64,000 nucleotides of DNA from Marinobacter iranensis. GTDB lineage: Bacteria; Pseudomonadota; Gammaproteobacteria; Pseudomonadales; Oleiphilaceae. Below, piece by piece: positions 1 to 64,000 of the stretch. Numbering within the stretch: the stretch's first letter is position 1; each line of letters opens with the position of its first letter. A program made the translations under genes and the position numbers. The notes beneath the pieces were generated by a model, which searched no databases, had not been told where the DNA came from, and saw only the letters and a program-made list of their open reading frames with translations. The stretch is taken from positions 1 to 64,000 of the forward strand of contig NZ_JANCMW010000016.1 of the NCBI RefSeq assembly GCF_029207565.1. Direction: 5' to 3'.

Positions 1-1
1 A

Positions 2-67
2 TTCAACGACGGCATTTCGCCGGTTGCGGCTGAGGAAAACCTTAAAATACTGTCCGGGATTAGTTGA
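2..67 (+). CDS. C-terminal end of an unidentified protein, cut by the window edge
   Basis: An open frame enters from the left edge and stops with TGA at 65-67. The visible tail reads FNDGISPVAAEENLKILSGI followed by serine, which has ordinary protein composition. The other two frames close earlier or look non-coding. Only 21 residues are visible, so the family cannot be named. The stop lies about 225 bases before the next gene, leaving room for that gene's own promoter. Confidence 0.35.
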   Translation, partial: FNDGISPVAAEENLKILSGIS

Positions 68-293
68 CCACTACAACAGGCTTATTTCACGGCCCCAGCG
101 CCTCGAACTAACCAGCCATCTATACTCCCCATTGCGCTTCTTCTTATAAGCAGATTCATTTTTGCACACTGGTTTTAGCCCTTGTGCTGACTTTCTCGAA
201 AATGGTCTTCAGCAATCTATTAAGGCTTCTTTCTTTTTAAGGTTAGCAGCCCATCCCGAAAAACATTTATCAACCAAGAGCTATCAAACACCC

Positions 294-1265
294 ATGACAA
301 GAAAGACATTAGGTTTAACCCGGAAACCAATCAAAGACGCCAAACCAGTGGCTGAGGAAGCCGAAGCTATGGTTGAGGTTGAGGCTGATCCGCAAAAACG
401 TTTTTTGAACGGTGTGGCTATCAATCCAGCGCCGGGGATTCGCCTGGAGTCAGGTTCAGAAAAACTCACGGTGCGCGCGATGGATTTGATCACGCCGATC
501 GGAATGGGGCAGCGAGGTTTGATAGTTGCACCGCCGGGGTCGGGAAAATCGACGATCTTAAAAGATATTTGCCAGGCGGTGGGAAAGGCGTATCCCGAGA
601 TTAAACTTTATGCGTTATTGATAGATGAGCGACCCGAAGAGGTCACTGATTTCAAGCGTAGCGTCCCGGCTGAGGTACACGCTTCTTCTTCGGATGAAAG
701 CTATGCTCATCACGTTCGCGTTGCCGATGAGCTTCTTGATATCGCTCGCCAACAAGCTGGCGAGGGTCACAACGTCATGATTGTGATTGACTCTCTCACG
801 AGGCTTTCGCGTGTGCATAATGCGGAGCGAAAGAGCAGCGGTCGTACTATGTCTGGCGGGGTTGATGCTAGAGCGATGGAGATCCCGCGGAGGTTGTTTG
901 GCTCTGCACGAAACCTTGAGAATGGCGGCTCGCTGACCATTCTGGCAACCGTTCTGGTTGATACCGGCAGCCGTATGGACCAGGTTATATTTGAGGAATT
1001 CAAGGGCACGGGGAACATGGAGCTGGTTCTGTCCAGAGAGGTTGCGAATCAGCGCATCTTCCCTGCCCTGGACATTTCGAAAAGCAGTACACGCCGTGAA
1101 GAGCTGCTGTTGGACCCGAAAGATTTAGACAAAATAAGAGCGTTGCGCCGGGCGCTTGGCGGTCTCAAACCGCTAGAGGGCACAAAAAGGCTGGTTGAGC
1201 TGCTTGAGAAGTACCCCACAAATGCCGAGCTTCTCCAAAACATCCCCGGGACGCCCATCGTTTGA
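294..1265 (+). CDS. Rho-like transcription termination ATPase lacking the N-terminal RNA-binding domain
   Basis: The 323-residue protein matches the hexameric motor of transcription terminator Rho. It has a P-loop (APPGSGKST), the catalytic-glutamate region ([11 protein letters not shown]), a Walker B strand ([13 protein letters not shown]), the Q-loop (SGGVDARAM) and the R-loop (FKGTGNMEL), and it keeps an arginine in SSTRREELL where Rho has its arginine finger. Canonical Rho is about 420 residues. Here the helix bundle and cold-shock RNA-binding domain are absent and replaced by a charged tail of about 40 residues. The ATG at 294 is preferred; the frame stays open to 162, but that extension looks non-coding. 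It is probably a paralogue rather than the housekeeping rho. The motor assignment is firm; the cellular role is unknown. Confidence 0.88.
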
Positions 1266-1412
1266 ATCCGCCCTGCGCGGCTCCAAAATCGCCGAAAAAG
1301 CTCCGCGTTAAATGACAGACGACTATAAAGCGGATTAAGTTCGCAATGCCTCACGGCTTGGCCTAGTCTGGGTGGTCGGGTCGATTTTTGTCCCGTGCCG
1401 AATGAGAAGCCC

Positions 1413-1922
1413 ATGAAAGACGAGATAGCACTGGCTGGCGACACCATCATGAGCGAGTTTGCCAGCTTTAATGACCTTGCCGAGATAGTTGTTGTCGTGA
1501 TCAGGCTTTTGCTGGCCGGGCTTCTTGGCGGCCTTCTGGGTTTTGAACGGGAACAACGGGGAAAGGCTGCCGGGCTACGTACTCATATGCTGGTTTGCAT
1601 GGGCGCAGCCTTGTTCATCCTGATTCCACAGACAGCCGGAATATCCGACTCGGAAATGAGCCGTGTTATCCAGGGTGTTATTACAGGGATCGGTTTTCTG
1701 TGCGCAGGCACCATCATTAACGGGAACGACGAGCAACGTGCCAGCGGGCTGACCACGGCAGCAGGCATCTGGTTTACCGCGGCGATAGGCGTTGCGGTGG
1801 GCCTGGGTCGCGAAGCGACAGCAATAGTATGTACATTGCTGGCTTGGATCGTACTCTACGTGGTGCCGATGATTTCGGGCTCCAGGCGCTCGGATGCAAG
1901 CGAAAAGGATAGTGACAGCTAG
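1413..1922 (+). CDS. MgtC/SapB family inner-membrane protein
   Basis: The protein of about 169 residues is a small polytopic membrane protein of the MgtC/SapB family. Family landmarks are the LLLAGLLGGLLGFEREQRGK segment, the GLRTHMLVCMGAALF helix, the GIGFLCAGTII glycine-rich helix and the LTTAAGIWFTAAIGVAVGLG helix. MgtC proteins act in adaptation to low magnesium and acid stress and modulate the F1Fo ATPase in pathogens; the role in a marine organism is an inference. The frame could begin at GTG 1395, ATG 1413 or ATG 1449; 1413 has a weak GAGA sequence upstream. It runs in the same direction as the Rho-like gene, about 150 bases away, so it may have its own promoter. Confidence 0.85.
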   Translation: MKDEIALAGDTIMSEFASFNDLAEIVVVVIRLLLAGLLGGLLGFEREQRGKAAGLRTHMLVCMGAALFILIPQTAGISDSEMSRVIQGVITGIGFLCAGTIINGNDEQRASGLTTAAGIWFTAAIGVAVGLGREATAIVCTLLAWIVLYVVPMISGSRRSDASEKDSDS

Positions 1923-2075
1923 TATCCCGAAGCGGGAGGAGGCCGGTGCTCATGGACGTAGGAAGGGTCTGCTACATTGCGGCTTCGCCTCCCTTTCGCA
2001 GCCACGCATCCCTCTCCTGTGCGCTACACTCCAGGCAGCAGTTCACCCCTCTAATACCATTACGGGAGGACGACT

Positions 2076-2765
2076 ATGCCGGACTACGAACTCTATTATT
2101 GGGACCTTCCCTTTCGCCGCAATTTTATCCAGCTTTTGCTGGAGGAGGTTCGGGCGGATTATCGGAAGCTGGATGCCAGCGAGGTCTACCCTGACAGCAA
2201 CCTGAGCCTCCATTACCCCGGGATGGCACCACCGTATCTTTACGACTGCAGGGCCCAGCTCTGGTTCGCCCAGATGCCGGCAATTCTCATGCATCTGGCG
2301 AAGGCGTACCATTTTCTTCCCGATGAAGCTGAGCAACACACCCTGGCCCTGAAGGTGATTCTGGACTGCAACGATGTTCTCATGGAAATCACCAACCACA
2401 ATGGCATGGTGATGTGGGAGGAGGACACATGGAAGGAGTTCCGGGCCCATCGTCTGGCCGATTGGATGACCATCTTTGAAAAGACAGGTCAGGCGCATTC
2501 CCTCAAGCCGGAGACGGGCTATCTGCTGGGCACCAGGCTCACGGTGGCCGATATTGCGACTGCTGCACTGTTCGGTTCCCTGGTCCACAGCTTTCCGGAA
2601 CTCGCCAGCGATTTGGAACACCACGCCCCCAGGGTGGCGAACCTCTGCCAACGTATGGAAAGCCGCCCCTCTATAGGTGCTTTTCTGGACAATCAGCGGC
2701 GGGAATTGGGTAACGCTTACTGTGGTGGTCAGATTGAGCAGTCTTTGCGGGACGTCATACGGTAG
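2076..2765 (+). CDS. Glutathione S-transferase family protein
   Basis: The 229-residue protein has the two-part GST fold. An N-terminal thioredoxin-like half begins YELYYWDLPFRRNFIQLLLEE. An all-alpha C-terminal half contains GYLLGTRLTVADIATAALF, the conserved aspartate-bearing helix (N-capping box) of GSTs. The start ATG is preceded by a good ribosome binding site (GGGAGGA, 6 bases away). A TACACT sequence at 2025-2030 could be the -10 element. The substrate cannot be predicted. The next 346 bases hold no clear gene. Confidence 0.85.
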   Translation: MPDYELYYWDLPFRRNFIQLLLEEVRADYRKLDASEVYPDSNLSLHYPGMAPPYLYDCRAQLWFAQMPAILMHLAKAYHFLPDEAEQHTLALKVILDCNDVLMEITNHNGMVMWEEDTWKEFRAHRLADWMTIFEKTGQAHSLKPETGYLLGTRLTVADIATAALFGSLVHSFPELASDLEHHAPRVANLCQRMESRPSIGAFLDNQRRELGNAYCGGQIEQSLRDVIR

Positions 2766-2933
2766 TTCCTGCTTGGAGAGCGCGTTGTCGCCAAGGCGGA
2801 GCCCCTTTTGCCGCTTTGGTTGTTCACAATGGCAAAGTTATTGGAAAACCGGGACACCCATTAGCCAGCCTGATCCAGTTAGACGTCATGCTCAGCCCTT
2901 GCCAGTACCAGTAGTGCATGTAATGGCGAAATA

Positions 2934-2963
2934 TTGATGGATTTGCCGGCAAACCGGTATATC
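2934..2963 (+). promoter_or_regulatory. Possible promoter with a perfect 12-bp palindrome in its spacer
   Basis: In the 2766-3111 gap, TTGATG (2934-2939) and TATATC (2958-2963) are 18 bases apart and could be -35 and -10 elements for the small membrane gene at 3112. The spacer contains TTTGCCGGCAAA (2943-2954), a perfect palindrome placed where a repressor would block polymerase. I see nothing else in this gap. Confidence 0.3.
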
Positions 2964-3111
2964 AGCCTGTCTTTCTGTGAGATGCATCTCGACCACTAGC
3001 CTGATAGGTTGTGTTTGAGTGGTTCGGGTTTGCCGGTGCCAGCGGATGGATCTTCAGACCGGCCAGCCTCGAACGCACTGGCAATCCTGTTCCGTGACCG
3101 AGGAGAAGCAC

Positions 3112-3387
3112 TTGCGCCTTGTTTTGACACTGGTTTTGGTTCTCGCAACCCTCGCGACGGCGGGGTATGCCCACTGGCAGCTATACCGTCAGGTAAAGCC
3201 GCTTCCTCAGCGCTTGCTTGGCCACATACTGTTGGTTTTGGTGGCGGCCAGCTTTGCCTGGGTTATCTCAGGCGTCTACATGCGCGCTGAAGAAGGCGGC
3301 GGTCTGGCGGCCTTTTTAACGGCCTTTGGGGTGGCCCACGCGCCACCGGCCATCGTGCTGTTCCTGAAACAACTGGAAAAGCGATAA
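3112..3387 (+). CDS. Small two-helix membrane protein, unknown function
   Basis: A TTG start at 3112 lies 6 bases after AGGAG (3101-3105) and gives a 91-residue protein. An upstream GTG at 3094 is possible. There are two strongly hydrophobic stretches, LRLVLTLVLVLATLATAGYA at the N-terminus and LLGHILLVLVAASFAWVISG in the middle, then a weaker one near FLTAFGVAHAPPAIVLFL. The pattern fits a small inner-membrane protein with two to three helices. I do not recognise a family. A palindrome-bearing promoter candidate lies about 150 bases upstream. Confidence 0.6.
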   Translation: MRLVLTLVLVLATLATAGYAHWQLYRQVKPLPQRLLGHILLVLVAASFAWVISGVYMRAEEGGGLAAFLTAFGVAHAPPAIVLFLKQLEKR

Positions 3388-3526
3388 AATTTACCACGTG
3401 CTCGAGGTATGAGAAGAATAAGCGGTTGTGTGCGGCAGAATTTCGGTCAGATAGAGAGGCATATACGGCGGCCAAAGCAGATTTTATACGGGAGGTATTG
3501 CGGAGGCTCTGGCTGGTCAGGAACTG

Positions 3527-3554
3527 AAAAGCGGAACAGATCTAATCTACACTG
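3527..3554 (+). promoter_or_regulatory. Shared 27-bp upstream motif, copy 1 (PAS-GGDEF gene)
   Basis: The core reads GCGGAACAGATCTAATCTAC then ACTG, preceded by AAA. Nearly the same sequence occurs at 5175-5201 and 9472-9499, in each case upstream of a rightward gene. TACACT at its end resembles a -10 element. Only this motif, not its flanks, is shared with the other two copies, which points to a conserved promoter or regulator site. Confidence 0.5.
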
Positions 3555-3652
3555 TTGGAGAGAAGGCTCAGCCACACAGGCAGTTTTTCGACAACCTGTT
3601 GGACCGGCTGGGCTATACTTGACCGATATGAATCACCAAATCCCCCTGAACT

Positions 3653-4507
3653 ATGCCCGTTGATCTGAAAGCGCTTTACCCCAAACTGACCAATTTGTTG
3701 CTGGACGCTGTCTTCGTAGTCGATCAGGATGACCAGATCGTCTTTGTGAGCGATGCGTGTGAGGCACTGCTCGGGTATCGTGCCGATGAGCTGGTGGGCA
3801 CGCGGATCACCGACTATGTGCATCCCGATGATCTTGCGGACACACGAGCATCCATTGTTCGAGTTATGGAGGGCCAGCCCCACAACGACTTCTGTAACCG
3901 TTATATCCACAGAGATGGCACTATTGTCTACATCCTCTGGTCTGCCCGTTTATCCGAAGATGACGGTGTGCGAATCGGTGTAGCGCGGGATGTGACGGCC
4001 CTGAGGCAGGCCGAGGAGAAACTGCGTTTCCTCGCCCATCACGACCCATTGACAGGGCTTACCAACCGATCATTGTTCCATGATCGACTCGAGTCGGCCA
4101 TGCGCGTAGCCCATCGTCACCAGAGCAGTCTGGCTTTGCTGTTTCTGGATCTCAACGACTTCAAGCACATCAATGATACCCATGGACATGCCATGGGTGA
4201 TCGGGTGCTCTGCGTGATTGCCGGGCGGCTGGAAGGCTGTGTTCGAGACACGGACACGGTGGCCCGGATGGGTGGCGATGAATTCACTGTGTTGTTGACC
4301 GACATCCAGTCGGCGGAAACCGTTTCCAAAAAGGTGGAGCAAATCATCGCAGCCGTCACCGCGCCCTTGGGTGCCGAATTCGGCAATATCAAAACGCCGT
4401 CCTGCAGTATCGGCGTGGCCTGTTATCCAGCGGACGGGGAGGACGCCGACACCCTGTTGAACCATGCTGATGACAACATGTACCGGCTGAAACGGCGACG
4501 TACGTAA
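3653..4507 (+). CDS. PAS-GGDEF diguanylate cyclase
   Basis: The 284-residue soluble protein makes cyclic di-GMP from two GTP. A PAS sensor domain spans about residues 12-115 (LLLDAVFVVDQDDQIVFVSD onward). The GGDEF domain starts near HHDPLTGLTNR at 129 and has an intact catalytic GGDEF at 207-211. The inhibitory I-site RDTD at 198-201 stands exactly five residues before it, so product feedback is expected. There is no transmembrane segment, so the PAS domain probably senses a cytoplasmic signal. There is no EAL domain. The start ATG lacks a strong ribosome binding site. A 27-bp motif shared with the DUF1330 locus lies about 100 bases upstream. Confidence 0.92.
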   Translation: MPVDLKALYPKLTNLLLDAVFVVDQDDQIVFVSDACEALLGYRADELVGTRITDYVHPDDLADTRASIVRVMEGQPHNDFCNRYIHRDGTIVYILWSARLSEDDGVRIGVARDVTALRQAEEKLRFLAHHDPLTGLTNRSLFHDRLESAMRVAHRHQSSLALLFLDLNDFKHINDTHGHAMGDRVLCVIAGRLEGCVRDTDTVARMGGDEFTVLLTDIQSAETVSKKVEQIIAAVTAPLGAEFGNIKTPSCSIGVACYPADGEDADTLLNHADDNMYRLKRRRT

Positions 4508-4621
4508 TCCTGACTGACGAGCTGCACCGGGGTAAGTCCATAGCCTCTGAAGCTGCAAAGAAAGTGCTCGATTATGGTTTTGAGAAACCGGGACAGCTCT
4601 ATTTTGTGAATCCGCAACCCT

Positions 4622-5161
4622 ATGAGTTCAGCAAACCCTGGAAAGTACCTCAGAAACAACCTCGGCCAGAGTTTTCTGGCCTCCCCTTTCCAGGCCCCGG
4701 TGAAGGCCTGGGCACTGGTGCCAGTGTTTGCAATCATAGCGGTGTCCGTTGGTTTCGGTGCCGGTTTGTTTCGATTCGGGTGGCTGGATTCGCCAATCAC
4801 TCCCGTGCTCCCCATCCTATTGTTTGTGTTCCCGTCGCTGCTCGAAGAGGCTTTCTTCAGGGGTGTACTGATACCGCGAAACATATCGGCGTCTGGGCAC
4901 GTAAAGGCTGCCTGGAGTGTGGCCATCAGCACACTGGTATTCGTTGTGTGGCATCCACTCAATGCGCTGGCGTTTAACCCCACGGCTATTCCTCTTTTCC
5001 TGGATCCGTGGTTTCTGGTTATCGTATGCGCTATGGGGGTTACCTGTGGCTACGCTTATGTGCTTTCCCGGTCTATCTGGGTACCGGTGATCATTCACTG
5101 GGCTGCGGTGACGGTTTGGGTGCTTTTTCTTGGCGGCAGAAATCTTGTGCTGGAGTTGTAG
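4622..5161 (+). CDS. CPBP family intramembrane glutamic endopeptidase
   Basis: The 179-residue polytopic membrane protein carries the CPBP (CAAX protease / bacteriocin-processing) motifs. These are paired glutamates followed by an arginine in SLLEEAFFRGVL (about residues 72-83), a histidine in LVFVVWHPLN, and a second histidine in VPVIIHWAAV near the C-terminus. These glutamates and histidines form the active site of Rce1-type membrane proteases. The natural substrate is unknown; there is no bacteriocin gene nearby. A DUF1330 gene follows 71 bases downstream with its own promoter-like motif. A short remnant of this gene (around 4763-4791) reappears at 9425-9452. Confidence 0.8.
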   Translation: MSSANPGKYLRNNLGQSFLASPFQAPVKAWALVPVFAIIAVSVGFGAGLFRFGWLDSPITPVLPILLFVFPSLLEEAFFRGVLIPRNISASGHVKAAWSVAISTLVFVVWHPLNALAFNPTAIPLFLDPWFLVIVCAMGVTCGYAYVLSRSIWVPVIIHWAAVTVWVLFLGGRNLVLEL

Positions 5162-5174
5162 CCTTTTGCCCGAG

Positions 5175-5201
5175 AAAGCGGAACAAATCTACTCTACACT
5201 G
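5175..5201 (+). promoter_or_regulatory. Shared 27-bp upstream motif, copy 2 (DUF1330 gene)
   Basis: AAAGCGGAACAAATCTACTC followed by TACACTG lies about 30 bases before the DUF1330 start. It differs from the copies at 3527 and 9472 by only one to three bases. TACACT is a plausible -10 element; no good -35 is seen at the usual distance, so an activator or alternative sigma factor is possible. Confidence 0.5.
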
Positions 5202-5232
5202 CTGATTGCCCTGAGCCCCTGAGAGGACAAAA

Positions 5233-5523
5233 ATGACAGCCTACGTAATCGGCCAGATCACCGTTAAAGACCCAGAAAAATGGGCGGAATACCGCAGCCA
5301 AGTTCCCGAAACACTGGCGCCTTGGGGTGCCGAACTGGTACTCCGCGGCACGCGGGCAACAGTGCTGAGCGGGCAACACCCTCACACGGATACCGTGGTT
5401 ATCAAATTCCCGAACATGGAGGCCGTGGTTGAATGGCACAACTCCGCCTCGTATCAGGCACTGGTCCCTCTGCGTATACAGGCAGCAGAGGTCGATTTGG
5501 TCAGCTATGAAGCCGATTCTTAG
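5233..5523 (+). CDS. DUF1330 family protein (dimeric alpha/beta barrel)
   Basis: The 96-residue protein has the typical DUF1330 start, MTAYVIGQITVKDPEKWAEY, then PWGAELVLRG, the HTDTVVIKFPNMEAVVEWHN strand-helix and a final SYQALVPLR. It belongs to the ferredoxin-like dimeric alpha-beta barrels. Biochemical function is not established for most members. GAGAGGA stands 5 bases before the ATG. The first 117 coding bases and about 70 bases upstream are repeated in degraded form at 9456-9647. Confidence 0.85.
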   Translation: MTAYVIGQITVKDPEKWAEYRSQVPETLAPWGAELVLRGTRATVLSGQHPHTDTVVIKFPNMEAVVEWHNSASYQALVPLRIQAAEVDLVSYEADS

Positions 5524-5565
5524 AGGGCAAGAAGCACTGATTCACTCTGGCAGCAGGTCTCTTGA

Positions 5566-6018
5566 ATGAATACGGATATCTCGATCCAGAAAGGAACACC
5601 TGAACACCTATCTGCTATACACGACCTCGTCCTGGAATGGGGTTACTCCGCCAACGAGTCTCAGACTGGAGCCTGGCTTGAGGCGCTGCTGGCATCGCCG
5701 AACCATCAGGTATTTGTGGCCGTTTCAAATGCCTCAGTGGTTGGGTGGGCCGTCGCAGAAAGGCGTATTTCTCTCGGCGAGCTGTTTACGTCCGAAATCA
5801 CTGGGCTGGTTGTGAGCACCCGTGCCCGACGGGCCGGTGTCGGGAGGTTGCTCGTTCAGGCTGTTGAGGACTGGTCCCGCACCAAGGGGCTCTCACGGGT
5901 TGTGGTGCGATCCAATGTAAGTCGTTCGGAGTCCCATGGGTTTTATCCGTCTATCGGTTTTGAGCTTACCAAGACGGCCCATGTTTATATAAAAGATCTT
6001 GAAGGGTCCACGCTATGA
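5566..6018 (+). CDS. GNAT family N-acetyltransferase
   Basis: The 150-residue protein has the acetyl-CoA-binding GNAT core: the strand GELFTSEITGLVVSTRARRA followed by GVGRLLVQAVEDWSRTKGLS, which is the pyrophosphate-binding R/Q-x-x-G-x-G/A loop and helix. The ending HGFYPSIGFELTKTAHVYIK is the usual C-terminal strand pair. The acceptor substrate is not predictable. Its stop overlaps the start of a 49-codon open frame by four bases (ATGA), which suggests translational coupling. Confidence 0.85.
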   Translation: MNTDISIQKGTPEHLSAIHDLVLEWGYSANESQTGAWLEALLASPNHQVFVAVSNASVVGWAVAERRISLGELFTSEITGLVVSTRARRAGVGRLLVQAVEDWSRTKGLSRVVVRSNVSRSESHGFYPSIGFELTKTAHVYIKDLEGSTL

Positions 6019-6164
6019 AATGGTTCTTCAGCTACCTGGTATCGCTTTACTTTCTCTGGCGGGCCATTGATCTTGAGGCGATGGTGGCGAAGGAATGGGC
6101 AGCCCTGGCGTTCGATGCCGCTCTCCGGGCCAGAAAATCAACTGTTAATGGGGCGTTGGTTTAG
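6015..6164 (+). CDS. Possible 49-residue protein translationally coupled to the GNAT gene
   Basis: ATG at 6015 overlaps the GNAT stop codon in an ATGA arrangement. The frame encodes MKWFFSYLVSLYFLWRAIDL, a short aromatic hydrophobic segment, then an amphipathic stretch (EAMVAKEWAALAFDAALRAR), and ends with TAG at 6162-6164. The stop coincides by four bases with the end of the converging cupin gene. The composition would suit a small membrane-associated peptide. No family is recognised and it could be spurious. Confidence 0.35.
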   Translation: MKWFFSYLVSLYFLWRAIDLEAMVAKEWAALAFDAALRARKSTVNGALV

Positions 6165-6847
6165 AGGTTTCCAACGCGATGCAGCACACTGGGCCTCAGA
6201 TGACGCCGCTTGACCCAAACAGTCGCGGCTCCTGGTCCCACAACCAGTCTCGCGTAATCGTCGGGGGGGAGTCTCAGCCAGGATTGAGGTTCGTAGTCTT
6301 CGCCGTCAACGGTGAGTGTCCCATCAACCACCAGCATTTCGAAGCCCCCGGGGTCCCCTATCCTGACCGACGCCCCGGGCGCTATGGTTTCAAGTTGAAC
6401 TGTCTCCCGCTCATCTTCGAACAAGGGTGAGACGGCAACATCCGGCCTCTCGGGATCGGTTATGCGGCCGATTCTGTTCGTATCGATCCTGACGAACGTG
6501 CGATCGGCAGGATCAAACTGGTGCAGTTTCACGAACATCAGGCAGCCTTGCTCAGCCCCGGGGGTATGGCGGGACGTCGGCGGGTTGCGCACGTAGGTTC
6601 CCGCCGGATAATCGCCATGCTCGTCCTGGAAAACCCCATGCAGAATCAGAAACTCTTCACCGCCGTCATGGGTGTGGGGTGAGAATGCACTGCCCTTCGC
6701 GTAGCGCACCAGGGAGGTGGCTCGCGCCACCTCGTCTCCAATCCGGTCGAGCATCCGCCGGTCGACACCGGCCATGGGGGACGGAATCCAGTCCTGGCGC
6801 GCTCCGTGAACCACTGCGCGTTGGTTGAAGTCCGCATTGATCAGCAT
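6161..6847 (-). CDS. ChrR-type cupin domain protein
   Basis: The protein of about 228 residues resembles the metal-binding cupin half of ChrR anti-sigma factors and stand-alone homologues. The first cupin contains SLVRYAKGSAFSPHTHDGGE, with histidines and glutamate suited to metal binding, followed by GVFQDEHGDYPAGTYVRNPP. A second, more degenerate cupin repeat follows (ETIAPGASVRIGDPGGFEML). The zinc-binding anti-sigma domain of true ChrR is absent, so an enzyme or sensor role is as likely as sigma control. The ATG at 6847 is preferred over a TTG 18 bases upstream. It lies downstream of a GFA-family gene on the same strand, with 40 bases between them. Confidence 0.75.
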   Translation of the reverse strand: MLINADFNQRAVVHGARQDWIPSPMAGVDRRMLDRIGDEVARATSLVRYAKGSAFSPHTHDGGEEFLILHGVFQDEHGDYPAGTYVRNPPTSRHTPGAEQGCLMFVKLHQFDPADRTFVRIDTNRIGRITDPERPDVAVSPLFEDERETVQLETIAPGASVRIGDPGGFEMLVVDGTLTVDGEDYEPQSWLRLPPDDYARLVVGPGAATVWVKRRHLRPSVLHRVGNL

Positions 6848-6887
6848 CGGATGCCGTTTCCCCAACCGGTCGCGAAATCCAGACTAT

Positions 6888-7325
6888 TCACATGGAAGGC
6901 GGCCAGACAAAGTCGGGCCGCAGCCCCGCATAAACGGGACGACCATCATCAGGACGAGGCGCGCCCGTGGACTCGTCAAAAAACGCATGGTAAGTCGGGG
7001 GCAGGCTCTCCGGATCGTGCCCCATAAGGTTCGGAACAATTGCGCGGATTCGTCTTTGCTTGTCATCCAGCATGATGGGTGTGCCACAGGTTGCGCAGGT
7101 ACACAGCTCGAGTGGTCCATCCGGATTCTGATCGTTGAAAGGTTGTCGGTCCAGGCCTTCCAGATTGTCCACTGTCAGGTCACGGTGGTTGAAGAAGACG
7201 ACATGGGTCGACTCTTGCCCGGTGACACGTTTACAAACAGAACAATGGCAGGTGTGGTTGTCTATCGGATCATTACTTGAATGGGTGTGGATATGCCCAC
7301 AACCCCCGGCATATTTCTTTGACAT
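6888..7325 (-). CDS. GFA family (CENP-V/GFA) zinc-binding protein
   Basis: The 145-residue protein shows the zinc-binding pattern of the glutathione-dependent formaldehyde-activating fold: YAGGCGHIHTH near the start, CHCSVCKRVTG at about 26-36 and CTCATCGTPI at about 74-83. Most members have unknown substrates and few truly act on S-hydroxymethyl-glutathione. AGGGGA precedes the ATG. The cupin gene follows on the same strand after 40 bases, so the two may form an operon. Confidence 0.82.
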   Translation of the reverse strand: MSKKYAGGCGHIHTHSSNDPIDNHTCHCSVCKRVTGQESTHVVFFNHRDLTVDNLEGLDRQPFNDQNPDGPLELCTCATCGTPIMLDDKQRRIRAIVPNLMGHDPESLPPTYHAFFDESTGAPRPDDGRPVYAGLRPDFVWPPSM

Positions 7326-7534
7326 GGCTCATTCCCCTCTTGTTGAGGTTATACGCCGTGGATCCCCGGAAAGGGATCCTGAAGCTCAAAGTATGGAACC
7401 TTGCAGCGTATGCCACAAGGGCCGTTAAGACCGGGATTCAAAAAAACCGGGTTGATAGCGATGACTTTATTCGTTGAGAAAAGAATTGGTTCTATACTCA
7501 TTGTTCACAACCTACAGTCAATCGGGAGATCGCG

Positions 7535-8383
7535 ATGGCTGAGCAGAGTTCGAGTGATCTTCTGACGACCGGGGTGCATGCTGACATTGAAGCCATTGAG
7601 GAAGCGTTTGTCGCCCAATGGACGAATTACGGACATGCGCCCGGCGGGGTGTTCCACGAGGAGGATGACCTGGTATGGACAGAAGCGCCTGTGCCTCAGC
7701 TTCCATACAACGCCGTACTCCGCACTCGCCTGGGGAGCGATGCCGCAGAGCGCATCGAGCAGGTGCTGAGCCACTTTCACCAGCGCGCCGTGGAATTTCT
7801 GTGGCTGGTCCACCCCACGGCGCAGCCCGCCAACCTGGCGGAACAACTCACCGCACAGGGGTTGTCGCTCGTGGAGAACGCCACCGGCATGGCGCTGGAC
7901 CTCACGACATGGAGCGCCCCTTCAGGCACGCCGCCGGGGCCCATTGCTTATCGCGAGGTGAAGGATCAAGAGAGCTTGCGAGACTTCGAAGAGCTAATGG
8001 CCGCGTACTGGGAACTCCCCTTAAAGAGTCGCCCGTATGCGTTTGAGATGAACCGGTCCGCGTACACGTTGGGCGGTCGCGGGGTCCGGTGGGTCGCTTA
8101 CCATGATAACCAGCCGGTCGGCAAAGCCTATTTGTCGTACCTTGGCTGCGAAGACACGGCAGCCATCTTTGGGGTTTACGTGCGGCCAAATGCGCGAGGC
8201 TATGGGATTGCAAGCACGCTCACCACGTTGGCCATCTCTCGGGCCGTTGCGCTCGGACGGAAGCGCGTAGTCCTCCACTCCTCGGAGATGGCGGTTAAGA
8301 TCTACCAGCGGCTGGGGTTCATCGGGTGCTGTACTATGCCTATGTACGCAACCACCGCTCTGCACGGCATTCAGCCTATATAG
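7535..8383 (+). CDS. GNAT family N-acetyltransferase, two-domain form
   Basis: The 282-residue protein has a C-terminal GNAT domain: AIFGVYVRPNARGYGIASTL is the acetyl-CoA-binding strand and loop, followed by SRAVALGRKRVVLHSSEMAV and the IYQRLGF motif typical of the family. The N-terminal half (about 130 residues) looks like a diverged second GNAT-like domain. A TATACT sequence at 7493-7498 could serve as -10 element and GGGAGA precedes the ATG. The substrate is unknown. Confidence 0.8.
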   Translation: MAEQSSSDLLTTGVHADIEAIEEAFVAQWTNYGHAPGGVFHEEDDLVWTEAPVPQLPYNAVLRTRLGSDAAERIEQVLSHFHQRAVEFLWLVHPTAQPANLAEQLTAQGLSLVENATGMALDLTTWSAPSGTPPGPIAYREVKDQESLRDFEELMAAYWELPLKSRPYAFEMNRSAYTLGGRGVRWVAYHDNQPVGKAYLSYLGCEDTAAIFGVYVRPNARGYGIASTLTTLAISRAVALGRKRVVLHSSEMAVKIYQRLGFIGCCTMPMYATTALHGIQPI

Positions 8384-8611
8384 GCGAGACATACTTCGTG
8401 CCAATACTGAACACAACTCAACATTGAGGCAAAGGATCGAATGGTGTGTATCACGATGGCCTGATGACAGAATGGCTTAGCCCACAAACTTCAACTAAGC
8501 TTTCTTAACTGGGTACCCAATAGCCCGCCCCTGGCTGTCCCGGCGGACTTTCAATCGACATGGCCTCTGCGGGACAACACTTCCCGCAAGGGAGGATTGG
8601 AGGACTTGCTC

Positions 8612-9424
8612 ATGCCTGCATACTCTCCATTTCATAACGATGGACAAAATCCAACAGCCTCCGGGGAAACCGAGAACCTCAGCGATATCTTCAAGTCCTT
8701 TTTCGAGATTGAGGTCGCCACCACCGAGGAAATGATCAATAAAGTCTTTGAAGTCCGGTACCAGGTTTACTGTATCGACAGACCCTTTGAAGACCCGAGT
8801 CAATTTCCCGACAAAAGGGAACATGATGCTTACGATCCGCGCTCGGCTCATGCCTTGATCCGGCACCGGAGAACCGGAGATAGCGTCGCAGTTGTTCGAC
8901 TCGTCATGGCGGGCGATAACCCGGAGCAGTCACACTTCCCAATGGAAGGGCCTTGTATCCACAGAATGAGCCAGCAAGCCCAGGACACGATTGCGGCGAC
9001 TCCCCGGCAGCACATGGCCGAGATTTCCAGAATGGCGGTAAGTCGGGAATTTCGCCGGCGCCTCAACGAACAAGAATCACCCACTGGCGTTACCGACCAA
9101 ACCTGCTACGCCGATGCCGAGGACGGCAGACGCGCCATGCCCTATATCAGTCTGGGCCTGTTCGCCGCTATTCTGCGGATGTCAGTCAAACACAATGTGA
9201 CGCACTGGATGGCGGTAATGGAGCCGGCCCAATTGCGTCTGTTAAAGCGTTTTGGTGTGGAGTTTGACCACGTCGGACCGGTAATGGAGTTTCACGGCCT
9301 CCGCCGGCCCGCCTTCACCGAAGCGGCATCCCTGATCAATGGCATCCTTCGGCGTCGCTCGGATGTCTGGGAGTTGATCACCGAATCAGGTCGTTATTTG
9401 CCCCCCATACCCGTCAATCGGTGA
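8612..9424 (+). CDS. PEP-CTERM/exosortase system-associated acyltransferase
   Basis: The protein of about 270 residues resembles the exosortase-associated acyltransferase family, which is related to GNAT and acyl-homoserine-lactone synthases. Diagnostic segments are VFEVRYQVYCIDRPFEDPSQ, HDAYDPRSAHALIRHR, HMAEISRMAVSREFRRR and RRAMPYISLGLFAAILRMSV. ATG 8612 is chosen because GGAGG stands 8 bases before it. Such genes usually accompany exosortase and polysaccharide loci, but no exosortase or PEP-CTERM protein is visible here. The duplicated CPBP/DUF1330 remnant begins immediately after the stop. Confidence 0.82.
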   Translation: MPAYSPFHNDGQNPTASGETENLSDIFKSFFEIEVATTEEMINKVFEVRYQVYCIDRPFEDPSQFPDKREHDAYDPRSAHALIRHRRTGDSVAVVRLVMAGDNPEQSHFPMEGPCIHRMSQQAQDTIAATPRQHMAEISRMAVSREFRRRLNEQESPTGVTDQTCYADAEDGRRAMPYISLGLFAAILRMSVKHNVTHWMAVMEPAQLRLLKRFGVEFDHVGPVMEFHGLRRPAFTEAASLINGILRRRSDVWELITESGRYLPPIPVNR

Positions 9425-9471
9425 GCTTGTTTCAATTCGGGTGGCTGGAATCTTTTGTAACCTTTTGCCCG

Positions 9472-9499
9472 AAAAGCGGAACAGATCTACTCTACACTG
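9472..9499 (+). promoter_or_regulatory. Shared 27-bp upstream motif, copy 3 (DUF1330 remnant)
   Basis: This copy lies 31 bases before the ATG of the truncated DUF1330 gene. It matches the motifs at 3527 and 5175 almost exactly and is better preserved than the coding sequence that follows. Confidence 0.5.
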
Positions 9500-9530
9500 C
9501 TGATTGCCCTGAGACCTTGAGAGGGTAAAA

Positions 9531-9647
9531 ATGACAGCTTACGTAATCGGCCAGATCACCGTTAAAGACCCAGCCAAGTGGGAAAAATACCGCAGCAAGG
9601 TACCTACCACTCTCGCTCCCTGGGGCGCCGAACTTGTACTCCGTGGC
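9531..9647 (+). pseudogene. Truncated second copy of the DUF1330 gene
   Basis: The first 39 codons match the intact gene at 5233 (MTAYVIGQITVKDPAKWEKY, then APWGAELVLRG). After that the frame runs into unrelated sequence and stops near 9740 without the conserved C-terminal half. The family core strand with HTDTVV is missing, so no functional DUF1330 protein is expected. The open frame to 9740 overlaps the end of the converging GGDEF gene. Confidence 0.75.
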
Positions 9648-9724
9648 GGGCGTGGTGGCTTTCCGGCGTGCCAGAACCACGGTAGACCCTCGCACGCCCG
9701 AGGCTCAGAGGGAAGTTCACAAAC

Positions 9725-11584
9725 TCATTCAGCAGCATAACAGCAGACCTGGTTGCGCCCCTGCTCCTTGGCCTTATAGAGGGCCTCATCCGCCAACTGG
9801 ATAACCCGCTCCGCGTTGCGGGCGTCTTTGGCCTTGGTCTCGGCAACACCCACGCTGATGGTTACCGGCACCACTTCTACCTCTATTTGGAACCGGAGGT
9901 TCTCCACCGATTCTCTCAGGCGCTCGGCCACAACCCGGGCGCCTTCTGTGTCGGTATTGCTCAGCAGAACAATAAATTCTTCACCGCCATAGCGGGCCAG
10001 GGTATCTCCGGCCCGGGAAATGCACAAATTCAGGGCCCTGGCCACCAGCTTGAGACACTCATCGCCAGCAATATGCCCGTAGGTGTCGTTGAAGTGCTTG
10101 AAGTGATCAATGTCCAGCATGATCACACTGAGCGGGGTCTGCTGACGCTGGGCGCGCCGGTATTCCTCGTGGTAGCGCTTGACGAAATAGTGTCGGTTGT
10201 ACAGCCGGGTAAGCTGATCGGTGTTGGAGACATCCTCAAGGAAGCGGTTGACGGTTTCCAGCTCATTTAATGTGGCTTCCAATTCCCGGGTTCGCTCGGC
10301 CACCCGGATTTCCAGTTCCTCGTTGACCGACTTCTGGGTTTCCAGCAGCTCCTCCTGGGCTTTCTGAGCTAGCCTTGAAGATTCCAGTGCGTCTTTCTGG
10401 GCCTGAAAGCGCGCGGCCCGCTCCTGGGTAATACGGTCGCCCAGGGCGAAGGAGAGCAGCAGTACCTCGATGACGGCGCCTATCTGAGCGGCGTTGGCGG
10501 TAACGGCGTTCCAGGGCAATACACCGAACTTGCTCAGGGCCAGGGCTGAAGTGCCCAGCAGTACGACCACCCAGGCCAGCACAAAATAGCGGGCATGGCG
10601 GAAGCCCTTGATCCACATGCGGGAACTGATAAACAGCACCATCCCCATGATCAATATGCCGTGCAGTGAAACCAGCCGGATGGCCGTGTCATAGGGCAGA
10701 AACAGCGTCAGCACCGCCAACAGGCAACTGATGGCCAGCATGGCACGAAGCAACAGAAAGGCTCTCCGGCCATGCTGCCGCAATTTCAGGAAGGAGTTGG
10801 TAAACAGCAGTGTGGCAACACCGGTGGCAGCGACTAAAAAGGCAACCGAGGTTTCGTTCCAGGCCACCGCCCGGGGCCAGAGAAACTGGTAGGCATCTCC
10901 ATGGAGCGAGGCCATAAACAGGGTGAAAACCCCAACAAAGCCGATGTAATAGAGGTAGCTGCGATCGCGGACCACGAAAAACAGAAACAGGTTGTAGAAG
11001 AACATCACCAGCATGCTGCCGTAGTAGAGGCCGGAGACCAGGGATTCCAGGCGGGCGTGTTCGGTGAATGCCTGCGGGTCCCAGTGCATGGGTGCAAACT
11101 GCATGGAACCGTCAGTCTGTACACGGGCAAAAAACTCGGTGGGCTCGCTGTCACTCAGGCGTACCGGGACCACAAACTGGCGGTCTTGCAGGGGACGTTC
11201 AGCAAAAGGCAGGTCTGCCCCCATTTCAATGTGCTTGACCAGTTCCCCACCGCGCACGACGTAGAGATCGATGCGATTCAGCAGGGATTCGGGAATATGC
11301 AGGTAACGCTTGACCTGGTCCGGGGAAGGAACCGCATCCGCGGTAAACCGGTACCAGTAGGGGGTGCTGGTAAAACCGAAGCTGAGGTTTTCAGTATCGG
11401 AACGGGTCCAGTCAAGGTTGCCCTCGGCAGCCTGCAGCTGCTCCAGGGTGTCGAACCGATGTTCCTCATCGCTTAGCCACCAGGTTTCCAGCCCCATCGG
11501 AACCCGGTCCGGCAAACCGTTTTCAGCCGCCAGTACCTGCAGTGCCAGGCAGGCCCCGGCAACCAGTGTTATCAATATTTTCAT
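9725..11584 (-). CDS. Membrane diguanylate cyclase with 7TMR-DISM sensor
   Basis: The 619-residue protein has a signal peptide (MKILITLVAGACLALQVLAA) and a periplasmic 7TMR-DISMED2-like beta domain of about 150 residues (ENLSFGFTSTPYWYRF region). Seven transmembrane helices start near LVSGLYYGSMLVMFFYNLFL. A coiled coil (about residues 400-450) leads into a C-terminal GGDEF domain. The active site reads GGEEF and the inhibitory I-site RAGD stands five residues before it, so the enzyme should make c-di-GMP and be feedback-inhibited. The periplasmic domain is presumed to bind a carbohydrate-like or other extracellular ligand. It is transcribed towards the DUF1330 remnant. Confidence 0.92.
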   Translation of the reverse strand: MKILITLVAGACLALQVLAAENGLPDRVPMGLETWWLSDEEHRFDTLEQLQAAEGNLDWTRSDTENLSFGFTSTPYWYRFTADAVPSPDQVKRYLHIPESLLNRIDLYVVRGGELVKHIEMGADLPFAERPLQDRQFVVPVRLSDSEPTEFFARVQTDGSMQFAPMHWDPQAFTEHARLESLVSGLYYGSMLVMFFYNLFLFFVVRDRSYLYYIGFVGVFTLFMASLHGDAYQFLWPRAVAWNETSVAFLVAATGVATLLFTNSFLKLRQHGRRAFLLLRAMLAISCLLAVLTLFLPYDTAIRLVSLHGILIMGMVLFISSRMWIKGFRHARYFVLAWVVVLLGTSALALSKFGVLPWNAVTANAAQIGAVIEVLLLSFALGDRITQERAARFQAQKDALESSRLAQKAQEELLETQKSVNEELEIRVAERTRELEATLNELETVNRFLEDVSNTDQLTRLYNRHYFVKRYHEEYRRAQRQQTPLSVIMLDIDHFKHFNDTYGHIAGDECLKLVARALNLCISRAGDTLARYGGEEFIVLLSNTDTEGARVVAERLRESVENLRFQIEVEVVPVTISVGVAETKAKDARNAERVIQLADEALYKAKEQGRNQVCCYAAE

Positions 11585-11751
11585 GAGTCCAAACTGAGCC
11601 AGTTGTTCCTGAATGAATTCAGGGTACTAAAACGAAACCCGTCGCCAACAGTGTAGCCAATACACTCAGCCCGCCACCCGCAGGTGGTTGATCACGGGAT
11701 GGCGCTTTCGCGGCTTTGCGTTCTTCGAAAAACTGGGGCAGTTTTATTTTC

Positions 11752-11773
11752 CATTGAAGTGCCAATTTCAATG
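11752..11773. promoter_or_regulatory. Inverted repeat in the SDR promoter region
   Basis: CATTGAA (11752-11758) and TTCAATG (11767-11773) form perfect 7-bp arms around an 8-bp spacer, about 55 bases before the SDR start. The spacing of roughly 1.5 helical turns suits a dimeric regulator. Confidence 0.35.
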
Positions 11774-11829
11774 ACAACCAATCATGCTAATCTGGTCGCA
11801 AATAACCTGAACCATCCAAGGCATAACCA

Positions 11830-12576
11830 ATGCGCAAGAACATTCTGATTACCGGTGCCAGCACCGGCCTCGGTGAAGGCATGGCCCGCGAATGGGCTGC
11901 CAAGGGCTGCAACCTTGCACTCTGTGCGCGACGGGCGGACAAGCTGGAGGCGTTGCAGCAGGAATTGCAGCAGGCCTACCCCGATATTCGGGTGCTGGTC
12001 CGGGGCCTGGATGTGTGTGACTACGATCAGGTGTTCGAGGTTTTCAGGGGGTTCCGGGATGAGCTGGGCAGTCTTGACCGCGTGGTTGTGAATGCGGGCA
12101 TCGGCAGTTCCCAGCCGATTGGGCGTGGGCACTTCGCCGCCAACCGTCAGACGGCGGAAACCAACTTTATCGCCGCCATTGCCCAAAGCGAGGCGGCCAT
12201 GGAGATTTTCAGGGAACAGAACAGCGGGCATCTGGTGCTGATGTCTTCGGTCAGCGGCATTCGCGGGTTCCGTGGCCCTATCAATGTGTACGCTGCCACC
12301 AAGGCCGCCGTGGCTTCATTGGCTGAGGGCCTGCAATTGGATACCAAGGGTAAACCTATTAACGTCAGCAACATTCTGCCCGGCTACATCCTCACGGATA
12401 TCAACCGCGACACGAAGAATGCGCCCTTCCGGGTGGACCTGGAAACCGGCGTCAAAGCACTGGTGAAAGCCATCGAATCCGAAAAACGCCGCGCCTATGT
12501 GCCCTGGTGGCCCTGGACGCCGCTCAGCTATGTGTTGAAGGCCCTGCCCTTTGGGTTGTTTGCAAGGGCCATGTGA
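11830..12576 (+). CDS. SDR family NAD(P)-dependent oxidoreductase
   Basis: The 248-residue classical short-chain dehydrogenase has an N-terminal dinucleotide-binding TGASTGLGEG, an NAG-type motif (VVVNAGIG), the catalytic serine region LVLMSSVSGIRG, and the YxxxK pair in VYAATKAAVASLAEGL. The arginines after the second strand (CARRADK) favour NADP. The C-terminal WWPWTPLSYVLKALPFGLFA is hydrophobic and may associate with membrane. The substrate is unknown. DUF2798 follows in the same direction 56 bases on. Confidence 0.9.
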   Translation: MRKNILITGASTGLGEGMAREWAAKGCNLALCARRADKLEALQQELQQAYPDIRVLVRGLDVCDYDQVFEVFRGFRDELGSLDRVVVNAGIGSSQPIGRGHFAANRQTAETNFIAAIAQSEAAMEIFREQNSGHLVLMSSVSGIRGFRGPINVYAATKAAVASLAEGLQLDTKGKPINVSNILPGYILTDINRDTKNAPFRVDLETGVKALVKAIESEKRRAYVPWWPWTPLSYVLKALPFGLFARAM

Positions 12577-12632
12577 GCGGATTCCGCCTTCCTGATGTGC
12601 CCGGCTCTACGAATGTCTTGAAGAGATAAAGA

Positions 12633-12866
12633 ATGATTGACCGCAAATATCACAGAATTGTGTTTTCGTTTTTCATGTCACTGTTGATGTCCTGCATCAT
12701 GTCGCTGGTGATCAGTGTTTATAACGTGGGTTGGGTCAGCGATATCATTTCAATCTGGCTGAATGCCTGGCTTTTTGCCTTTGCAGTCGCTTTTCCCACT
12801 ATAATTTTGGTGTCGCCAGTGGTTCATATGTTGGTCAGCCTGATTTTGAAGGAAGAAAGTGATTGA
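12633..12866 (+). CDS. DUF2798 small membrane protein
   Basis: The 77-residue protein has two transmembrane helices: HRIVFSFFMSLLMSCIMSLV and WLNAWLFAFAVAFPTIILVS. The loop between them and the ending VVHMLVSLILKEE match the DUF2798 family, whose function is unknown. It lies in the same direction as the SDR gene and may be co-transcribed with it. Confidence 0.8.
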   Translation: MIDRKYHRIVFSFFMSLLMSCIMSLVISVYNVGWVSDIISIWLNAWLFAFAVAFPTIILVSPVVHMLVSLILKEESD

Positions 12867-12953
12867 GAGTACGAGCAGTTTTCCGGACTGGCGCACTCCA
12901 GGGAAAGGGGCAGGCGAAGCTTTACAATACTTTTGCAGAGATTGGAGAACGCT

Positions 12954-13220
12954 ATGGCAGGTGGTTGGTCCCGGGATGGCGCCGTTCAGGATCAGATTGA
13001 CGCGAGTATTGAGGACGAAGTGCAACGTGCTCGGAGCCAATTGGCCAGCGGTGAGAGTGCCACCCATTGCGAAGAGTGTGACAGCCCTATTCCAGAAGCG
13101 CGCCGCAAAGCGATTCCTGGGGTGCGGCTTTGCATTACGTGCCAGGCCGCGCTGGAGAGGCAGGACACGTCTCCAGGCGGCATTAATCGCCGTGGCAGCA
13201 AGGATAGCCAGCTCCGGTAA
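12954..13220 (+). CDS. DksA/TraR family zinc-finger protein
   Basis: The protein of about 88 residues carries a four-cysteine zinc finger (CEEC, then 17 residues, then CITC) with the PIPEARRKAIPGVRLC spacing characteristic of the short TraR/YbiI branch of DksA-like proteins. These bind the secondary channel of RNA polymerase in some cases. It lacks the long coiled coil of DksA itself. GGAGAA precedes the ATG at 12954, which is why this start is preferred over one 21 bases upstream. Confidence 0.8.
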   Translation: MAGGWSRDGAVQDQIDASIEDEVQRARSQLASGESATHCEECDSPIPEARRKAIPGVRLCITCQAALERQDTSPGGINRRGSKDSQLR

Positions 13221-13221
13221 C

Positions 13222-13449
13222 TCAATGTTTTGCCAGGCGCCGTATCATCGCCCGGACAAACTCCTGCCGGGCCCGGCGCTGGTCCCGCTTTACCTGCTCA
13301 ATATTGATGCCACCCAGCCCATTCCGATATCTGGGCGGTATGCTTCCTTCGAATGAGTCGTCAGCGCTCCGGTCTGATATCTCATCCTTCTCGCGGAGGG
13401 TGAACGGATTGACGCCGTGAAAGTATGTCTTCTCTGTTGAAATTAACAT
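13222..13449 (-). CDS. Hypothetical protein, 75 residues
   Basis: The small basic protein begins MLISTEKTYFHGVNPFTLRE. The ATG at 13449 is preceded by an excellent ribosome binding site (AGGGAGGAG), which argues that it is real. It continues with EDEIS-type charged sequence, a PPRYRNGLGGINIEQVKRDQ segment and a basic C-terminal helix (RRARQEFVRAMIRRLAKH). No signal peptide or membrane helix is visible and I recognise no family. Its stop is one base from the end of the converging zinc-finger gene. Confidence 0.55.
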   Translation of the reverse strand: MLISTEKTYFHGVNPFTLREKDEISDRSADDSFEGSIPPRYRNGLGGINIEQVKRDQRRARQEFVRAMIRRLAKH

Positions 13450-13566
13450 GTCTCTCTCCTCCCTGGCGCTGCAGCTGTAGCGGGGCGCCGTGGTTGTCAA
13501 ATGAGTTCAGGTACATGCTAATATTGTTCTAAACTGCAAACTATTCCCTAAAACCGAGTACAGACT

Positions 13567-14526
13567 TTGCAAAAACGAACAGGTAAAAATTCCGGAAAAC
13601 CCTCGGTTGCTGAACAGCGAACCCGGAGCAATCTGGCGTGGAATGATTTTGAGCTGGTACTCGCCATTGCGAATGCGGGCTCCCTGTCTGGCGCATCACG
13701 GGCATTGGGCGTGAGCCATGCCACGGTGTTCCGGCGGCTCGGTGATGTTGAACAGCGCCTGGGCGTGATTCTGTTTGAAAGAGGCCGGACGGGTTACCGG
13801 CCAACGCTGGCAGGGGAAGAACTCGCGGACACCGCCAGGGTGATGGATGAGGCCGCTTTGGCCGCCGAACGTAAAGTCGCCGGGCGGGACCTGGAGCCCA
13901 GTGGCGAGATCTGGACCACCACCACGGATTCGTTGCTGATGGGGCTGCTGGCACCCCTGTTCACGCAATTCAGGCATAAATACCCTGCCATCGTGCTGGA
14001 TGTCGCTGTCTCCAACCAGTTGTTCAACCTCACCCGCCGGGAGGCGGACGTTGCCATTCGCCCATCGAACCGCCCACCGGAAAACCTGATCGGCCGGCCA
14101 CTGACCACCATCGGCCAGGCTGTTTACGGGCACAGAGACCTTGGCCTGACCCCGGGTGCGTCCATAGAGACCCTTGCCAGCCAGCCCTGGATTGGTGCCG
14201 GGCCGCGGCTGCAGGATTCAGCGGTGGACCAGTGGATGAGCAATAACGCGCTGAAGCAAGCCTGTGTCTACCGCGTGGATACCCTGGTCAGTATCCTCAG
14301 TGCTATTCGCTCAGGCATGGGGCTGGCTGTGCTGCCCTGTTATCTGGGGGACGAAGACAGGGACATCATCCAACTGACGGACCCCATCCCCGAGCTGGAA
14401 TACGGCCTGTGGTTTCTAATGCATCCGGACCTGCGGGGCGTGGTGAGGATTCATGCCCTGATGGACTTTCTGACTGAGACCGTCCGGGCGCAGAAGCATC
14501 GCCTGGCCGGGCAGATTTTAAGCTAG
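13567..14526 (+). CDS. LysR family transcriptional regulator
   Basis: The 319-residue protein has an N-terminal winged helix-turn-helix (NDFELVLAIANAGSLSGASR, then ALGVSHATVFRRLGDVEQRL) and a periplasmic-binding-protein-like effector domain from about residue 105. The C-terminal SAIRSGMGLAVLPCYLGDED is typical of the family. The only usable start is TTG 13567, without a clear ribosome binding site. An unusually long tail of about 25 residues precedes the DNA-binding domain. The flanking genes give no clear target; the HAD gene downstream is a candidate. Confidence 0.88.
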   Translation: MQKRTGKNSGKPSVAEQRTRSNLAWNDFELVLAIANAGSLSGASRALGVSHATVFRRLGDVEQRLGVILFERGRTGYRPTLAGEELADTARVMDEAALAAERKVAGRDLEPSGEIWTTTTDSLLMGLLAPLFTQFRHKYPAIVLDVAVSNQLFNLTRREADVAIRPSNRPPENLIGRPLTTIGQAVYGHRDLGLTPGASIETLASQPWIGAGPRLQDSAVDQWMSNNALKQACVYRVDTLVSILSAIRSGMGLAVLPCYLGDEDRDIIQLTDPIPELEYGLWFLMHPDLRGVVRIHALMDFLTETVRAQKHRLAGQILS

Positions 14527-14657
14527 AATGTGGCCTTCCAGGCTCTAACCCCATGCCTGCCCTTCTTCTGAGCTTCATCCTGATGCCCCATTGAGTCAGG
14601 CTGCAATAACCTACACTATCAGGGAAACGACTGTTCTCCGCAAAGAAGGCAAACACT

Positions 14658-15482
14658 ATGCAGTGCGCCCTGGTTTATGATTTCGACGGTACCCTCGCCC
14701 GCGGTAACTGCGCCGAACATGGCCTGATGCCTGCCCTGGGTTTAAACGAGCATTCCGATTTCTGGCCTGAAGTGAACCGAAAGAACTATGCAAGGGATGG
14801 GGATGAAATTCTCACCTACCTCGGCGAACTGGCCAAGCGCGCAAGGGACATGGGCAAGCACAATGAGTTGACGCCTGAAAGTCTCCGGATGCACGGCCAA
14901 TCCATCCCCCTGTTCCCCGGTGTGGAGGACTGGTTTGACGCCATCAATCGCTTTGCCAGCGACCAGGGTATTGCCCTGAGCCATTACATCGTTTCAAGCG
15001 GGCTGGAGGAGATGATTCGCGGAACGCCAGTAGCGAAGCATTTCAAGAAGATCTTCGGGTGCCGCTACCACTACGACGAAGGCACCGGGCATGCCAAATG
15101 GCCCGCCGTTGCCATCGACTACACCACCAAAACCCAGTACCTCTTCCGCATCAACAAGGGCATTGAGAACAGCTGGGATAACATAAAAATCAACGAATAC
15201 ACCGAACCCCACGAGCGCCCGTTCCCCTTCGACCACATTATCTATTTTGGTGACGGCGATACGGATATTCCGGCCATGAAGATGGTGAAGACTCAGGGAG
15301 GCTGCAGCCTTGCGGTGTTCGACAGCGATAAGTGGGGCGAGCAGAACACCCAGGAGAAGATCGAGAAGCTGATTTCCGAGGAAAGAGCGAATTATGTGGT
15401 GCCGGGGAATTACACCACCGGCAGCCAGCTGGATGTGACTGTCCGGGGCATCCTCCGGCTGTATAAGCGAAAACACGGCTAA
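14658..15482 (+). CDS. HAD superfamily hydrolase
   Basis: The 274-residue protein has HAD motif I with the nucleophile aspartate in VYDFDGTLARGNC, motif II in HYIVSSGLEEMI, and motif IV in IYFGDGDTDIPAMKMV, all appropriate for a phosphatase. A helical cap is inserted after motif I. The cap and length suit a small-molecule phosphatase; the substrate is unknown. TACACT at 14612-14617 may be part of its promoter. Confidence 0.85.
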   Translation: MQCALVYDFDGTLARGNCAEHGLMPALGLNEHSDFWPEVNRKNYARDGDEILTYLGELAKRARDMGKHNELTPESLRMHGQSIPLFPGVEDWFDAINRFASDQGIALSHYIVSSGLEEMIRGTPVAKHFKKIFGCRYHYDEGTGHAKWPAVAIDYTTKTQYLFRINKGIENSWDNIKINEYTEPHERPFPFDHIIYFGDGDTDIPAMKMVKTQGGCSLAVFDSDKWGEQNTQEKIEKLISEERANYVVPGNYTTGSQLDVTVRGILRLYKRKHG

Positions 15483-15538
15483 CTCACCACATAATCGGCG
15501 CCCGGCTCCATAACATTACCCTGGAAAGGTTTGGGCCG

Positions 15539-16390
15539 ATGACTGCTTTATATGAACTGGCAACCCCCCTACCCGAGGCTGAGCGCAATGCCAGACTCTA
15601 CAGGGGTGAATTGATCATTTTCCGCGGTTTTGATTCGGTGGCTCAGCTTACCGATCAGTTGCGCGCCCATTGCACAAGTCATCTAGGCAATGACCCAACT
15701 TGCGCCCATCAATCGATGTCGTCCACCGAAATTGAGCAGGCCGCCGAGGCTTTGCGCGCTGCCGTCAGAAAGGACAGTGATGCGGCCCTGACCTGGCGGC
15801 AGGTGCTTTCCGCCATCAATACGGATCTCGACGAAACCTACGGTGACGGCATTGTCACTCGTGTCCAGCCACCCAGTTCCGGTGTGCAAGGCGGGCGAAT
15901 CGAACCGCTTCGCGCCCACCGGGATACCTGGGGCTCCAATCTACCGGCACAAATTAATTGGTGGGCGCCAATCTACGACACCACACCAGAAAGAACGCTC
16001 GCACTTTTTCCCGGTTTATTTACGCGGATTGTCGAGAACGACAGCGCTGAGTGGAATTTCCAGGACATGGTGCAGGCGCACCGGACGAAAAGCACCCGCA
16101 GTTACCCGCTTCTTCCAACAGCAACCAACAGACCAAGTTGGGACGACGCCCTTGTGGTAAGCCTGTTGCCCGGTGATCTTCTTTGCTTTTCAGGTGCCCA
16201 CCTGCACGCGAGTGTTCCCAACACGACGAGTCTGACGCGGCTCTCTTTTGAGGCGAGGACCGTGAATCGCAGCGATATGGCTGCGGGCTTGGGCGCACCC
16301 AACGTTGATGGCTCGGCGCCGTTCATAACCTCTCAGATTTTTCGGCATCTCAAGAATGGGCAGAAGTTGGGGGAGATAGCGAGAAGATAG
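15539..16390 (+). CDS. Putative 2-oxoglutarate/Fe(II)-dependent oxygenase-like protein
   Basis: The 283-residue protein has features of the phytanoyl-CoA-dioxygenase-like double-stranded beta helix: a candidate HxD iron motif in LRAHRDTWGSNL (about residue 129), a later histidine in LLCFSGAHLHASVPN (about 220), and an arginine in RLSFEARTV that could bind 2-oxoglutarate. This is a judgement from motif order rather than a clear family match. The INWWAPIYDTTPERTLALFP segment also fits such oxygenases. It is a single gene about 55 bases after the HAD gene. Confidence 0.55.
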   Translation: MTALYELATPLPEAERNARLYRGELIIFRGFDSVAQLTDQLRAHCTSHLGNDPTCAHQSMSSTEIEQAAEALRAAVRKDSDAALTWRQVLSAINTDLDETYGDGIVTRVQPPSSGVQGGRIEPLRAHRDTWGSNLPAQINWWAPIYDTTPERTLALFPGLFTRIVENDSAEWNFQDMVQAHRTKSTRSYPLLPTATNRPSWDDALVVSLLPGDLLCFSGAHLHASVPNTTSLTRLSFEARTVNRSDMAAGLGAPNVDGSAPFITSQIFRHLKNGQKLGEIARR

Positions 16391-16516
16391 TTTTTACAGA
16401 CCCCCATTCTCCCGCTATCTTGACCCTATTCGTTCTGAAAGCCCCTTCATCCAGAAACTGCCTGCTCAATTGGTTTTTCTGGGTTGAGCCAACGGATGAG
16501 ACCCAGGACAGTTCAC

Positions 16517-17386
16517 ATGGAAACCACTACCACTGAAAACAACCCCCTGTTCTGGCGGGACGCCCGCATGTCCCATGTGGAGTTGCGCAAGGTCGCGGAT
16601 GGTCGCAAGGTCTGCTATGCCCCTCACAGCCACACCCAATGGTCGATCGGCGCCATCACCAGGGGCAAGAGCACGTTTCAGTACCGGACGGATCATTACA
16701 GGATTCATGCTGGTGATCTTGTGCTGATGAATCCGGAATGGGTTCACGCCTGCAATCCCATCGACAATCAGCCGTGGGCGTACCTGATGCTGTATGTGGA
16801 TACCGGGTGGCTGACGGATTTGCGGTTCCGGGCGGGCTTGTTGCCACAGCCTGAGTGGCAGGATATCTCTACGGCCACGATATCGGATCCACTCTGGTAT
16901 GAACGCTATTGCCGCATGGCGGACTGCCTTCTTGATCCCCATCGAGATCTGCTGGACAAGCAAACGGAGGTGGTGGAGTTCCTGTCAGACCTGATGCATG
17001 AGCTGGCAAGGCAGCCGGAGGTGCGGGAACCAAAGGCACCACAGGCTCTGGTGGCGCTGGCCCACTATCTGGATGACCACGCGGCTGAAGACCTCTCGCT
17101 GGATACTCTTTGCGAAATCTCGGGTTACAGCGCAGGCCACCTGATTCGCGCGTTCAGGCAATATTTTGGCCTTACGCCCCATGCCTATCTTGTAAACCGG
17201 CGCATACAACTCGGGCGCTGTGAATTAAAGAACGGCGTGCCCATTGCTGAAGCGGCCCTGAACGCAGGCTTTGCAGATCAGCCACACTTCCAGCGCGCCT
17301 TCAAGCGGCTGATGGCGGCAACCCCGAACCAGTACCGGCGCCCCTCATCCGATCACGAGATACAGGCAACTGGCGGCGAGCAGTAA
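16517..17386 (+). CDS. AraC family regulator (cupin sensor)
   Basis: The 289-residue protein has an N-terminal AraC-type cupin (YAPHSHTQWSIGAITRGKST, then GDLVLMNPEWVHACNP) and two C-terminal helix-turn-helix units, LSLDTLCEISGYSAGHLIRA and IAEAALNAGFADQPHFQRAF, ending at TPNQYR. The ATG at 16517 follows AGGAC and is preferred to a TTG 33 bases upstream. Its last 42 bases overlap the end of a converging LysE-type exporter gene. AraC regulators in this arrangement commonly control the adjacent exporter. Confidence 0.9.
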   Translation: METTTTENNPLFWRDARMSHVELRKVADGRKVCYAPHSHTQWSIGAITRGKSTFQYRTDHYRIHAGDLVLMNPEWVHACNPIDNQPWAYLMLYVDTGWLTDLRFRAGLLPQPEWQDISTATISDPLWYERYCRMADCLLDPHRDLLDKQTEVVEFLSDLMHELARQPEVREPKAPQALVALAHYLDDHAAEDLSLDTLCEISGYSAGHLIRAFRQYFGLTPHAYLVNRRIQLGRCELKNGVPIAEAALNAGFADQPHFQRAFKRLMAATPNQYRRPSSDHEIQATGGEQ

Positions 17387-17938
17387 GGCGAGTGTCCGGT
17401 TTACGGTAACCAGCACCACTGGCCGCTGAACATACCGGCGCAGGAAGGCACCGGCGTATACCCAGCAGGCCAGCGACAGCCAGCAGATGGGCAGGTACAG
17501 GCTGGCGAATAGCAGAATCTGTTGCAGGTCGTTGGCGCTGGTGTACGCACCGATACCGGAAGCCGAGGCCAGCCAGGCCTTGGGGTTGAGCCACTGCATC
17601 AGTGCCCCCGTGCCGAAGCCGGGCGCCTTGTCAGTGCCATTCTCTGGCAAGTGGCCACTGTCCATGGCCAGCTTCACGCTCAGGTAAAGCAGGAAGGCAA
17701 CGCCGCCCCACCGCAGCAACTCCTCGACCACAGGCACCATCGTCAGCAGCGAGTAAAGCCCTAATCCCACGGCAATGAACAATGCGATGAAGCCAAGCGT
17801 CGCCCCGGTGACAAAGATCAGTCCCCGGGAAACCGGATAACGGGTACCGCTGCTCAGGCAGACAAGGTTGACCGGCCCCGGGGATATGGAGGCCGCCAAG
17901 GCAAAGGCGGACATGGGCAGAATCAGGGAAAGGCTCAT
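17345..17938 (-). CDS. LysE/RhtB family amino-acid exporter
   Basis: The 197-residue inner-membrane protein has about six transmembrane helices and the family signature SISPGPVNLVCLSSGTRYPV near the N-terminus, followed by LIFVTGATLGFIALFIAVGL and the conserved GALMQWLNPKAWLASASGIG loop. Members export amino acids or their analogues; the substrate is not predictable. It converges on and overlaps its probable AraC regulator by 42 bases. An inverted repeat at 17993-18046 lies just upstream of its start. Confidence 0.9.
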   Translation of the reverse strand: MSLSLILPMSAFALAASISPGPVNLVCLSSGTRYPVSRGLIFVTGATLGFIALFIAVGLGLYSLLTMVPVVEELLRWGGVAFLLYLSVKLAMDSGHLPENGTDKAPGFGTGALMQWLNPKAWLASASGIGAYTSANDLQQILLFASLYLPICWLSLACWVYAGAFLRRYVQRPVVLVTVNRTLALLLAASCLYLVIG

Positions 17939-17992
17939 GGGTGGTATTCTCCGTTCAGGCTTAGAAGCGGAGTTTGCCCTGAACGTGGGTAT

Positions 17993-18046
17993 GGGTATTG
18001 AACAAAATTGAGGTTACCCCGACCTTCCGTGGCCTGTTCAATACCC
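17993..18046. repeat. Long inverted repeat upstream of the LysE gene
   Basis: GGGTATTGAAC (17993-18003) and GTTCAATACCC (18036-18046) are perfect 11-bp arms separated by 32 bases. The repeat lies about 55 bases upstream of the exporter start, so it could be a regulator site. It could also fold in a methyltransferase read-through transcript. Confidence 0.45.
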
Positions 18047-18050
18047 CCAG

Positions 18051-18070
18051 CCGGGAGATCATACTCCCGG
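18051..18070 (-). terminator. Short GC-rich hairpin after the methyltransferase gene
   Basis: CCGGGAG (18051-18057) and CTCCCGG (18064-18070) form a 7-bp stem with a 6-base loop, 17 bases past the methyltransferase stop. There is no T-run, so intrinsic termination is uncertain. Confidence 0.35.
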
Positions 18071-18087
18071 GGCCTTCATGGCAGCTA

Positions 18088-19161
18088 TCAGGCGCGTGCT
18101 TCCAGAACGATATTGAATGGCGTCTCTGCCGCCCTGCGCACCTTCCGGAAACCTCCCTTCTTGATCACTTCCGTCAACTTGCACTCCCCCGCCTGGGCAC
18201 CAAGCGCGAGGCCGGTCTTTTGCGCCAGCGCCGTAGGAACACAGATACTGGTTGAGGCAGCGTAGAACAACCGCCCGACCGGGTTGAAGTTATCACTGAG
18301 CTCATCGGCGGCCATGGGCTCAACCACCATCCAGGTACCACCCGGCTTGAGCTTTTCAAAGACGTGCGCGGCCGTGCCGACCGGATCACCCATATCATGC
18401 AGGGCATCAAAGCAAGTCACCAGATCGAAATCGCCCTCCTCGAAATCGCTTGCGGTTGCCTGTTCAAAGCGTACCCGTTGTGGGTCCAGGCCATGCTCGT
18501 CACGATGCGCGTTGGCGTCATCAATGGAGCCCCCGTGGAAGTCATAACCGATAAACGTCGAGTTGGGAAACGCAGTTGCCATCAGCAGCGTGGAGTGGCC
18601 ATGACCGCAGCCAACATCGGCTACCCTGGCTCCGCGTTGAAGCTTTTCTACCACACCATCCAGCGCTGGTAGCCAGCTCTGGACCAGGTTGTGCACGTAA
18701 CCGGGGCGGAAGAACTTGGCCACCGCACAGAACATGCAATGTGCCTGGTCACCCCACGCGACGCCCTCACCCGTCCTGAAAGCCGCTCTCACCTTGGGTT
18801 CGTTCTCAAAGGTGGTGAAGGCGTTCTCGAAGCCCCCGATCATGTAGACCGGACTGTCTTCATCCGCGAACACCATGGCCTGCTCCGGAGGCAAACGGAA
18901 ACGTTTGGTGGCCTGATCGTAGGCCAGGTAATTCGAGGCCGCATGGTGGGCCAGCCATTCGCGTAAGTAGCGCTCGGAATAGCCGGTTCGCTCGGCAAGC
19001 TCTGAGGAGGTTGCGGGTCCTCCACTCTGCAACTCCCGATACAGGCCGAGCCGATCGCCAATCTTGACCAGCGCCGCGCTGTAAGCGCCACCGAGGTCCC
19101 CCAGAACCTGCCCCACAAAGGCATTGAGTTTGTTTTCGTCGAATACTTGAGTCGCTTCCAT
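18088..19161 (-). CDS. Class I SAM-dependent methyltransferase with winged-helix N-terminus
   Basis: The 357-residue protein has an N-terminal winged-helix/dimerisation domain (ATSSELAERTGYSERYLREW) followed by a Rossmann methyltransferase. Its SAM motif is RVADVGCGHGHSTLLMATAF, with an acidic residue in FIGYDFHGGS and post-motifs FDLVTCFDALHDMGDP and LKPGGTWMVVEP. It shares architecture with the gene at 30007, so the two are paralogues. The substrate is unknown. The AraC-type gene upstream on the same strand may regulate it. Confidence 0.87.
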   Translation of the reverse strand: MEATQVFDENKLNAFVGQVLGDLGGAYSAALVKIGDRLGLYRELQSGGPATSSELAERTGYSERYLREWLAHHAASNYLAYDQATKRFRLPPEQAMVFADEDSPVYMIGGFENAFTTFENEPKVRAAFRTGEGVAWGDQAHCMFCAVAKFFRPGYVHNLVQSWLPALDGVVEKLQRGARVADVGCGHGHSTLLMATAFPNSTFIGYDFHGGSIDDANAHRDEHGLDPQRVRFEQATASDFEEGDFDLVTCFDALHDMGDPVGTAAHVFEKLKPGGTWMVVEPMAADELSDNFNPVGRLFYAASTSICVPTALAQKTGLALGAQAGECKLTEVIKKGGFRKVRRAAETPFNIVLEARA

Positions 19162-19272
19162 GATCTTTCTCCCGGATCTTTTAGAGGTATGAGCCTGTCG
19201 CGGCAGGCAACTCTATAGTGAGGGGGTTGGCGATCTGGCTGAATGACCAACCGCCCGGCGTGTATGACTGAT

Positions 19273-20304
19273 CTACCGAGTCTGTTGTACCGACCGCTCA
19301 CGGCGCCAGGTTGCGGGGGGCTGGCCAACGGCACGTTTGAAGGATCGGCTGAAGGCTTCTTCCGATTCGTAGCCCACTTCTTGGGCGATGGTGGCCACTT
19401 TGGCATTGCTTTCCACCAGCAGGTTGGAGGCAACCTGCATGCGCCAGCATCTCAGGTACTGCATGGGAGGCTGCCCGACCAGTTCGACAAACCGGTCCTG
19501 CAGTACCGAGCGTGAAAGACCGGCATGGCTGGAAAGCTTTTCCAGCGTCCATGGCTTTGCCGGCTGGCTGTGCATCAGGCTGAGGACCCGGCCAACATGC
19601 CTATCCCGCAGTGCCGAGAGCCATCCGGTCTCACCTATTGGCAGTGTGCTCAGATGAAGCCGAACGAGATCCACGAACATCATCTCGCTCATCCGTTCCA
19701 GGACAACTTCGCCACCGGGTCGCCCCTTGAGGGACTCCGTTTCTGCAAGTCTGGCGAGCTGTCCGGCCCAGCTGTCTTCTGATAACTCGCTGGCACAGGC
19801 GTGGATGACCTTTGGGAGTGCCGAAAGCAAGGGATTGAAAGGGCCACGATCGCAGCCCAGAAAGCCGCACAGCAATGTGGCGGTAGGTGGAGACGATTCG
19901 GTTTCAGTTCGAGGGGCTACCGGCCGAACACGCTTGTCATCTTCCTGGCGAACCATAAATGGTAAGCCGGAGCGCTGCTTCAGATTTGCAATCAGGAATG
20001 GAAGATCCGGTTCTGCTCGCAACCCGGGAACGCTGGACATCACGTGGGCATCACCGTGGGGAAAGAGAACAACATCTCCCGCGTTCATCAGGAACGGTGG
20101 TTCTCCTGTTATACCCGCCCAACAGTTACCGCCCAGTACAACGTGGTATTCCATCAGATGTTCAGACCCTGGCATGACAGCACTGGCAATCAATGCGGAA
20201 GCAGGCGCCTCGGTAACCCAGGCCCCTACACATTCAACATTGAAAAACAGTGCTCCGCGCAGGCGAACACAGCGAAGCAACCCGGAAAGCACATCCTCGC
20301 TCAT
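19273..20304 (-). CDS. AraC family regulator with cupin_6-type sensor
   Basis: The protein of about 343 residues has a long cupin-like sensor (VLGGNCWAGITGEPPFLMNA, then GDVVLFPHGDAHVM) and a C-terminal double helix-turn-helix: WTLEKLSSHAGLSRSVLQDR and VATIAQEVGYESEEAFSRSF, then KRAVGQPPATWRR. The ATG at 20304 has GGAG at a suitable distance. It precedes the methyltransferase gene on the same strand, about 110 bases away, which suggests that gene as its target. Confidence 0.88.
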   Translation of the reverse strand: MSEDVLSGLLRCVRLRGALFFNVECVGAWVTEAPASALIASAVMPGSEHLMEYHVVLGGNCWAGITGEPPFLMNAGDVVLFPHGDAHVMSSVPGLRAEPDLPFLIANLKQRSGLPFMVRQEDDKRVRPVAPRTETESSPPTATLLCGFLGCDRGPFNPLLSALPKVIHACASELSEDSWAGQLARLAETESLKGRPGGEVVLERMSEMMFVDLVRLHLSTLPIGETGWLSALRDRHVGRVLSLMHSQPAKPWTLEKLSSHAGLSRSVLQDRFVELVGQPPMQYLRCWRMQVASNLLVESNAKVATIAQEVGYESEEAFSRSFKRAVGQPPATWRRERSVQQTR

Positions 20305-20400
20305 GGTGGTTGCTCCGGTCATTATCCTGATGCGCGAATCCGCGATGGAATGTCTGATCAGATTCTATTCAAGCACAACCGGCGCAGGAAAGCGCTTTAT

Positions 20401-20442
20401 TAGTAAGGAATATACTCCACCTAGTAAGGAATATACTCCACC
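20401..20442. repeat. Perfect 21-bp tandem duplication at the end of the pirin gene
   Basis: The unit at 20401-20421 is repeated exactly at 20422-20442. In the pirin direction the first unit encodes VEYIPY and the stop codon spans the junction, so the second unit lies outside the coding region. This looks like a recent slippage or strand-exchange event. Confidence 0.9.
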
Positions 20443-21332
20443 TCATCCCCCACCACCTTCGCAAAGCGCCCTGCCCGCCAGTCTTCTCTTGCCTGGTCAA
20501 TACGTTCCTTTCGTGAGGACACGAAATTCCATTCAATAAATCGCCGCCCCAGCGGTTCGCCGCCTATCAAGGCAATGCGGGTGTCTTCCGTGGCGGTGAT
20601 GGAAACGCCCGGCTCCGGGGCAAATACCGTCATGCTGTGTGTTGGTAATTCAGAGCCATGTGCGCTCAGGGCACCTTTGGCAACATAAACCGCGCGTTCG
20701 GGTGCGTCAGGCAACGCCAGGGTCTGGCCGGGTTTGAGGATGGCTTCCAGGTAGAGGGTTTCACTGAACTGGAGTACCGGGGATGTCACACCGTAGGCGC
20801 TTCCGATCATTACACGTACCGGAACATCACCAACGTCAATCGCGGGGATGTCATCGCTTGGGTAGTGGTGGAAAGCGGGTTCGGTTTCTTCGTGTTCTTC
20901 CGGCAGGGCCAGCCAAAGCTGAAGGCCATGTAACCGTCGCTCTGTGGCGGTGCTCTCCGGGCGTTCACGTTCGGAGTGCGTGATGCCCCGGCCGGCCACC
21001 ATCAGATTGATGTCGCCGGGCCGGATCGGCTGAAGGCTGCCGACGGAATCCCGGTGCAGTATCTCGCCGTCAAACAGGTAGGTTACCGTGGCGATGCCGA
21101 TGTGGGGGTGCGGGCGCACGTTGATGCCCCCGCCTGCGGGAAAATCCGCCGGCCCCATTTCATCAAAGAATATCCAGGGGCCAACCATTTTCCGTTTGGC
21201 AGTGGGGAGAAGGCGGCGCACGGAGAAACCGCCCAGGTCCGCCACGCGTGGGCTCAGTATGATCTCAATAGCGCTGCAGGGTGCATCGATGGCATCACAG
21301 CGTTGCTCCGCAGATTGCAGTACGTTACTCAT
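20421..21332 (-). CDS. Pirin family protein
   Basis: The 303-residue bicupin has the pirin core GPWIFFDEMGPADFPAGGGI with NVRPHPHIGIATVTYLFDGE, giving the metal-binding histidines and later glutamate, then GDINLMVAGRGITHSERE. A second cupin follows and the C-terminal region carries RFIEWNFVSSRKERI. Pirins act as quercetin dioxygenases or as metal-dependent regulators; which applies here is unknown. ATG 21332 is preceded by AAAGGAG. It is divergent from the EF-hand gene. The final 21 bases are tandemly duplicated. Confidence 0.9.
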   Translation of the reverse strand: MSNVLQSAEQRCDAIDAPCSAIEIILSPRVADLGGFSVRRLLPTAKRKMVGPWIFFDEMGPADFPAGGGINVRPHPHIGIATVTYLFDGEILHRDSVGSLQPIRPGDINLMVAGRGITHSERERPESTATERRLHGLQLWLALPEEHEETEPAFHHYPSDDIPAIDVGDVPVRVMIGSAYGVTSPVLQFSETLYLEAILKPGQTLALPDAPERAVYVAKGALSAHGSELPTHSMTVFAPEPGVSITATEDTRIALIGGEPLGRRFIEWNFVSSRKERIDQAREDWRAGRFAKVVGDEVEYIPY

Positions 21333-21412
21333 GGCTTCGCTCCTTTGCAGGTAAACCACACATTAAATAGTGGCAATTGTGCCCCTGGGGCCTTGAAGGT
21401 ACTCCCAGCAAT

Positions 21413-21486
21413 CCTAAGACATGGCCTTAGGGGAGGCTTATTCGTTAATCGCCCCCCTGTAGTATATTTTTCTATTTTAAAAATAT
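21413..21486. promoter_or_regulatory. Two inverted repeats between pirin and EF-hand genes
   Basis: CCTAAG (21413-21418) with CTTAGG (21426-21431), and ATATTTTT (21464-21471) with AAAAATAT (21479-21486), lie in the shared divergent promoter region. The second lies directly before the EF-hand ribosome binding site and could fold in its leader. Either could be an operator. Confidence 0.35.
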
Positions 21487-21502
21487 AGAGAAGGAGCACG
21501 TT

Positions 21503-21874
21503 ATGAAAGCTCAATTGACGACACTTCTCGCACTATCTTTAGCCAGTTCCATGTCATTGGCGGGAACCAGCTTTACATTCCAGGACGCCAATGATGACGG
21601 TAAAATTTCGAAGGACGAGTACTACAGCACGTTGAGCGATGCTGGTGTTTACTCAGACTGGGATCTCGACAACGATGGTTTCATCAACGAGACCGAGTTT
21701 GACGAAGTCGGCTTTGACTACGATTTCGCAACTTGGGACGTTGACGACAATAACTATCTGGACGCTGGCGAGATCTACGATAGTTATTATGACACCTATG
21801 ACGACGATGAAAGTGGTCATTGGAACGTTGGAGAGTGGGACGACGCAGGTGACGAAGGCTACTTTGATGTTTAA
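21503..21874 (+). CDS. Secreted EF-hand calcium-binding protein
   Basis: The 123-residue protein has a signal peptide (MKAQLTTLLALSLASSMSLA) and a very acidic mature part. There are two canonical EF-hand loops (DANDDGKISKDE and DLDNDGFINETE) and two degenerate ones (DVDDNNYLDAGE and DDDESGHWNVGE). It probably binds calcium in the periplasm or outside the cell. AGAAGGAG precedes the ATG. Its role is unknown; there is no secretion gene nearby. Confidence 0.85.
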   Translation: MKAQLTTLLALSLASSMSLAGTSFTFQDANDDGKISKDEYYSTLSDAGVYSDWDLDNDGFINETEFDEVGFDYDFATWDVDDNNYLDAGEIYDSYYDTYDDDESGHWNVGEWDDAGDEGYFDV

Positions 21875-21916
21875 GCTCCTGTAGCCCTTTCCCTCACCAC
21901 CACGGTGAGTTCACTT

Positions 21917-21959
21917 CCCGGCTTGGCGGGGGCCGGTTTCATCCGGTTCCGAAGCCGGG
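21917..21959. terminator. Possible bidirectional hairpin between EF-hand and RND genes
   Basis: CCCGGCTT (21917-21924) pairs with AAGCCGGG (21952-21959), with an inner CCGG/CCGG pairing. It lies between two converging genes. No T-run follows on either strand, so it is only a candidate. Confidence 0.3.
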
Positions 21960-21992
21960 GAGCTCTATTTCCCGGAAGCCCCACCCAGAGAC

Positions 21993-24900
21993 CTAACCCG
22001 TAGCGTCAAAAACCCTCCGAGGCACCAAACACGCCTTCAGATCCTCCAGCACCAGGTAAAGGCATGGCACCAGGAACAGGATCAGCGCCGTGGCGAACAC
22101 GATGCCGAAACCCAGGGAGACCGCCATGGGGATCAGGTAGGTGGCCTGCAGGGAAGTTTCAGTAATGATCGGCGTCAGTCCACCGAAGGTGGTGAGCGTG
22201 GTCAGGACGATGGGCCGGAAACGGCGCAGGCCCGCCTCGTAGATGGCCTGTGCCGGGCCCAGCCGGTCGCGTTGCCGGTTGGCGTAGGACACCATGATCA
22301 GCGAGTCGTTCACCACCACGCCAGAGAGCGCGACAATACCCATGATACTGACCAGCGACAGCTCCATCCCGAGGATCATGTGGCCGATGATGGCACCAAC
22401 AGCGCCGAATGGAATGGCCAGCATGACCACCAGCGGTTGCAGGTAATTGCCAAAAGCAATCGCCAGCAACGCGAAGATAGCCCCCATGGCCAGACCGAAT
22501 CCCCCCCAAAGAGCAGCAGTGGAATCGCGCAAATCGGCCTGACTGCCCTGGAAGGTCCAGGTAAGCCCCGGGAAATCCGCCCGCAGCTGCGGCAGTATGT
22601 CAGTCTGGATTACGTCAAGGACCTGGCTCGTCGCGGATTTGGGCTGCACGTCGGTGCCCACGGTAATCACCCGCCGGCCATCGCGACGGTCAATAGAACG
22701 GAGAGATTCGGACACCTTTACCTCGGCAACATCCATCAGAGGTACTTCCTGGCCGTCGCTCATGCGGATCACGAAGTTATCCAGGTAATACAGATCTTCC
22801 CGCTGGTAATCCGGTAGCATCACCCGCACTTCGTTTTCGTTGATACCTCGCAACTGACGCAGGGCAATGCTGCCATAGAAGGCGTCCCGCAGTTGCCGGC
22901 CCACCTCGGCACCGGTCAGGCCTAGCGCCCTGCCCTCATCAGTCAGGCTGATATCAAACTGGGGTTTGCCAGTGGTGTAATTGTCATTGACGTTTCGGGT
23001 CTGGCCGAGCTGTTTCAGTTCGTCGACAAAACGCCGGCTGGCGCGTGCAAGAATGTCGATATTGGTGTGGCTCAGGTCCACGCTGATGTCATCACGCCAG
23101 CCGCCGGGACCCTGTTCCGCCTCAAAGGTAATCTGGTCGACGCCCCTGAAATCACCGAGTTCGGTCCGCCAGAGCTCAATGATCTGATTAACCGTCATGT
23201 TGCGCTCGTCTGCCGGGAGGAGCACAAGCTCCACGTCGATGGATTGCTGGCCTCGCACATTGGTTTTAATACCTTCCACATCTCGGGAGAGGTTATGTTC
23301 CTCAAACAGCCGCTGGGTATCACGGGTAATGGCCATCGCCAACTCTCCAGCCTGGCGTGAGGTAGTGCCCACCGGCAGCCGTACCGCAGCTTCAATTTCA
23401 TCGGCTGGTGCCTCAGGCATCATGATCATGCCCATGTGGTCACTGATGGCGTATGCCCCTGACACAACCATGATGGTGAGTGCCGCAGAGAGTGTTATGT
23501 AGCGGAATCGCAAAGCCAGATCCAGCAGTGGCCGGTAAACCCGGTTCACCACTGCTTCAAACCCGCCGGAAAACACCCGCTGTATACCGTGCATCCAGTG
23601 GCCGTAAATGGTGACACTGCCCCGGCCGCTGTGGGCCAGATGGGCCGGTAGTATGAACAAGGCTTCCACAAGCGAAAGGGCCAATACGAGAATGACCACC
23701 ATACCCAGCGGCCACCAGAACTTGCCGGTGGTACCCGGGATGAACAACAGGGGCAGGAAGGCAACGATATTGGTGAGTATGCTGAAGGTGACTGGGCCGG
23801 CAATGTCCTTTGCACCCTTGATGGCCGCCTCCATGAAGCCCATACCCTCCTCCCGGTACTCGTAGATGTTCTCACCCACCACGATGGCGTCGTCCACCAC
23901 AATTCCCAACACCATCAGGAAGCCGAACATGGAGATCATGTTGATGCTGACGTCCATCGCCGGCAGAAACAGCACGCTACCAACAAAAGAGATCGTCATG
24001 CCCATCATGATCCAGAACGCCAGCCGGTATTCCAGGAACAGGCTGAGGATCACCAGTACGATGACCATGGCCATGATGCCGTTCTCGATCAGCATGTCCA
24101 TCCTGTTTTCGAAGTGTTCAGCCCGGTTGCTGTCTATGCGCACCTGGACGGCATCCGGCAGCGTCACTTTCAGTTCCGCAATCACCTGTTTGACCGAATC
24201 GGCAATGTCCAGGGGCGACTGATCGCCAGTGCGGAAGAGCTCAATCTCTACCGAGGGTTGGCCGTTGAAGCGAGAGTGGAAACCGCCCTCCTCAAAGCCA
24301 TCCCGAACCGTCGCAATATCACCAAGGGTGACTGAGCCGCCCGAGGCGGCATTGAGGATCACAATATCTTCGAAGGCCTCTGCCCACTGTTTCTGGGCCT
24401 TTAGTCTCAGCAGTATGTCGCCGTTTGACGTGGCCATAGAGCCAGCCGGAATGTCTTCACTGGACTGCTCCACCAGGTTTGCCACGTCAGACAGGGTCAG
24501 GTTGTACTTGCGCAATGTCTCTTGGGAAATTTTAACGCTGGTCACGTAGGCTGGCACGTCCCCGATAACAGCCTGGGTTATGGCGTCTTCCGATAGCAAT
24601 CGGTTACGAACCTGTTCTCCTAGCTGGCGTAACGTCCAGATGTCCACATCACCGTAGAGGGTGAGCTCCATGACATCCCGGGTTGGCGTCACCAACGAAA
24701 TTTCAGGCTCCTCGGCCTGTTCCGGGAAGGTTCGGACGCCATCGACCGCCTGTTCTATGTCCTGCAGGGCCTGCATCCGATTGCTTCCGGGAACCAGTTC
24801 GAGCTGGATGGTGCCACTGCCCTCCCGCGCCGTGGAGGTCATTTCCTGAATGCTCTGAATGCCCTGGACGGCCTCTTCCACCGGCAGGAGTATGCCTTGC

Positions 24901-25109
24901 TCCACTTCCTCAGGCGCGGCCCCCGGATAACTGACCGTGATCTGGACAATATCCAACTGGAACTGAGGGAAGACCTCTTTCTGCACCTGCGTGGCCATCC
25001 AGAAACCACCGGCCAGCAGCAGGATCATCATCAGGTTGGCGGCGACGGAATTGCGGGCCATCCATTCAATGGGGCCAACCCAGCCCTGGCGTCTGGGCTC
25101 GTCACTCAT
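21993..25109 (-). CDS. RND efflux transporter, inner-membrane permease
   Basis: The protein of about 1038 residues is an AcrB/MdtB-type proton-driven permease with twelve transmembrane helices and two large periplasmic loops. The N-terminal helix is [20 protein letters not shown]. Helix 4 carries the paired aspartates of proton relay in [18 protein letters not shown]. The second half shows [23 protein letters not shown] 25109 overlaps the adaptor stop by eight bases. It is the last gene of a three-gene operon with adaptor and outer-membrane channel. Substrates are unknown but hydrophobic drugs or lipids are usual. Confidence 0.93.
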
Positions 25110-26349
25110 TGCGATCACCCCGCTCAGACTCGCCTTCCTCTTGATCGCCCTCCAGCCTCAACCGGGCACCGCTAACAACGGACGCCAGATCAGTGGTGAT
25201 CACTTTGTCTCCACTATCCAGGCCGGTGCGGATGAAGGCGTACTCTTCATTCTGAAAGGCGATTTCCACATCGCGAATTGCTAGTTTGCGGTCCTCCATC
25301 ACCCATACGGTGTTGCTGCGTCGGAGCAGGTTTCGCTCAAGCCTTACGACATCCACCAGGGCCCGGCCTGCTATCTCAGCCCTCACAAAAGTGCCGAGAA
25401 TCAGTGGTGGCGCGCCTGCGGCCTCTTCCAGGGCGAGCGGATCCTCTACCGTGATCAGAACCCTGGCCATGCGGGCGTTGGTATCCAGTTCACCGACAAG
25501 CTGTGTCAGTTGGCCTTCTCGCGTCTGCCCGGCGGGCCAGACGGTATCGTGAAAAAGAGTAACGGGTGCAGCGGGGCTACCCGGGGCCTCCTTGAAGGTC
25601 AGCCAGCGGAGTTTTGATAATGGGACCGTCGCTTCCACCCAGTATTGCCCGATTCCGACCAACCGGCCAAGAGACTGGCCGACACTGACTTGCGACCCCA
25701 GGGCGACCTCCCGGCTGAGCACCTGAGCCGGGAATGGTGCGCGGATCCGGGTTCGGGCCAGGGCGAGCTCTGCCTGCTGTACCGCAGCAGCTGCTGCGGA
25801 AACCCGGGCCCGTGCCTGCTCCAGCTGTGGCTTTCGGAGGATCAGTGCCTGGTTGGCGGTCTTGATGTCTTCACCCAGCAGCTCGAATTCCTGCCGCGCG
25901 ACCGCTTGTTGTCCCTGCTCAATCTCAAGCTCGGCACGGGCCTGCTGAAGCTCACTGCGTCTTTGCTGCAAGGTTGCCTGATAGTCAGCCGGTTCGATTC
26001 GCAGCAATTCCCCGCCTTTCTCAACGTGGCGGCCCGGTGTAAAGGCATCCGCCTGGTAGATGATCTCGCCACTTACCTGGGAACCGAGTGTGATTTCCCG
26101 GGCCGGAACCACCTGCCCCATTACTTCCACAGTGGGTGTGAAGCGCCCGCGGGTTACGGACTGAACATCCACCAGCATGGCCGTTTCCCGGGCAGTGTCA
26201 GAGCGGGTGGCAGAGGGCTCCGTCTTGAAGATCAGCCAGATCAGGGCAACGCCCACCAGTACAATCATCAGCGACACGAACACGGTTTTCAGTGGGCCGG
26301 CCTTGCCTCGTTCGGGACGGACTGCATTCTCATCGATGGGTTGGCTCAT
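25102..26349 (-). CDS. RND efflux periplasmic adaptor (membrane fusion protein)
   Basis: The 415-residue protein has one N-terminal membrane anchor ([19 protein letters not shown]), a lipoyl half-motif around [20 protein letters not shown], a long alpha-helical hairpin (about residues 120-210, with many Q, A, E and R residues) and beta-barrel/membrane-proximal domains. This is the layout of HlyD/AcrA adaptors that bridge the permease and outer-membrane channel. It overlaps the channel gene by four bases and the permease by eight, implying translational coupling. Confidence 0.92.
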
Positions 26350-27737
26350 GCCTCGTTATTCTCCGTTGGTTTCGCGGATTCGATACTTCCGGCCAGTGCA
26401 CGGTAAAGCGCTACGCGGGTGTTGAGCAGTTGCTGTCGGGTGGTCAGGATTGAGCGTTGAAGGTCCTGCTTGTCCTGCAGTGCAGTCAGCACTTCAAGGT
26501 AGCTGACGGCACCATTCAGGTACTGGTTACGCAGTTGCCGGTAGGTTGTATCAGCCAGTTCGCTCTGGTTATTCAGGCTCTGAAGACGCTGGCGCTGCTG
26601 CCGTTCCCGAACCAGCGCATCTTCAACCTCCCGGATAGCCGTCAGAACGGCCTGCCCGTATTCCTGCACGAGTTCTCCCAGCACGGCCTCGGAACGGCGA
26701 ACCTCAGCGCGGCGTTCGCCACCATCCACCAGGGGGACCATCAGATTACCGGCCAGGGTAGCCAGCCAGTCATCAAACAGGTTCCCGGCGCTGTTTGCCT
26801 GTGAGTTCAGGGAAGCCTCGATCGAAAATCTCGGGAAGCGGTTACTGATGGCGGCGGCCAGGTCCTGGTCAGCTGCCTGGACCAATCGCCACGCCTGCTG
26901 AAGATCCGGCCTGCGCTGTACGAGGTCTGCAGGCACTCCGGTGTCCGGCAGGGGTGGCAACTGCGGCAGCGAATCATCTTCGGGCAGGTCCCTGCGGCCC
27001 GGCGGCTGGCCCAGAAGCACTGCCAATTGATGCTCCAGTACACCAACTTCCCCTTCAATCTCACTCAGGCGCTCCCGGGAAGCACTGACAAGCTGGCGCT
27101 GGCGAAGCACATCCGCACTGTTGTTCTGCCCCATCGCAAACCGGGACTCAATGACGGTCAGTACGTTCCTGTTGGTTTCAAGCTGGGTCTCTGCCAGATC
27201 GTACTGCGCACGCTGCTCAATCAACTGGAACCAGGTGGTGGCAATCTCCCCGCTCAGGGAAACGGCAGCAGCCTGGTAATCCGCCAGAGTTGCAGAGGCA
27301 CGCAATGACTCCGCCTCACTCAGAGACTGCACACGGCCCCACAGGTCCACCTCGTAACTGGCGCCCAGGCCGGCACTGAAGGTGGTGGACTCGGCGGTAT
27401 CGGATTCCTGCCGCTCCGCCCCGGCAGTGGCATCCAGGGAGGGGAAAAGCGCTGCACTCTGCCTGTCCGCCACGGCCCGCGCCTGGCGCAACCGCTGATA
27501 GCCGGCTCGCAGGCTGAGGTTATCGTCCAGGGCCTGGGTAACGAGTTTGTCCAGTTGCTCGTCGCCGAAAGACTCCCACCAGGTGTCGGAAACCGCCGAC
27601 TGGCCCGTACGGGTGAAAGTGGCTGGAAGTTCCATCGGTGCCTGCGGGGATTCCTCCCGGGTAGCACAGGCAGTAAGAAAGAGAACGGCAACCATCGGGA
27701 AGAGCCGCAAGTGCGATTTGGTGATTGCTTCAATCAT
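26346..27737 (-). CDS. RND efflux outer-membrane channel lipoprotein (OprM/NodT type)
   Basis: The 463-residue protein has a lipoprotein signal with lipobox LTAC near residue 24, then two OEP repeats. Typical segments are QLDKLVTQALDDNLSLRAGY, DYQAAAVSLSGEIATTWFQL, PADLVQRRPDLQQAWRLVQA and SYLEVLTALQDKQDLQR. It forms the outer-membrane exit duct of the tripartite pump. It is first in the operon and its stop overlaps the adaptor start as ATGA. The promoter should lie in 27738-27901. Confidence 0.92.
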   Translation of the reverse strand: MIEAITKSHLRLFPMVAVLFLTACATREESPQAPMELPATFTRTGQSAVSDTWWESFGDEQLDKLVTQALDDNLSLRAGYQRLRQARAVADRQSAALFPSLDATAGAERQESDTAESTTFSAGLGASYEVDLWGRVQSLSEAESLRASATLADYQAAAVSLSGEIATTWFQLIEQRAQYDLAETQLETNRNVLTVIESRFAMGQNNSADVLRQRQLVSASRERLSEIEGEVGVLEHQLAVLLGQPPGRRDLPEDDSLPQLPPLPDTGVPADLVQRRPDLQQAWRLVQAADQDLAAAISNRFPRFSIEASLNSQANSAGNLFDDWLATLAGNLMVPLVDGGERRAEVRRSEAVLGELVQEYGQAVLTAIREVEDALVRERQQRQRLQSLNNQSELADTTYRQLRNQYLNGAVSYLEVLTALQDKQDLQRSILTTRQQLLNTRVALYRALAGSIESAKPTENNEA

Positions 27738-27901
27738 GGAGAGCCGGATACAGTCATGTGCCTGGAATTACGTCAGGTCTCAACATACCATTTGTTGGCG
27801 GCTAAGTTTTACCCTATCCCTGTCAGTTGCCGGGATTTACACTATTTTGACATTATTGTGCCTTCGACTTACTTCGAATATCTGAGAACAAGGACTGTCC
27901 T

Positions 27902-28597
27902 ATGAAAACCATTGGCCTGCTTGGCGGCATGAGCTGGGAATCCACCCAGACCTATTACCGGCTGATCAACCAGGGCGTGAAGGCCCGTCTTGGTGGGCTA
28001 CATTCCGCAAAACTGGTGCTCTACAGCGTGGATTTCGCCGAGATCGAGGCGCTGCAGCACAAGGGTGACTGGCCGGCAACCGCCAGGATTCTGTCGGACG
28101 CGGCGCTCTCGTTGCAGAACGCCGGCGCCGATTTCCTGGTGATCGGCACCAACACCATGCACAAGGTAGCGCCGGAGATTGAACAGGCCATTCGCATTCC
28201 CCTGCTCCATATTGCCGATGCCATTGCAAGGGTGCTCGCGCAGGACGGCATTACCCGCGTAGGCCTGCTGGGCACGCGGTTTACCATGGAGCAAGCTTTC
28301 TATCGCGAGCGCCTGGAGAACGCCGGCATTGAGGTGATCACGCCGGATGAGCCCCAGCGGGACGTGATTCACCGGGTTATCTACGAGGAGTTGTGCAGGG
28401 GCGAGATTAATCCCGCATCGCGGGACGCCTATCTGGAGATTGTCGCCTCACTGGCCGAACGTGGCGCTCAGGCCGTTATTCTGGGATGCACTGAAATCGG
28501 CCTGCTGATTCAGCAAGCCGATACCACCGTTCCGCTTTATGATACGACGGCGATCCATGCCTCGCAGGTGGTTGAGCAAGCTTTGCCTGATCAGTGA
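27902..28597 (+). CDS. Aspartate/glutamate racemase family protein (YgeA-like)
   Basis: The 231-residue protein starts IGLLGGMSWESTQTYYRLIN, typical of the family. The two catalytic positions are threonine 83 in IGTNTMHKV and cysteine 196 in VILGCTEIG. This Thr/Cys pair, instead of two cysteines, is the pattern of E. coli YgeA-type racemases. It probably interconverts L- and D-amino acids without cofactor. It is divergent from the efflux operon. A 19-bp piece of it (28000-28018) also occurs at 29886. Confidence 0.87.
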   Translation: MKTIGLLGGMSWESTQTYYRLINQGVKARLGGLHSAKLVLYSVDFAEIEALQHKGDWPATARILSDAALSLQNAGADFLVIGTNTMHKVAPEIEQAIRIPLLHIADAIARVLAQDGITRVGLLGTRFTMEQAFYRERLENAGIEVITPDEPQRDVIHRVIYEELCRGEINPASRDAYLEIVASLAERGAQAVILGCTEIGLLIQQADTTVPLYDTTAIHASQVVEQALPDQ

Positions 28598-28650
28598 CTG
28601 TATGCCAACGGAAACAAACAACAACGCCTGGCAGCGCTGTTGATAAAGCC

Positions 28651-29787
28651 TTATGCGGTAAGCGCGGCAGCACGTTCAATCATTGGCCGCCAGTCCGGTT
28701 GCACCGGCAACTGGAAGGTGCTGGACAACACCCGTTCTATACCATCTGCTTCCAGGACCTCCCGGTGGGTACGGCCATCGGAATAACGGACCGTATACCG
28801 GCCGTTCATCAGTGTGTAACGGGCTGCCGTGGTGGTGCGGGCCACCATCAGGTTTTTCCGGAAGTGTGAGTCCGGGTGCTCGGCGGTGTACCAGTTGGCA
28901 ACCATGTAGTCACCCTCCAGGCTGGGTTCCCCGGACAACTCGTAAACGGGTTTCCATTGCTCTTCTATCCAGATCTGCAGCAGCAGGCCCGGCCCGAACG
29001 GGATCAACCGGAAGGTCTCGTGAGAGGTGGCCTGGGGTTCTGTCGTGTCCATGCGCAATGGCGTGGTGAGTACACAGCCCCCAAAGCCTACGTCCACCAG
29101 CCAGGGTACGTCGTCCACCCATACCCGTAACGCCATGTGGGTATGTGGCTGCGGGGCCGTGCCGGGCGCCGCATTCCAGCGTACGCGGGCCGACAGGCCT
29201 TCCACGTGGAAGCCGATGGCCTCGAGTACCCTCTTGAACAGGCCGTTGTGCTCAAAGCAGTAGCCGCCGCGCCCACCACGGACCAACTTGTCTTCCACGG
29301 TTTCCGGGGCGATATCCACGCCCCGCTCCAGCAGAACATCAATGGCCTCGAACGGGATGGCGTCCGGATGGCGCTCATGCAGTTCTTTGAGGGTCTCCAG
29401 TGTCGGTGCCATGGGCCCTTCATAACCGATGCGTGCCCGGTAGGTTTCCAGGTTCACACTCGGTGGGTACCGGCGCTCCAGAACCGTGACAATCTGGTGG
29501 GCTGCAAAGGGGGCGTAGGTATCCAGGAAACGTACATCGGTGTTGCGCTCTCGGAACCGCGCCTTCAGGGTCTTGCCGGCTTCGCCGAGAAGGCCTCGCC
29601 CAAGGGCGATGAGATCATAGTCCCGGGCGTCGTAACGTTCCGGTGCTTTCTCGGGCTCTGCCGTGCCCCGGGCATTGATGCCCAGAGCCGTGAGTTCACC
29701 CAGCACCGATTCCAGGACCGGCTCGGAACGCCCCAGGACCAGGACGCGTGCTCCGTTGAGGGAAATCGGGTCTTTCTTACTGATCAT
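28651..29787 (-). CDS. Arylamine N-acetyltransferase with an extra N-terminal domain
   Basis: The 378-residue protein has a complete NAT enzyme in residues of about 113-378: the start NLETYRARIGYEGPMAPTLE, catalytic cysteine 177 in RGGYCFEHN, histidine in PHTHMALRV and aspartate in WLVDVGFGG. This module acetylates arylamines from acetyl-CoA in characterised members. It is preceded by about 110 residues with an alpha/beta pattern (GARVLVLGRSEPVLESVLGE, then DYDLIALGRGLLGE) resembling a receiver or Rossmann fold. Stand-alone NATs are about 280 residues. GAGGAAA precedes the ATG. Confidence 0.85.
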   Translation of the reverse strand: MISKKDPISLNGARVLVLGRSEPVLESVLGELTALGINARGTAEPEKAPERYDARDYDLIALGRGLLGEAGKTLKARFRERNTDVRFLDTYAPFAAHQIVTVLERRYPPSVNLETYRARIGYEGPMAPTLETLKELHERHPDAIPFEAIDVLLERGVDIAPETVEDKLVRGGRGGYCFEHNGLFKRVLEAIGFHVEGLSARVRWNAAPGTAPQPHTHMALRVWVDDVPWLVDVGFGGCVLTTPLRMDTTEPQATSHETFRLIPFGPGLLLQIWIEEQWKPVYELSGEPSLEGDYMVANWYTAEHPDSHFRKNLMVARTTTAARYTLMNGRYTVRYSDGRTHREVLEADGIERVLSSTFQLPVQPDWRPMIERAAALTA

Positions 29788-29885
29788 ATTGGTTTCCTCG
29801 CTGTGCTGTGGATGCGGTTATGGACGATAAAACCTCAAGCTTGGTTGAGGTCAAGACCCTGATACAGTCGTAAAGCAATTGGCCG

Positions 29886-29904
29886 ACATTCCGCAAAACT
29901 GGTG
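29886..29904. repeat. 19-bp exact match to an internal piece of the racemase gene
   Basis: The 19 bases at 29886-29904 are identical to 28000-28018, inside the racemase gene, and weaker similarity continues for a few bases. It lies in the gap before the methyltransferase gene. It could be a remnant of a small duplication, or chance. Confidence 0.5.
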
Positions 29905-30006
29905 ATCGAGAGCGCACGTCCAACTTAGCCAATAACTGCTAGGCTGGGGAGAGGGCTCACTTAGCCCGCATCGTAGATCACGCCCGTGTTTGACGAGGAG
30001 GTTCCC

Positions 30007-31080
30007 ATGAGCAATCAAGCACTGGATCATGAAAAAGCAGAGGCCTTCGCCGGCCACATGCTGGATGTTCTCAACCATGCCGCGCTCGCCCAGATGGCCA
30101 GTATCGGTCACCAGCTCGGCTTATTCGATGTTATGGCAGATTTACCCCCTGGGACCGACAAACGGATCGCGGAAGTGGCCGGGCTGAACCAACGCTATGT
30201 CCGGGAATGGCTTGGCGCGATGGTGACCGGGCATGTAGTTGAGTTTGACCCGGAGAACGCGACTTATTCGTTGCCGCCCGAGCACGCGGTTGCTCTTACC
30301 CGAAGCGCCAGGCCCGACAACCTGGCCCAACCCGCGCAATTCCTTCCGCTTCTGGCACAAGTCGAGGAACCCATCATTGGGTGCTTCCGCGAAGGCGGAG
30401 GCTTGCCCTACTCTGCCTATCCACGATTTCACCAATTGATGGCGGAAGACAGTGCCGCCATTCATGATGTCGCCCTGGTTGATTCGATGCTGCCACTTGT
30501 GCCCGGACTGGTTGAGCGATTGAACAACGGTATCGAGGTGGCTGACATCGGATGCGGAGGTGGACACGCAATCAATCTGATGGCACAAGCGTTCCCCGGG
30601 AGCCGGTTTGTCGGCTACGACATTTCCGAGGAAGGGCTTAGTCAGGGACGCAGGGAAGCGCAAGAGCTTGGGCTGACCAATGCGCAATTCGAGCTGCGCG
30701 ACGCAAGCTCGTTGGACGTCAAAAACCGGTTTGACTTCATCACTGCGTTTGACGCGATTCATGACCAGGCACAACCGGCTCGCGTCTTGAAGGGTATTGC
30801 TGACGCGCTACGACCCCAGGGTGTGTTTCTGATGGTCGATTTTGGCGCATCCAGCCAGGTCCACGAGAATATGGAGTTCCCGGCAGGGCCTTTCATGTAT
30901 ACGATTTCCTGCATGCATTGTGTGCCGGTATCAATGGGACTCGACGGCCCAGGCCTGGGCGCAATGTGGGGAGAGCAGACTGCGCGAAAAATGCTGACAG
31001 AAGCGGGGCTTACACGGATTGAAGTCGAACAGGTCGAGGGGGATATCTTCAATAACTACTTCATCGCCTCGAAAAACTGA
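30007..31080 (+). CDS. Class I SAM-dependent methyltransferase with winged-helix N-terminus (second paralogue)
   Basis: The 357-residue protein has the same two-part design as the gene at 18088: an N-terminal winged helix (KRIAEVAGLNQRYVREWLGA), then a methyltransferase with SAM motif EVADIGCGGGHAINLMAQAF, the acidic strand end VGYDISEEG, and FDFITAFDAIHDQAQPARVL. ATG 30007 is preceded by GAGGAGG. The substrate is unknown. Paralogues of equal length and order suggest an old duplication with different substrates. Confidence 0.87.
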   Translation: MSNQALDHEKAEAFAGHMLDVLNHAALAQMASIGHQLGLFDVMADLPPGTDKRIAEVAGLNQRYVREWLGAMVTGHVVEFDPENATYSLPPEHAVALTRSARPDNLAQPAQFLPLLAQVEEPIIGCFREGGGLPYSAYPRFHQLMAEDSAAIHDVALVDSMLPLVPGLVERLNNGIEVADIGCGGGHAINLMAQAFPGSRFVGYDISEEGLSQGRREAQELGLTNAQFELRDASSLDVKNRFDFITAFDAIHDQAQPARVLKGIADALRPQGVFLMVDFGASSQVHENMEFPAGPFMYTISCMHCVPVSMGLDGPGLGAMWGEQTARKMLTEAGLTRIEVEQVEGDIFNNYFIASKN

Positions 31081-31195
31081 ATCATGCCACGGTTGATGAA
31101 AATAGGCCCTCCCTATTGACCGAAAACCTGCCGTCGGACTGTGCAGTTTTTCATCGTCAGCTTTTTGTTATTTTGGATTGCGTAGCCGAATCGGG

Positions 31196-31223
31196 GCCAA
31201 CTGCCGCCATTTTAGCAGTTGGC
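31196..31223 (+). promoter_or_regulatory. Hairpin in the leader of the DUF4399 lipoprotein gene
   Basis: GCCAACTGC (31196-31204) and GCAGTTGGC (31215-31223) are perfect 9-bp arms with a 10-base loop, 38 bases before the ATG. GGG and CCC nearby could lengthen the stem. It could be an operator or an RNA leader structure. Confidence 0.4.
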
Positions 31224-31261
31224 TCTTCCCGACACATTTGTGGCACAAGGAGGATTTCGCC

Positions 31262-31783
31262 ATGCATACTCCATCAAAGTTCTCGCTGATCGGCGTTTTG
31301 TTTACCACCGGCATTCTGTTGCAGGGCTGTTCCGACAACAGTGGGAGTGAGGAAGAAGAACCCACCGCGCAGAGTCAGGAGGACACGGGTGAAAGAGAAG
31401 GAGCAACGGAAACCCCTTCTACTGAACGCACGAGCGCCCCGGCAAGCGCAGATGTGACTATACTGACTCCAAAGGATGGGGCCACTGTCTCCAGCCCGGT
31501 GACTGTAGAATTCGATCTGGAAGGTATGGACGTTGCCAAGGCGGGCACCGACGAAGCAAATACAGGCCACCACCATCTATTGGTCGATCTGGATAAGCTG
31601 CCACCAATGGATGCGCCGCTGCCGTCCACGGATCAGGTGATTCACTTCGGCGGGGGACAGACCAGCACCGAACTGGAACTGGAGCCCGGCGAGCATACCC
31701 TGCAGCTTCTACTGGGTGACTACAAACATGTACCACATCAACCGCCGGTTATGTCGGAGAAGATCACCATCACAGTGGAATAA
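31262..31783 (+). CDS. DUF4399 domain lipoprotein
   Basis: The 173-residue protein starts with a lipoprotein signal peptide (lipobox LQGC at about residue 23), then a disordered acidic linker rich in E, S, T and Q (about residues 25-65). The DUF4399 domain is marked by TGHHHLLVDLDKLPPMDAPL and LELEPGEHTLQLLLGDYKHV. The histidine cluster suggests metal or ligand binding, but the function is unknown. AAGGAGGA precedes ATG 31262, and a hairpin lies in the leader. Confidence 0.82.
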   Translation: MHTPSKFSLIGVLFTTGILLQGCSDNSGSEEEEPTAQSQEDTGEREGATETPSTERTSAPASADVTILTPKDGATVSSPVTVEFDLEGMDVAKAGTDEANTGHHHLLVDLDKLPPMDAPLPSTDQVIHFGGGQTSTELELEPGEHTLQLLLGDYKHVPHQPPVMSEKITITVE

Positions 31784-31828
31784 TCCACATCCGGGATCGG
31801 CGAGCCGAGCTTCACCAATGAGCCACCT

Positions 31829-33121
31829 ATGACCACTGCTACCTGGTTTATATTGCTTGGCTCGCTGCTGCTGGTGGTCGGTTTTACCGCCTCCTACATC
31901 AAAACCGTCCCGGCCACGTCCGCTATTGTGTATCTGCTTATCGGGTTTGTGGTCGGGCCCATGGGCTTTGGCCTGTTTCACTTCAATCCGCTGGAAGAGT
32001 CCGCGCTGCTGGAATTGCTGACTGAAATCGCGGTGCTGATTTCCTTGTATTGCGCCGGCGTGAAAATGCCGGCACCGGTTACCTTCAAGCGTTGGCGCAA
32101 TCCCCTGCAACTGGCGGTGGTCTCCATGACTCTGACCGTCGGCCTGGTGGCGCTCTTCGGATATTACTGGCTGGCCCTTCCTCTCGGGGCCGCCGTTCTG
32201 CTCGGCGCCGTGGTGGCGCCTACAGATCCCGTGTTGGCTACCGAGGTACAGGTTCGCCATGCCGATGATCCTGATCGCCTACGGTTCGCCTTGACCTGCG
32301 AAGCCGGTATGAACGACGGCAGCGCCTTCCCCTTCGTGATGCTGGGGCTGGGTTTGCTGGGCCTGCACGATCTTGGCGATGCCGGCTGGCGCTGGCTGGT
32401 GGTGGACGTAGCCTGGGCCAGCGGCGCGGGGATCGGCATTGGTATTCTGGCCGGCTGCGGCGTTGGTTGGCTGGTACAGAAACTTCGCACAACCTTTACC
32501 GGCTCTGAGTTCCTGGAGAGCTTTCTGGGGCTGGGGCTGATTGCATTTGCCTACGGCATCAGCTTGTTGGTGGACGCCTGGGGGTTTCTGGCGGTGTTCA
32601 GCGCGGCAGTGGCCTTACGGCATACGGAATTGCAGCTGGCCGGTCTTAAACAACGCTACTCCGACCCGACCACCGGTGAAATGCAGCCGGGCGAAGCGCC
32701 CCAGGCCATCGCCCATGTGCACCAGGGCTCCCTGTTATTCAATGAACACCTTGAGCGGTTGGCCGAAATTGTTCTGGTGCTGCTGATCGGTGGTTCGCTG
32801 TTCTGGGATTCGTGGAGCTGGCGAGCCGTTGGTTTCGCGGCTTTCCTGTTCTTTGTCGCGCGCCCCATCAGCGTCCATCTCGGCTTGCTCGGGAGCAAAG
32901 CGCCCATACGCATGCGCAATCTTGCGGGTTGGTTCGGGGTGCGTGGCATCGGCTCGCTGTACTACCTGATGTACGCCATCCAGCACGGCCTTCCGGAAGA
33001 TATCGCGCTGGAATTGATCCACCTGACCTTTGTGGTGGTCGCCTTGTCGATCCTGGTTCATGGTATCAGCGTGAAGCCCACAATCGCCCGCTTCTGGCGG
33101 TCGCGGAAATCACTCAGCTAA
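31829..33121 (+). CDS. CPA1-type Na+/H+ (cation/proton) antiporter
   Basis: The 430-residue membrane protein has about 12 helices of the monovalent cation:proton antiporter-1 family. The ion-binding helices show VLLGAVVAPTDPVLATEVQV and CEAGMNDGSAFPFVMLGLGL, with the conserved aspartates, and FGVRGIGSLYYLMYAIQ near the end. It should exchange Na+ or K+ for protons, which suits a marine lifestyle. Its end overlaps a converging hydrolase gene by 12 bases. The lipoprotein gene upstream is 45 bases away. Confidence 0.9.
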   Translation: MTTATWFILLGSLLLVVGFTASYIKTVPATSAIVYLLIGFVVGPMGFGLFHFNPLEESALLELLTEIAVLISLYCAGVKMPAPVTFKRWRNPLQLAVVSMTLTVGLVALFGYYWLALPLGAAVLLGAVVAPTDPVLATEVQVRHADDPDRLRFALTCEAGMNDGSAFPFVMLGLGLLGLHDLGDAGWRWLVVDVAWASGAGIGIGILAGCGVGWLVQKLRTTFTGSEFLESFLGLGLIAFAYGISLLVDAWGFLAVFSAAVALRHTELQLAGLKQRYSDPTTGEMQPGEAPQAIAHVHQGSLLFNEHLERLAEIVLVLLIGGSLFWDSWSWRAVGFAAFLFFVARPISVHLGLLGSKAPIRMRNLAGWFGVRGIGSLYYLMYAIQHGLPEDIALELIHLTFVVVALSILVHGISVKPTIARFWRSRKSLS

Positions 33122-34012
33122 GGACTGACCAGAAGACGTCAACAACGGCAGGAGCACTTTTCGCCACACGGACTCGCGGTATTGCTCCCGGAACCATCCG
33201 AGGTGACCAATACGGCTTTCACCAACATCCGCCGGATCAATACGCCGCATGGCCACCGAAGCCTCGCTGTAGAAGCCATGCAGCGACTCGACATTGCGCC
33301 GGGACATCATCTCGTCGTCAGTGAAGGCCACCGCAGTGATCGGCACTTTCACGGAACCGAACTGTTCCCGCAACGCCGCACCCTCAGCACCCACGGCGTA
33401 TTCCGGGTCAAGGCACCAGTACCGCCACTGGCGAATAACATTGGGCGGTAGATCGCCCACGATATTCAGGCGTTCCCCGGGGAAATACCCCAATACCTTC
33501 ACGCTCACCGGCGCCAGGAAATACCACAACAGCCACGCAATGCGTTTGGTCGGTGGTGAGTTCTCCCGCCAGTAGCCGCTGCCACAAGCGATGGTAACGG
33601 CATGATCCAGCAGGTTCACATTAGGCGTCATGCCTAGCAACTGGCCACCAACACTGTGGCCGATCCATTGCAGGCGATGCCCCGGGTAGTGCCGCCGCGC
33701 GAAGTCGATCACAGCGTGACAATCCTCGTTGCCCCAGTCTGTCACGCTGGCCGGGCAATCCCGCAGATGCCCCTGCAGGGAGGCACCAGTGCCGAAGTAA
33801 TCAAACGTGATAACGGTAAAGCCCTCACCACTCAGAAAACGTGCGAATCTCTCATAACAGTGCTGGCCAACCCCCATGGCACTGGCCACTATGACGACCG
33901 AACGAGACGACTCTGAAGGAAAAACCCGGAGACTGATACGATGGCCGCCGTCCGTAGTCAGTGGAATATCCTGTCGGGTAACAGCGGGTAATGCGGGCTC
34001 TCTGGCACTCAT
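33110..34012 (-). CDS. Alpha/beta hydrolase
   Basis: The 300-residue protein has an alpha/beta-hydrolase nucleophile elbow (LQWIGHSVGGQLLGM, catalytic serine in GHSVGG) and an N-terminal strand/oxyanion region VVIVASAMGVGQHCYERFAR. The acid would be in the VAFTDDEMMS region and the late histidine in RIGHLGWFRE. It resembles YheT-like or dienelactone-type hydrolases. The substrate is unknown. It follows marR on the same strand with an 18-base gap, so MarR may regulate it. Confidence 0.85.
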   Translation of the reverse strand: MSAREPALPAVTRQDIPLTTDGGHRISLRVFPSESSRSVVIVASAMGVGQHCYERFARFLSGEGFTVITFDYFGTGASLQGHLRDCPASVTDWGNEDCHAVIDFARRHYPGHRLQWIGHSVGGQLLGMTPNVNLLDHAVTIACGSGYWRENSPPTKRIAWLLWYFLAPVSVKVLGYFPGERLNIVGDLPPNVIRQWRYWCLDPEYAVGAEGAALREQFGSVKVPITAVAFTDDEMMSRRNVESLHGFYSEASVAMRRIDPADVGESRIGHLGWFREQYRESVWRKVLLPLLTSSGQSLAE

Positions 34013-34030
34013 AGTTACTTTCCTCCGGCC

Positions 34031-34444
34031 TCAGAAATCATTCGCAAGATGGTTGAGAAACTTCAGGATGACCGTCACTTCGTCGTCACTGAAGCCTTCC
34101 GTCATGCGGGCGTTTAACTCGGTAATCAGCGGTTTGGCACTCTCGATCTTCTGGTGCCCCAGCTCAGTGAGGTAAAGGCGTGAAGCGCGGCCATCCCTGT
34201 CACAGGTACGTCTTTCCACCAGGCCCTTGCTCTCCATGCGTCCCGCCAGGCCAGTCAGTGCAGAACTGTTGAGGTTCAGACTGTGGGCCAGATCTTTCAG
34301 CAGGCACCCTTCGTTGCCGGCCACCAGCAACAACGCCCCCACCTGGGTCACGGAAATGCCCAGTGCTTGTTCACTACGCTGGTCGGCGTGTTTGTAAACA
34401 CGGTGGCGTGCCTTGTTGAGCAGATAGAAAAAACGCTTGTCCAT
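34031..34444 (-). CDS. MarR family transcriptional regulator
   Basis: The 137-residue winged-helix dimer has its recognition region in LKDLAHSLNLNSSALTGLAG RMESKG, with the wing VERRTCDRDGRASRLYLTEL, which carries the MarR D-R-D-G-R signature. An inverted repeat at 34456-34497 directly upstream is a probable autoregulatory operator. It shares strand and close spacing with the hydrolase gene downstream and is divergent from the zinc peptidase gene. The ligand is unknown. Confidence 0.9.
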   Translation of the reverse strand: MDKRFFYLLNKARHRVYKHADQRSEQALGISVTQVGALLLVAGNEGCLLKDLAHSLNLNSSALTGLAGRMESKGLVERRTCDRDGRASRLYLTELGHQKIESAKPLITELNARMTEGFSDDEVTVILKFLNHLANDF

Positions 34445-34455
34445 AATTCCGCCAG

Positions 34456-34497
34456 TTACTTCATATGTGAAGCAAATATACTACGCATGTGAAGTAA
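34456..34497. promoter_or_regulatory. Probable MarR operator
   Basis: TTACTTCA (34456-34463) and TGAAGTAA (34490-34497) are perfect 8-bp inverted arms. Between them lies a related half-site (TGTGAAGCAAAT). The repeats begin 12 bases before marR and lie between marR and the divergent peptidase gene, so both could be controlled. Confidence 0.55.
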
Positions 34498-34587
34498 ATG
34501 GCAATCGCAGCCAATACCCTACCTCGTTGGACACTATGCGCAGCTAGTTCCTATACTCGAAGTCCATTCCGCTGGAAGACTTTCTTT

Positions 34588-35553
34588 ATGCGCGTTTTCG
34601 CAAACCCTGTCGGTTCCGGCTCCCTCTGGTTTGATAATCTTGCCACCGCGGACGGAACCCCCGTCGCTTACGATCCCCAGGCGCGGGCTTTCCTGCCCAT
34701 GCCACCCTTCTGTGCCAATCGGGATGTGATTGGCTGTAACTGGATTGCGCCAGAGCAAGGTGCTTTTTGCCGCTCCTGTGCCATGACGGCGCTGGCGCCG
34801 GACCCGTCCATCCATAACGCTATTCCCAACTGGGCACAAACCGAGGCGGCCAAACGCTGGGTGATTGACAACCTTGGCCGCTGGCACTGGTTCCGCCCGG
34901 AAGATCCGGGTGCGCGACCGGTGTTCCACATGCTCGCCGAAGGCCCCACTCCGGTTCCCATGGGTCATGCACAGGGCGTGGTCACCATCAGCGTGGCCGA
35001 GGCCGACCCGGTGCTGCGCACCACTCGCCGTGAGGCTCTGGAAGAGCCCTATAGGACCATGATCGGCCACATGCGCCATGAGATTGCCCACATGCTCTGG
35101 TGGCGCCTGAGCCTGCGTGAGGACTTCCTGGACGCTTTTCGGGCAATGTTCGGTGATGAACGCATCAGCTACCCCGGAGCACTGCAGCACCATTACGAGA
35201 ACGGCCCGCCGCAGGACTGGAAGCTGTATTACCTGACCAGCTATGCCTCCGCACATCCCCATGAAGACTGGGCCGAGACCGCTGCCCACCTGCTGCACCT
35301 GACGGACCTGACCGACAGCTTCGTGGCGTCCGGACTGACTTCGCCGCAAGTGCCGGGCCCCAACTGGGACCCGTATTCCGAACCGGACGCCCAGCGGCTG
35401 ATTCATATTGCGGCTTCAATCGCGGTGGGCGTGAACCACGTCAACCGGTCGATGGGGCTGTCGGATCTGTATCCTTTTGTGCTGTCGGACTTTGCCCGCC
35501 ACAAGCTTGCCTTTGTGCATGACTGGCTGCGCAGAGGGGCCCAAGGGCTCTAA
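34588..35553 (+). CDS. Putative zinc-binding metallopeptidase with zinc ribbon (Peptidase_Mx type)
   Basis: The 321-residue protein has a zinc peptidase motif HEIAH (residues 164-168) with a possible third ligand in HEDWAETAAHLLH downstream. The N-terminal part carries cysteines at about 42, 50, 61 and 64 (FCANRDVIGC, then CRSC), which look like a zinc ribbon. This combination matches the uncharacterised putative zinc-binding metallopeptidase family. There is no signal peptide, so it should be cytoplasmic. ATG 34588 is preferred over the longer frame from 34498. Confidence 0.78.
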   Translation: MRVFANPVGSGSLWFDNLATADGTPVAYDPQARAFLPMPPFCANRDVIGCNWIAPEQGAFCRSCAMTALAPDPSIHNAIPNWAQTEAAKRWVIDNLGRWHWFRPEDPGARPVFHMLAEGPTPVPMGHAQGVVTISVAEADPVLRTTRREALEEPYRTMIGHMRHEIAHMLWWRLSLREDFLDAFRAMFGDERISYPGALQHHYENGPPQDWKLYYLTSYASAHPHEDWAETAAHLLHLTDLTDSFVASGLTSPQVPGPNWDPYSEPDAQRLIHIAASIAVGVNHVNRSMGLSDLYPFVLSDFARHKLAFVHDWLRRGAQGL

Positions 35554-35615
35554 CCAAGCTATAATCCGTTAACGGGCCTCGGCGTCATCTTTGGAACTGA
35601 ACAAGGAGCCAGCTC

Positions 35616-37184
35616 ATGAGCAACCCTGTAATTGCAGACAACAAGCCAAAGAAAGTGTCGCTGAAAAAGGGCAAGGAGTACCTGTTCTGCGTCTGCGGCC
35701 GCTCCAATGACCAGCCTTTCTGTGACGGTTCGCATGCCGATACGGATCTCACTCCCAAAAGCTTTACTCCCGAAGAAGACGAGGAGGCTGTGCTGTGCCA
35801 GTGCAAACACACTCACGATGCCCCCTACTGCGACGGCACCCATAACCAGTTCAGCAAAGACCAGGTGGGAAAGGAAGGGCCCGACCAGAAGGGCGAAGCA
35901 AGCGAAAAAAGCGGGGTTTCGGATAAGCCCCCGGAGGCAAAGGCAACACAGGATGAACCAACCGTTGCGTTCATTCACCAGCTTGCCCGCGAAGGCCTCA
36001 GCGAAATGGGCCCGCATGGCCCCACAACGGCCATGGGCGTTCCCCGCCATACACTGCCCCATTGGGATGACTTGCAGCTCATGGTGGCCCAGTTGGCCAC
36101 CAAACCGTTAATGGAAGACGCTGAAGTGGCCACTGAACTGGTCATCGGCCCGGAAGCGAAAAAGCCCCTGACCCTGAGTATGCCACTGTTCGTATCCGAC
36201 ATGAGCTTTGGGGCACTTTCCGAAGAGGCCAAGATCGCGCTGGCACGCGGTGCCGAGATGGCGGGCACCGGTATTTGCTCCGGCGAGGGCGGCATGCTGC
36301 CTGAGGAACAGCAGGAAAATTCCCGGTATTTCTATGAACTGGCCAGCGCAAAGTTCGGCTATGACGAAAAGCTGCTGGAAAAGATTCAGGCGTTCCACTT
36401 CAAGGGTGGTCAGGGCGCAAAAACGGGCACGGGCGGTCACCTGCCCGGCAACAAGAACACCGGCAAGATCTCGGAAGTGCGGGGCATCAAGGAGGGAGAG
36501 ACGGTAACCTCTCCGCCCACCTTCGAGGATTTACGATCGGTGGAGGATTTCCAGCAATTCGCCAAACGGGTACGGGATATTACCGGTGGTATCCCTGTGG
36601 GCTTCAAGCTCAGCGCCAATCATATTGAACGGGATGTGCAGTTTGCCCTGGATGCCGGCGCGGATTACATCATCCTGGATGGCAGGGGTGGCGCCACCGG
36701 TGCCGCACCGGAAATTTTCAGGGACCACATCAGTGTGCCCACCATACCGGCCCTCGCCCGGGCGCGACGCTACCTGGATGACCACGGTGCCAGTGGCCGG
36801 GTTACCCTGATTGTCACCGGCGGCCTTCGGGTGCCGATTGATTTCGTCAAGGCCATGGCCTTGGGTGCTGACGGCGTTGCCATTGCCAACAGCGCTATTC
36901 AATCCATTGGATGTGTTGCCGCCCGGATCTGCAATACCAACAACTGCCCCGCCGGGGTGGCCACCCAGAGGAAAGACCTTAGGCAAAGGCTCAATGTGGA
37001 TACGTCTTCCAAACAGCTGAAGAACTTCCTTGAGGCCTCGGTTTCGCTGATGCAGGTAATGGCCAGGGCCTGCGGCCACGACAGCCTCAGCCAGTTCAAC
37101 AAGGAGGACCTGGCGACCTGGCACCGGGAGATGGCGCTGCTGAGCGGCGTTCGCTATGCGGGGCTGATGGACCCTTCCGCCTGA
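35616..37184 (+). CDS. CDGSH iron-sulfur / glutamate synthase-like FMN fusion protein
   Basis: The 522-residue protein has two CDGSH iron-sulfur motifs at the N-terminus (CVCG...FCDGSH at 25-40, CQCK...YCDGTH at 61-76), each able to bind a [2Fe-2S] cluster. A linker rich in E, K and Q follows, then a glutamate synthase GltB-like FMN barrel: PLFVSDMSFGALSEEAKIAL, FHFKGGQGAKTGTGGHLPGN and the cysteine cluster of a [3Fe-4S] site in CVAARICNTNNCPAG. The amidotransferase and GltD parts are absent. TATAAT at 35560-35565 may be the -10 box. Function is unknown, perhaps electron transfer or an FMN oxidoreductase. Confidence 0.88.
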   Translation: MSNPVIADNKPKKVSLKKGKEYLFCVCGRSNDQPFCDGSHADTDLTPKSFTPEEDEEAVLCQCKHTHDAPYCDGTHNQFSKDQVGKEGPDQKGEASEKSGVSDKPPEAKATQDEPTVAFIHQLAREGLSEMGPHGPTTAMGVPRHTLPHWDDLQLMVAQLATKPLMEDAEVATELVIGPEAKKPLTLSMPLFVSDMSFGALSEEAKIALARGAEMAGTGICSGEGGMLPEEQQENSRYFYELASAKFGYDEKLLEKIQAFHFKGGQGAKTGTGGHLPGNKNTGKISEVRGIKEGETVTSPPTFEDLRSVEDFQQFAKRVRDITGGIPVGFKLSANHIERDVQFALDAGADYIILDGRGGATGAAPEIFRDHISVPTIPALARARRYLDDHGASGRVTLIVTGGLRVPIDFVKAMALGADGVAIANSAIQSIGCVAARICNTNNCPAGVATQRKDLRQRLNVDTSSKQLKNFLEASVSLMQVMARACGHDSLSQFNKEDLATWHREMALLSGVRYAGLMDPSA

Positions 37185-37273
37185 GGGGGAGCCTATAGCC
37201 TCAGTCCGCGTCTACAATTAGAATCAGCTGAAACGCCGTTACGATTCACCGGGCACATTTAAAGGAGATCACG

Positions 37274-38290
37274 ATGACCATTCAGGACGAACTCAACGCA
37301 ACAATTCAGAATCTGGTTCAACCGGGCAGGGGCATTCTGGCAGCGGATGAAAGCAACCCCACCATTGCCAAGCGCTTCAAGGCTGTTGGTGTTGAGTCCA
37401 CGGAAGAGAACCGACGACAGTACCGTAGCTTGATTCTGGGAGCGCCCGGGCTGGGTGAATTTGTCAGTGGCGTGATCCTGTTTGAGGAAACCCTGGAGCA
37501 GCATGCGAACGATGGCACCTCCCTACCCTCACTGGCCGCAAACCAGGGCGTCGTTCCCGGTATTAAGGTGGATAAAGGCAAGGGCCCGATGGTGAATACG
37601 CCGGGCGATGAAATTACCGAAGGTCTGGATGGACTGGCTGACCGTCTTGAGCATTACAAAAAACTGGGTGCGCGCTTCGCCAAGTGGCGCAACGTCTATC
37701 ACATTACTAATGTAAACCCGAGCCGCGCCGCCATTGAGGCAAATGCCGAAGTTCTGGCCCGGTATGCCGCCATTTGCCAGTCCTGCGGAGTGGTGCCTAT
37801 TGTCGAGCCGGAAGTGCTGATCGACGGCGGCCATACCATCGAACGCAGTGCAGACGTCAACGAGGCCGTTATCAACGAAGTTTTCCAGGCCCTACGTCGT
37901 CATCGTGTGGAGCTGGAAACCATGATCCTCAAGCCCAGCATGGTCACTCCAGGCAATGCCATCGGTGAAAAGGCGAGCCCGGAAGAAGTTGCAGAGCACA
38001 CCCTGCGGGTGTTCCGGCGCGTGGTGCCGGCGGCGGTTCCCGGTATCAATTTCCTTTCCGGCGGCCAGACACCCGAGGAAGCAACCCTGAACCTGAACGC
38101 CATGAACAGTGGCACTTCGCTGCCATGGATACTGAGCTTTTCTTACGGTCGGGCACTTCAGGAACCTGCCCAGAAAGCCTGGGCAGGCATATCCTCAAAC
38201 CGCGATGCTGCGCGGGCCGCTCTCGTAAAACGGGCAAAACTGAATAGCCTTGCAACCCTGGGGCGCTATTCAGCGGATATGGAAGGCTGA
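37274..38290 (+). CDS. Class I fructose-bisphosphate aldolase
   Basis: The 338-residue protein is a class I (Schiff-base) aldolase of the animal/plant type. Landmarks are GRGILAADESNPTIAKRFKA, the GARFAKWRNVYHI lysine region, VPIVEPEVLIDG, the Schiff-base lysine in ETMILKPSMVTPG, and PWILSFSYGRALQ. It cleaves fructose 1,6-bisphosphate in glycolysis and runs the reverse in gluconeogenesis. AAGGAG precedes the ATG. It follows the CDGSH fusion gene by about 90 bases. Confidence 0.95.
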   Translation: MTIQDELNATIQNLVQPGRGILAADESNPTIAKRFKAVGVESTEENRRQYRSLILGAPGLGEFVSGVILFEETLEQHANDGTSLPSLAANQGVVPGIKVDKGKGPMVNTPGDEITEGLDGLADRLEHYKKLGARFAKWRNVYHITNVNPSRAAIEANAEVLARYAAICQSCGVVPIVEPEVLIDGGHTIERSADVNEAVINEVFQALRRHRVELETMILKPSMVTPGNAIGEKASPEEVAEHTLRVFRRVVPAAVPGINFLSGGQTPEEATLNLNAMNSGTSLPWILSFSYGRALQEPAQKAWAGISSNRDAARAALVKRAKLNSLATLGRYSADMEG

Positions 38291-38311
38291 CCGGAAGAGC
38301 CAGCCTTCCGG
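38291..38311. terminator. Hairpin between converging aldolase and MBL-fold genes
   Basis: CCGGAAG (38291-38297) and CTTCCGG (38305-38311) form a perfect 7-bp stem immediately after the aldolase stop. The T-run is poor on both strands, but the position between converging genes supports a shared terminator. Confidence 0.45.
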
Positions 38312-38312
38312 C

Positions 38313-39302
38313 TTAACAACCCTCTGTGCAGCTCGCGCTGCCATCGAAGCTCATGGTTTTCCCGCTCAGGGGAACATGGACTGGCACTGAAGAGAGGCTG
38401 ACGAACTGGCCGGTGCGCGTGTTTTCGCGCACCGCCCCCTTTTCCGTGGCGGCCTCATTGGCATGGGACGCGATGACGGCTTTCGGGCGAATGAGGTCAT
38501 TGATCACGTAGGCTGCTTCTTTCGGTCCGGTGGTGAAGGTGTCGCCGATATTCATAACCACCAGCTCGGCGCCATAGTGTTCGTTGACCACCAGTTTCTG
38601 TTCGGCAGTGATACCGGTGTCCCCCGACAGATACACCACCAGCCCGTTGGAAAAGGTCAGCACATAGCCGGTGGGCGGCCCTACGCTGGCGCCCACCCCC
38701 GCCGCTTTAAGGTGTTCAGCCAATGGGCCGGTCAGGAATGAGGGGGAAACGCCGTTACTATGAACCGCAGGGACGGTAGCGATTGCCACACCACCAACCT
38801 CCCGCTCGCCACCAAAGCGCACAAGCAGGGAGTTTGCAGGATCACCACCGCCATCCTTCAGTTTGGCGGCAAAAAACGCGGGCATTTCACTGCCGGTGAC
38901 GACCTTCGCCTTGTGTTTCAACGCGATATCCACGGTATTGGATTGCGGTAGTGTCGACACTCCAGTATCCGGAGACGCACAACTCCCCTGATTGGTCTCA
39001 CGGATTCTTTGATCACCCACGTGGTCTCCGTGCATATGAGAGACCAGGACCACGTCGATATCGCCGAGCCGGGGATCGTCTGGTCCGGCGACGGTTCTGC
39101 CCGCATCGTACAGAATCCGGGTGCCATTCGGATCCTCGAACACCAGCGCCCGGTCACGGCTACAGAACTCGCCATCGTGGCTGCCAAGCGGTGTGACTTT
39201 GACGGCCTGCTCATTTGCCTGGGCCGGCATGGCCGCTGCCAGCAAAAGACATGCAGACGTCCCGGCGACCGCCAGGGCGTTACGGAAATAGACTTGTGAC
39301 AT
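38313..39302 (-). CDS. Secreted MBL-fold metallohydrolase
   Basis: The 329-residue protein has a signal peptide (MSQVYFRNALAVAGTSACLL, then LAAAMPAQA) and a metallo-beta-lactamase fold with the metal-binding LVSHMHGDHVGDQ motif, later ligands around TVPAVHSN and VYLSGDTGIT, and IASHANEAAT. It looks like the UlaG/RomA-type hydrolase branch rather than a true beta-lactamase. The ATG at 39302 follows GGAGGAC. The substrate is unknown, and secretion to the periplasm is inferred from the signal peptide. Confidence 0.85.
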   Translation of the reverse strand: MSQVYFRNALAVAGTSACLLLAAAMPAQANEQAVKVTPLGSHDGEFCSRDRALVFEDPNGTRILYDAGRTVAGPDDPRLGDIDVVLVSHMHGDHVGDQRIRETNQGSCASPDTGVSTLPQSNTVDIALKHKAKVVTGSEMPAFFAAKLKDGGGDPANSLLVRFGGEREVGGVAIATVPAVHSNGVSPSFLTGPLAEHLKAAGVGASVGPPTGYVLTFSNGLVVYLSGDTGITAEQKLVVNEHYGAELVVMNIGDTFTTGPKEAAYVINDLIRPKAVIASHANEAATEKGAVRENTRTGQFVSLSSVPVHVPLSGKTMSFDGSASCTEGC

Positions 39303-39411
39303 GTTGTTCGTCCTCCCCACTCGTTTATTATTGGTACCCTTACAGATGCGCACGACAGCACCATTGATACCAGTGTAGTCAGCAAGGGGAATCAAAGGTA
39401 GGGAGAGGTAG

Positions 39412-40383
39412 TCAGGCTGCGCGGGATTCTGCAACCGTTGTCGGCTTCTCCAGGCAGGCCATCATGGGCACCACCTGGCGAATCTTGCGGGCTTCCGGCC
39501 ACAGAGCTTCCGCCTCGGCAAATCCCTGGCGCAGGAAATTGAGCCATTGTTTAATGCGGCCGGTCACGTAACGGTCCTCCAGCCAGCCCTGCAGAACGGT
39601 GGCGTATTCACGAACCAGCGCCACGGCTTCCGGCCAGGTCATATCCGCTACTTCTACACCCTGCTGACTTGCCTTTATCTGCCGCGCCAGGTCCGGCCGC
39701 GCAATCAGGCCACGGCCGATCATCACATCGTCGCACCCGGACACATCACGGCATCGCCAGTAATCCGCTACGCTCCAGATCTCTCCATTTGCAATAATAG
39801 GGGTTTTCACCGCTTCCCGGGCCCGGGCAATTTCCTCCCAGTAGGCGGGCGGCTTGTAGCCATCCACTTTGCTACGAGCGTGAATAACAATCTCTTCTGC
39901 GCCGGCAGCTTCCAGTGCCTGCGCACAGGCGACACCCATTGACCGGTCGTCGTAGCCCAGGCGCATTTTTGCGGTAACCGGCACGTTCACGGGCACTGCC
40001 TGGCGCACCGCAGCCACTATCTCGTGCATCAGTTCCGGCTCGCGCATCAGCACGCAGCCGCCTTTGTGCTTGTTGACGGTTTTGGCCGGGCAGCCAAAGT
40101 TGATATCCACCTGGGTTGCGCCCAGTTCAGCGGCTTTCACACCATGGCGGGCCAACTGGTGAGGATCAGAGCCCAGCAATTGAACCGCCACGGGTGTACC
40201 CACCTCGGTCAGTGACTGGTTGTACAGCTCCGGGGCGTACTTGTAGAACACTCGCGGCGGCAGCATACCGTGGGTGACGCGAATGAATTCGGTAACACAG
40301 CGATCAATCCCACCGACTTTGGTCAGGGTTTCACGGATAGGTGCATCGACCAGCCCTTCCATCGGGGCGAGGATGATTCGCAT
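39412..40383 (-). CDS. dusC: tRNA-dihydrouridine synthase C
   Basis: The 323-residue protein is an FMN-dependent Dus enzyme that reduces uridine in the tRNA D-loop. It begins MRIILAPMEGLVDAPIRETL, has the catalytic cysteine in INFGCPAKTVNKHKGG, and ends with a C-terminal helical tRNA-binding domain (LEDRYVTGRIKQWLNFLRQG). The length and the VFYKYAPELYNQS region fit the DusC branch, which modifies U16. ATG 40383 is preferred because the upstream 45 bases look non-coding. Confidence 0.9.
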   Translation of the reverse strand: MRIILAPMEGLVDAPIRETLTKVGGIDRCVTEFIRVTHGMLPPRVFYKYAPELYNQSLTEVGTPVAVQLLGSDPHQLARHGVKAAELGATQVDINFGCPAKTVNKHKGGCVLMREPELMHEIVAAVRQAVPVNVPVTAKMRLGYDDRSMGVACAQALEAAGAEEIVIHARSKVDGYKPPAYWEEIARAREAVKTPIIANGEIWSVADYWRCRDVSGCDDVMIGRGLIARPDLARQIKASQQGVEVADMTWPEAVALVREYATVLQGWLEDRYVTGRIKQWLNFLRQGFAEAEALWPEARKIRQVVPMMACLEKPTTVAESRAA

Positions 40384-40474
40384 GAGTGCTCCAGCAGAGA
40401 TGAGGTCGTTCAGGTTAGAGCTGATCAAAAATCAGGCGAGGCGGATTGTAAGGAATTTGGCGGGAAGTTGGTAG

Positions 40475-40502
40475 CCGGGCATCCTGAAATCAGGATACCC
40501 GG
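40475..40502 (-). terminator. Hairpin downstream of katG
   Basis: CCGGGCATCCTGA (40475-40487) pairs with TCAGGATACCCGG (40490-40502), nearly perfectly with one mismatch. It lies 27 bases past the katG stop. There is no strong T-run, so termination is likely but not certain. Confidence 0.5.
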
Positions 40503-40528
40503 CCGGGTTTTACGACGTTACTGACAGA

Positions 40529-42736
<2,208 letters not shown>

Positions 42737-42981
42737 CTACTTTTAAGTAAGCATCACTAACTATAGGACAAAAAATGTGCTCTGCTCTGAGTATTTATTA
42801 TGTCCCGGATAGTGAATGCCTATCGGCTTTCCCGCAGGCCTCAACGGCCTTTTTCGGACCTATTGAGCGCAAGCAAGATTGCTTTAACGACTCAACGTTA
42901 ACGCGAGGCAGGACGCTTAATACAATTAATTAAAAATAAAAACCTGAAAGCTTTTGCCAATAACAAGGGCAATGCAAACGC

Positions 42982-43200
42982 TTAAAGTCTTTCAATGGAG
43001 GTGAATTTTCCGGCATCGTCGAAAAAAATCCGGAAACTGCCGCGGATACCATCTTTGAGGTAGAAGCGGGAAAGGATACGGGCCGGGAAGCGGACAGAGC
43101 GTCCGTCCCGGGCCGTGGTGTGGACATCGGTGGCGGTGCCTTCGTAAAGCTTTATCCACTCATCAGGGCTGATGTCGACGTCCACAATTATCTGCTGCAT
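42982..43200 (-). CDS. DUF2835 family protein
   Basis: The 72-residue protein reads MQQIIVDVDISPDEWIKLYE, then VHTTARDGRSVRFPARILSR FYLKDGIRGSFRIFFDDAGK, which is the DUF2835 pattern found in gammaproteobacteria. It looks like a small beta-rich domain. Function is unknown. It is transcribed towards katG; the 278 bases between them hold no recognisable gene. Palindromic repeats lie on its upstream side. Confidence 0.85.
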   Translation of the reverse strand: MQQIIVDVDISPDEWIKLYEGTATDVHTTARDGRSVRFPARILSRFYLKDGIRGSFRIFFDDAGKFTSIERL

Positions 43201-43215
43201 TACATCCTGGCACTG

Positions 43216-43365
43216 GTAGGTCGGATTAGGCGCAGCCGTAATCCGACATGTTTGGTTGATATACTCGGCCTGCTTGTCGGATTACGCTGCGCTAATCCGA
43301 CCTACCTGACTACGGGGAAGGTCTCGGCCTTTGTAGGTCGGATTAGCCAACGGCGTAATCCGACA
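43216..43365. repeat. Cluster of three REP-like palindromes
   Basis: Three related units lie at 43216-43248, 43275-43305 (reverse orientation) and 43333-43365. Each contains GTAGGTCGGATTA and TAATCCGACA arms around a variable centre, so each is a hairpin. The first two face each other as in a REPIN. They sit between DUF2835 and the end of htpG and could stabilise or terminate the htpG transcript. No RAYT transposase is visible in the window. Confidence 0.85.
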
Positions 43366-43379
43366 CCCATTTCCAGGTC

Positions 43380-45272
<1,893 letters not shown>

Positions 45273-45323
45273 GGCTTGTTTTGTCTCCTGCTGTTTTTTG
45301 CTTCGGTGGAGCGGCATGGGCAC

Positions 45324-45410
45324 GAAGCCCTGTCCAAAACACGCTGTGAATACGTCCGTGTACGCTCGGCTCCGCCATCCATGGCTCCGCACGGTTTTGG
45401 ACAGGGCTTC
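45324..45410 (-). repeat. Hairpin element A: conserved core between perfect 17-bp arms
   Basis: Bases 45324-45340 and 45394-45410 are perfect 17-bp inverted arms (GAAGCCCTGTCCAAAAC and its complement), extendable with a few mismatches. The 53-base interior, read on the minus strand, contains CGTGCGGAGCCATGGATGGC, then GGAGCCGAGCG and ends ACAGCGT. It closely matches the interior of element B but the arms do not. It lies in the leader or promoter region of htpG. Confidence 0.85.
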
Positions 45411-45462
45411 GCACCCACGCCACCCGACTGTTGAGTAATATCGATTCCTGCACGGAGCATGG

Positions 45463-45574
45463 GCGAGCAGTTGGGGATGGGTTTACGAAACCGTGCGGAG
45501 CCATGGATGGCGGAGCCCGAGCCGCACAGGGACGTCCCGAGGCGTGTTTCGTAAACCCATCCCCAACTGCTCGC
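45463..45574 (+). repeat. Hairpin element B: conserved core between perfect 29-bp arms
   Basis: Bases 45463-45491 and 45546-45574 are perfect 29-bp inverted arms, beginning GCGAGCAGTTGGGGATGGGT. The 54-base interior on the plus strand starts CGTGCGGAGCCATGGATGGC, continues GGAGCCCGAGC and ends AGGCGT, and includes the palindrome GGGACGTCCC. It matches the element A interior in the opposite orientation. Both cores are bounded by AAAC on one side and GTTT on the other. About 50 bases separate the two elements. Confidence 0.85.
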
Positions 45575-45647
45575 CTGCACCAATGCCTGAGTTGTTAGAA
45601 CCAGAAATGGGGTTAGACCGGGGCATTTCAACCCCGCACAGATGAAT

Positions 45648-46082
45648 TCAGTCTTCCAGCAGGAAGTGCGCCCGCGCCGTGGCGATGGGCTGGGAGCGGG
45701 ATTTTTGCCAAGCGGTGATCATCACGTTGGCCACGCGGTTGCCCTGGCGGGTGAGCTGGCACTCGGCGAAGGTTTCGCGGTTGAGGCCCGCGCGCAGGTA
45801 ATCCAGGGAGAAATCCACGATGCGGGGCATGCGCAGGGTTTCCTGGGACATCATCAGGTAGATAACGGCAGACAGTTCCATGAAGCCACCAATCACCCCA
45901 CCGTGAATGGCCGGAAGGATCGGGTTGCCGAGGTTCTCTTCCTTACTCGGCAAACGGAAAATCAGGTCGTCGCCGAAGCGGTCGCATTCCAGGCCGATAA
46001 ATCGCGCGTAGGGAATGCTTTCCAGCATCCGTGAGAAATCACCGGTTTCCTGGGTGTAGCGGAGAATTTCCGGGTTGGTCAT
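45648..46082 (-). CDS. PaaI-type hotdog-fold thioesterase
   Basis: The 144-residue protein shows the hotdog fold of PaaI/YdiI thioesterases: NPILPAIHGGVIGGFMELSA contains the HGG motif and active-site region, followed by RIVDFSLDYLRAGLNRETFA and TARAHFLLED. It should hydrolyse an acyl-CoA, substrate unknown. Its start overlaps the stop of the next hotdog gene by four bases, so the two are coupled. After its stop lies a weak hairpin (GGGGTT/AACCCC, 45605-45640), then the hairpin elements. Confidence 0.85.
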   Translation of the reverse strand: MTNPEILRYTQETGDFSRMLESIPYARFIGLECDRFGDDLIFRLPSKEENLGNPILPAIHGGVIGGFMELSAVIYLMMSQETLRMPRIVDFSLDYLRAGLNRETFAECQLTRQGNRVANVMITAWQKSRSQPIATARAHFLLED

Positions 46083-46549
46083 TCCTCGCCTCCGGTGATC
46101 AGATCGCGATAGGTCTTTGGCGTTGCTTCCTTACCGATCCGCATGAACGTACCCACGCAGTTGGCAATGGTCTCGCCTGGCTCCTGGAAAGCCTCACAGC
46201 GGGTGAAGATGATGTTGCGCGTGACTTTGTAGGCTTCGGCACGGGCGTATACCGGCTTGTGGGGCTCGGCCGGGCGCATGTAGTCCACCCGCAGGTCCAG
46301 GGTCGGGCATAGCTCGAAATCTTCCAGGGCGCACGTGGTCGCGGAGCCCGATGCTGTGTCCATCAACGTGGTGATGGCGCCACCGTGAATCACCCCCGTA
46401 TCCGGATTGCCGATAATGCGGTCACTGTATGGCAGGCACAGAGTCAACTGCCCACCTTTAACCGTGGTGACGGTCAGGCCCAGTTCACGGCCCTGGTTAA
46501 GGGTATCGATAAAACGGCGAACCCGGTCCATCCTTATGGAATCTTTCAT
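46079..46549 (-). CDS. PaaI family thioesterase
   Basis: The 156-residue hotdog-fold protein has the family core GNPDTGVIHGGAITTLMDTA SGSA, with the HGG motif, and LDLRVDYMRPAEPHKPVYAR. It resembles the downstream gene and probably arose with it by duplication. The two would form a heteromeric or sequential acyl-CoA thioesterase pair. It overlaps its partner by four bases. The DUF599 gene lies 18 bases upstream on the same strand, so all three may form one transcript. Confidence 0.88.
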   Translation of the reverse strand: MKDSIRMDRVRRFIDTLNQGRELGLTVTTVKGGQLTLCLPYSDRIIGNPDTGVIHGGAITTLMDTASGSATTCALEDFELCPTLDLRVDYMRPAEPHKPVYARAEAYKVTRNIIFTRCEAFQEPGETIANCVGTFMRIGKEATPKTYRDLITGGEE

Positions 46550-46567
46550 AACGTTTGGCTCGTCAGG

Positions 46568-47317
46568 TCAGCTTTGGGTTTCTTTATCGGCTTCTTTCCC
46601 GGCTTCCGCCTTTGGTAAAGGCTCCTCGAACACCTTGCCGGATCGCAGTGCCAGCAACGCATCAGAACGGAATTCACGGCGGTACAGGATGATCACAACC
46701 AGGGTGGAGGCACCGATGAACACCACGGGATGGATAAACCACGAGACCACAGCCAATGCATAATAGTAGGAGCGCAACCCAAGGTTGAAGGCATCCCCCG
46801 CCAGGTTGCAAACGTTTCCCGCACTTTTTGCGAACGCTTCCCTTGAAGCCGGGCTGGCCTTGGTGTCGGTGGTCAGCGGCGCACTGCCAATCAGCACTGA
46901 CACGAAATTGTACATCCTCATGGACCAGGTGAACTTGAAGAAGGCGTAGATGAAAATAACCATCAACACGACCATTCTCATTTCCCAGATTTCCCGGCTG
47001 GGCAGGGTTCCGAATGGCATGGTGCTGAACACTTCCATCACCTCCTGAGTATAACCGAGAGCGGTGATGATACCGGCCAGGATCAGCAGACAACTGGAGG
47101 CAAAGAAAGCACCATTGCGTTCGAGGTTACCCACCACGGAGGCATCGGATATGCGGTTTTCCCGCCGAAGCATCACACGCATCCAATCTTCACGGTACAG
47201 ATCCAGCGTATTGGAAAGGCAGGGGCGATCATTGGCCTTGCGCCTGGAATACTCGGAATAGCCCAGCCAGCAAATCAAAAACCAGACCAGCGCGATGAGT
47301 TCCAGATAATTGGCCAT
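46568..47317 (-). CDS. DUF599 membrane protein
   Basis: The 249-residue polytopic protein has about four to five transmembrane helices (LELIALVWFLICWLGYSEYS, FFASSCLLILAGIITALGYT, MRMVVLMVIFIYAFFKFTWS and a later pair). The DUF599 family is uncharacterised. The cytoplasmic tail is acidic and lysine-rich (KAEAGKEADKETQS). It is followed closely by the thioesterase pair on the same strand and is divergent from the M48 protease gene. Confidence 0.82.
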   Translation of the reverse strand: MANYLELIALVWFLICWLGYSEYSRRKANDRPCLSNTLDLYREDWMRVMLRRENRISDASVVGNLERNGAFFASSCLLILAGIITALGYTQEVMEVFSTMPFGTLPSREIWEMRMVVLMVIFIYAFFKFTWSMRMYNFVSVLIGSAPLTTDTKASPASREAFAKSAGNVCNLAGDAFNLGLRSYYYALAVVSWFIHPVVFIGASTLVVIILYRREFRSDALLALRSGKVFEEPLPKAEAGKEADKETQS

Positions 47318-47520
47318 GAAGTCGTTCCGGATGCAGTAAAAAAACGGGAAAATAAGACCTCAATCATACCGCAAACCCCGCAAAACCTCCACACAACAAG
47401 CCCTTACGGGTAGTATCACAGCCACTCTCAAGGATATGGTATAAACATTCCAATGCGCCCAGAAAGGCAAACGCGGAGATTCGCCAGGGTTTGCCCATGG
47501 AATCAGACAAGGAGTTTATC

Positions 47521-48801
47521 GTGAATATTCACATTGGCTTTCGAACCCTTACCGCTCTTGTAGTGGCGGTTATCCTCTCCGGGTGTTCTGTTAACCCGGT
47601 CACCGGAGAAAAGCAGCTGTCCCTGATTCCTGAGAGCCAGGAGCTTTCCATTGGCAGCGAGCAATATAAGCCCACCCAGCAGACCCAGGGCGGCCAGTTT
47701 TACCTGGACCCGGAACTGAACCTTTATGTCAGCGAGGTGGGCCAGAAGCTGGCGAAAGTAAGTGACCGACCGGATCTGCCCTACGAATTCGTGGTGCTCA
47801 ACAGCAGTGTTCCCAATGCCTGGGCGCTGCCTGGTGGCAAGATAGCCGTTAACCGCGGACTGTTGATGGAGCTGGAAGATGAGGCCCAACTGGCGTCTGT
47901 TCTTGGCCATGAAATTGTTCATGCCGCCGCCCGCCACAGCGTCCAGCGTATGCAGCAGGGAATGCTGATCAGCGCCGGCGTGGCCGGCCTGGGCTTCGCC
48001 CTGTCGGACAACGAATGGGCCGGGCTGATCATGGGTGGTGCCGCCATGGGCGCCCAGCTTGCCCTGGCACAGTACAGCCAGGGGGATGAGCTGGAGTCTG
48101 ACCACTATGGCATCCGCTACATGAAGGAGGCCGGTTACGATCCCCAGGCGGCTGTGGAGCTTCAGAAAACCTTTGTCCGCCTGTCTGAGGGCCGTGAAAC
48201 CAGCTTCGTCGAAGGCATGTTCGCCACCCATCCACCCTCGCAGAAGCGTGTTCGTGAGAATCAGGAACTGGTCAACAAGATTGGCGCCGGAGGTTATCGC
48301 GGCCGCGAGACCTATCAGGAGAAACTGTCGTTCCTGCGCAGCCGCCAGCCCGCCTACAATGCCTACGATGAAGCCATGAAGCTGGCCAGCGATGACAAAC
48401 TGGACGAAGCCCTGGCCAAGGTCAACGAGGCCATCAGGGTGGAACCGGAGGAAGCCGCGTTCTACTCCCTGCGTGGTCGTATCTACAGGGCAAAGGATAA
48501 TCTCAAGAAAGCCGAAGCGGACTTCGACAAGGCCACGTCACTCTACCCGGAGATGTTCACCTATCAGCTTCACAGCGGTCTGAATGCCCTGGCGTTGAAT
48601 AACTACGATAAGGCCCGGGAGCGCCTGAACCAGGCCAACCAGGTGGTTCCGACCTCCATCGCCTATCTGCGGCTTGGAGACGTCGCTGTTCAGCAGGGTC
48701 GCCGGCAGGACGCCATTCAGTACTACAGCACTGCGGCGGAAGCCGAAGGCGAGGTTGCCCAGGAAGCAAAACAGAAGCTGGCTCAACTGACGCAGGAATA
48801 A
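47521..48801 (+). CDS. M48 family lipoprotein metalloprotease with TPR repeats
   Basis: The 426-residue protein has a lipobox (VILSGC, about residue 22), a zinc protease motif HEIVH in LASVLGHEIVHAAARHS, a third ligand in DELESDHYGIRYM, and C-terminal TPR repeats from about residue 280 (DEALAKVNEAIRVEPEEAAF, and AYLRLGDVAVQQGRRQDAIQ). It resembles BepA/YcaL-type proteases that police outer-membrane protein assembly. The GTG at 47521 has GGAG six bases before it and is chosen over upstream ATGs. The next gene has its own operator-like repeat. Confidence 0.88.
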   Translation: MNIHIGFRTLTALVVAVILSGCSVNPVTGEKQLSLIPESQELSIGSEQYKPTQQTQGGQFYLDPELNLYVSEVGQKLAKVSDRPDLPYEFVVLNSSVPNAWALPGGKIAVNRGLLMELEDEAQLASVLGHEIVHAAARHSVQRMQQGMLISAGVAGLGFALSDNEWAGLIMGGAAMGAQLALAQYSQGDELESDHYGIRYMKEAGYDPQAAVELQKTFVRLSEGRETSFVEGMFATHPPSQKRVRENQELVNKIGAGGYRGRETYQEKLSFLRSRQPAYNAYDEAMKLASDDKLDEALAKVNEAIRVEPEEAAFYSLRGRIYRAKDNLKKAEADFDKATSLYPEMFTYQLHSGLNALALNNYDKARERLNQANQVVPTSIAYLRLGDVAVQQGRRQDAIQYYSTAAEAEGEVAQEAKQKLAQLTQE

Positions 48802-48820
48802 CGTCATCGTCCACATTGAC

Positions 48821-48842
48821 TTTTAGAGCAATAACTCTAAAA
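48821..48842. promoter_or_regulatory. 8-bp inverted repeat before the SCP2-like gene
   Basis: TTTTAGAG (48821-48828) and CTCTAAAA (48835-48842) are perfect arms with a six-base spacer, directly before the SCP2-like/alcohol dehydrogenase pair. This size suits a TetR or similar dimer. A stem would also be possible in RNA. Confidence 0.45.
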
Positions 48843-48876
48843 ATCGATGTACTTAAACAACAACCGGACGATTGCC

Positions 48877-49422
48877 ATGCTTGCGAAACGTATCCAGCCG
48901 ATGGTGTTTCAGGCCAGGCGGCTTTATGTGGAGCTGATGTTCCAGGTGATGGGGCGTGCGCTTCAGGCTGTCAGCGAGATTGACTCCGCTGTGCAGAATG
49001 AGGCGGATGCCCTGCCCGACGGCTTCCTGTTCGAGATGATGGTAATGCCGAACGGCCCCCGACTTATCGTTGAGCACACCGGCAACGGTCGTTTCCATTA
49101 TCACGGTGACTCCGCACCCCGCCCGGTGGACCTGTCCATTCAGTTCAAGCATATCGCCCACGCCTTCCTGGTGCTTTCGTTCCAGGAGAAAACCTCCGAG
49201 GCTTTCGCCAATGACCGCATGCTGGTGGATGGCGATATCAGCTACGCCATCCGCATGACCCGCGTCCTCAACCGGCTTGAGACCTTCATCCTGCCCAAGC
49301 TGGTGGCAAAACGGGCGGTGAAGGAATACCCCTCGAACCTGCACCTGCCAGAGAAACTTCTCAGTGCGGCAAGAATTTACCTCAAGGTTGCAACCAATTT
49401 TGTCGAGACGGTGAGAGCATAA
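48877..49422 (+). CDS. SCP2-like lipid-binding protein
   Basis: The protein of about 181 residues ends in a region resembling SCP2 sterol/lipid carriers: RPVDLSIQFKHIAHAFLVLS, then FANDRMLVDGDISYAIRMTR VLNRLETFILP, where the DGDI turn and following helix are SCP2-like. The match is from pattern, not an identified family. ATG 48877 follows CGGAC; an upstream ATG at 48847 is also possible. The stop overlaps the alcohol dehydrogenase start by one base, so the two are translationally linked and the protein may carry a lipid or acyl substrate for it. Confidence 0.55.
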   Translation: MLAKRIQPMVFQARRLYVELMFQVMGRALQAVSEIDSAVQNEADALPDGFLFEMMVMPNGPRLIVEHTGNGRFHYHGDSAPRPVDLSIQFKHIAHAFLVLSFQEKTSEAFANDRMLVDGDISYAIRMTRVLNRLETFILPKLVAKRAVKEYPSNLHLPEKLLSAARIYLKVATNFVETVRA

Positions 49423-50609
49423 TGACCAACCAATACTATGAGTTTTTCTGCCCGGTAAAAGTTATTGCCGGCAAAGCGGCCCTGGAACATATTCCTTACG
49501 AACTGACCGGGCTTGGTGCCAAGCGCCCGATGATTGTCACGGACAAGGGCGTTCGCGCCGCCGGTTTGCTTGACCCAGTAATCGCTGCCTGCGAGGAAAG
49601 CGGGTTGGAGATCGTCAGCATTTATGACGACGTGCCGCCGGATTCATCCACCGATGTGGTCAGGGACATTGCCGGCATCTACCGCAGCGAGAAGTGCGAT
49701 TCCATCATTGCCGTTGGCGGTGGCTCCGCCATTGATACCGCCAAGGCGGTGAACATACTGGTTTCAGAAGGTGGCGACGACATCGCGGCCTATAGCGGCG
49801 CCGGTGTTATCAAGCACCCGCTGAAACCTTTCCTGGTGGTACCGACCACCGCCGGTACCGGCTCGGAAGTGACGTCTGTGGCGGTGATTACTGATACTGC
49901 CAAATCCGTGAAGCTGCCGTTTACTTCATCCTTCCTGCTACCCAACGCTGCGGTAATAGACCCGAGGATGACCCTGACACTGCCGCCTCACATCACGGCT
50001 GCAACCGCCATGGACGCCATGACCCACGCCACGGAAGCCTTCACCTGCATGGCCAAGAATCCACTCAGCGATGCCTACGCAACGGCGGCGATCAAAAAAA
50101 TCAGCACGTCTTTGCTGCAAGTGATGGATAACCCGAAAGACAGTAATGGCCGGCTTGAACTGGCGCAAGCCTCCACCATGGCAGGCATTGCCTTTTCCAA
50201 CTCCATGGTAGGCCTGGTTCACGCCCTGGGGCATGCCACCGGCGCCATCTGCCACCTGCCCCACGGCCTGTGTATGAGCCTGTATCTGCCTTATGTGCTG
50301 GAGTACAACCTGGAATCGATTCGCGCGCCGCTGGGCGAGCTTCTGCTCTACCTGGAGGGGCCCGAAGTCTATTCCGCCACACCGGCAAGCCGCCGCGCGG
50401 AAGCCAGCATTTCAGCCCTTCGCAAGCTTCGTGACGAGCTACACAAGCGTTGCAAACTGCCCCGCACTCTCAAGGAGACTGCCGGTGTTGAGGAACATCA
50501 ACTCGACACTATCGCCGAACTGGCCATGGATGATGGCGCCATGATGTTCAACCCGAAAGAGGTCACACTGGAAGATGCCAAGGCAGTTCTGAAACGCGCT
50601 TGGGCCTGA
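49422..50609 (+). CDS. Iron-containing alcohol dehydrogenase (group III)
   Basis: The 395-residue protein has the GGGSAID nucleotide-binding motif in IIAVGGGSAIDTAKAVNI and the metal-binding region: PFLVVPTTAGTGSEVTSVAV, then MDAMTHATEAFTCMAKNPLS and SMVGLVHALGHATGAICHLP HGLCMSLYLP, which provide the aspartate and histidines for the Fe2+ site. It oxidises alcohols or reduces aldehydes with NAD(P). It is coupled to the SCP2-like gene by a one-base overlap, which suggests a hydrophobic or long-chain substrate. Confidence 0.92.
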   Translation: MTNQYYEFFCPVKVIAGKAALEHIPYELTGLGAKRPMIVTDKGVRAAGLLDPVIAACEESGLEIVSIYDDVPPDSSTDVVRDIAGIYRSEKCDSIIAVGGGSAIDTAKAVNILVSEGGDDIAAYSGAGVIKHPLKPFLVVPTTAGTGSEVTSVAVITDTAKSVKLPFTSSFLLPNAAVIDPRMTLTLPPHITAATAMDAMTHATEAFTCMAKNPLSDAYATAAIKKISTSLLQVMDNPKDSNGRLELAQASTMAGIAFSNSMVGLVHALGHATGAICHLPHGLCMSLYLPYVLEYNLESIRAPLGELLLYLEGPEVYSATPASRRAEASISALRKLRDELHKRCKLPRTLKETAGVEEHQLDTIAELAMDDGAMMFNPKEVTLEDAKAVLKRAWA

Positions 50610-50800
50610 GCGTCGAAACCTCTGCACCCGGCCCGGGACCGGGTGTGTGAGGCCTGTTTTGGGCTATGCGCTGATACCCAAAGCTACAAAACATTCCAAT
50701 CAGATCATTGAAATCGGCATCGTAAAACGTGACAATTCTGTTTTCGCTGGCAGGGATGTAGCCGGGTTGGATTTCCTTCTTGAAACAGAGCCTCGCATCT

Positions 50801-51595
50801 ATGCGCAACGCCTCATCCTGCTGGCAAATGTCATTTGCACTTGCGTCACTGGCGCTCCTGTCTTCTTCTCTTTTCGGATCAACCGCATTCGCCACTGAAG
50901 ATGCTTCCCCTCAGGATGCTGAGCGCATTTTCCGGTTCAACGTCTCCCCGAATGGCTACCCGCCCTACCTGATCACAAAGGGTGAGGAACAGGCAGGCAT
51001 TATGTGGGACGTGGTCGTCCTGATTGCGGATCGGTTGAACTACCGTGTTGTCCCCGAGAAGATACCCCGCAAACGTGTCGACCAGATGCTTATCGATGGC
51101 TACATTGACGGCACCACACGAGCCCGTGAATGGACGGACAACCCCGAGGATTTCGTCTTTACCGACCCAGTGGTTGACATCGAGGAAGTGCTGTTCATTC
51201 CAAAAGACTCTGACCTGGCATTCGAGGTGCCCGAGGACCTGTTTTCACGAACGCTGGTTACCCACCTGGGGTACCACTACCCGGCCCTTGAGCCGTATTT
51301 CGAGTCCGGTGACATCAAACGATTCGATGTATCCAGGGACAGGGACATGTTCAGATACGTGCTGCATGGAGACGACCTGGACGCAGCGATCGCGGACCGC
51401 CTGGTTGGCAAGTGGATTCTATTGAACGAGGGGCTCCAGAATGAATTCCGGGCCACATCCACGGAGCTGAGTGAATACGGTTTCAGGCTAATGCTGAGAA
51501 AGGATTGGGCGCCTTTTGCCAAATCTTTCAACCGGGAACTCAGGAAAATCCGGGAGAACGGAAAGCTGGACGAGATTCTCTCCAGCTACCGCTGA
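50801..51595 (+). CDS. Periplasmic substrate-binding protein (amino-acid type, SBP_bac_3)
   Basis: The protein of about 264 residues has a signal peptide, then an extracellular solute-binding fold of the PF00497 type: NVSPNGYPPYLITKGEEQAG IMWDVV, then TDPVVDIEEVLFI and SEYGFRLMLRKDWAPFAKSF NRELRKIRENGKL. No ABC permease or ATPase of this type is nearby, so it is an orphan. It may act as a sensor or belong to a transporter elsewhere. A TTG at 50780 is an alternative start. It converges on the FtsX-type permease gene. Confidence 0.82.
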   Translation: MRNASSCWQMSFALASLALLSSSLFGSTAFATEDASPQDAERIFRFNVSPNGYPPYLITKGEEQAGIMWDVVVLIADRLNYRVVPEKIPRKRVDQMLIDGYIDGTTRAREWTDNPEDFVFTDPVVDIEEVLFIPKDSDLAFEVPEDLFSRTLVTHLGYHYPALEPYFESGDIKRFDVSRDRDMFRYVLHGDDLDAAIADRLVGKWILLNEGLQNEFRATSTELSEYGFRLMLRKDWAPFAKSFNRELRKIRENGKLDEILSSYR

Positions 51596-51614
51596 CTCCC
51601 GAAACCCGGGCTCG

Positions 51615-54101
51615 TTACTCCAGGCGCCTCAGCAACAGCATCGGCGACACACTCAGCACTGGTTTGAGTTGCCAGCGCCCGAAGAGCGCCAGCACCAGGG
51701 CGCTGATCAGCGGAATCGGTAGGATAGCCTGCCAGTGCCAGCGGAACTCCCCTTCAAACATCCGGAACTGCAACGCCCAGACGGCCCCCTCTGCAGCGGC
51801 CACCCCGAGTACGCCAGCAAAGAACCCCAACAGGGCAAACTCCAGCATGGTACTTCTCACCAACAGTGACTGCCGGCCACCCAGGGTTCTGAGCAGCGCG
51901 CCTTCCCGTTGCCGGTCCTGCATGGTAGCGCTGACCACTGCGGCCATGACCACCAAAGCCGCCGCCAGGATCAACGCCAGGATCGCCTCTATGGCTTGGG
52001 TTACCTGCTGGACGATTTCCTGAATGCGCTCTATCACATGGTCGATCTCCAGCACGGAAACCGTGGGGAACCTGCGGGAAAAGTCGTTGAGCTGCCCTTT
52101 CATATCCGCAGGCAGGTAAAACGCTGTTATCCAGGTTGCCGGCATGTTCTCCAGCCCACCGCCTGGCGGGAACGCCATATAGAAATTGGGCTTCATGCTG
52201 TCCCACTGGACGGTTCGAATGCTGGTGACGGTTTCCGTTACCTTCTCCGAACCAATCGTGAAGCCAAGCTCATCACCCACCTCAACGCCGAGTTTTCCGG
52301 CCAGCTCCGACTCAATGGAGACACCGTCGGTCTGGCCTTCAGAGAACCACTCTCCGGCCACAATGCCGTTATCATCGGGCAGCTCCTCCATCCAGGTAAG
52401 ATTCAGTTCCCGGTTGAGGGCGCCTACCCGTTCTTCCTTGGTCACTGCCTCTTTCACCGGCTGCCCGTTGAGCTCAGTAAGCCGGCCTCGAACCATGGGA
52501 TACAACTGTTCCAGGGGATGACCGCGCTCCGCCCAGAATTCGTCCACTTCGTCGACTGCCTGGGGGGCGATATTGATCAGGAAGTGATTGGGGGTGTCTT
52601 CCGGTAACTGTGCCTGCCAGTCGTCCAGTAATGAAGTCCTGACCAGGATCAGTGTGGCCGCCAGCATCAGCGTCATGGCAAAGACTGCAATCTGCGACAA
52701 GCTTGCCCGCCGATGCCGGTAGAGGCCGACGAGTGCCAGCCGCCAGGCATTGCCGCCGCCACTGATCCTGCGCAGTGTGGTCACCATTAGCCAGCCCAGC
52801 AGGGCCAGCGTACCCAACAGCAGTGCCAGTCCTCCGAGCAGCGATAGCACCAGGGAAACCTCCCGGGCATAAAGCCATACCAGGCCGAATATCGCCACCA
52901 CCGCAATCACCAGATCCGGAATGGCTTCCCGGCCGGATTCACCGGGCTGGCTCCGCAATACCCGCATGGCCGGAACGTTCCGCAAGCGGCGGATGGGCGG
53001 GTAGGCAAACGCAAACAGGGAGACCAGCGCGGTCAACAGCGCTGGCGCCAGTGCATTCGGATCAAACTGGTAATCAATCTGCCGCCCCAGCACGTCCCCC
53101 AACACGCTGGACAACAGCCAATACAGAGGCAGGGCCACCACCAACCCACCGATGGCTCCAACGATACCCCACAGGGCCAGGCGCCGAAGGTACAACCTGC
53201 CAATGCCCTGGCTGCTGACCCCGAGGGTTTTCAGCAACGCAACGGTATCCCGTTGTGAAAGCGCGTACTGGCGACTGGCAACCGCCACGGCAACCGCTGC
53301 CAACATCACTGCAAGGCTGCCACCCAGCAGCAGGAAACGCTCGGCCCGATCAAGGGACCGGGAGAAAGTCTCCCCATCACGCACCCCCTCCCATTCATGG
53401 CTGGGCTCCAGTTGTGGCTGCAGCCAACGGTAATAGTCATTCAATGCGGCTTCTTCACCGGCAAACAGGTATACGTATTCCACCCGGCTGCCTTCCTGAA
53501 TAACGTCGGTGGCGGCCACATCGTCCACGTGCATCATTACCCTGGGTGCCAGGGAAGACATGCGGAAGCCGCCGTCCGGTTCCCGGACCAGCAGGCCAGA
53601 GATGGTTAGCTCATGGTTACCGACTTCAAGGCTATCGCCAATCCCGAGCTCCAGTAATCGCAACAGGCGGGGGTTAAGCCATACCTCTCCCGGCGCGGGC
53701 CCATGGGCGACTGTTTGCCTTGGCTCGTCTGTACCCTGCTGGTATTCGACTTCTCCACGCAGTGGGTAATGATCGTTAACCGCTTTGACCGAAACCAACT
53801 GGAAGTTGCCAGCACCGTAGACCATGGTGGAGAACTCGACCATACGGGCGGTTCCCAGGCCCCGTTGTTCGGCTTCCTGCATCCAGCTTTCCGGGATTGG
53901 CCGGCCGTTCTCCGCCTCCAACTGACGATCCGCCGCCAGGAAGGAACTGGCCGAAGACACCAGCGTGCGCTGCAACTGGCTGGCAAACAGGGCAATGGTG
54001 GCCACCGTGGCAACGGCAATGATCAGTGCGGAGAGAACAACACGGACATCCCTTTCCCGCCAGTCACGTTTCACCGACATTAATTTTTTTGACGCTGCCA
54101 T
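51615..54101 (-). CDS. FtsX-like ABC transporter permease (YbbP type)
   Basis: The 828-residue membrane protein has an N-terminal helix, a large periplasmic domain, two FtsX/MacB-type permease modules and about ten helices in total. Typical segments are LLGGSLAVMLAAVAVAVASR, TVALLKTLGVSSQGIGRLYL and IEAILALILAAALVVMAAVV. It is the inner-membrane partner of the ATPase encoded upstream with a one-base overlap. The layout ATPase, permease and divergent TesA matches the ybbA-ybbP-tesA locus of E. coli. The substrate is probably a lipid or lipoprotein. Confidence 0.9.
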   Translation of the reverse strand: MAASKKLMSVKRDWRERDVRVVLSALIIAVATVATIALFASQLQRTLVSSASSFLAADRQLEAENGRPIPESWMQEAEQRGLGTARMVEFSTMVYGAGNFQLVSVKAVNDHYPLRGEVEYQQGTDEPRQTVAHGPAPGEVWLNPRLLRLLELGIGDSLEVGNHELTISGLLVREPDGGFRMSSLAPRVMMHVDDVAATDVIQEGSRVEYVYLFAGEEAALNDYYRWLQPQLEPSHEWEGVRDGETFSRSLDRAERFLLLGGSLAVMLAAVAVAVASRQYALSQRDTVALLKTLGVSSQGIGRLYLRRLALWGIVGAIGGLVVALPLYWLLSSVLGDVLGRQIDYQFDPNALAPALLTALVSLFAFAYPPIRRLRNVPAMRVLRSQPGESGREAIPDLVIAVVAIFGLVWLYAREVSLVLSLLGGLALLLGTLALLGWLMVTTLRRISGGGNAWRLALVGLYRHRRASLSQIAVFAMTLMLAATLILVRTSLLDDWQAQLPEDTPNHFLINIAPQAVDEVDEFWAERGHPLEQLYPMVRGRLTELNGQPVKEAVTKEERVGALNRELNLTWMEELPDDNGIVAGEWFSEGQTDGVSIESELAGKLGVEVGDELGFTIGSEKVTETVTSIRTVQWDSMKPNFYMAFPPGGGLENMPATWITAFYLPADMKGQLNDFSRRFPTVSVLEIDHVIERIQEIVQQVTQAIEAILALILAAALVVMAAVVSATMQDRQREGALLRTLGGRQSLLVRSTMLEFALLGFFAGVLGVAAAEGAVWALQFRMFEGEFRWHWQAILPIPLISALVLALFGRWQLKPVLSVSPMLLLRRLE

Positions 54102-54835
54102 CAGTTCACCGCTTCCGGCTGTGCGGCCGCCGAGGGTTCCGTCAGAATGCCCGCCTCAATATTGAAGTGACGGCCACAGCGGGCCGCAAGGCGCTCATCA
54201 TGGGTCACCATGACCAGCGTCGTGCCCTGCTCCCGGTTCAGGGCCATCAACAGATCAGACACATCCGCGCCAGTGCGGTTATCCAGATTGCCCGTGGGTT
54301 CGTCGGCAAACAGGATGGCGGGCTCCGACGCAAAGGCGCGGGCAATGGCCACCCGCTGCTGCTCCCCGCCCGAGAGCTGCCTGGGCGTGTGATAGAGTCG
54401 TTCCCCGAGACCGACCCGTTCCAGAAGTTCCCGCGCCTTGGCTTTCGGTGAGTCAAAACCACCCAGCTCCAGCGGCAGCATAACGTTCTCCAGCGCGGTC
54501 AACGCCGGCAATAACTGGAATGACTGGAACACGAAACCAACCCGGCGTGACCGAAGCTTTGCACGTTCATCTTCACTGAGCTGGCTGATCACCGCGCCAT
54601 CAAGCTCTACCGTGCCATCTGACGGTGTATCCAGCCCCGCCAGCAACCCGAGCAGCGTGGTTTTGCCAGAGCCGGAGCGCCCGACGATCGCCACGGACTC
54701 ACCACGGTTGATTTCCAGACTAACCCCCTGCAAGATCGTCAACGTATCTGTCTCCAGGCTGACCCTGTGGGTGAGGTTACTCACTTTCAGCATGGGTCGC
54801 TGGCTATCTGGTTTGTGATCACTTAGGTCGCTCAC
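54101..54835 (-). CDS. ABC transporter ATP-binding protein (YbbA/LolD type)
   Basis: The 244-residue ATPase has Walker A in VAIVGRSGSGKTTLLGLLAG, the signature LSGGEQQRVAIARA, Walker B in AILFADEPTGNLDN and the switch histidine in LVMVTHDERL. It belongs to the MacB/LolD family that powers FtsX-like permeases. The gene overlaps the permease by one base and is divergent from tesA, 52 bases away. Confidence 0.92.
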   Translation of the reverse strand: MSDLSDHKPDSQRPMLKVSNLTHRVSLETDTLTILQGVSLEINRGESVAIVGRSGSGKTTLLGLLAGLDTPSDGTVELDGAVISQLSEDERAKLRSRRVGFVFQSFQLLPALTALENVMLPLELGGFDSPKAKARELLERVGLGERLYHTPRQLSGGEQQRVAIARAFASEPAILFADEPTGNLDNRTGADVSDLLMALNREQGTTLVMVTHDERLAARCGRHFNIEAGILTEPSAAAQPEAVN

Positions 54836-54887
54836 GTGCTCTCCACAACGGTTGTTTTGGAAACGGCTCTATTGGAAACGAGTATCT

Positions 54888-55520
54888 ATGCATACGGTAT
54901 TTTTACGCCTGAGATCAATAGTTTTCCTTGCTTTAATTTGTGTCGGGGTTCAGGCACACGCCAGCCAGAACACCCTGATGATTGTCGGTGACAGCCTAAG
55001 CTCTGCTCACGGCGTACAAACCGAGGACGCCTGGGTGACCCTGCTGAAAGACCGGCTGGAAGAGGAAGGCCTGAACCAGTGGCAAGTGGTAAACGCCAGT
55101 ATCGGCGGCGAAACAACTGACGGTGGCTTGCGCCGGCTACCCAAACTGCTCGACGAAAACGAACCCGAGGTTGTCATTATCGAGCTCGGCGGCAACGACG
55201 GTTTGCGGGGTTTTCCGCCCAATGTAATCCGTCAGAACCTGTCCAGTATGATCGAAAAAGTGAACGAGGCCGGCGCCAAAGCGCTGCTTGTGGGCATGCA
55301 GATTCCCCCCAATTACGGCCAGCGCTATACCCGTGCCTTTGCGGACATCTACCCGGAACTGGCTGAGAAACATGAAACCGAGCTGGTACCCTTCTTCCTG
55401 GACGGTATCTATGACCAGGAAGGCATGATGCAGGACGATGACATCCACCCGACAGCCGAGGCACAAGGCCAGCTATTGGACAACGTCTGGCCCGTGCTGG
55501 AACCCATGCTGCGCAAATAG
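54888..55520 (+). CDS. tesA: Multifunctional acyl-CoA thioesterase/arylesterase TesA
   Basis: The 210-residue GDSL hydrolase has a signal peptide (SIVFLALICVGVQAHA), the catalytic serine in IVGDSLSSAHGVQTEDAWV, the block III GGNDGLRGFP, and the catalytic pair in DDIHPTAEAQGQLL. TesA hydrolyses acyl-CoA, esters and lysophospholipids in the periplasm. ATG 54888 is preferred to a TTG 36 bases upstream, whose extra residues do not fit the family. Its divergent arrangement with the YbbAP-type genes is conserved in gammaproteobacteria. Confidence 0.92.
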   Translation: MHTVFLRLRSIVFLALICVGVQAHASQNTLMIVGDSLSSAHGVQTEDAWVTLLKDRLEEEGLNQWQVVNASIGGETTDGGLRRLPKLLDENEPEVVIIELGGNDGLRGFPPNVIRQNLSSMIEKVNEAGAKALLVGMQIPPNYGQRYTRAFADIYPELAEKHETELVPFFLDGIYDQEGMMQDDDIHPTAEAQGQLLDNVWPVLEPMLRK

Positions 55521-55528
55521 CCCCCAGC

Positions 55529-56494
55529 CTAAGCCAATAGCGCCCGGGCGTGAGCCACGGCCCGACGCTCCGACCAGTAATAGCCATCCCGGGCATGTTC
55601 AACAAAACCGACGTGTCCGCCCCACCGAGGTGATTCCAGCCGAACATGGGCTCCCAGTTGCGCCCTGGATTCCGGAAAACACTGCCGGGACAGGAACGGA
55701 TCGTCGGCGGCGTTGACGATCAGCGATGGCACACGAATGTCCTTGAGCTTCCAGAGCGCCGAGCAGCTTGCCCAGTAATCCCGCGCATCCCGGAAACCAT
55801 GCAATGGCGCGGTATAGCGGTCGTCGAATTCATGGAAACTGCGAATATTCTCGAAACCACTGACATCAATCAGTTCCGGGAACCGCTGCGACTTCTCTTC
55901 CATCTTCACCTGCAGGTCCCGCAGGAAACGCTGCATGTAGATGCGTCGACTGGGTAGGGCCAGGGTATCGGCGCTGCCGGCCAGGTCGCAGGGCACGGAA
56001 AAGGTAGCCGCACCGCAGATGCGGCTGTCGACCTGCTCTGACTGCTGGCCCAGGTAAAGCAGGGTGAGATTGCCGCCCATACTGAAGCCGGACAGGAAGG
56101 CCGTCTTGTAACCCCTGGCAAGCCCGTGCTGAACCACACGGTGTAGATCCTCCGTGGCACCGCTGTGATAGAAGCGCGGCTGGTGGTTCATCACGCCACC
56201 ACAGGAGCGGAAATTCCACGCCAGCACATCCCAACCATCATGCAACAGCGCCCGTGCCAATCCCTGCATGTAGGGACGCCGGCTGTGCCCTTCCAGACCG
56301 TGGGACAACACCGCCAGCCGGTCACTGCCCTGGCGGTACCAGTCCAGGTGCAGTTCGTCACCATCATCGGTGGGCAACACTTCCCGCACCGGCTCGGCGA
56401 TCGCTACTTTGCGAAACAGTGTGGGCCATACCGACTGGACATGGCCATTGCGTAACCAGAGCGGCGGTTTGTAATCCAGAAAGTGGTAGTACAA
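55529..56494 (-). CDS. YheT family alpha/beta hydrolase
   Basis: The 321-residue protein follows the YheT pattern: PLWLRNGHVQSVWPTLFRKV at the N-terminus, LAVLSHGLEGHSRRPYMQGL, catalytic serine in TAFLSGFSMGGNLTLLYLGQ, an acid in LIVNAADDPFLSRQCFP and a late histidine in WGGHVGFVEH. It is an esterase-like hydrolase of unknown physiological substrate. It ends 9 bases from the TesA stop and starts 74 bases before tRNA-Asn. Confidence 0.9.
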   Translation of the reverse strand: MYYHFLDYKPPLWLRNGHVQSVWPTLFRKVAIAEPVREVLPTDDGDELHLDWYRQGSDRLAVLSHGLEGHSRRPYMQGLARALLHDGWDVLAWNFRSCGGVMNHQPRFYHSGATEDLHRVVQHGLARGYKTAFLSGFSMGGNLTLLYLGQQSEQVDSRICGAATFSVPCDLAGSADTLALPSRRIYMQRFLRDLQVKMEEKSQRFPELIDVSGFENIRSFHEFDDRYTAPLHGFRDARDYWASCSALWKLKDIRVPSLIVNAADDPFLSRQCFPESRAQLGAHVRLESPRWGGHVGFVEHARDGYYWSERRAVAHARALLA

Positions 56495-56567
56495 ATTTTA
56501 ACCTTTCAATTCATGGGGTTGACGCCAACGGGGAAAGCCCCTAATATGCGCGCCATTCCGACTTTGT

Positions 56568-56643
56568 TCCCCGATAGCTCAGTTGGTAGAGCAACGGACT
56601 GTTAATCCGTTTGTCGCTGGTTCGAGCCCAGCTCGGGGAGCCA
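56568..56643 (+). tRNA. tRNA-Asn (GTT)
   Basis: The 76-base cloverleaf starts TCCCCGA, pairs with TCGGGGA near the 3' end and has an encoded CCA at 56641-56643. The D-arm contains AGCTCAGTTGGTAGAGC, the anticodon stem-loop reads CGGACTGTTAATCCG with anticodon GTT, and the T-arm contains TTCGAG. It ends two bases before the stop codon of the converging M18 peptidase gene. Confidence 0.98.
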
Positions 56644-56644
56644 C

Positions 56645-57937
56645 TTACAGCAATTCCCCCCGCTGCATGAATTCCCGCAGCACCCTGAACAGTGTTACAC
56701 CATCCCTGGTTCCAGCCATTTCCCGAATCGAATGCATGCCAAACTGCGGCACGCCGATATCCAGCGTTGTCACGCCCAGGTTGCCGGCTGTCAGCGGGCC
56801 AATCGTACTACCGCATCCCATGTCACTGCGCACCACAAAGGTCTGGTACGGCAGGTCCAGTTCATCACTGATATGGCGATACAAGGCAGCGGAACGGCTA
56901 TTGGTGGCGTAACGCTGATTGTGGTTCACTTTGATCACAGGTCCCTGGTTCAGCAGCGGCCCATGATTTTCGTCATGCCTGTCCATGTAGTTGGGATGTA
57001 TGCCGTGGGCATTGTCTGCCGAGATCATCATGGAACGGGCGAGGGCACGTGCCCTGCCCTTACCGCACCAGCGGTCCAGGACCGCCGACAGGAACGGCCC
57101 CTGGGCGCCTTCCGCCGACATACTGCCGACTTCCTCGTGGTCGTTACACACCAGCAATGCCGGCTCATCCCCCGAGGATTCAATCAGGGCCTGCAGCCCG
57201 ATGTAGCAGCTTAACAGGTTATCCAGCCTTGCCGAGGCGATAAAGTCCCCGCGCAGCCCCACAATTGACGCCGGCTGGGCATCGTAGAAGCCCAGTTCAT
57301 AGCCCAGGATCTTGCGCACATGGATGCCTGGCTGCTCTTCGGTAATCTGCTCGGTGAGAAGATCGGCAAAACGGGTTTTGTCGTCTTCCGGCACCTGCAT
57401 CAGCACCGGCGGCAGGTCCGTTTGCGGATTCACGGTGCGGTTACTGTTGGCTTCGCGGTCCAGGTGAATCGCCAGACTGGGGATGTAAGCCACCGCCTTG
57501 CGGAAGTCCACCAGCGTGTCTTTCACGCGGCCGGAATCATCCACGTAGGTTACCCGGCCAGCCAGGGACAGGTCGCGGTCGAACCAGGGATTCAGCAACA
57601 CGCCGCCATACACTTCCACGCCCAACTGGAAAAACCCCTTGCGGCGCAATTCCGGGTTCGGCTTCACCTTCAGGCAGGGGCTGTCGGTGTGTGCGCCCAC
57701 CATGCGGATGCCTGCTTCGGCAACGTCGCGGCGGCCAGTGCGAAACGCCACAATCGATGAGCCATTGCGGATGGCGTAGTAGCCCTGGCCCGCGTCCAGG
57801 TTCCAGTCCTCTTTTTCGTCCAGGGCCTTGAAGCCGGCCTCGTCCAGACGGCGCTTTATGCTGGCGACGGCATGCCAGGGTGTGGTTGAAGCGTTCAGAA
57901 ATTCGAGCAGATGGTTGTTAAATTCAGCGTGTTCCAT
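56645..57937 (-). CDS. M18 family aspartyl aminopeptidase
   Basis: The 430-residue protein starts MEHAEFNNHLLEFLNASTTP. It has the metal-binding histidine and aspartate in RMVGAHTDSPCLKVKPNPEL, the glutamate pair in LLVCNDHEEVGSMSAEGAQG, and later DMGCGSTIGPLTAGNLGVTT with FGMHSIREMAGTRD. M18 enzymes are dodecameric zinc aminopeptidases preferring N-terminal aspartate or glutamate. The ATG at 57937 gives the family's usual length. The open frame further upstream looks non-coding. Confidence 0.92.
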   Translation of the reverse strand: MEHAEFNNHLLEFLNASTTPWHAVASIKRRLDEAGFKALDEKEDWNLDAGQGYYAIRNGSSIVAFRTGRRDVAEAGIRMVGAHTDSPCLKVKPNPELRRKGFFQLGVEVYGGVLLNPWFDRDLSLAGRVTYVDDSGRVKDTLVDFRKAVAYIPSLAIHLDREANSNRTVNPQTDLPPVLMQVPEDDKTRFADLLTEQITEEQPGIHVRKILGYELGFYDAQPASIVGLRGDFIASARLDNLLSCYIGLQALIESSGDEPALLVCNDHEEVGSMSAEGAQGPFLSAVLDRWCGKGRARALARSMMISADNAHGIHPNYMDRHDENHGPLLNQGPVIKVNHNQRYATNSRSAALYRHISDELDLPYQTFVVRSDMGCGSTIGPLTAGNLGVTTLDIGVPQFGMHSIREMAGTRDGVTLFRVLREFMQRGELL

Positions 57938-58049
57938 GGTGTCCCTGATAAACTGATAATTGCGGCGCCAGTATGGCATGATGGCGCCCGACGTCATATC
58001 CGTACAAAACGGCTGCCAGAGTGCAGCCCGGCTACCCGGAGAGTGTACC

Positions 58050-58535
58050 TTGCCCGCACCACGTTTTCTCGATATCGAATACTGCCAGACCGACGACGTT
58101 CTGTTTCCCGTGGCCATGGCCTGGTCACTGGAAGACGGGCAGATGAAAACCGTCGTTATTGCCCCGGCCGACGAATGGATACCGGAAGACGCCGACCTGG
58201 GCGACATCGACCTGCTTTACCTGGAAGAACAGGGCGTGCCGCTGATCGAACTGGCCCAGGAACTCCACCAGGACCTGCCCGACCAGACCGTTTACGTCGA
58301 CGGCATGGACCCGGACGAAATCCTGGTAGACCTTATCTTCACCGCCGTCAGCATGGATGCGCCTTTTGAAATCGCCGGCATTGAGGAGCTCATCACCACC
58401 ATGCCACGGGAAGACCTGGACGACCGCCGCCGCCAGTTGCTGTCAGACGAAGGCCTGGAACCCCAACTCCCGGAAAACGGCGTTTACGCTTTACTGTTGA
58501 TTGCCCGGGAAGAAGGCCTCTTCGACCAAACCTGA
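58050..58535 (+). CDS. Acidic hypothetical protein, possible 3'-5' exonuclease-like fold
   Basis: The 161-residue protein starts with TTG at 58050, preceded by GGAGAG. It is strongly acidic (many D and E). FLDIEYCQTDDVLFPVAMAW at the N-terminus and TVYVDGMDPDEILVDLIFTA in the middle give alternating strands and acidic residues, reminiscent of the RNase-H-like DEDD exonuclease fold (D-x-E in the first strand). This is only a suggestion; later exonuclease motifs are not clear. It stands alone, about 110 bases from the M18 peptidase start. Confidence 0.55.
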   Translation: MPAPRFLDIEYCQTDDVLFPVAMAWSLEDGQMKTVVIAPADEWIPEDADLGDIDLLYLEEQGVPLIELAQELHQDLPDQTVYVDGMDPDEILVDLIFTAVSMDAPFEIAGIEELITTMPREDLDDRRRQLLSDEGLEPQLPENGVYALLLIAREEGLFDQT

Positions 58536-58643
58536 ATACGACAACTCTGCGAGCAGGGCGAACTGTGACTTGTGTCGACGTAACAAACAGTTACAGAAGG
58601 CAGAATCTGTCGGAATCCGACAATGCCAGGAAGCCCTATAACA

Positions 58644-59270
58644 ATGAAAACGCTGTTGCGACACCTATCCAAGGCCGCCCTGATTACGGCTGCCCTGCTG
58701 ACTACCACAACCGCCAGCGCCCAGGATAAACAACCGCGCGAGGGCAAGACCTACGTCGGGCTGCTGGCCACCGGTCTCAACCACCGCTCGGTGGGCCAGA
58801 ACACCCTTGAAACGGCCTGGTCCACCACCGGCTCCATGGTGCTCGGCACGCATATCTCCGAGTACTTCCACGTCGAAATCCGCGCAGGCGCCGGCACCAC
58901 AACCGCCGAGATCGACAACGAACTGGAGCTGGACATCGAATACTTCGCCAGTTGGTACATTGGCGGCCACTATCCGATTACAAACTACGCCAATGCCTAC
59001 GGGCAGTTCGGGTTTTCCCACGTTCACGGAATTGCCACGCTCACCTCGGTCGGTAAGGCCCGTGAAGCCGACCCCGATGACGGCTCCCCTTACGCTTCGC
59101 TTGCCAACGAATACCCCGACAGTTCGTTCGGCGTCAGTTGGTTGCTTGGCCTGGATTTCGAAGTCATCAACAACGGATTCATTGTGCTGGAAGGCGGCCG
59201 GCTTTTTGAGGACACCGAAACCGGCGCCAATACCTTCCAGTTCTCAACTGGCTTCAAATACGAGTTCTGA
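58644..59270 (+). CDS. Outer-membrane beta-barrel protein
   Basis: The protein of about 208 residues has a signal peptide ending near TTTASAQ, then a series of amphipathic strands with aromatic belts (YFHVEIRAGAGTTTAEIDNE, EYFASWYIGGHYPITNYANA) and a C-terminal phenylalanine (FSTGFKYEF), which is the signal for BAM-mediated insertion. It resembles OmpA-like or OmpW-size small barrels. Function is unknown. ATG 58644 follows AGGAA. It is close to the converging rlmKL gene. Confidence 0.82.
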   Translation: MKTLLRHLSKAALITAALLTTTTASAQDKQPREGKTYVGLLATGLNHRSVGQNTLETAWSTTGSMVLGTHISEYFHVEIRAGAGTTTAEIDNELELDIEYFASWYIGGHYPITNYANAYGQFGFSHVHGIATLTSVGKAREADPDDGSPYASLANEYPDSSFGVSWLLGLDFEVINNGFIVLEGGRLFEDTETGANTFQFSTGFKYEF

Positions 59271-59291
59271 AACAAGCCCGGGCACCGGCTG

Positions 59292-61493
59292 TCAGAGGTT
59301 GTGGCGAATGTGCCAGCACCGGTGAATCCGCGCGTTCCGCTGAAAATCCCGGTCCAGGGTATCGCGGGTTACCTCTTCAACCGCGAACTCTTCCTCCAGG
59401 CTTTCATCCAGCTTGAAGCGCCTGAAATTATTCGAGAAAACCAGCAGTCCTTCAGACGTCAACCGTTGCATGGCCTGGCGTACCATCTTGCCGTGGTCCT
59501 TCTGGATATCCAGCACCCCGGCCATCCGGGCTGAATTCGAGAAGGTGGGCGGGTCCATGAAAATCAGGTCAAACCGCTGGTCGCTGGATGGCCTGGCCGC
59601 CAGCCACGCCAGACAATCCGCCTGCTCCACCCGGTGATGGGACGCATCCGCGCCGTTGAGCGCCAGATTTTCCTGGGCCCAGTTCACGTAGGTTTTCGAC
59701 ATATCCAGGCTCAGTGAACGGGTCGCACCACCGACTGCAGCATGAACCGTGGCTGCACCGGTGTAACAGAACAGGTTCAGGAACCGCTTGCCCGCCGCGT
59801 TGCGCTGAATCCAGTGCCGTACCGGCCTGTGGTCCAGGAACAAACCGGTATCCAGGTAATCCTTGAGGTTCACCTTCAGCACACAACCGTGTTCGTGCAC
59901 ATTGAAAAACTCACCACTGGCTGCCTGTTTCTCATACTGGCTGGTGCCTGCCTGACGCTGGCGCTGCTTGCAGACCATCGCCTCCCGGTCAACACCAATG
60001 GCTTCGGGAATCACCGCCAGCGCCTCCGCCAGCCGCTCCCGCGCGGAACGCTCATCCACCGTCTTGGGGGCGGCGTACTCCTGAACGTGAACCCGGCCCT
60101 CGTAAACATCGATGGCCAACGCAAATTCCGGCATATCCGCATCGTAAAGCCGATAGCAACCAATGCCCTGTTTGCGGGCCCACTGCCCGATGGTCTTGAG
60201 GTTCTTTTTCAGGCGGTTGCGCAGCATGGACGCGCGCTCTTCGTTGGCAATGCGGGGCGTCACCTCGCCGGGCACATCCGGCTCTCGTGGCGTCATGGCA
60301 CTGACATCGTCCACGTTGAACAGCAGCAGCTGTGCCGGCAACTTGCCGTTGTAAAGACGATACTGTTTGTAGCTGCGCAGGCCGATGGATTTACCGTACT
60401 CCGGCGCACCGGTGAACACGCCCAGTCGCCAGCCTGGCAACTGGGCTTTCACGGCTTCGCCCAGGCTGCGGTAGAGACTACCGAGCTCCTTTCGTTCGCT
60501 CAGGCGCTCACCATAGGGGGGGTTGACTAGCACCAGGCCGGTTTCAGCCAAACCGCCTTCCCGGGCGAACGCATCAATCGCCCGCTGCTCAACCGTCACG
60601 ATGCTCTCGAGCCCCGCGCGCTGCACGTTATTCCTGGCGGTCTGTATCACGCCCCGGTCCTGGTCAAAGCCAAGGAACAAAGGCACACGGCCGTCAATAC
60701 CCTGCTTGCCCTCGTAGGCGCGTTTCTCGGCCTCCTGGCGCAGAGCCAGCCACAGATCCGGTTGATGCCCCAGCCAGCGCTCGAAACCGAAACGCTCACG
60801 CTTACGACCCGGGGCCAGGTCAAGGGCCATCATTGCGGCTTCGATGGCCAGGGTGCCGGAGCCACACATGGGGTCAATGAAATCGCCTCCTGCTTTCGCA
60901 ATCTCCGGCCAGCCGCACCGTGTCAGCAACGCCGCTGCCAGGTTTTCCTTCAGTGGCGCGGCACCTTTTTCCGTTCGATAACCCCGTTTATGCAGGCTGT
61001 CGCCGCTCAGATCAATACCGACCGACAACGCCCCCCTGTTCAGACGGGCAGACACGGTCACATCGGGGTTTTTCGCATCGACAGAGGGCCGCTGGCCACT
61101 GGCACTGCGCAGGCGGTCAACAATGCCGTCTTTCACGCGCTGGGCGCCGTATTGGGTGTTGCGGATGGCCTCATTCTGGCCCACGAAATTGACGCGGAAA
61201 CTGCCATTCATGGGGATATGCTGCTGCCACTCCAGGTCGGTTACACCGCCGAGCATCTGGTCGCCGGAGGTGGCGTCCACATCCGCCAGGTGAAGGATGA
61301 CGCGGTTCGCCAGCCTCGACCACAGGCAGGCGCGATAGCCACTTTCAAGGGTGCCGTTGGCCCAGACACCTGCCGGCGCATTACGGACCGGATCCATGCC
61401 AAAGGTACGCAATTCGTCCTCCAGCAAATATTCCAGGCCCTTCGGGCAGGTTACGAAAAAGTTAAGGTCTGGCACGTTCGACTCCTGAGTCAT
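59292..61493 (-). CDS. rlmL: Bifunctional 23S rRNA methyltransferase RlmKL
   Basis: The 733-residue protein has an N-terminal THUMP domain (FFVTCPKGLEYLLEDELR), an RlmL methyltransferase with the N2-guanine motif NPPYGERL (m2G2445), and a C-terminal RlmK methyltransferase with SAM site FLNLFCYTGAATVHAAVGGA and motif MDPPTFSNS (m7G2069). Both activities sit in one protein, as in E. coli. rmf lies divergently next to it, also a ribosome-associated gene. Confidence 0.95.
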   Translation of the reverse strand: MTQESNVPDLNFFVTCPKGLEYLLEDELRTFGMDPVRNAPAGVWANGTLESGYRACLWSRLANRVILHLADVDATSGDQMLGGVTDLEWQQHIPMNGSFRVNFVGQNEAIRNTQYGAQRVKDGIVDRLRSASGQRPSVDAKNPDVTVSARLNRGALSVGIDLSGDSLHKRGYRTEKGAAPLKENLAAALLTRCGWPEIAKAGGDFIDPMCGSGTLAIEAAMMALDLAPGRKRERFGFERWLGHQPDLWLALRQEAEKRAYEGKQGIDGRVPLFLGFDQDRGVIQTARNNVQRAGLESIVTVEQRAIDAFAREGGLAETGLVLVNPPYGERLSERKELGSLYRSLGEAVKAQLPGWRLGVFTGAPEYGKSIGLRSYKQYRLYNGKLPAQLLLFNVDDVSAMTPREPDVPGEVTPRIANEERASMLRNRLKKNLKTIGQWARKQGIGCYRLYDADMPEFALAIDVYEGRVHVQEYAAPKTVDERSARERLAEALAVIPEAIGVDREAMVCKQRQRQAGTSQYEKQAASGEFFNVHEHGCVLKVNLKDYLDTGLFLDHRPVRHWIQRNAAGKRFLNLFCYTGAATVHAAVGGATRSLSLDMSKTYVNWAQENLALNGADASHHRVEQADCLAWLAARPSSDQRFDLIFMDPPTFSNSARMAGVLDIQKDHGKMVRQAMQRLTSEGLLVFSNNFRRFKLDESLEEEFAVEEVTRDTLDRDFQRNARIHRCWHIRHNL

Positions 61494-61797
61494 TTCTACT
61501 TTGGCTAACGTCGTGGGATTAGCGCATTTTCCCCGATTTTCACGGGTTTGTTATGTCACACAACTATAAGAGAAGCTTCATATAGATGAAATAAATAGTG
61601 TACAAGGGCGCTGGCTTAGTCTTACCTTGTAGGTGACGCGTCGTTCCGGGGAGCCGAAAAAAGGCTCTCTGTTAACAGGATCCTGACTGCTCTGGCCATA
61701 CCTGACAATAGTGGGTTACCCCGGAAGGGTTGCCCCAAGTCCCGGCCACTGCAGATGTGTACACGCTTGTTCTGTTAATCCATCAGTGAGGAACGGC
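61494..61797. other. 304-base gap between rlmKL and rmf
   Basis: The gap should hold divergent promoters for rlmKL and rmf. I see an AT-rich stretch (TTATG...TATAAGAG, about 61547-61575), a short inverted repeat TTCATATAGATGAA near 61579, and a hairpin GAGCC/GGCTC (61651-61655 and 61663-61667) with an A-rich loop, probably in the rmf leader. RMF in E. coli is induced in stationary phase by ppGpp. No gene is evident. Confidence 0.5.
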
Positions 61798-62007
61798 ATG
61801 AAAAGACAGAAAAGAGATATGTACGCTCGTGCATTCAAACGGGGTTATCTGGCCGGTGTGTCCGGTAAAGCAAAAGACAGTTGCCCGTTGGAACAGCCGG
61901 AAGTTCGCCAGGAATGGCTCAACGGGTGGCGAGAAGGCCGAACAGATCAATGGGAGGGCATGACCGGCGTATCCGGCATCCACAAACTGGCAAACGTGAC
62001 GGCATGA
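61798..62007 (+). CDS. rmf: Ribosome modulation factor
   Basis: The 69-residue basic protein starts MKRQKRDMYARAFKRGYLAG, the conserved RMF N-terminus, followed by CPLEQPEVRQEWLNGWREGR. RMF dimerises 70S ribosomes into inactive 100S particles in stationary phase. It is longer than the 55-residue E. coli protein by a short C-terminal extension. GAGGAA precedes ATG 61798. A strong hairpin lies about 140 bases downstream. Neighbouring rlmKL and pyrD match the general region found in E. coli. Confidence 0.93.
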   Translation: MKRQKRDMYARAFKRGYLAGVSGKAKDSCPLEQPEVRQEWLNGWREGRTDQWEGMTGVSGIHKLANVTA

Positions 62008-62143
62008 CGCTGTTTGCCCAAACCCCGAATCTTTAATCTGATCTTTCTACAACACACAATTTGACGCAGTACTCAGAGCAACCCAAACGGGTCCTCCCGA
62101 CCCGTACCATGCGATGAAGCGCCACGGGGTACGTTCCCCGCAC

Positions 62144-62162
62144 GGGCCCGCTAAGCGGGCCC
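62144..62162 (+). terminator. Intrinsic terminator after rmf
   Basis: GGGCCCGC (62144-62151) and GCGGGCCC (62155-62162) form an 8-bp GC-rich stem with a three-base loop, followed by ACTTTATTTC. This is a good rho-independent terminator for rmf. It could also help stop the converging pyrD transcript. Confidence 0.75.
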
Positions 62163-62196
62163 ACTTTATTTCTGCTCCCGGCATTCTCAATAACGC

Positions 62197-63216
62197 TTAT
62201 CCCAGCCGACGAATAGCCTCTACCGATTCTCTGATCAATGCCGGCCCGCGATAGATAAAGCCTGTGTATACCTGCACCAGCTTTGCTCCTGCCCGGATCT
62301 TTTCAGCAGCGCTGTCACCGTCGGCAATGCCGCCCACCCCGATTATGGGCAACGACTCTCCCAGCTCCGCATGCAAAGCCTGAATGACTCGTGTTGAAGG
62401 TGCTCTCACCGGCGCGCCGCTCAGGCCACCTGCTTCTTCCGCATACCGATGCCCGGCAACGGCGTCACGGCTGATGGTTGTATTCGTTGCAATCACCCCG
62501 TCCAGCCCTGCCTCTTTCAAAGCCGCAGCCACAAACCGGATACCGTCATCGTCCATATCCGGGGCGATCTTTACCGCCAGGGGCACGTAACGACCGTGTT
62601 CTTTTTCACACCGGGCTTGTTCGTCCTTGATGGCGTGCATCAGGCCTTTTAACGAGTCGCCAAACTGGAGATCCCGCAACCCCGGTGTGTTGGGGGATGA
62701 TACGTTCACGGTGATGTAGTCTGCGCGGGAGTACACCGCGGCAATGCCCTTGCGGTAGTCGGACTCGGACTCCTCATTAGGCGTTGCCTTGTTCTTGCCT
62801 ACGTTGATACCCAGAACCCCGGAATAACGGCGTTTGTCCACACGGCCCAACAAGTGGTCGAGGCCACGGTTGTTAAAGCCCATCCGGTTGATAATGGCCT
62901 GATGCTCAGGGAGCCGGAACATGCGTGGCTTTGGGTTGCCCGGCTGGGCCAGTGGCGTAACCGTGCCGACTTCGATAAAACCGAAGCCCAGCGCACCCAG
63001 GGCGTCCAAGTGATCGGCGTTCTTGTCCAGGCCGGCGGCCAGACCCACCGGGTTGGGAAAATCCAGGCCCATCACCCGCACCGGAAGCGGGTCCGGCACG
63101 GTGACCAGAGCCTGAAGCAATCCGAGCTTTCCGGCCATATCGAGGCCGGACAATGTCAGGTTATGGGCGGTCTCCGGTGGCAGCCGGAACAGCATCTCGC
63201 GCACAATGCCATACAT
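62197..63216 (-). CDS. pyrD: Dihydroorotate dehydrogenase (quinone), class 2
   Basis: The 339-residue FMN enzyme oxidises dihydroorotate to orotate in pyrimidine biosynthesis and passes electrons to quinone. It begins [20 protein letters not shown], the N-terminal membrane-associated helix region. FMN and substrate sites include [29 protein letters not shown], the serine in [16 protein letters not shown] and [14 protein letters not shown] 63216 gives the usual length. It converges with rmf. Confidence 0.95.
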
Positions 63217-63259
63217 ACAAAATCTCCCTGATCGAGAATGACGCGGAGTATACCGGAAC

Positions 63260-63444
63260 TTTTCCACAGCATCGCCCTACACCTTAAATATGACGGCTAA
63301 ATGTCTGTAGCGTTAAGCTCTTGTGACCTTTTCCACGGAATCTGTGGATAACCCTGTTGAAAATCGCGGGGCAACGCGGCCGAACCCTTGATATCCGCGA
63401 CAGCCTACAAATTGATCATTTTTTGAACAGTTTATTTATCCATA
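63260..63444. promoter_or_regulatory. Cluster of DnaA-box-like sequences in an AT-rich gap
   Basis: The 63217-63623 gap contains a perfect DnaA box in reverse (TGTGGATAA, 63343-63351) and near-matches TTTTCCACA (63260-63268), TTTTCCACG (63329-63337) and TTATCCATA (63436-63444). An AT-rich stretch (about 63415-63480) follows. It could be DnaA regulation of pyrD or the cation efflux gene, or chance; no dnaA or gidA is in the window. TATACT at 63590-63595 may be the -10 box of the efflux gene. Confidence 0.4.
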
Positions 63445-63623
63445 AATATCAATAAGTTAAAGTTCATTTTTTGGCATGGAAGACTCAAGATATACAGGAT
63501 GTTACTTGCGACGCCACTTCGGCCAATGTGCATAAATAATACAGCGGCACTGTTTTAAATCCCTTCGTAAACTGCGCCGGGAATATCGTTATACTGGCTT
63601 TGTGAGCAGCAGGAGAGCACCCA

Positions 63624-64000
63624 ATGACTGACCGGCAGACCCTAGCCCCCAAAAGCCATGACGACCTTCCTGAAGAAAGGGAGGCGGCCTCACGGGTGAC
63701 AATAATAGGTATGGCCCTGGATGGGGTCCTTGGCATTATCAAAGTGATCGCAGGGGTGCTGTTCCATTCCCAGGCATTGGTGGTGGACGGTATTCACTCG
63801 TTCAGCGATGTTGCGTCAGACTTTGTGGTATTGGGCGTCATGCGTTTTTCCCGCCAGGCACCAGACGACGACCACCCTTACGGCCATCAGCGCATAGAGA
63901 CCATGGGCACCATGGTACTGGGCAGCATCCTCATTGCCGTGGGCGCCGCCCTGGCCTGGGACAACACCCTGCGGCTGCTGGAGGGCGGTGCTGTGAATAT
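63624..64000 (+). CDS. Cation diffusion facilitator (FieF-like), cut by the window edge
   Basis: About 125 residues are visible. After a cytoplasmic N-tail there are transmembrane segments IIGMALDGVLGIIKVIAGVL and DVASDFVVLGVM, with the metal-binding HSFSDVASDF (H/D) and the HPYGHQRIETMGTMVLGSIL motif of the CDF family. CDF transporters export Zn2+, Fe2+ or other divalent metals in exchange for protons. AGGAG precedes ATG 63624. The frame is open to the end of the window. Confidence 0.9.
   Translation, partial: MTDRQTLAPKSHDDLPEEREAASRVTIIGMALDGVLGIIKVIAGVLFHSQALVVDGIHSFSDVASDFVVLGVMRFSRQAPDDDHPYGHQRIETMGTMVLGSILIAVGAALAWDNTLRLLEGGAVN

What the first reader, a model, noticed from the sequence alone, without database searches (positions are those of the whole stretch)
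45324..45574. Two hairpins with a shared core but unrelated, perfectly paired arms
Element A (45324-45410) has 17-bp perfect arms and element B (45463-45574) has 29-bp perfect arms. The arms are unrelated in sequence except for the innermost AAAC/GTTT. The 53-54 base interiors are closely similar when one is read on the opposite strand (CGTGCGGAGCCATGGATGGC in both). Ordinary palindromic repeats conserve the stem and vary the loop; here the reverse holds. Two explanations fit: a mobile core that inserts inside existing hairpins, or an RNA whose core is displayed on a stem that needs only to pair. I do not know a named family with this layout.
Basis: partly seen in the sequence, partly recalled or inferred. 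Interest (0 to 1): 0.8.

Follow-up and report, generated by a model that had tools for sequence, protein, structure and literature searches.

The report
Repeated CsrA-type RNA hairpins in Marinobacter
The two hairpins belong to a family of over a hundred scattered copies in this marine bacterium, each holding up two small loops of the shape that the RNA-binding regulator CsrA grips, on a stem that keeps its pairing while its letters drift.

Summary
Confirmed: 45313-45421 (minus strand) and 45462-45575 (plus strand) are two copies of one element, a 28-30 bp stem around a 53/54-nt core. The genome (a Marinobacter relative) holds at least 133 copies, 131 with 19-35 bp arms. Copies with near-identical cores have outer arms no more alike than other copies. 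Orthologues upstream of htpG (24 and 13 relatives) show why: cores stay 92-95% identical, arms drift about like flanking DNA, but both sides change together (21 of 28 stem pairs; 98.3% of cells paired, 80.8% shuffled). G-U outnumbers A-C 52:8 (38:0 at the htpG sites), so the strand that folds is the one whose loops read ANGGAN. 124 of 131 copies carry exactly two such loops, starts 22-25 nt apart, each closed by C-G: the published high-affinity CsrA/RsmE site. Rfam TwoAYGGAY (CsrB clan, already proposed to bind CsrA) matches 57 places at E<=10, none over its cut-off (42.1 against 43). So: a TwoAYGGAY-like RNA element, new in copy number and in its drifting arms. CsrA binding and transcription are inferred.

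The parts
45313..45421 (-). Element A as a whole, 28-bp stem and 53-nt core, same strand as htpG and just upstream of its start codon
   Evidence: (R1 109.9 bits)
45394..45421 (-). Element A, 5' arm of the stem (element strand)
45313..45340 (-). Element A, 3' arm of the stem (element strand); three of 28 pairs are G-U on the minus strand, the rest Watson-Crick
45341..45393 (-). Element A, 53-nt core
45374..45385 (-). Element A, hairpin 1 GCC-AUGGAU-GGC, ANGGAN loop closed by C-G
45351..45362 (-). Element A, hairpin 2 UAC-ACGGAC-GUA, ANGGAN loop closed by C-G
   Evidence: the minimum-energy fold puts a hairpin here in a shifted register (GCGU/ACGU)
45462..45575 (+). Element B as a whole, 30-bp perfect stem and 54-nt core
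   Evidence: RF01731 31.7 bits, below its cut-off; R1 108.7 bits
45462..45491 (+). Element B, 5' arm
45546..45575 (+). Element B, 3' arm
45492..45545 (+). Element B, 54-nt core
45500..45511 (+). Element B, hairpin 1 GCC-AUGGAU-GGC
   Evidence: not in the plus-strand minimum-energy fold
45527..45534 (+). Element B, second site CAGGGACG (loop AGGGAC closed by C-G; only about 2 bp of stem here)
45422..45461 (.). Spacer between the two divergently oriented copies; no sigma-70-like promoter or intrinsic terminator pattern in 45200-45700
43383..45272 (-). htpG, gene downstream of element A on the same strand
   Evidence: NF003555, above cut-off
45648..46082 (-). Thioesterase-like gene, other neighbour of the pair
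   Evidence: NF008675 and TIGR00369, both below their curated cut-offs

Best explanation
The two hairpins are copies of a dispersed RNA element related to TwoAYGGAY. Read as RNA, on the minus strand for A and the plus strand for B, a long stem lifts a core carrying two short hairpins whose loops are ANGGAN, each sitting directly on a C-G pair. This is the published high-affinity recognition site of the RNA-binding regulator CsrA/RsmE, twice, at a spacing one CsrA dimer can bridge. The stem acts as scaffold: selection asks only that it pair, so its letters drift in a paired way while the loops stay fixed. When a transcript runs through a copy (5' leader, 3' UTR, or an RNA of its own), the copy would hold one CsrA dimer; together more than 130 copies could act as local CsrA docking sites or as a spread-out decoy pool. 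Shown: copy number, strand-specific folding, paired drift of the stem, fixed loops, a csrA gene in the genome. Inferred: transcription, CsrA binding, regulatory effect.
For: At least 133 copies in the genome, 131 with 19-35 bp arms. Inner 24 pairs of 131 copies: 97.0% Watson-Crick, G-U 52 against A-C 8 and 34 others of 3144 cells (two-sided binomial for 52 of 60, 5e-9). Orthologous site A upstream of htpG, 24 copies: WC 639, GU 26, AC 0, other 7; site B, 13 copies: WC 349, GU 12, AC 0, other 3. On 23 site-A orthologues: 21 of 28 stem pairs changed on both sides, 98.3% of cells paired against 80.8% in shuffles and at most 44.8% when slid (the seven core pairs never vary and say nothing). Cores 92-95% identical where flanks are 64-89% and arms 61-76% identical. 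124 of 131 copies have exactly two CANGGANG sites, starts 22-25 nt apart in all 124; 2 have three and 5 have one; closing pair C-G in 124 of 124 for both hairpins, which the search word fixes, while the next pair outward, which it does not fix, is paired in 124 of 124 with three or four pair types. At site A loop 1 is invariant and loop 2 varies only at the two N positions of ANGGAN. CsrA consensus and bridging range from PMC4005645 and PMC7652899 (passages). RF01731 shares clan CL00106 with CsrB and was proposed to bind CsrA (PMC4333381, passages). One csrA gene present.
Against: No transcript, binding or phenotype data. Orientation relative to neighbouring genes is not consistent: downstream gene in sense for 63 of 133, upstream gene in sense for 78 of 133, unlike a dedicated leader element. 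No promoter or terminator pattern around the window pair. Single-sequence minimum-energy folds show hairpin 1 of A, hairpin 2 of A only in a shifted register that pairs part of the GGA, and neither hairpin of B on its plus strand; B's hairpin 2 has only about two pairs. No RF01731 match in the genome reaches the gathering score (best 42.1 against 43). PMC7652899 notes that CsrA-selected hairpins mostly had four or fewer pairs and that very stable structure might be a disadvantage, so the long stem is not explained by CsrA alone. The G-U bias would also appear if a single DNA strand folded during mobility. The arm boundaries were placed by a score that favours G-U over A-C, which can inflate the ratio somewhat.
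Confidence: 0.65

Rival explanations
1. A selfish, miniature mobile element (REP/MITE-like) whose single-stranded DNA hairpin, not its RNA, is recognised, for example by a Y1 transposase; the fixed loops would be the recognition site.
For: High and variable copy number in the genus (3 to 131); 132 of 133 copies outside called genes; no fixed orientation to genes; close pairs all divergent, 19 of 19, as inverted REP pairs can be (recalled); G-U bias also fits a folded DNA strand. Empty sites without any trace (e.g. L217, L218 at pgk-fba, L212 at ahcY-metK) could be sites never filled.
Against: Of the two Y1 genes found one has a different palindrome, GTAGGTCGGATTAGCG/CTAATCCGAC, on both sides, and its nearest copy of this element is 5.4 kb away; the other lies on a contig with no listed copy. 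At the htpG, pgk-fba and L143 sites many copies are shared between species, and I recognised no recent insertion. The conserved letters are those of the CsrA site.
Confidence: 0.2
2. A mobile core that inserts into pre-existing hairpins.
For: 28 pairs of copies with at least 99% identical cores have outer-arm identity 0.39, within the 0.37-0.42 of other classes. In L210 and L211 a different core lies within similar outer arms at the ahcY-metK site. Core-less hairpins exist: L257 has a perfect 14-bp palindrome with a 2-nt loop; L074 and L076 have shorter ones.
Against: Orthologous copies keep their site while arms drift in place, which explains the same lack of linkage. Several core-less sites keep unequal arm stubs, e.g. 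L075, L204 and L214, L261 and L262, as deletions would leave. No core-less palindrome with full-length arms was seen in the sites read.
Confidence: 0.08
3. Bidirectional transcription terminators or mRNA 3'-end stabilisers whose loop is incidental.
For: Long GC-rich stems; copies between convergent neighbours (33) exceed those between divergent ones (18).
Against: Little U-tract: T fraction 0.14 in the 12 nt after the stem with 0 of 131 copies having at least 6 T; on the other strand 0.30 with 13 of 131. Terminator scan of the window pair empty. It would not explain fixed ANGGAN loops while stem letters drift.
Confidence: 0.07

Closest known systems
TwoAYGGAY RNA (Rfam RF01731, clan CL00106)
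   Same: Two hairpins with GGA-type loops in a core on an external stem of low sequence conservation; found in Gammaproteobacteria; several genomes of the class reach 11 matches with only 11 candidates scored
   Different: No copy in this genome passes the gathering score (best 42.1 against 43). In two genomes with above-threshold members (G228, G216) the arms are largely shared between copies, whereas here they are not. By my reading the second loop there is mostly one base shorter (ACGAY or AGGAY); here it is ANGGAN
CsrB/CsrC/RsmX/RsmY/RsmZ CsrA-sequestering sRNAs
   Same: GGA-in-loop hairpins matching the CsrA/RsmE high-affinity consensus (PMC4005645, passages); CsrB and TwoAYGGAY share an Rfam clan
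   Different: Those are one to a few sRNA genes (recalled), RsmZ with at least five GGA motifs (PMC4005645); here two sites per copy and more than 130 copies, with no recognisable promoter or terminator at the window pair
REP/BIME palindromes with RAYT transposases
   Same: Small intergenic palindromes, many copies, paired in inverted orientation
   Different: Conserved core with drifting stem rather than conserved stem (REP features recalled); the Y1 gene with flanking repeats in this genome goes with another palindrome

Membership tests
TwoAYGGAY (RF01731) | Score at or above the Rfam gathering score (43 bits) | tested here: not met
   57 matches at E<=10 in the genome, best 42.1 bits, 0 over the cut-off
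TwoAYGGAY (RF01731) | Two terminal loops AYGGAY | tested here: inconclusive
   124 of 131 copies have exactly two CANGGANG loops; loop position 2 is often G, sometimes A, rather than Y
TwoAYGGAY (RF01731) | External stem poorly conserved in sequence | tested here: met
   feature as described in PMC4333381
TwoAYGGAY (RF01731) | Two tandem G-A motifs in one stem (as reported in PMC4333381) | tested here: inconclusive
   Hairpin 1 positions 4-6: A-G 51, G-G 47, G-A 52 of 124 copies; in the rest these positions pair or mismatch otherwise
CsrA-sequestering sRNA | ANGGAN hexaloops directly on a closing pair | tested here: met
   against PMC4005645
CsrA-sequestering sRNA | Two sites at a spacing a CsrA dimer can bridge (10-63 nt) | tested here: met
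   starts 22-25 nt apart in 124 of 124 copies with exactly two sites; 15 and 23 in the 2 copies with three; PMC7652899
CsrA-sequestering sRNA | A csrA gene in the same genome | tested here: met
CsrA-sequestering sRNA | Expression as RNA and binding to CsrA | not testable with these tools
   no RNA-seq or binding data
CsrA-sequestering sRNA | Own promoter and intrinsic terminator | tested here: not met
   simple sigma-70 and terminator scan of window 45200-45700 found none; other copies were not scanned for promoters
REP/RAYT | Transposase gene flanked by copies of the element | tested here: not met
   the Y1 locus on C110 has another palindrome on both sides; C143 holds no listed copy
REP/RAYT | Conserved foot tetranucleotide (GTAG-like, recalled) | not tested
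   not examined

The most novel reading that the evidence does not exclude
A bacterial genome carries a CsrA antagonist not only as one or a few sRNA genes but as a scattered pool of over 130 small hairpins (about 260 high-affinity sites) spread through its intergenic regions and, where looked at, shared at the same sites by many Marinobacter species, so that transcription across the genome titrates CsrA; the stems are free to drift as long as they pair.
Probability: 0.3. Interest if true: 0.85.

Novelty: new variant of a known kind. Interest (0 to 1): 0.62.

Why it matters
If the loops bind CsrA, this is the highest count of paired high-affinity CsrA sites per genome that I know of (recalled, not searched exhaustively), and it would link a high-copy intergenic repeat to a global regulator. 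It gives the TwoAYGGAY family, listed in 2010 and without a tested function in the papers I saw, a tractable host genus with many natural variants, and a natural experiment on how a long stem evolves when only pairing matters. Scans for CsrA targets by GGA motif in such genomes would have to mask this repeat.

Tried and rejected
Mobile core in empty palindromes: looked for core-less sites in the 80 htpG loci (78 were sent to print and the middle of the output was cut from view), in 20 relatives at ahcY-metK and pgk-fba and in 8 relatives (nine stretches, two of them from one genome) at five intergenic sites. Result: several sites keep unequal arm stubs (L075, L204, L214, L261, L262), one keeps a perfect 14-bp core-less palindrome (L257), L074 and L076 keep short hairpins, two hold another core (L210, L211), and others show no trace and cannot be judged (for example L208 and L212 at ahcY-metK, L217-L219 at pgk-fba, L263 at three sites). 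In-place flipping of the core: at the htpG site eight loci (L071, L080, L088, L090, L091, L110, L119, L135) carry a minus-oriented copy near the usual place; in the four printed (L071, L080, L119, L135) arms and flanks differ too; at one site (L261 against own) the two copies look swapped as a unit, which I read as inversion of the pair, not tested further. Arms made by inverted duplication of the target: no case recognised; not tested systematically. Terminator: rejected mainly on the lack of a U-tract. The microRNA and snoRNA Rfam matches are below their gathering scores and were set aside. Literature: the listings (titles and abstract starts) show no paper on this repeat in Marinobacter; PMC5864184 and PMC9788540 (passages) describe CsrA-related sRNAs of other marine bacteria. 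PMC2864571, PMC4333381, PMC11701678, PMC7652899 and PMC4005645 were also seen only in passages. Rows dropped: 142 matches minus 6 opposite-strand duplicates and 3 weak ones gave 133; 131 of these had arms of at least 19 bp. From one search's 77 matches I used 37 for (plus the 2 window copies), leaving out copies in opposite orientation at the site, copies elsewhere in the loci, and partial, lower-scoring and opposite-strand matches. One search dropped L094 (site A) and L065 (site B) for shifted register; one search used 23 of 25 site-A copies (without L094 and L111). On checking, an earlier wording that core-less sites mostly look like deletions was too strong; the odds of the mobile-core rival were raised from 0.06 to 0.08 for that.

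Full report
What is there. The window lies in a genome of 4.69 Mb in 444 contigs; its closest htpG relatives are Marinobacter records. Between a thioesterase-like gene and htpG sit two hairpins. Element A, read on the minus strand, is 45313-45421: a 28-bp stem (25 Watson-Crick and 3 G-U pairs) around a 53-nt core. Element B, on the plus strand, is 45462-45575: a 30-bp perfect stem around a 54-nt core. A 30-nt stretch matches perfectly between them in inverted orientation. Chance is excluded.

A family, not a pair. The word GCCATGGATGGC occurs 67 times in the genome (reversed control 2). A covariance model R1 built from 29 copies found 142 matches at E<=1, of which I count 133 distinct copies (only 150 of 1859 candidates were scored, so this is a lower bound). 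131 have arms of 19-35 bp. 132 of 133 do not overlap a called gene (my own simple gene caller). R1 matches occur in all 18 same-genus relatives (3 to 129 matches; own 131 in that call) and in 3 of 10 genomes of other genera there, with 26 candidates scored per genome, in 50 of 145 genomes and 36 of 91 genera of the order, own genus included. Copies within 400 bp of each other are all divergent: 19 of 19.

Arms and cores. Pairs of copies with at least 99% identical cores (28 pairs) have outer-14 arm identity 0.39, against 0.37-0.42 for the other classes; the inner 10 are more alike. This alone would fit a moving core. The orthologous comparison explains it otherwise: in relatives, copies lie at the same place upstream of htpG. 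I compared 25 copies at site A and 14 at site B, window included. For flank identity 0.70-0.85 at site A (106 pairs of sequences), arms are 65% and cores 93% identical; of changed arm pairs 880 are Watson-Crick to Watson-Crick, 181 involve G-U and 55 are mismatches. These counts include L094, whose register is shifted by one, and for site B L065, shifted by two, which inflates the double changes. On a separate alignment of 23 site-A copies without L094, 21 of 28 stem pairs show changes on both sides, 98.3% of cells pair (shuffled mean 80.8%, slid at most 44.8%), and no shuffle of 500 reaches the observed covariation. So the arms drift in place at about the pace of the flanks while pairing is kept: a stem that needs only to pair.

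Which strand and which molecule. In the inner 24 pairs of 131 copies there are 52 G-U, 8 A-C and 34 other non-Watson-Crick cells of 3144; at the two htpG sites 38 G-U, 0 A-C and 10 others of 1036. A G-U pair on one strand is an A-C pair on the other, so the fold that matters is on the strand carrying the ANGGAN loops. RNA is the simplest reading; a folded single DNA strand during mobility would give the same bias and is kept as a rival.

The core. 124 of 131 copies have exactly two CANGGANG sites, starts 22-25 nt apart; 5 have one and 2 have three. The closing C-G is part of the search word; the next pair outward, which is not, pairs in 124 of 124 copies for both hairpins with several pair types, and part of the copies carry an A-G/G-G/G-A internal loop in hairpin 1. 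Subfamilies differ in the stem of hairpin 1 while the loop stays ANGGAN. At htpG site A loop 1 is AUGGAU in all 23 and loop 2 varies only at the N positions. PMC4005645 (passages) defines the high-affinity CsrA/RsmE site as an ANGGAX hexaloop directly on a stem; PMC7652899 (passages) gives 10-63 nt as the bridging range of one dimer. The genome has one csrA match.

Known relatives. Rfam RF01731 TwoAYGGAY matches element B at 31.7 bits and 57 places in the genome at E<=10, best 42.1, none above 43. TwoAYGGAY shares clan CL00106 with CsrB. PMC2864571 (passage) lists it from human gut, Gammaproteobacteria and Clostridiales; PMC4333381 (passages) proposed that it binds CsrA and noted an external stem not well conserved. 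In the class, 14 of 229 genomes have a match and 11 an above-threshold one; in two of these genomes (G228, G216) the arms are largely shared between copies. So the Marinobacter element looks and probably works like TwoAYGGAY, but by Rfam's own threshold it is not a member.

Gain and loss. At pgk-fba R1 matches 17 of 21 genomes, 16 of them in one orientation; in L203 and L214 an insert breaks the element. Some core-less sites keep unequal arm stubs (L075; L204 and L214; L261 and L262), as deletion between short repeats would leave. Others show no trace and cannot be judged, and L257 keeps a perfect 14-bp palindrome without core, which fits either a deletion or an unfilled hairpin. In L210 and L211 similar outer arms hold a different core. 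My sample is a few sites in up to 20 genomes, and I have not explained how the copies multiplied.

Against my reading. There is no transcription or binding evidence. Orientation to genes is not consistent. The window pair has no promoter or terminator pattern. Minimum-energy folds place hairpin 2 of A in a shifted register and show neither hairpin of B on its plus strand. These are why the whole explanation is given 0.65 and the distributed-sponge reading 0.3.

Noticed in passing
L203 around 7705-7726 and its ahcY-metK copy, L214 around 7706-7727: An insert of roughly 80-95 bp, itself full of small hairpins (begins GTGAGGCAAGCGTTTATGAAGC in two of them), sits inside the loop of hairpin 2 in three copies; a second small mobile repeat may target this loop.
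   Followed up: partly
L210:15003-15018 and L211:14815-14830 (ahcY-metK): Outer arms like those of other species hold a different core (contains CATCGCCTGTCTGAGC, no ANGGAN loops); the word was found in no other of the 271 loci held.
   Followed up: partly
L271 (own C110, around 415633-415977): A Y1 transposase gene with the palindromic repeat GTAGGTCGGATTAGCG / CTAATCCGAC on both sides, a likely REP-RAYT pair; the repeat also lies between some divergent element pairs.
   Followed up: partly
own genome, 19 close pairs, e.g. C76:45313-/45464+: All 19 pairs of copies within 400 bp are divergent (minus then plus); this is far from random orientation and is unexplained.
   Followed up: partly
L143:359-749 against L261 and L257: At one site the two copies of a pair appear swapped between species, as if the whole intergenic pair had inverted.
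   Followed up: no
3' side of the stem, many copies: A C-rich then A-rich stretch (often CACCAAAG) follows the 3' arm, and ACTCC-like words often precede the 5' arm; the element may extend beyond the stem.
   Followed up: no
relatives G003, G010, G011, G015: Four same-genus genomes have only 3 to 12 R1 matches while the other fourteen have 42 to 129; loss or a diverged form not tested.
   Followed up: no
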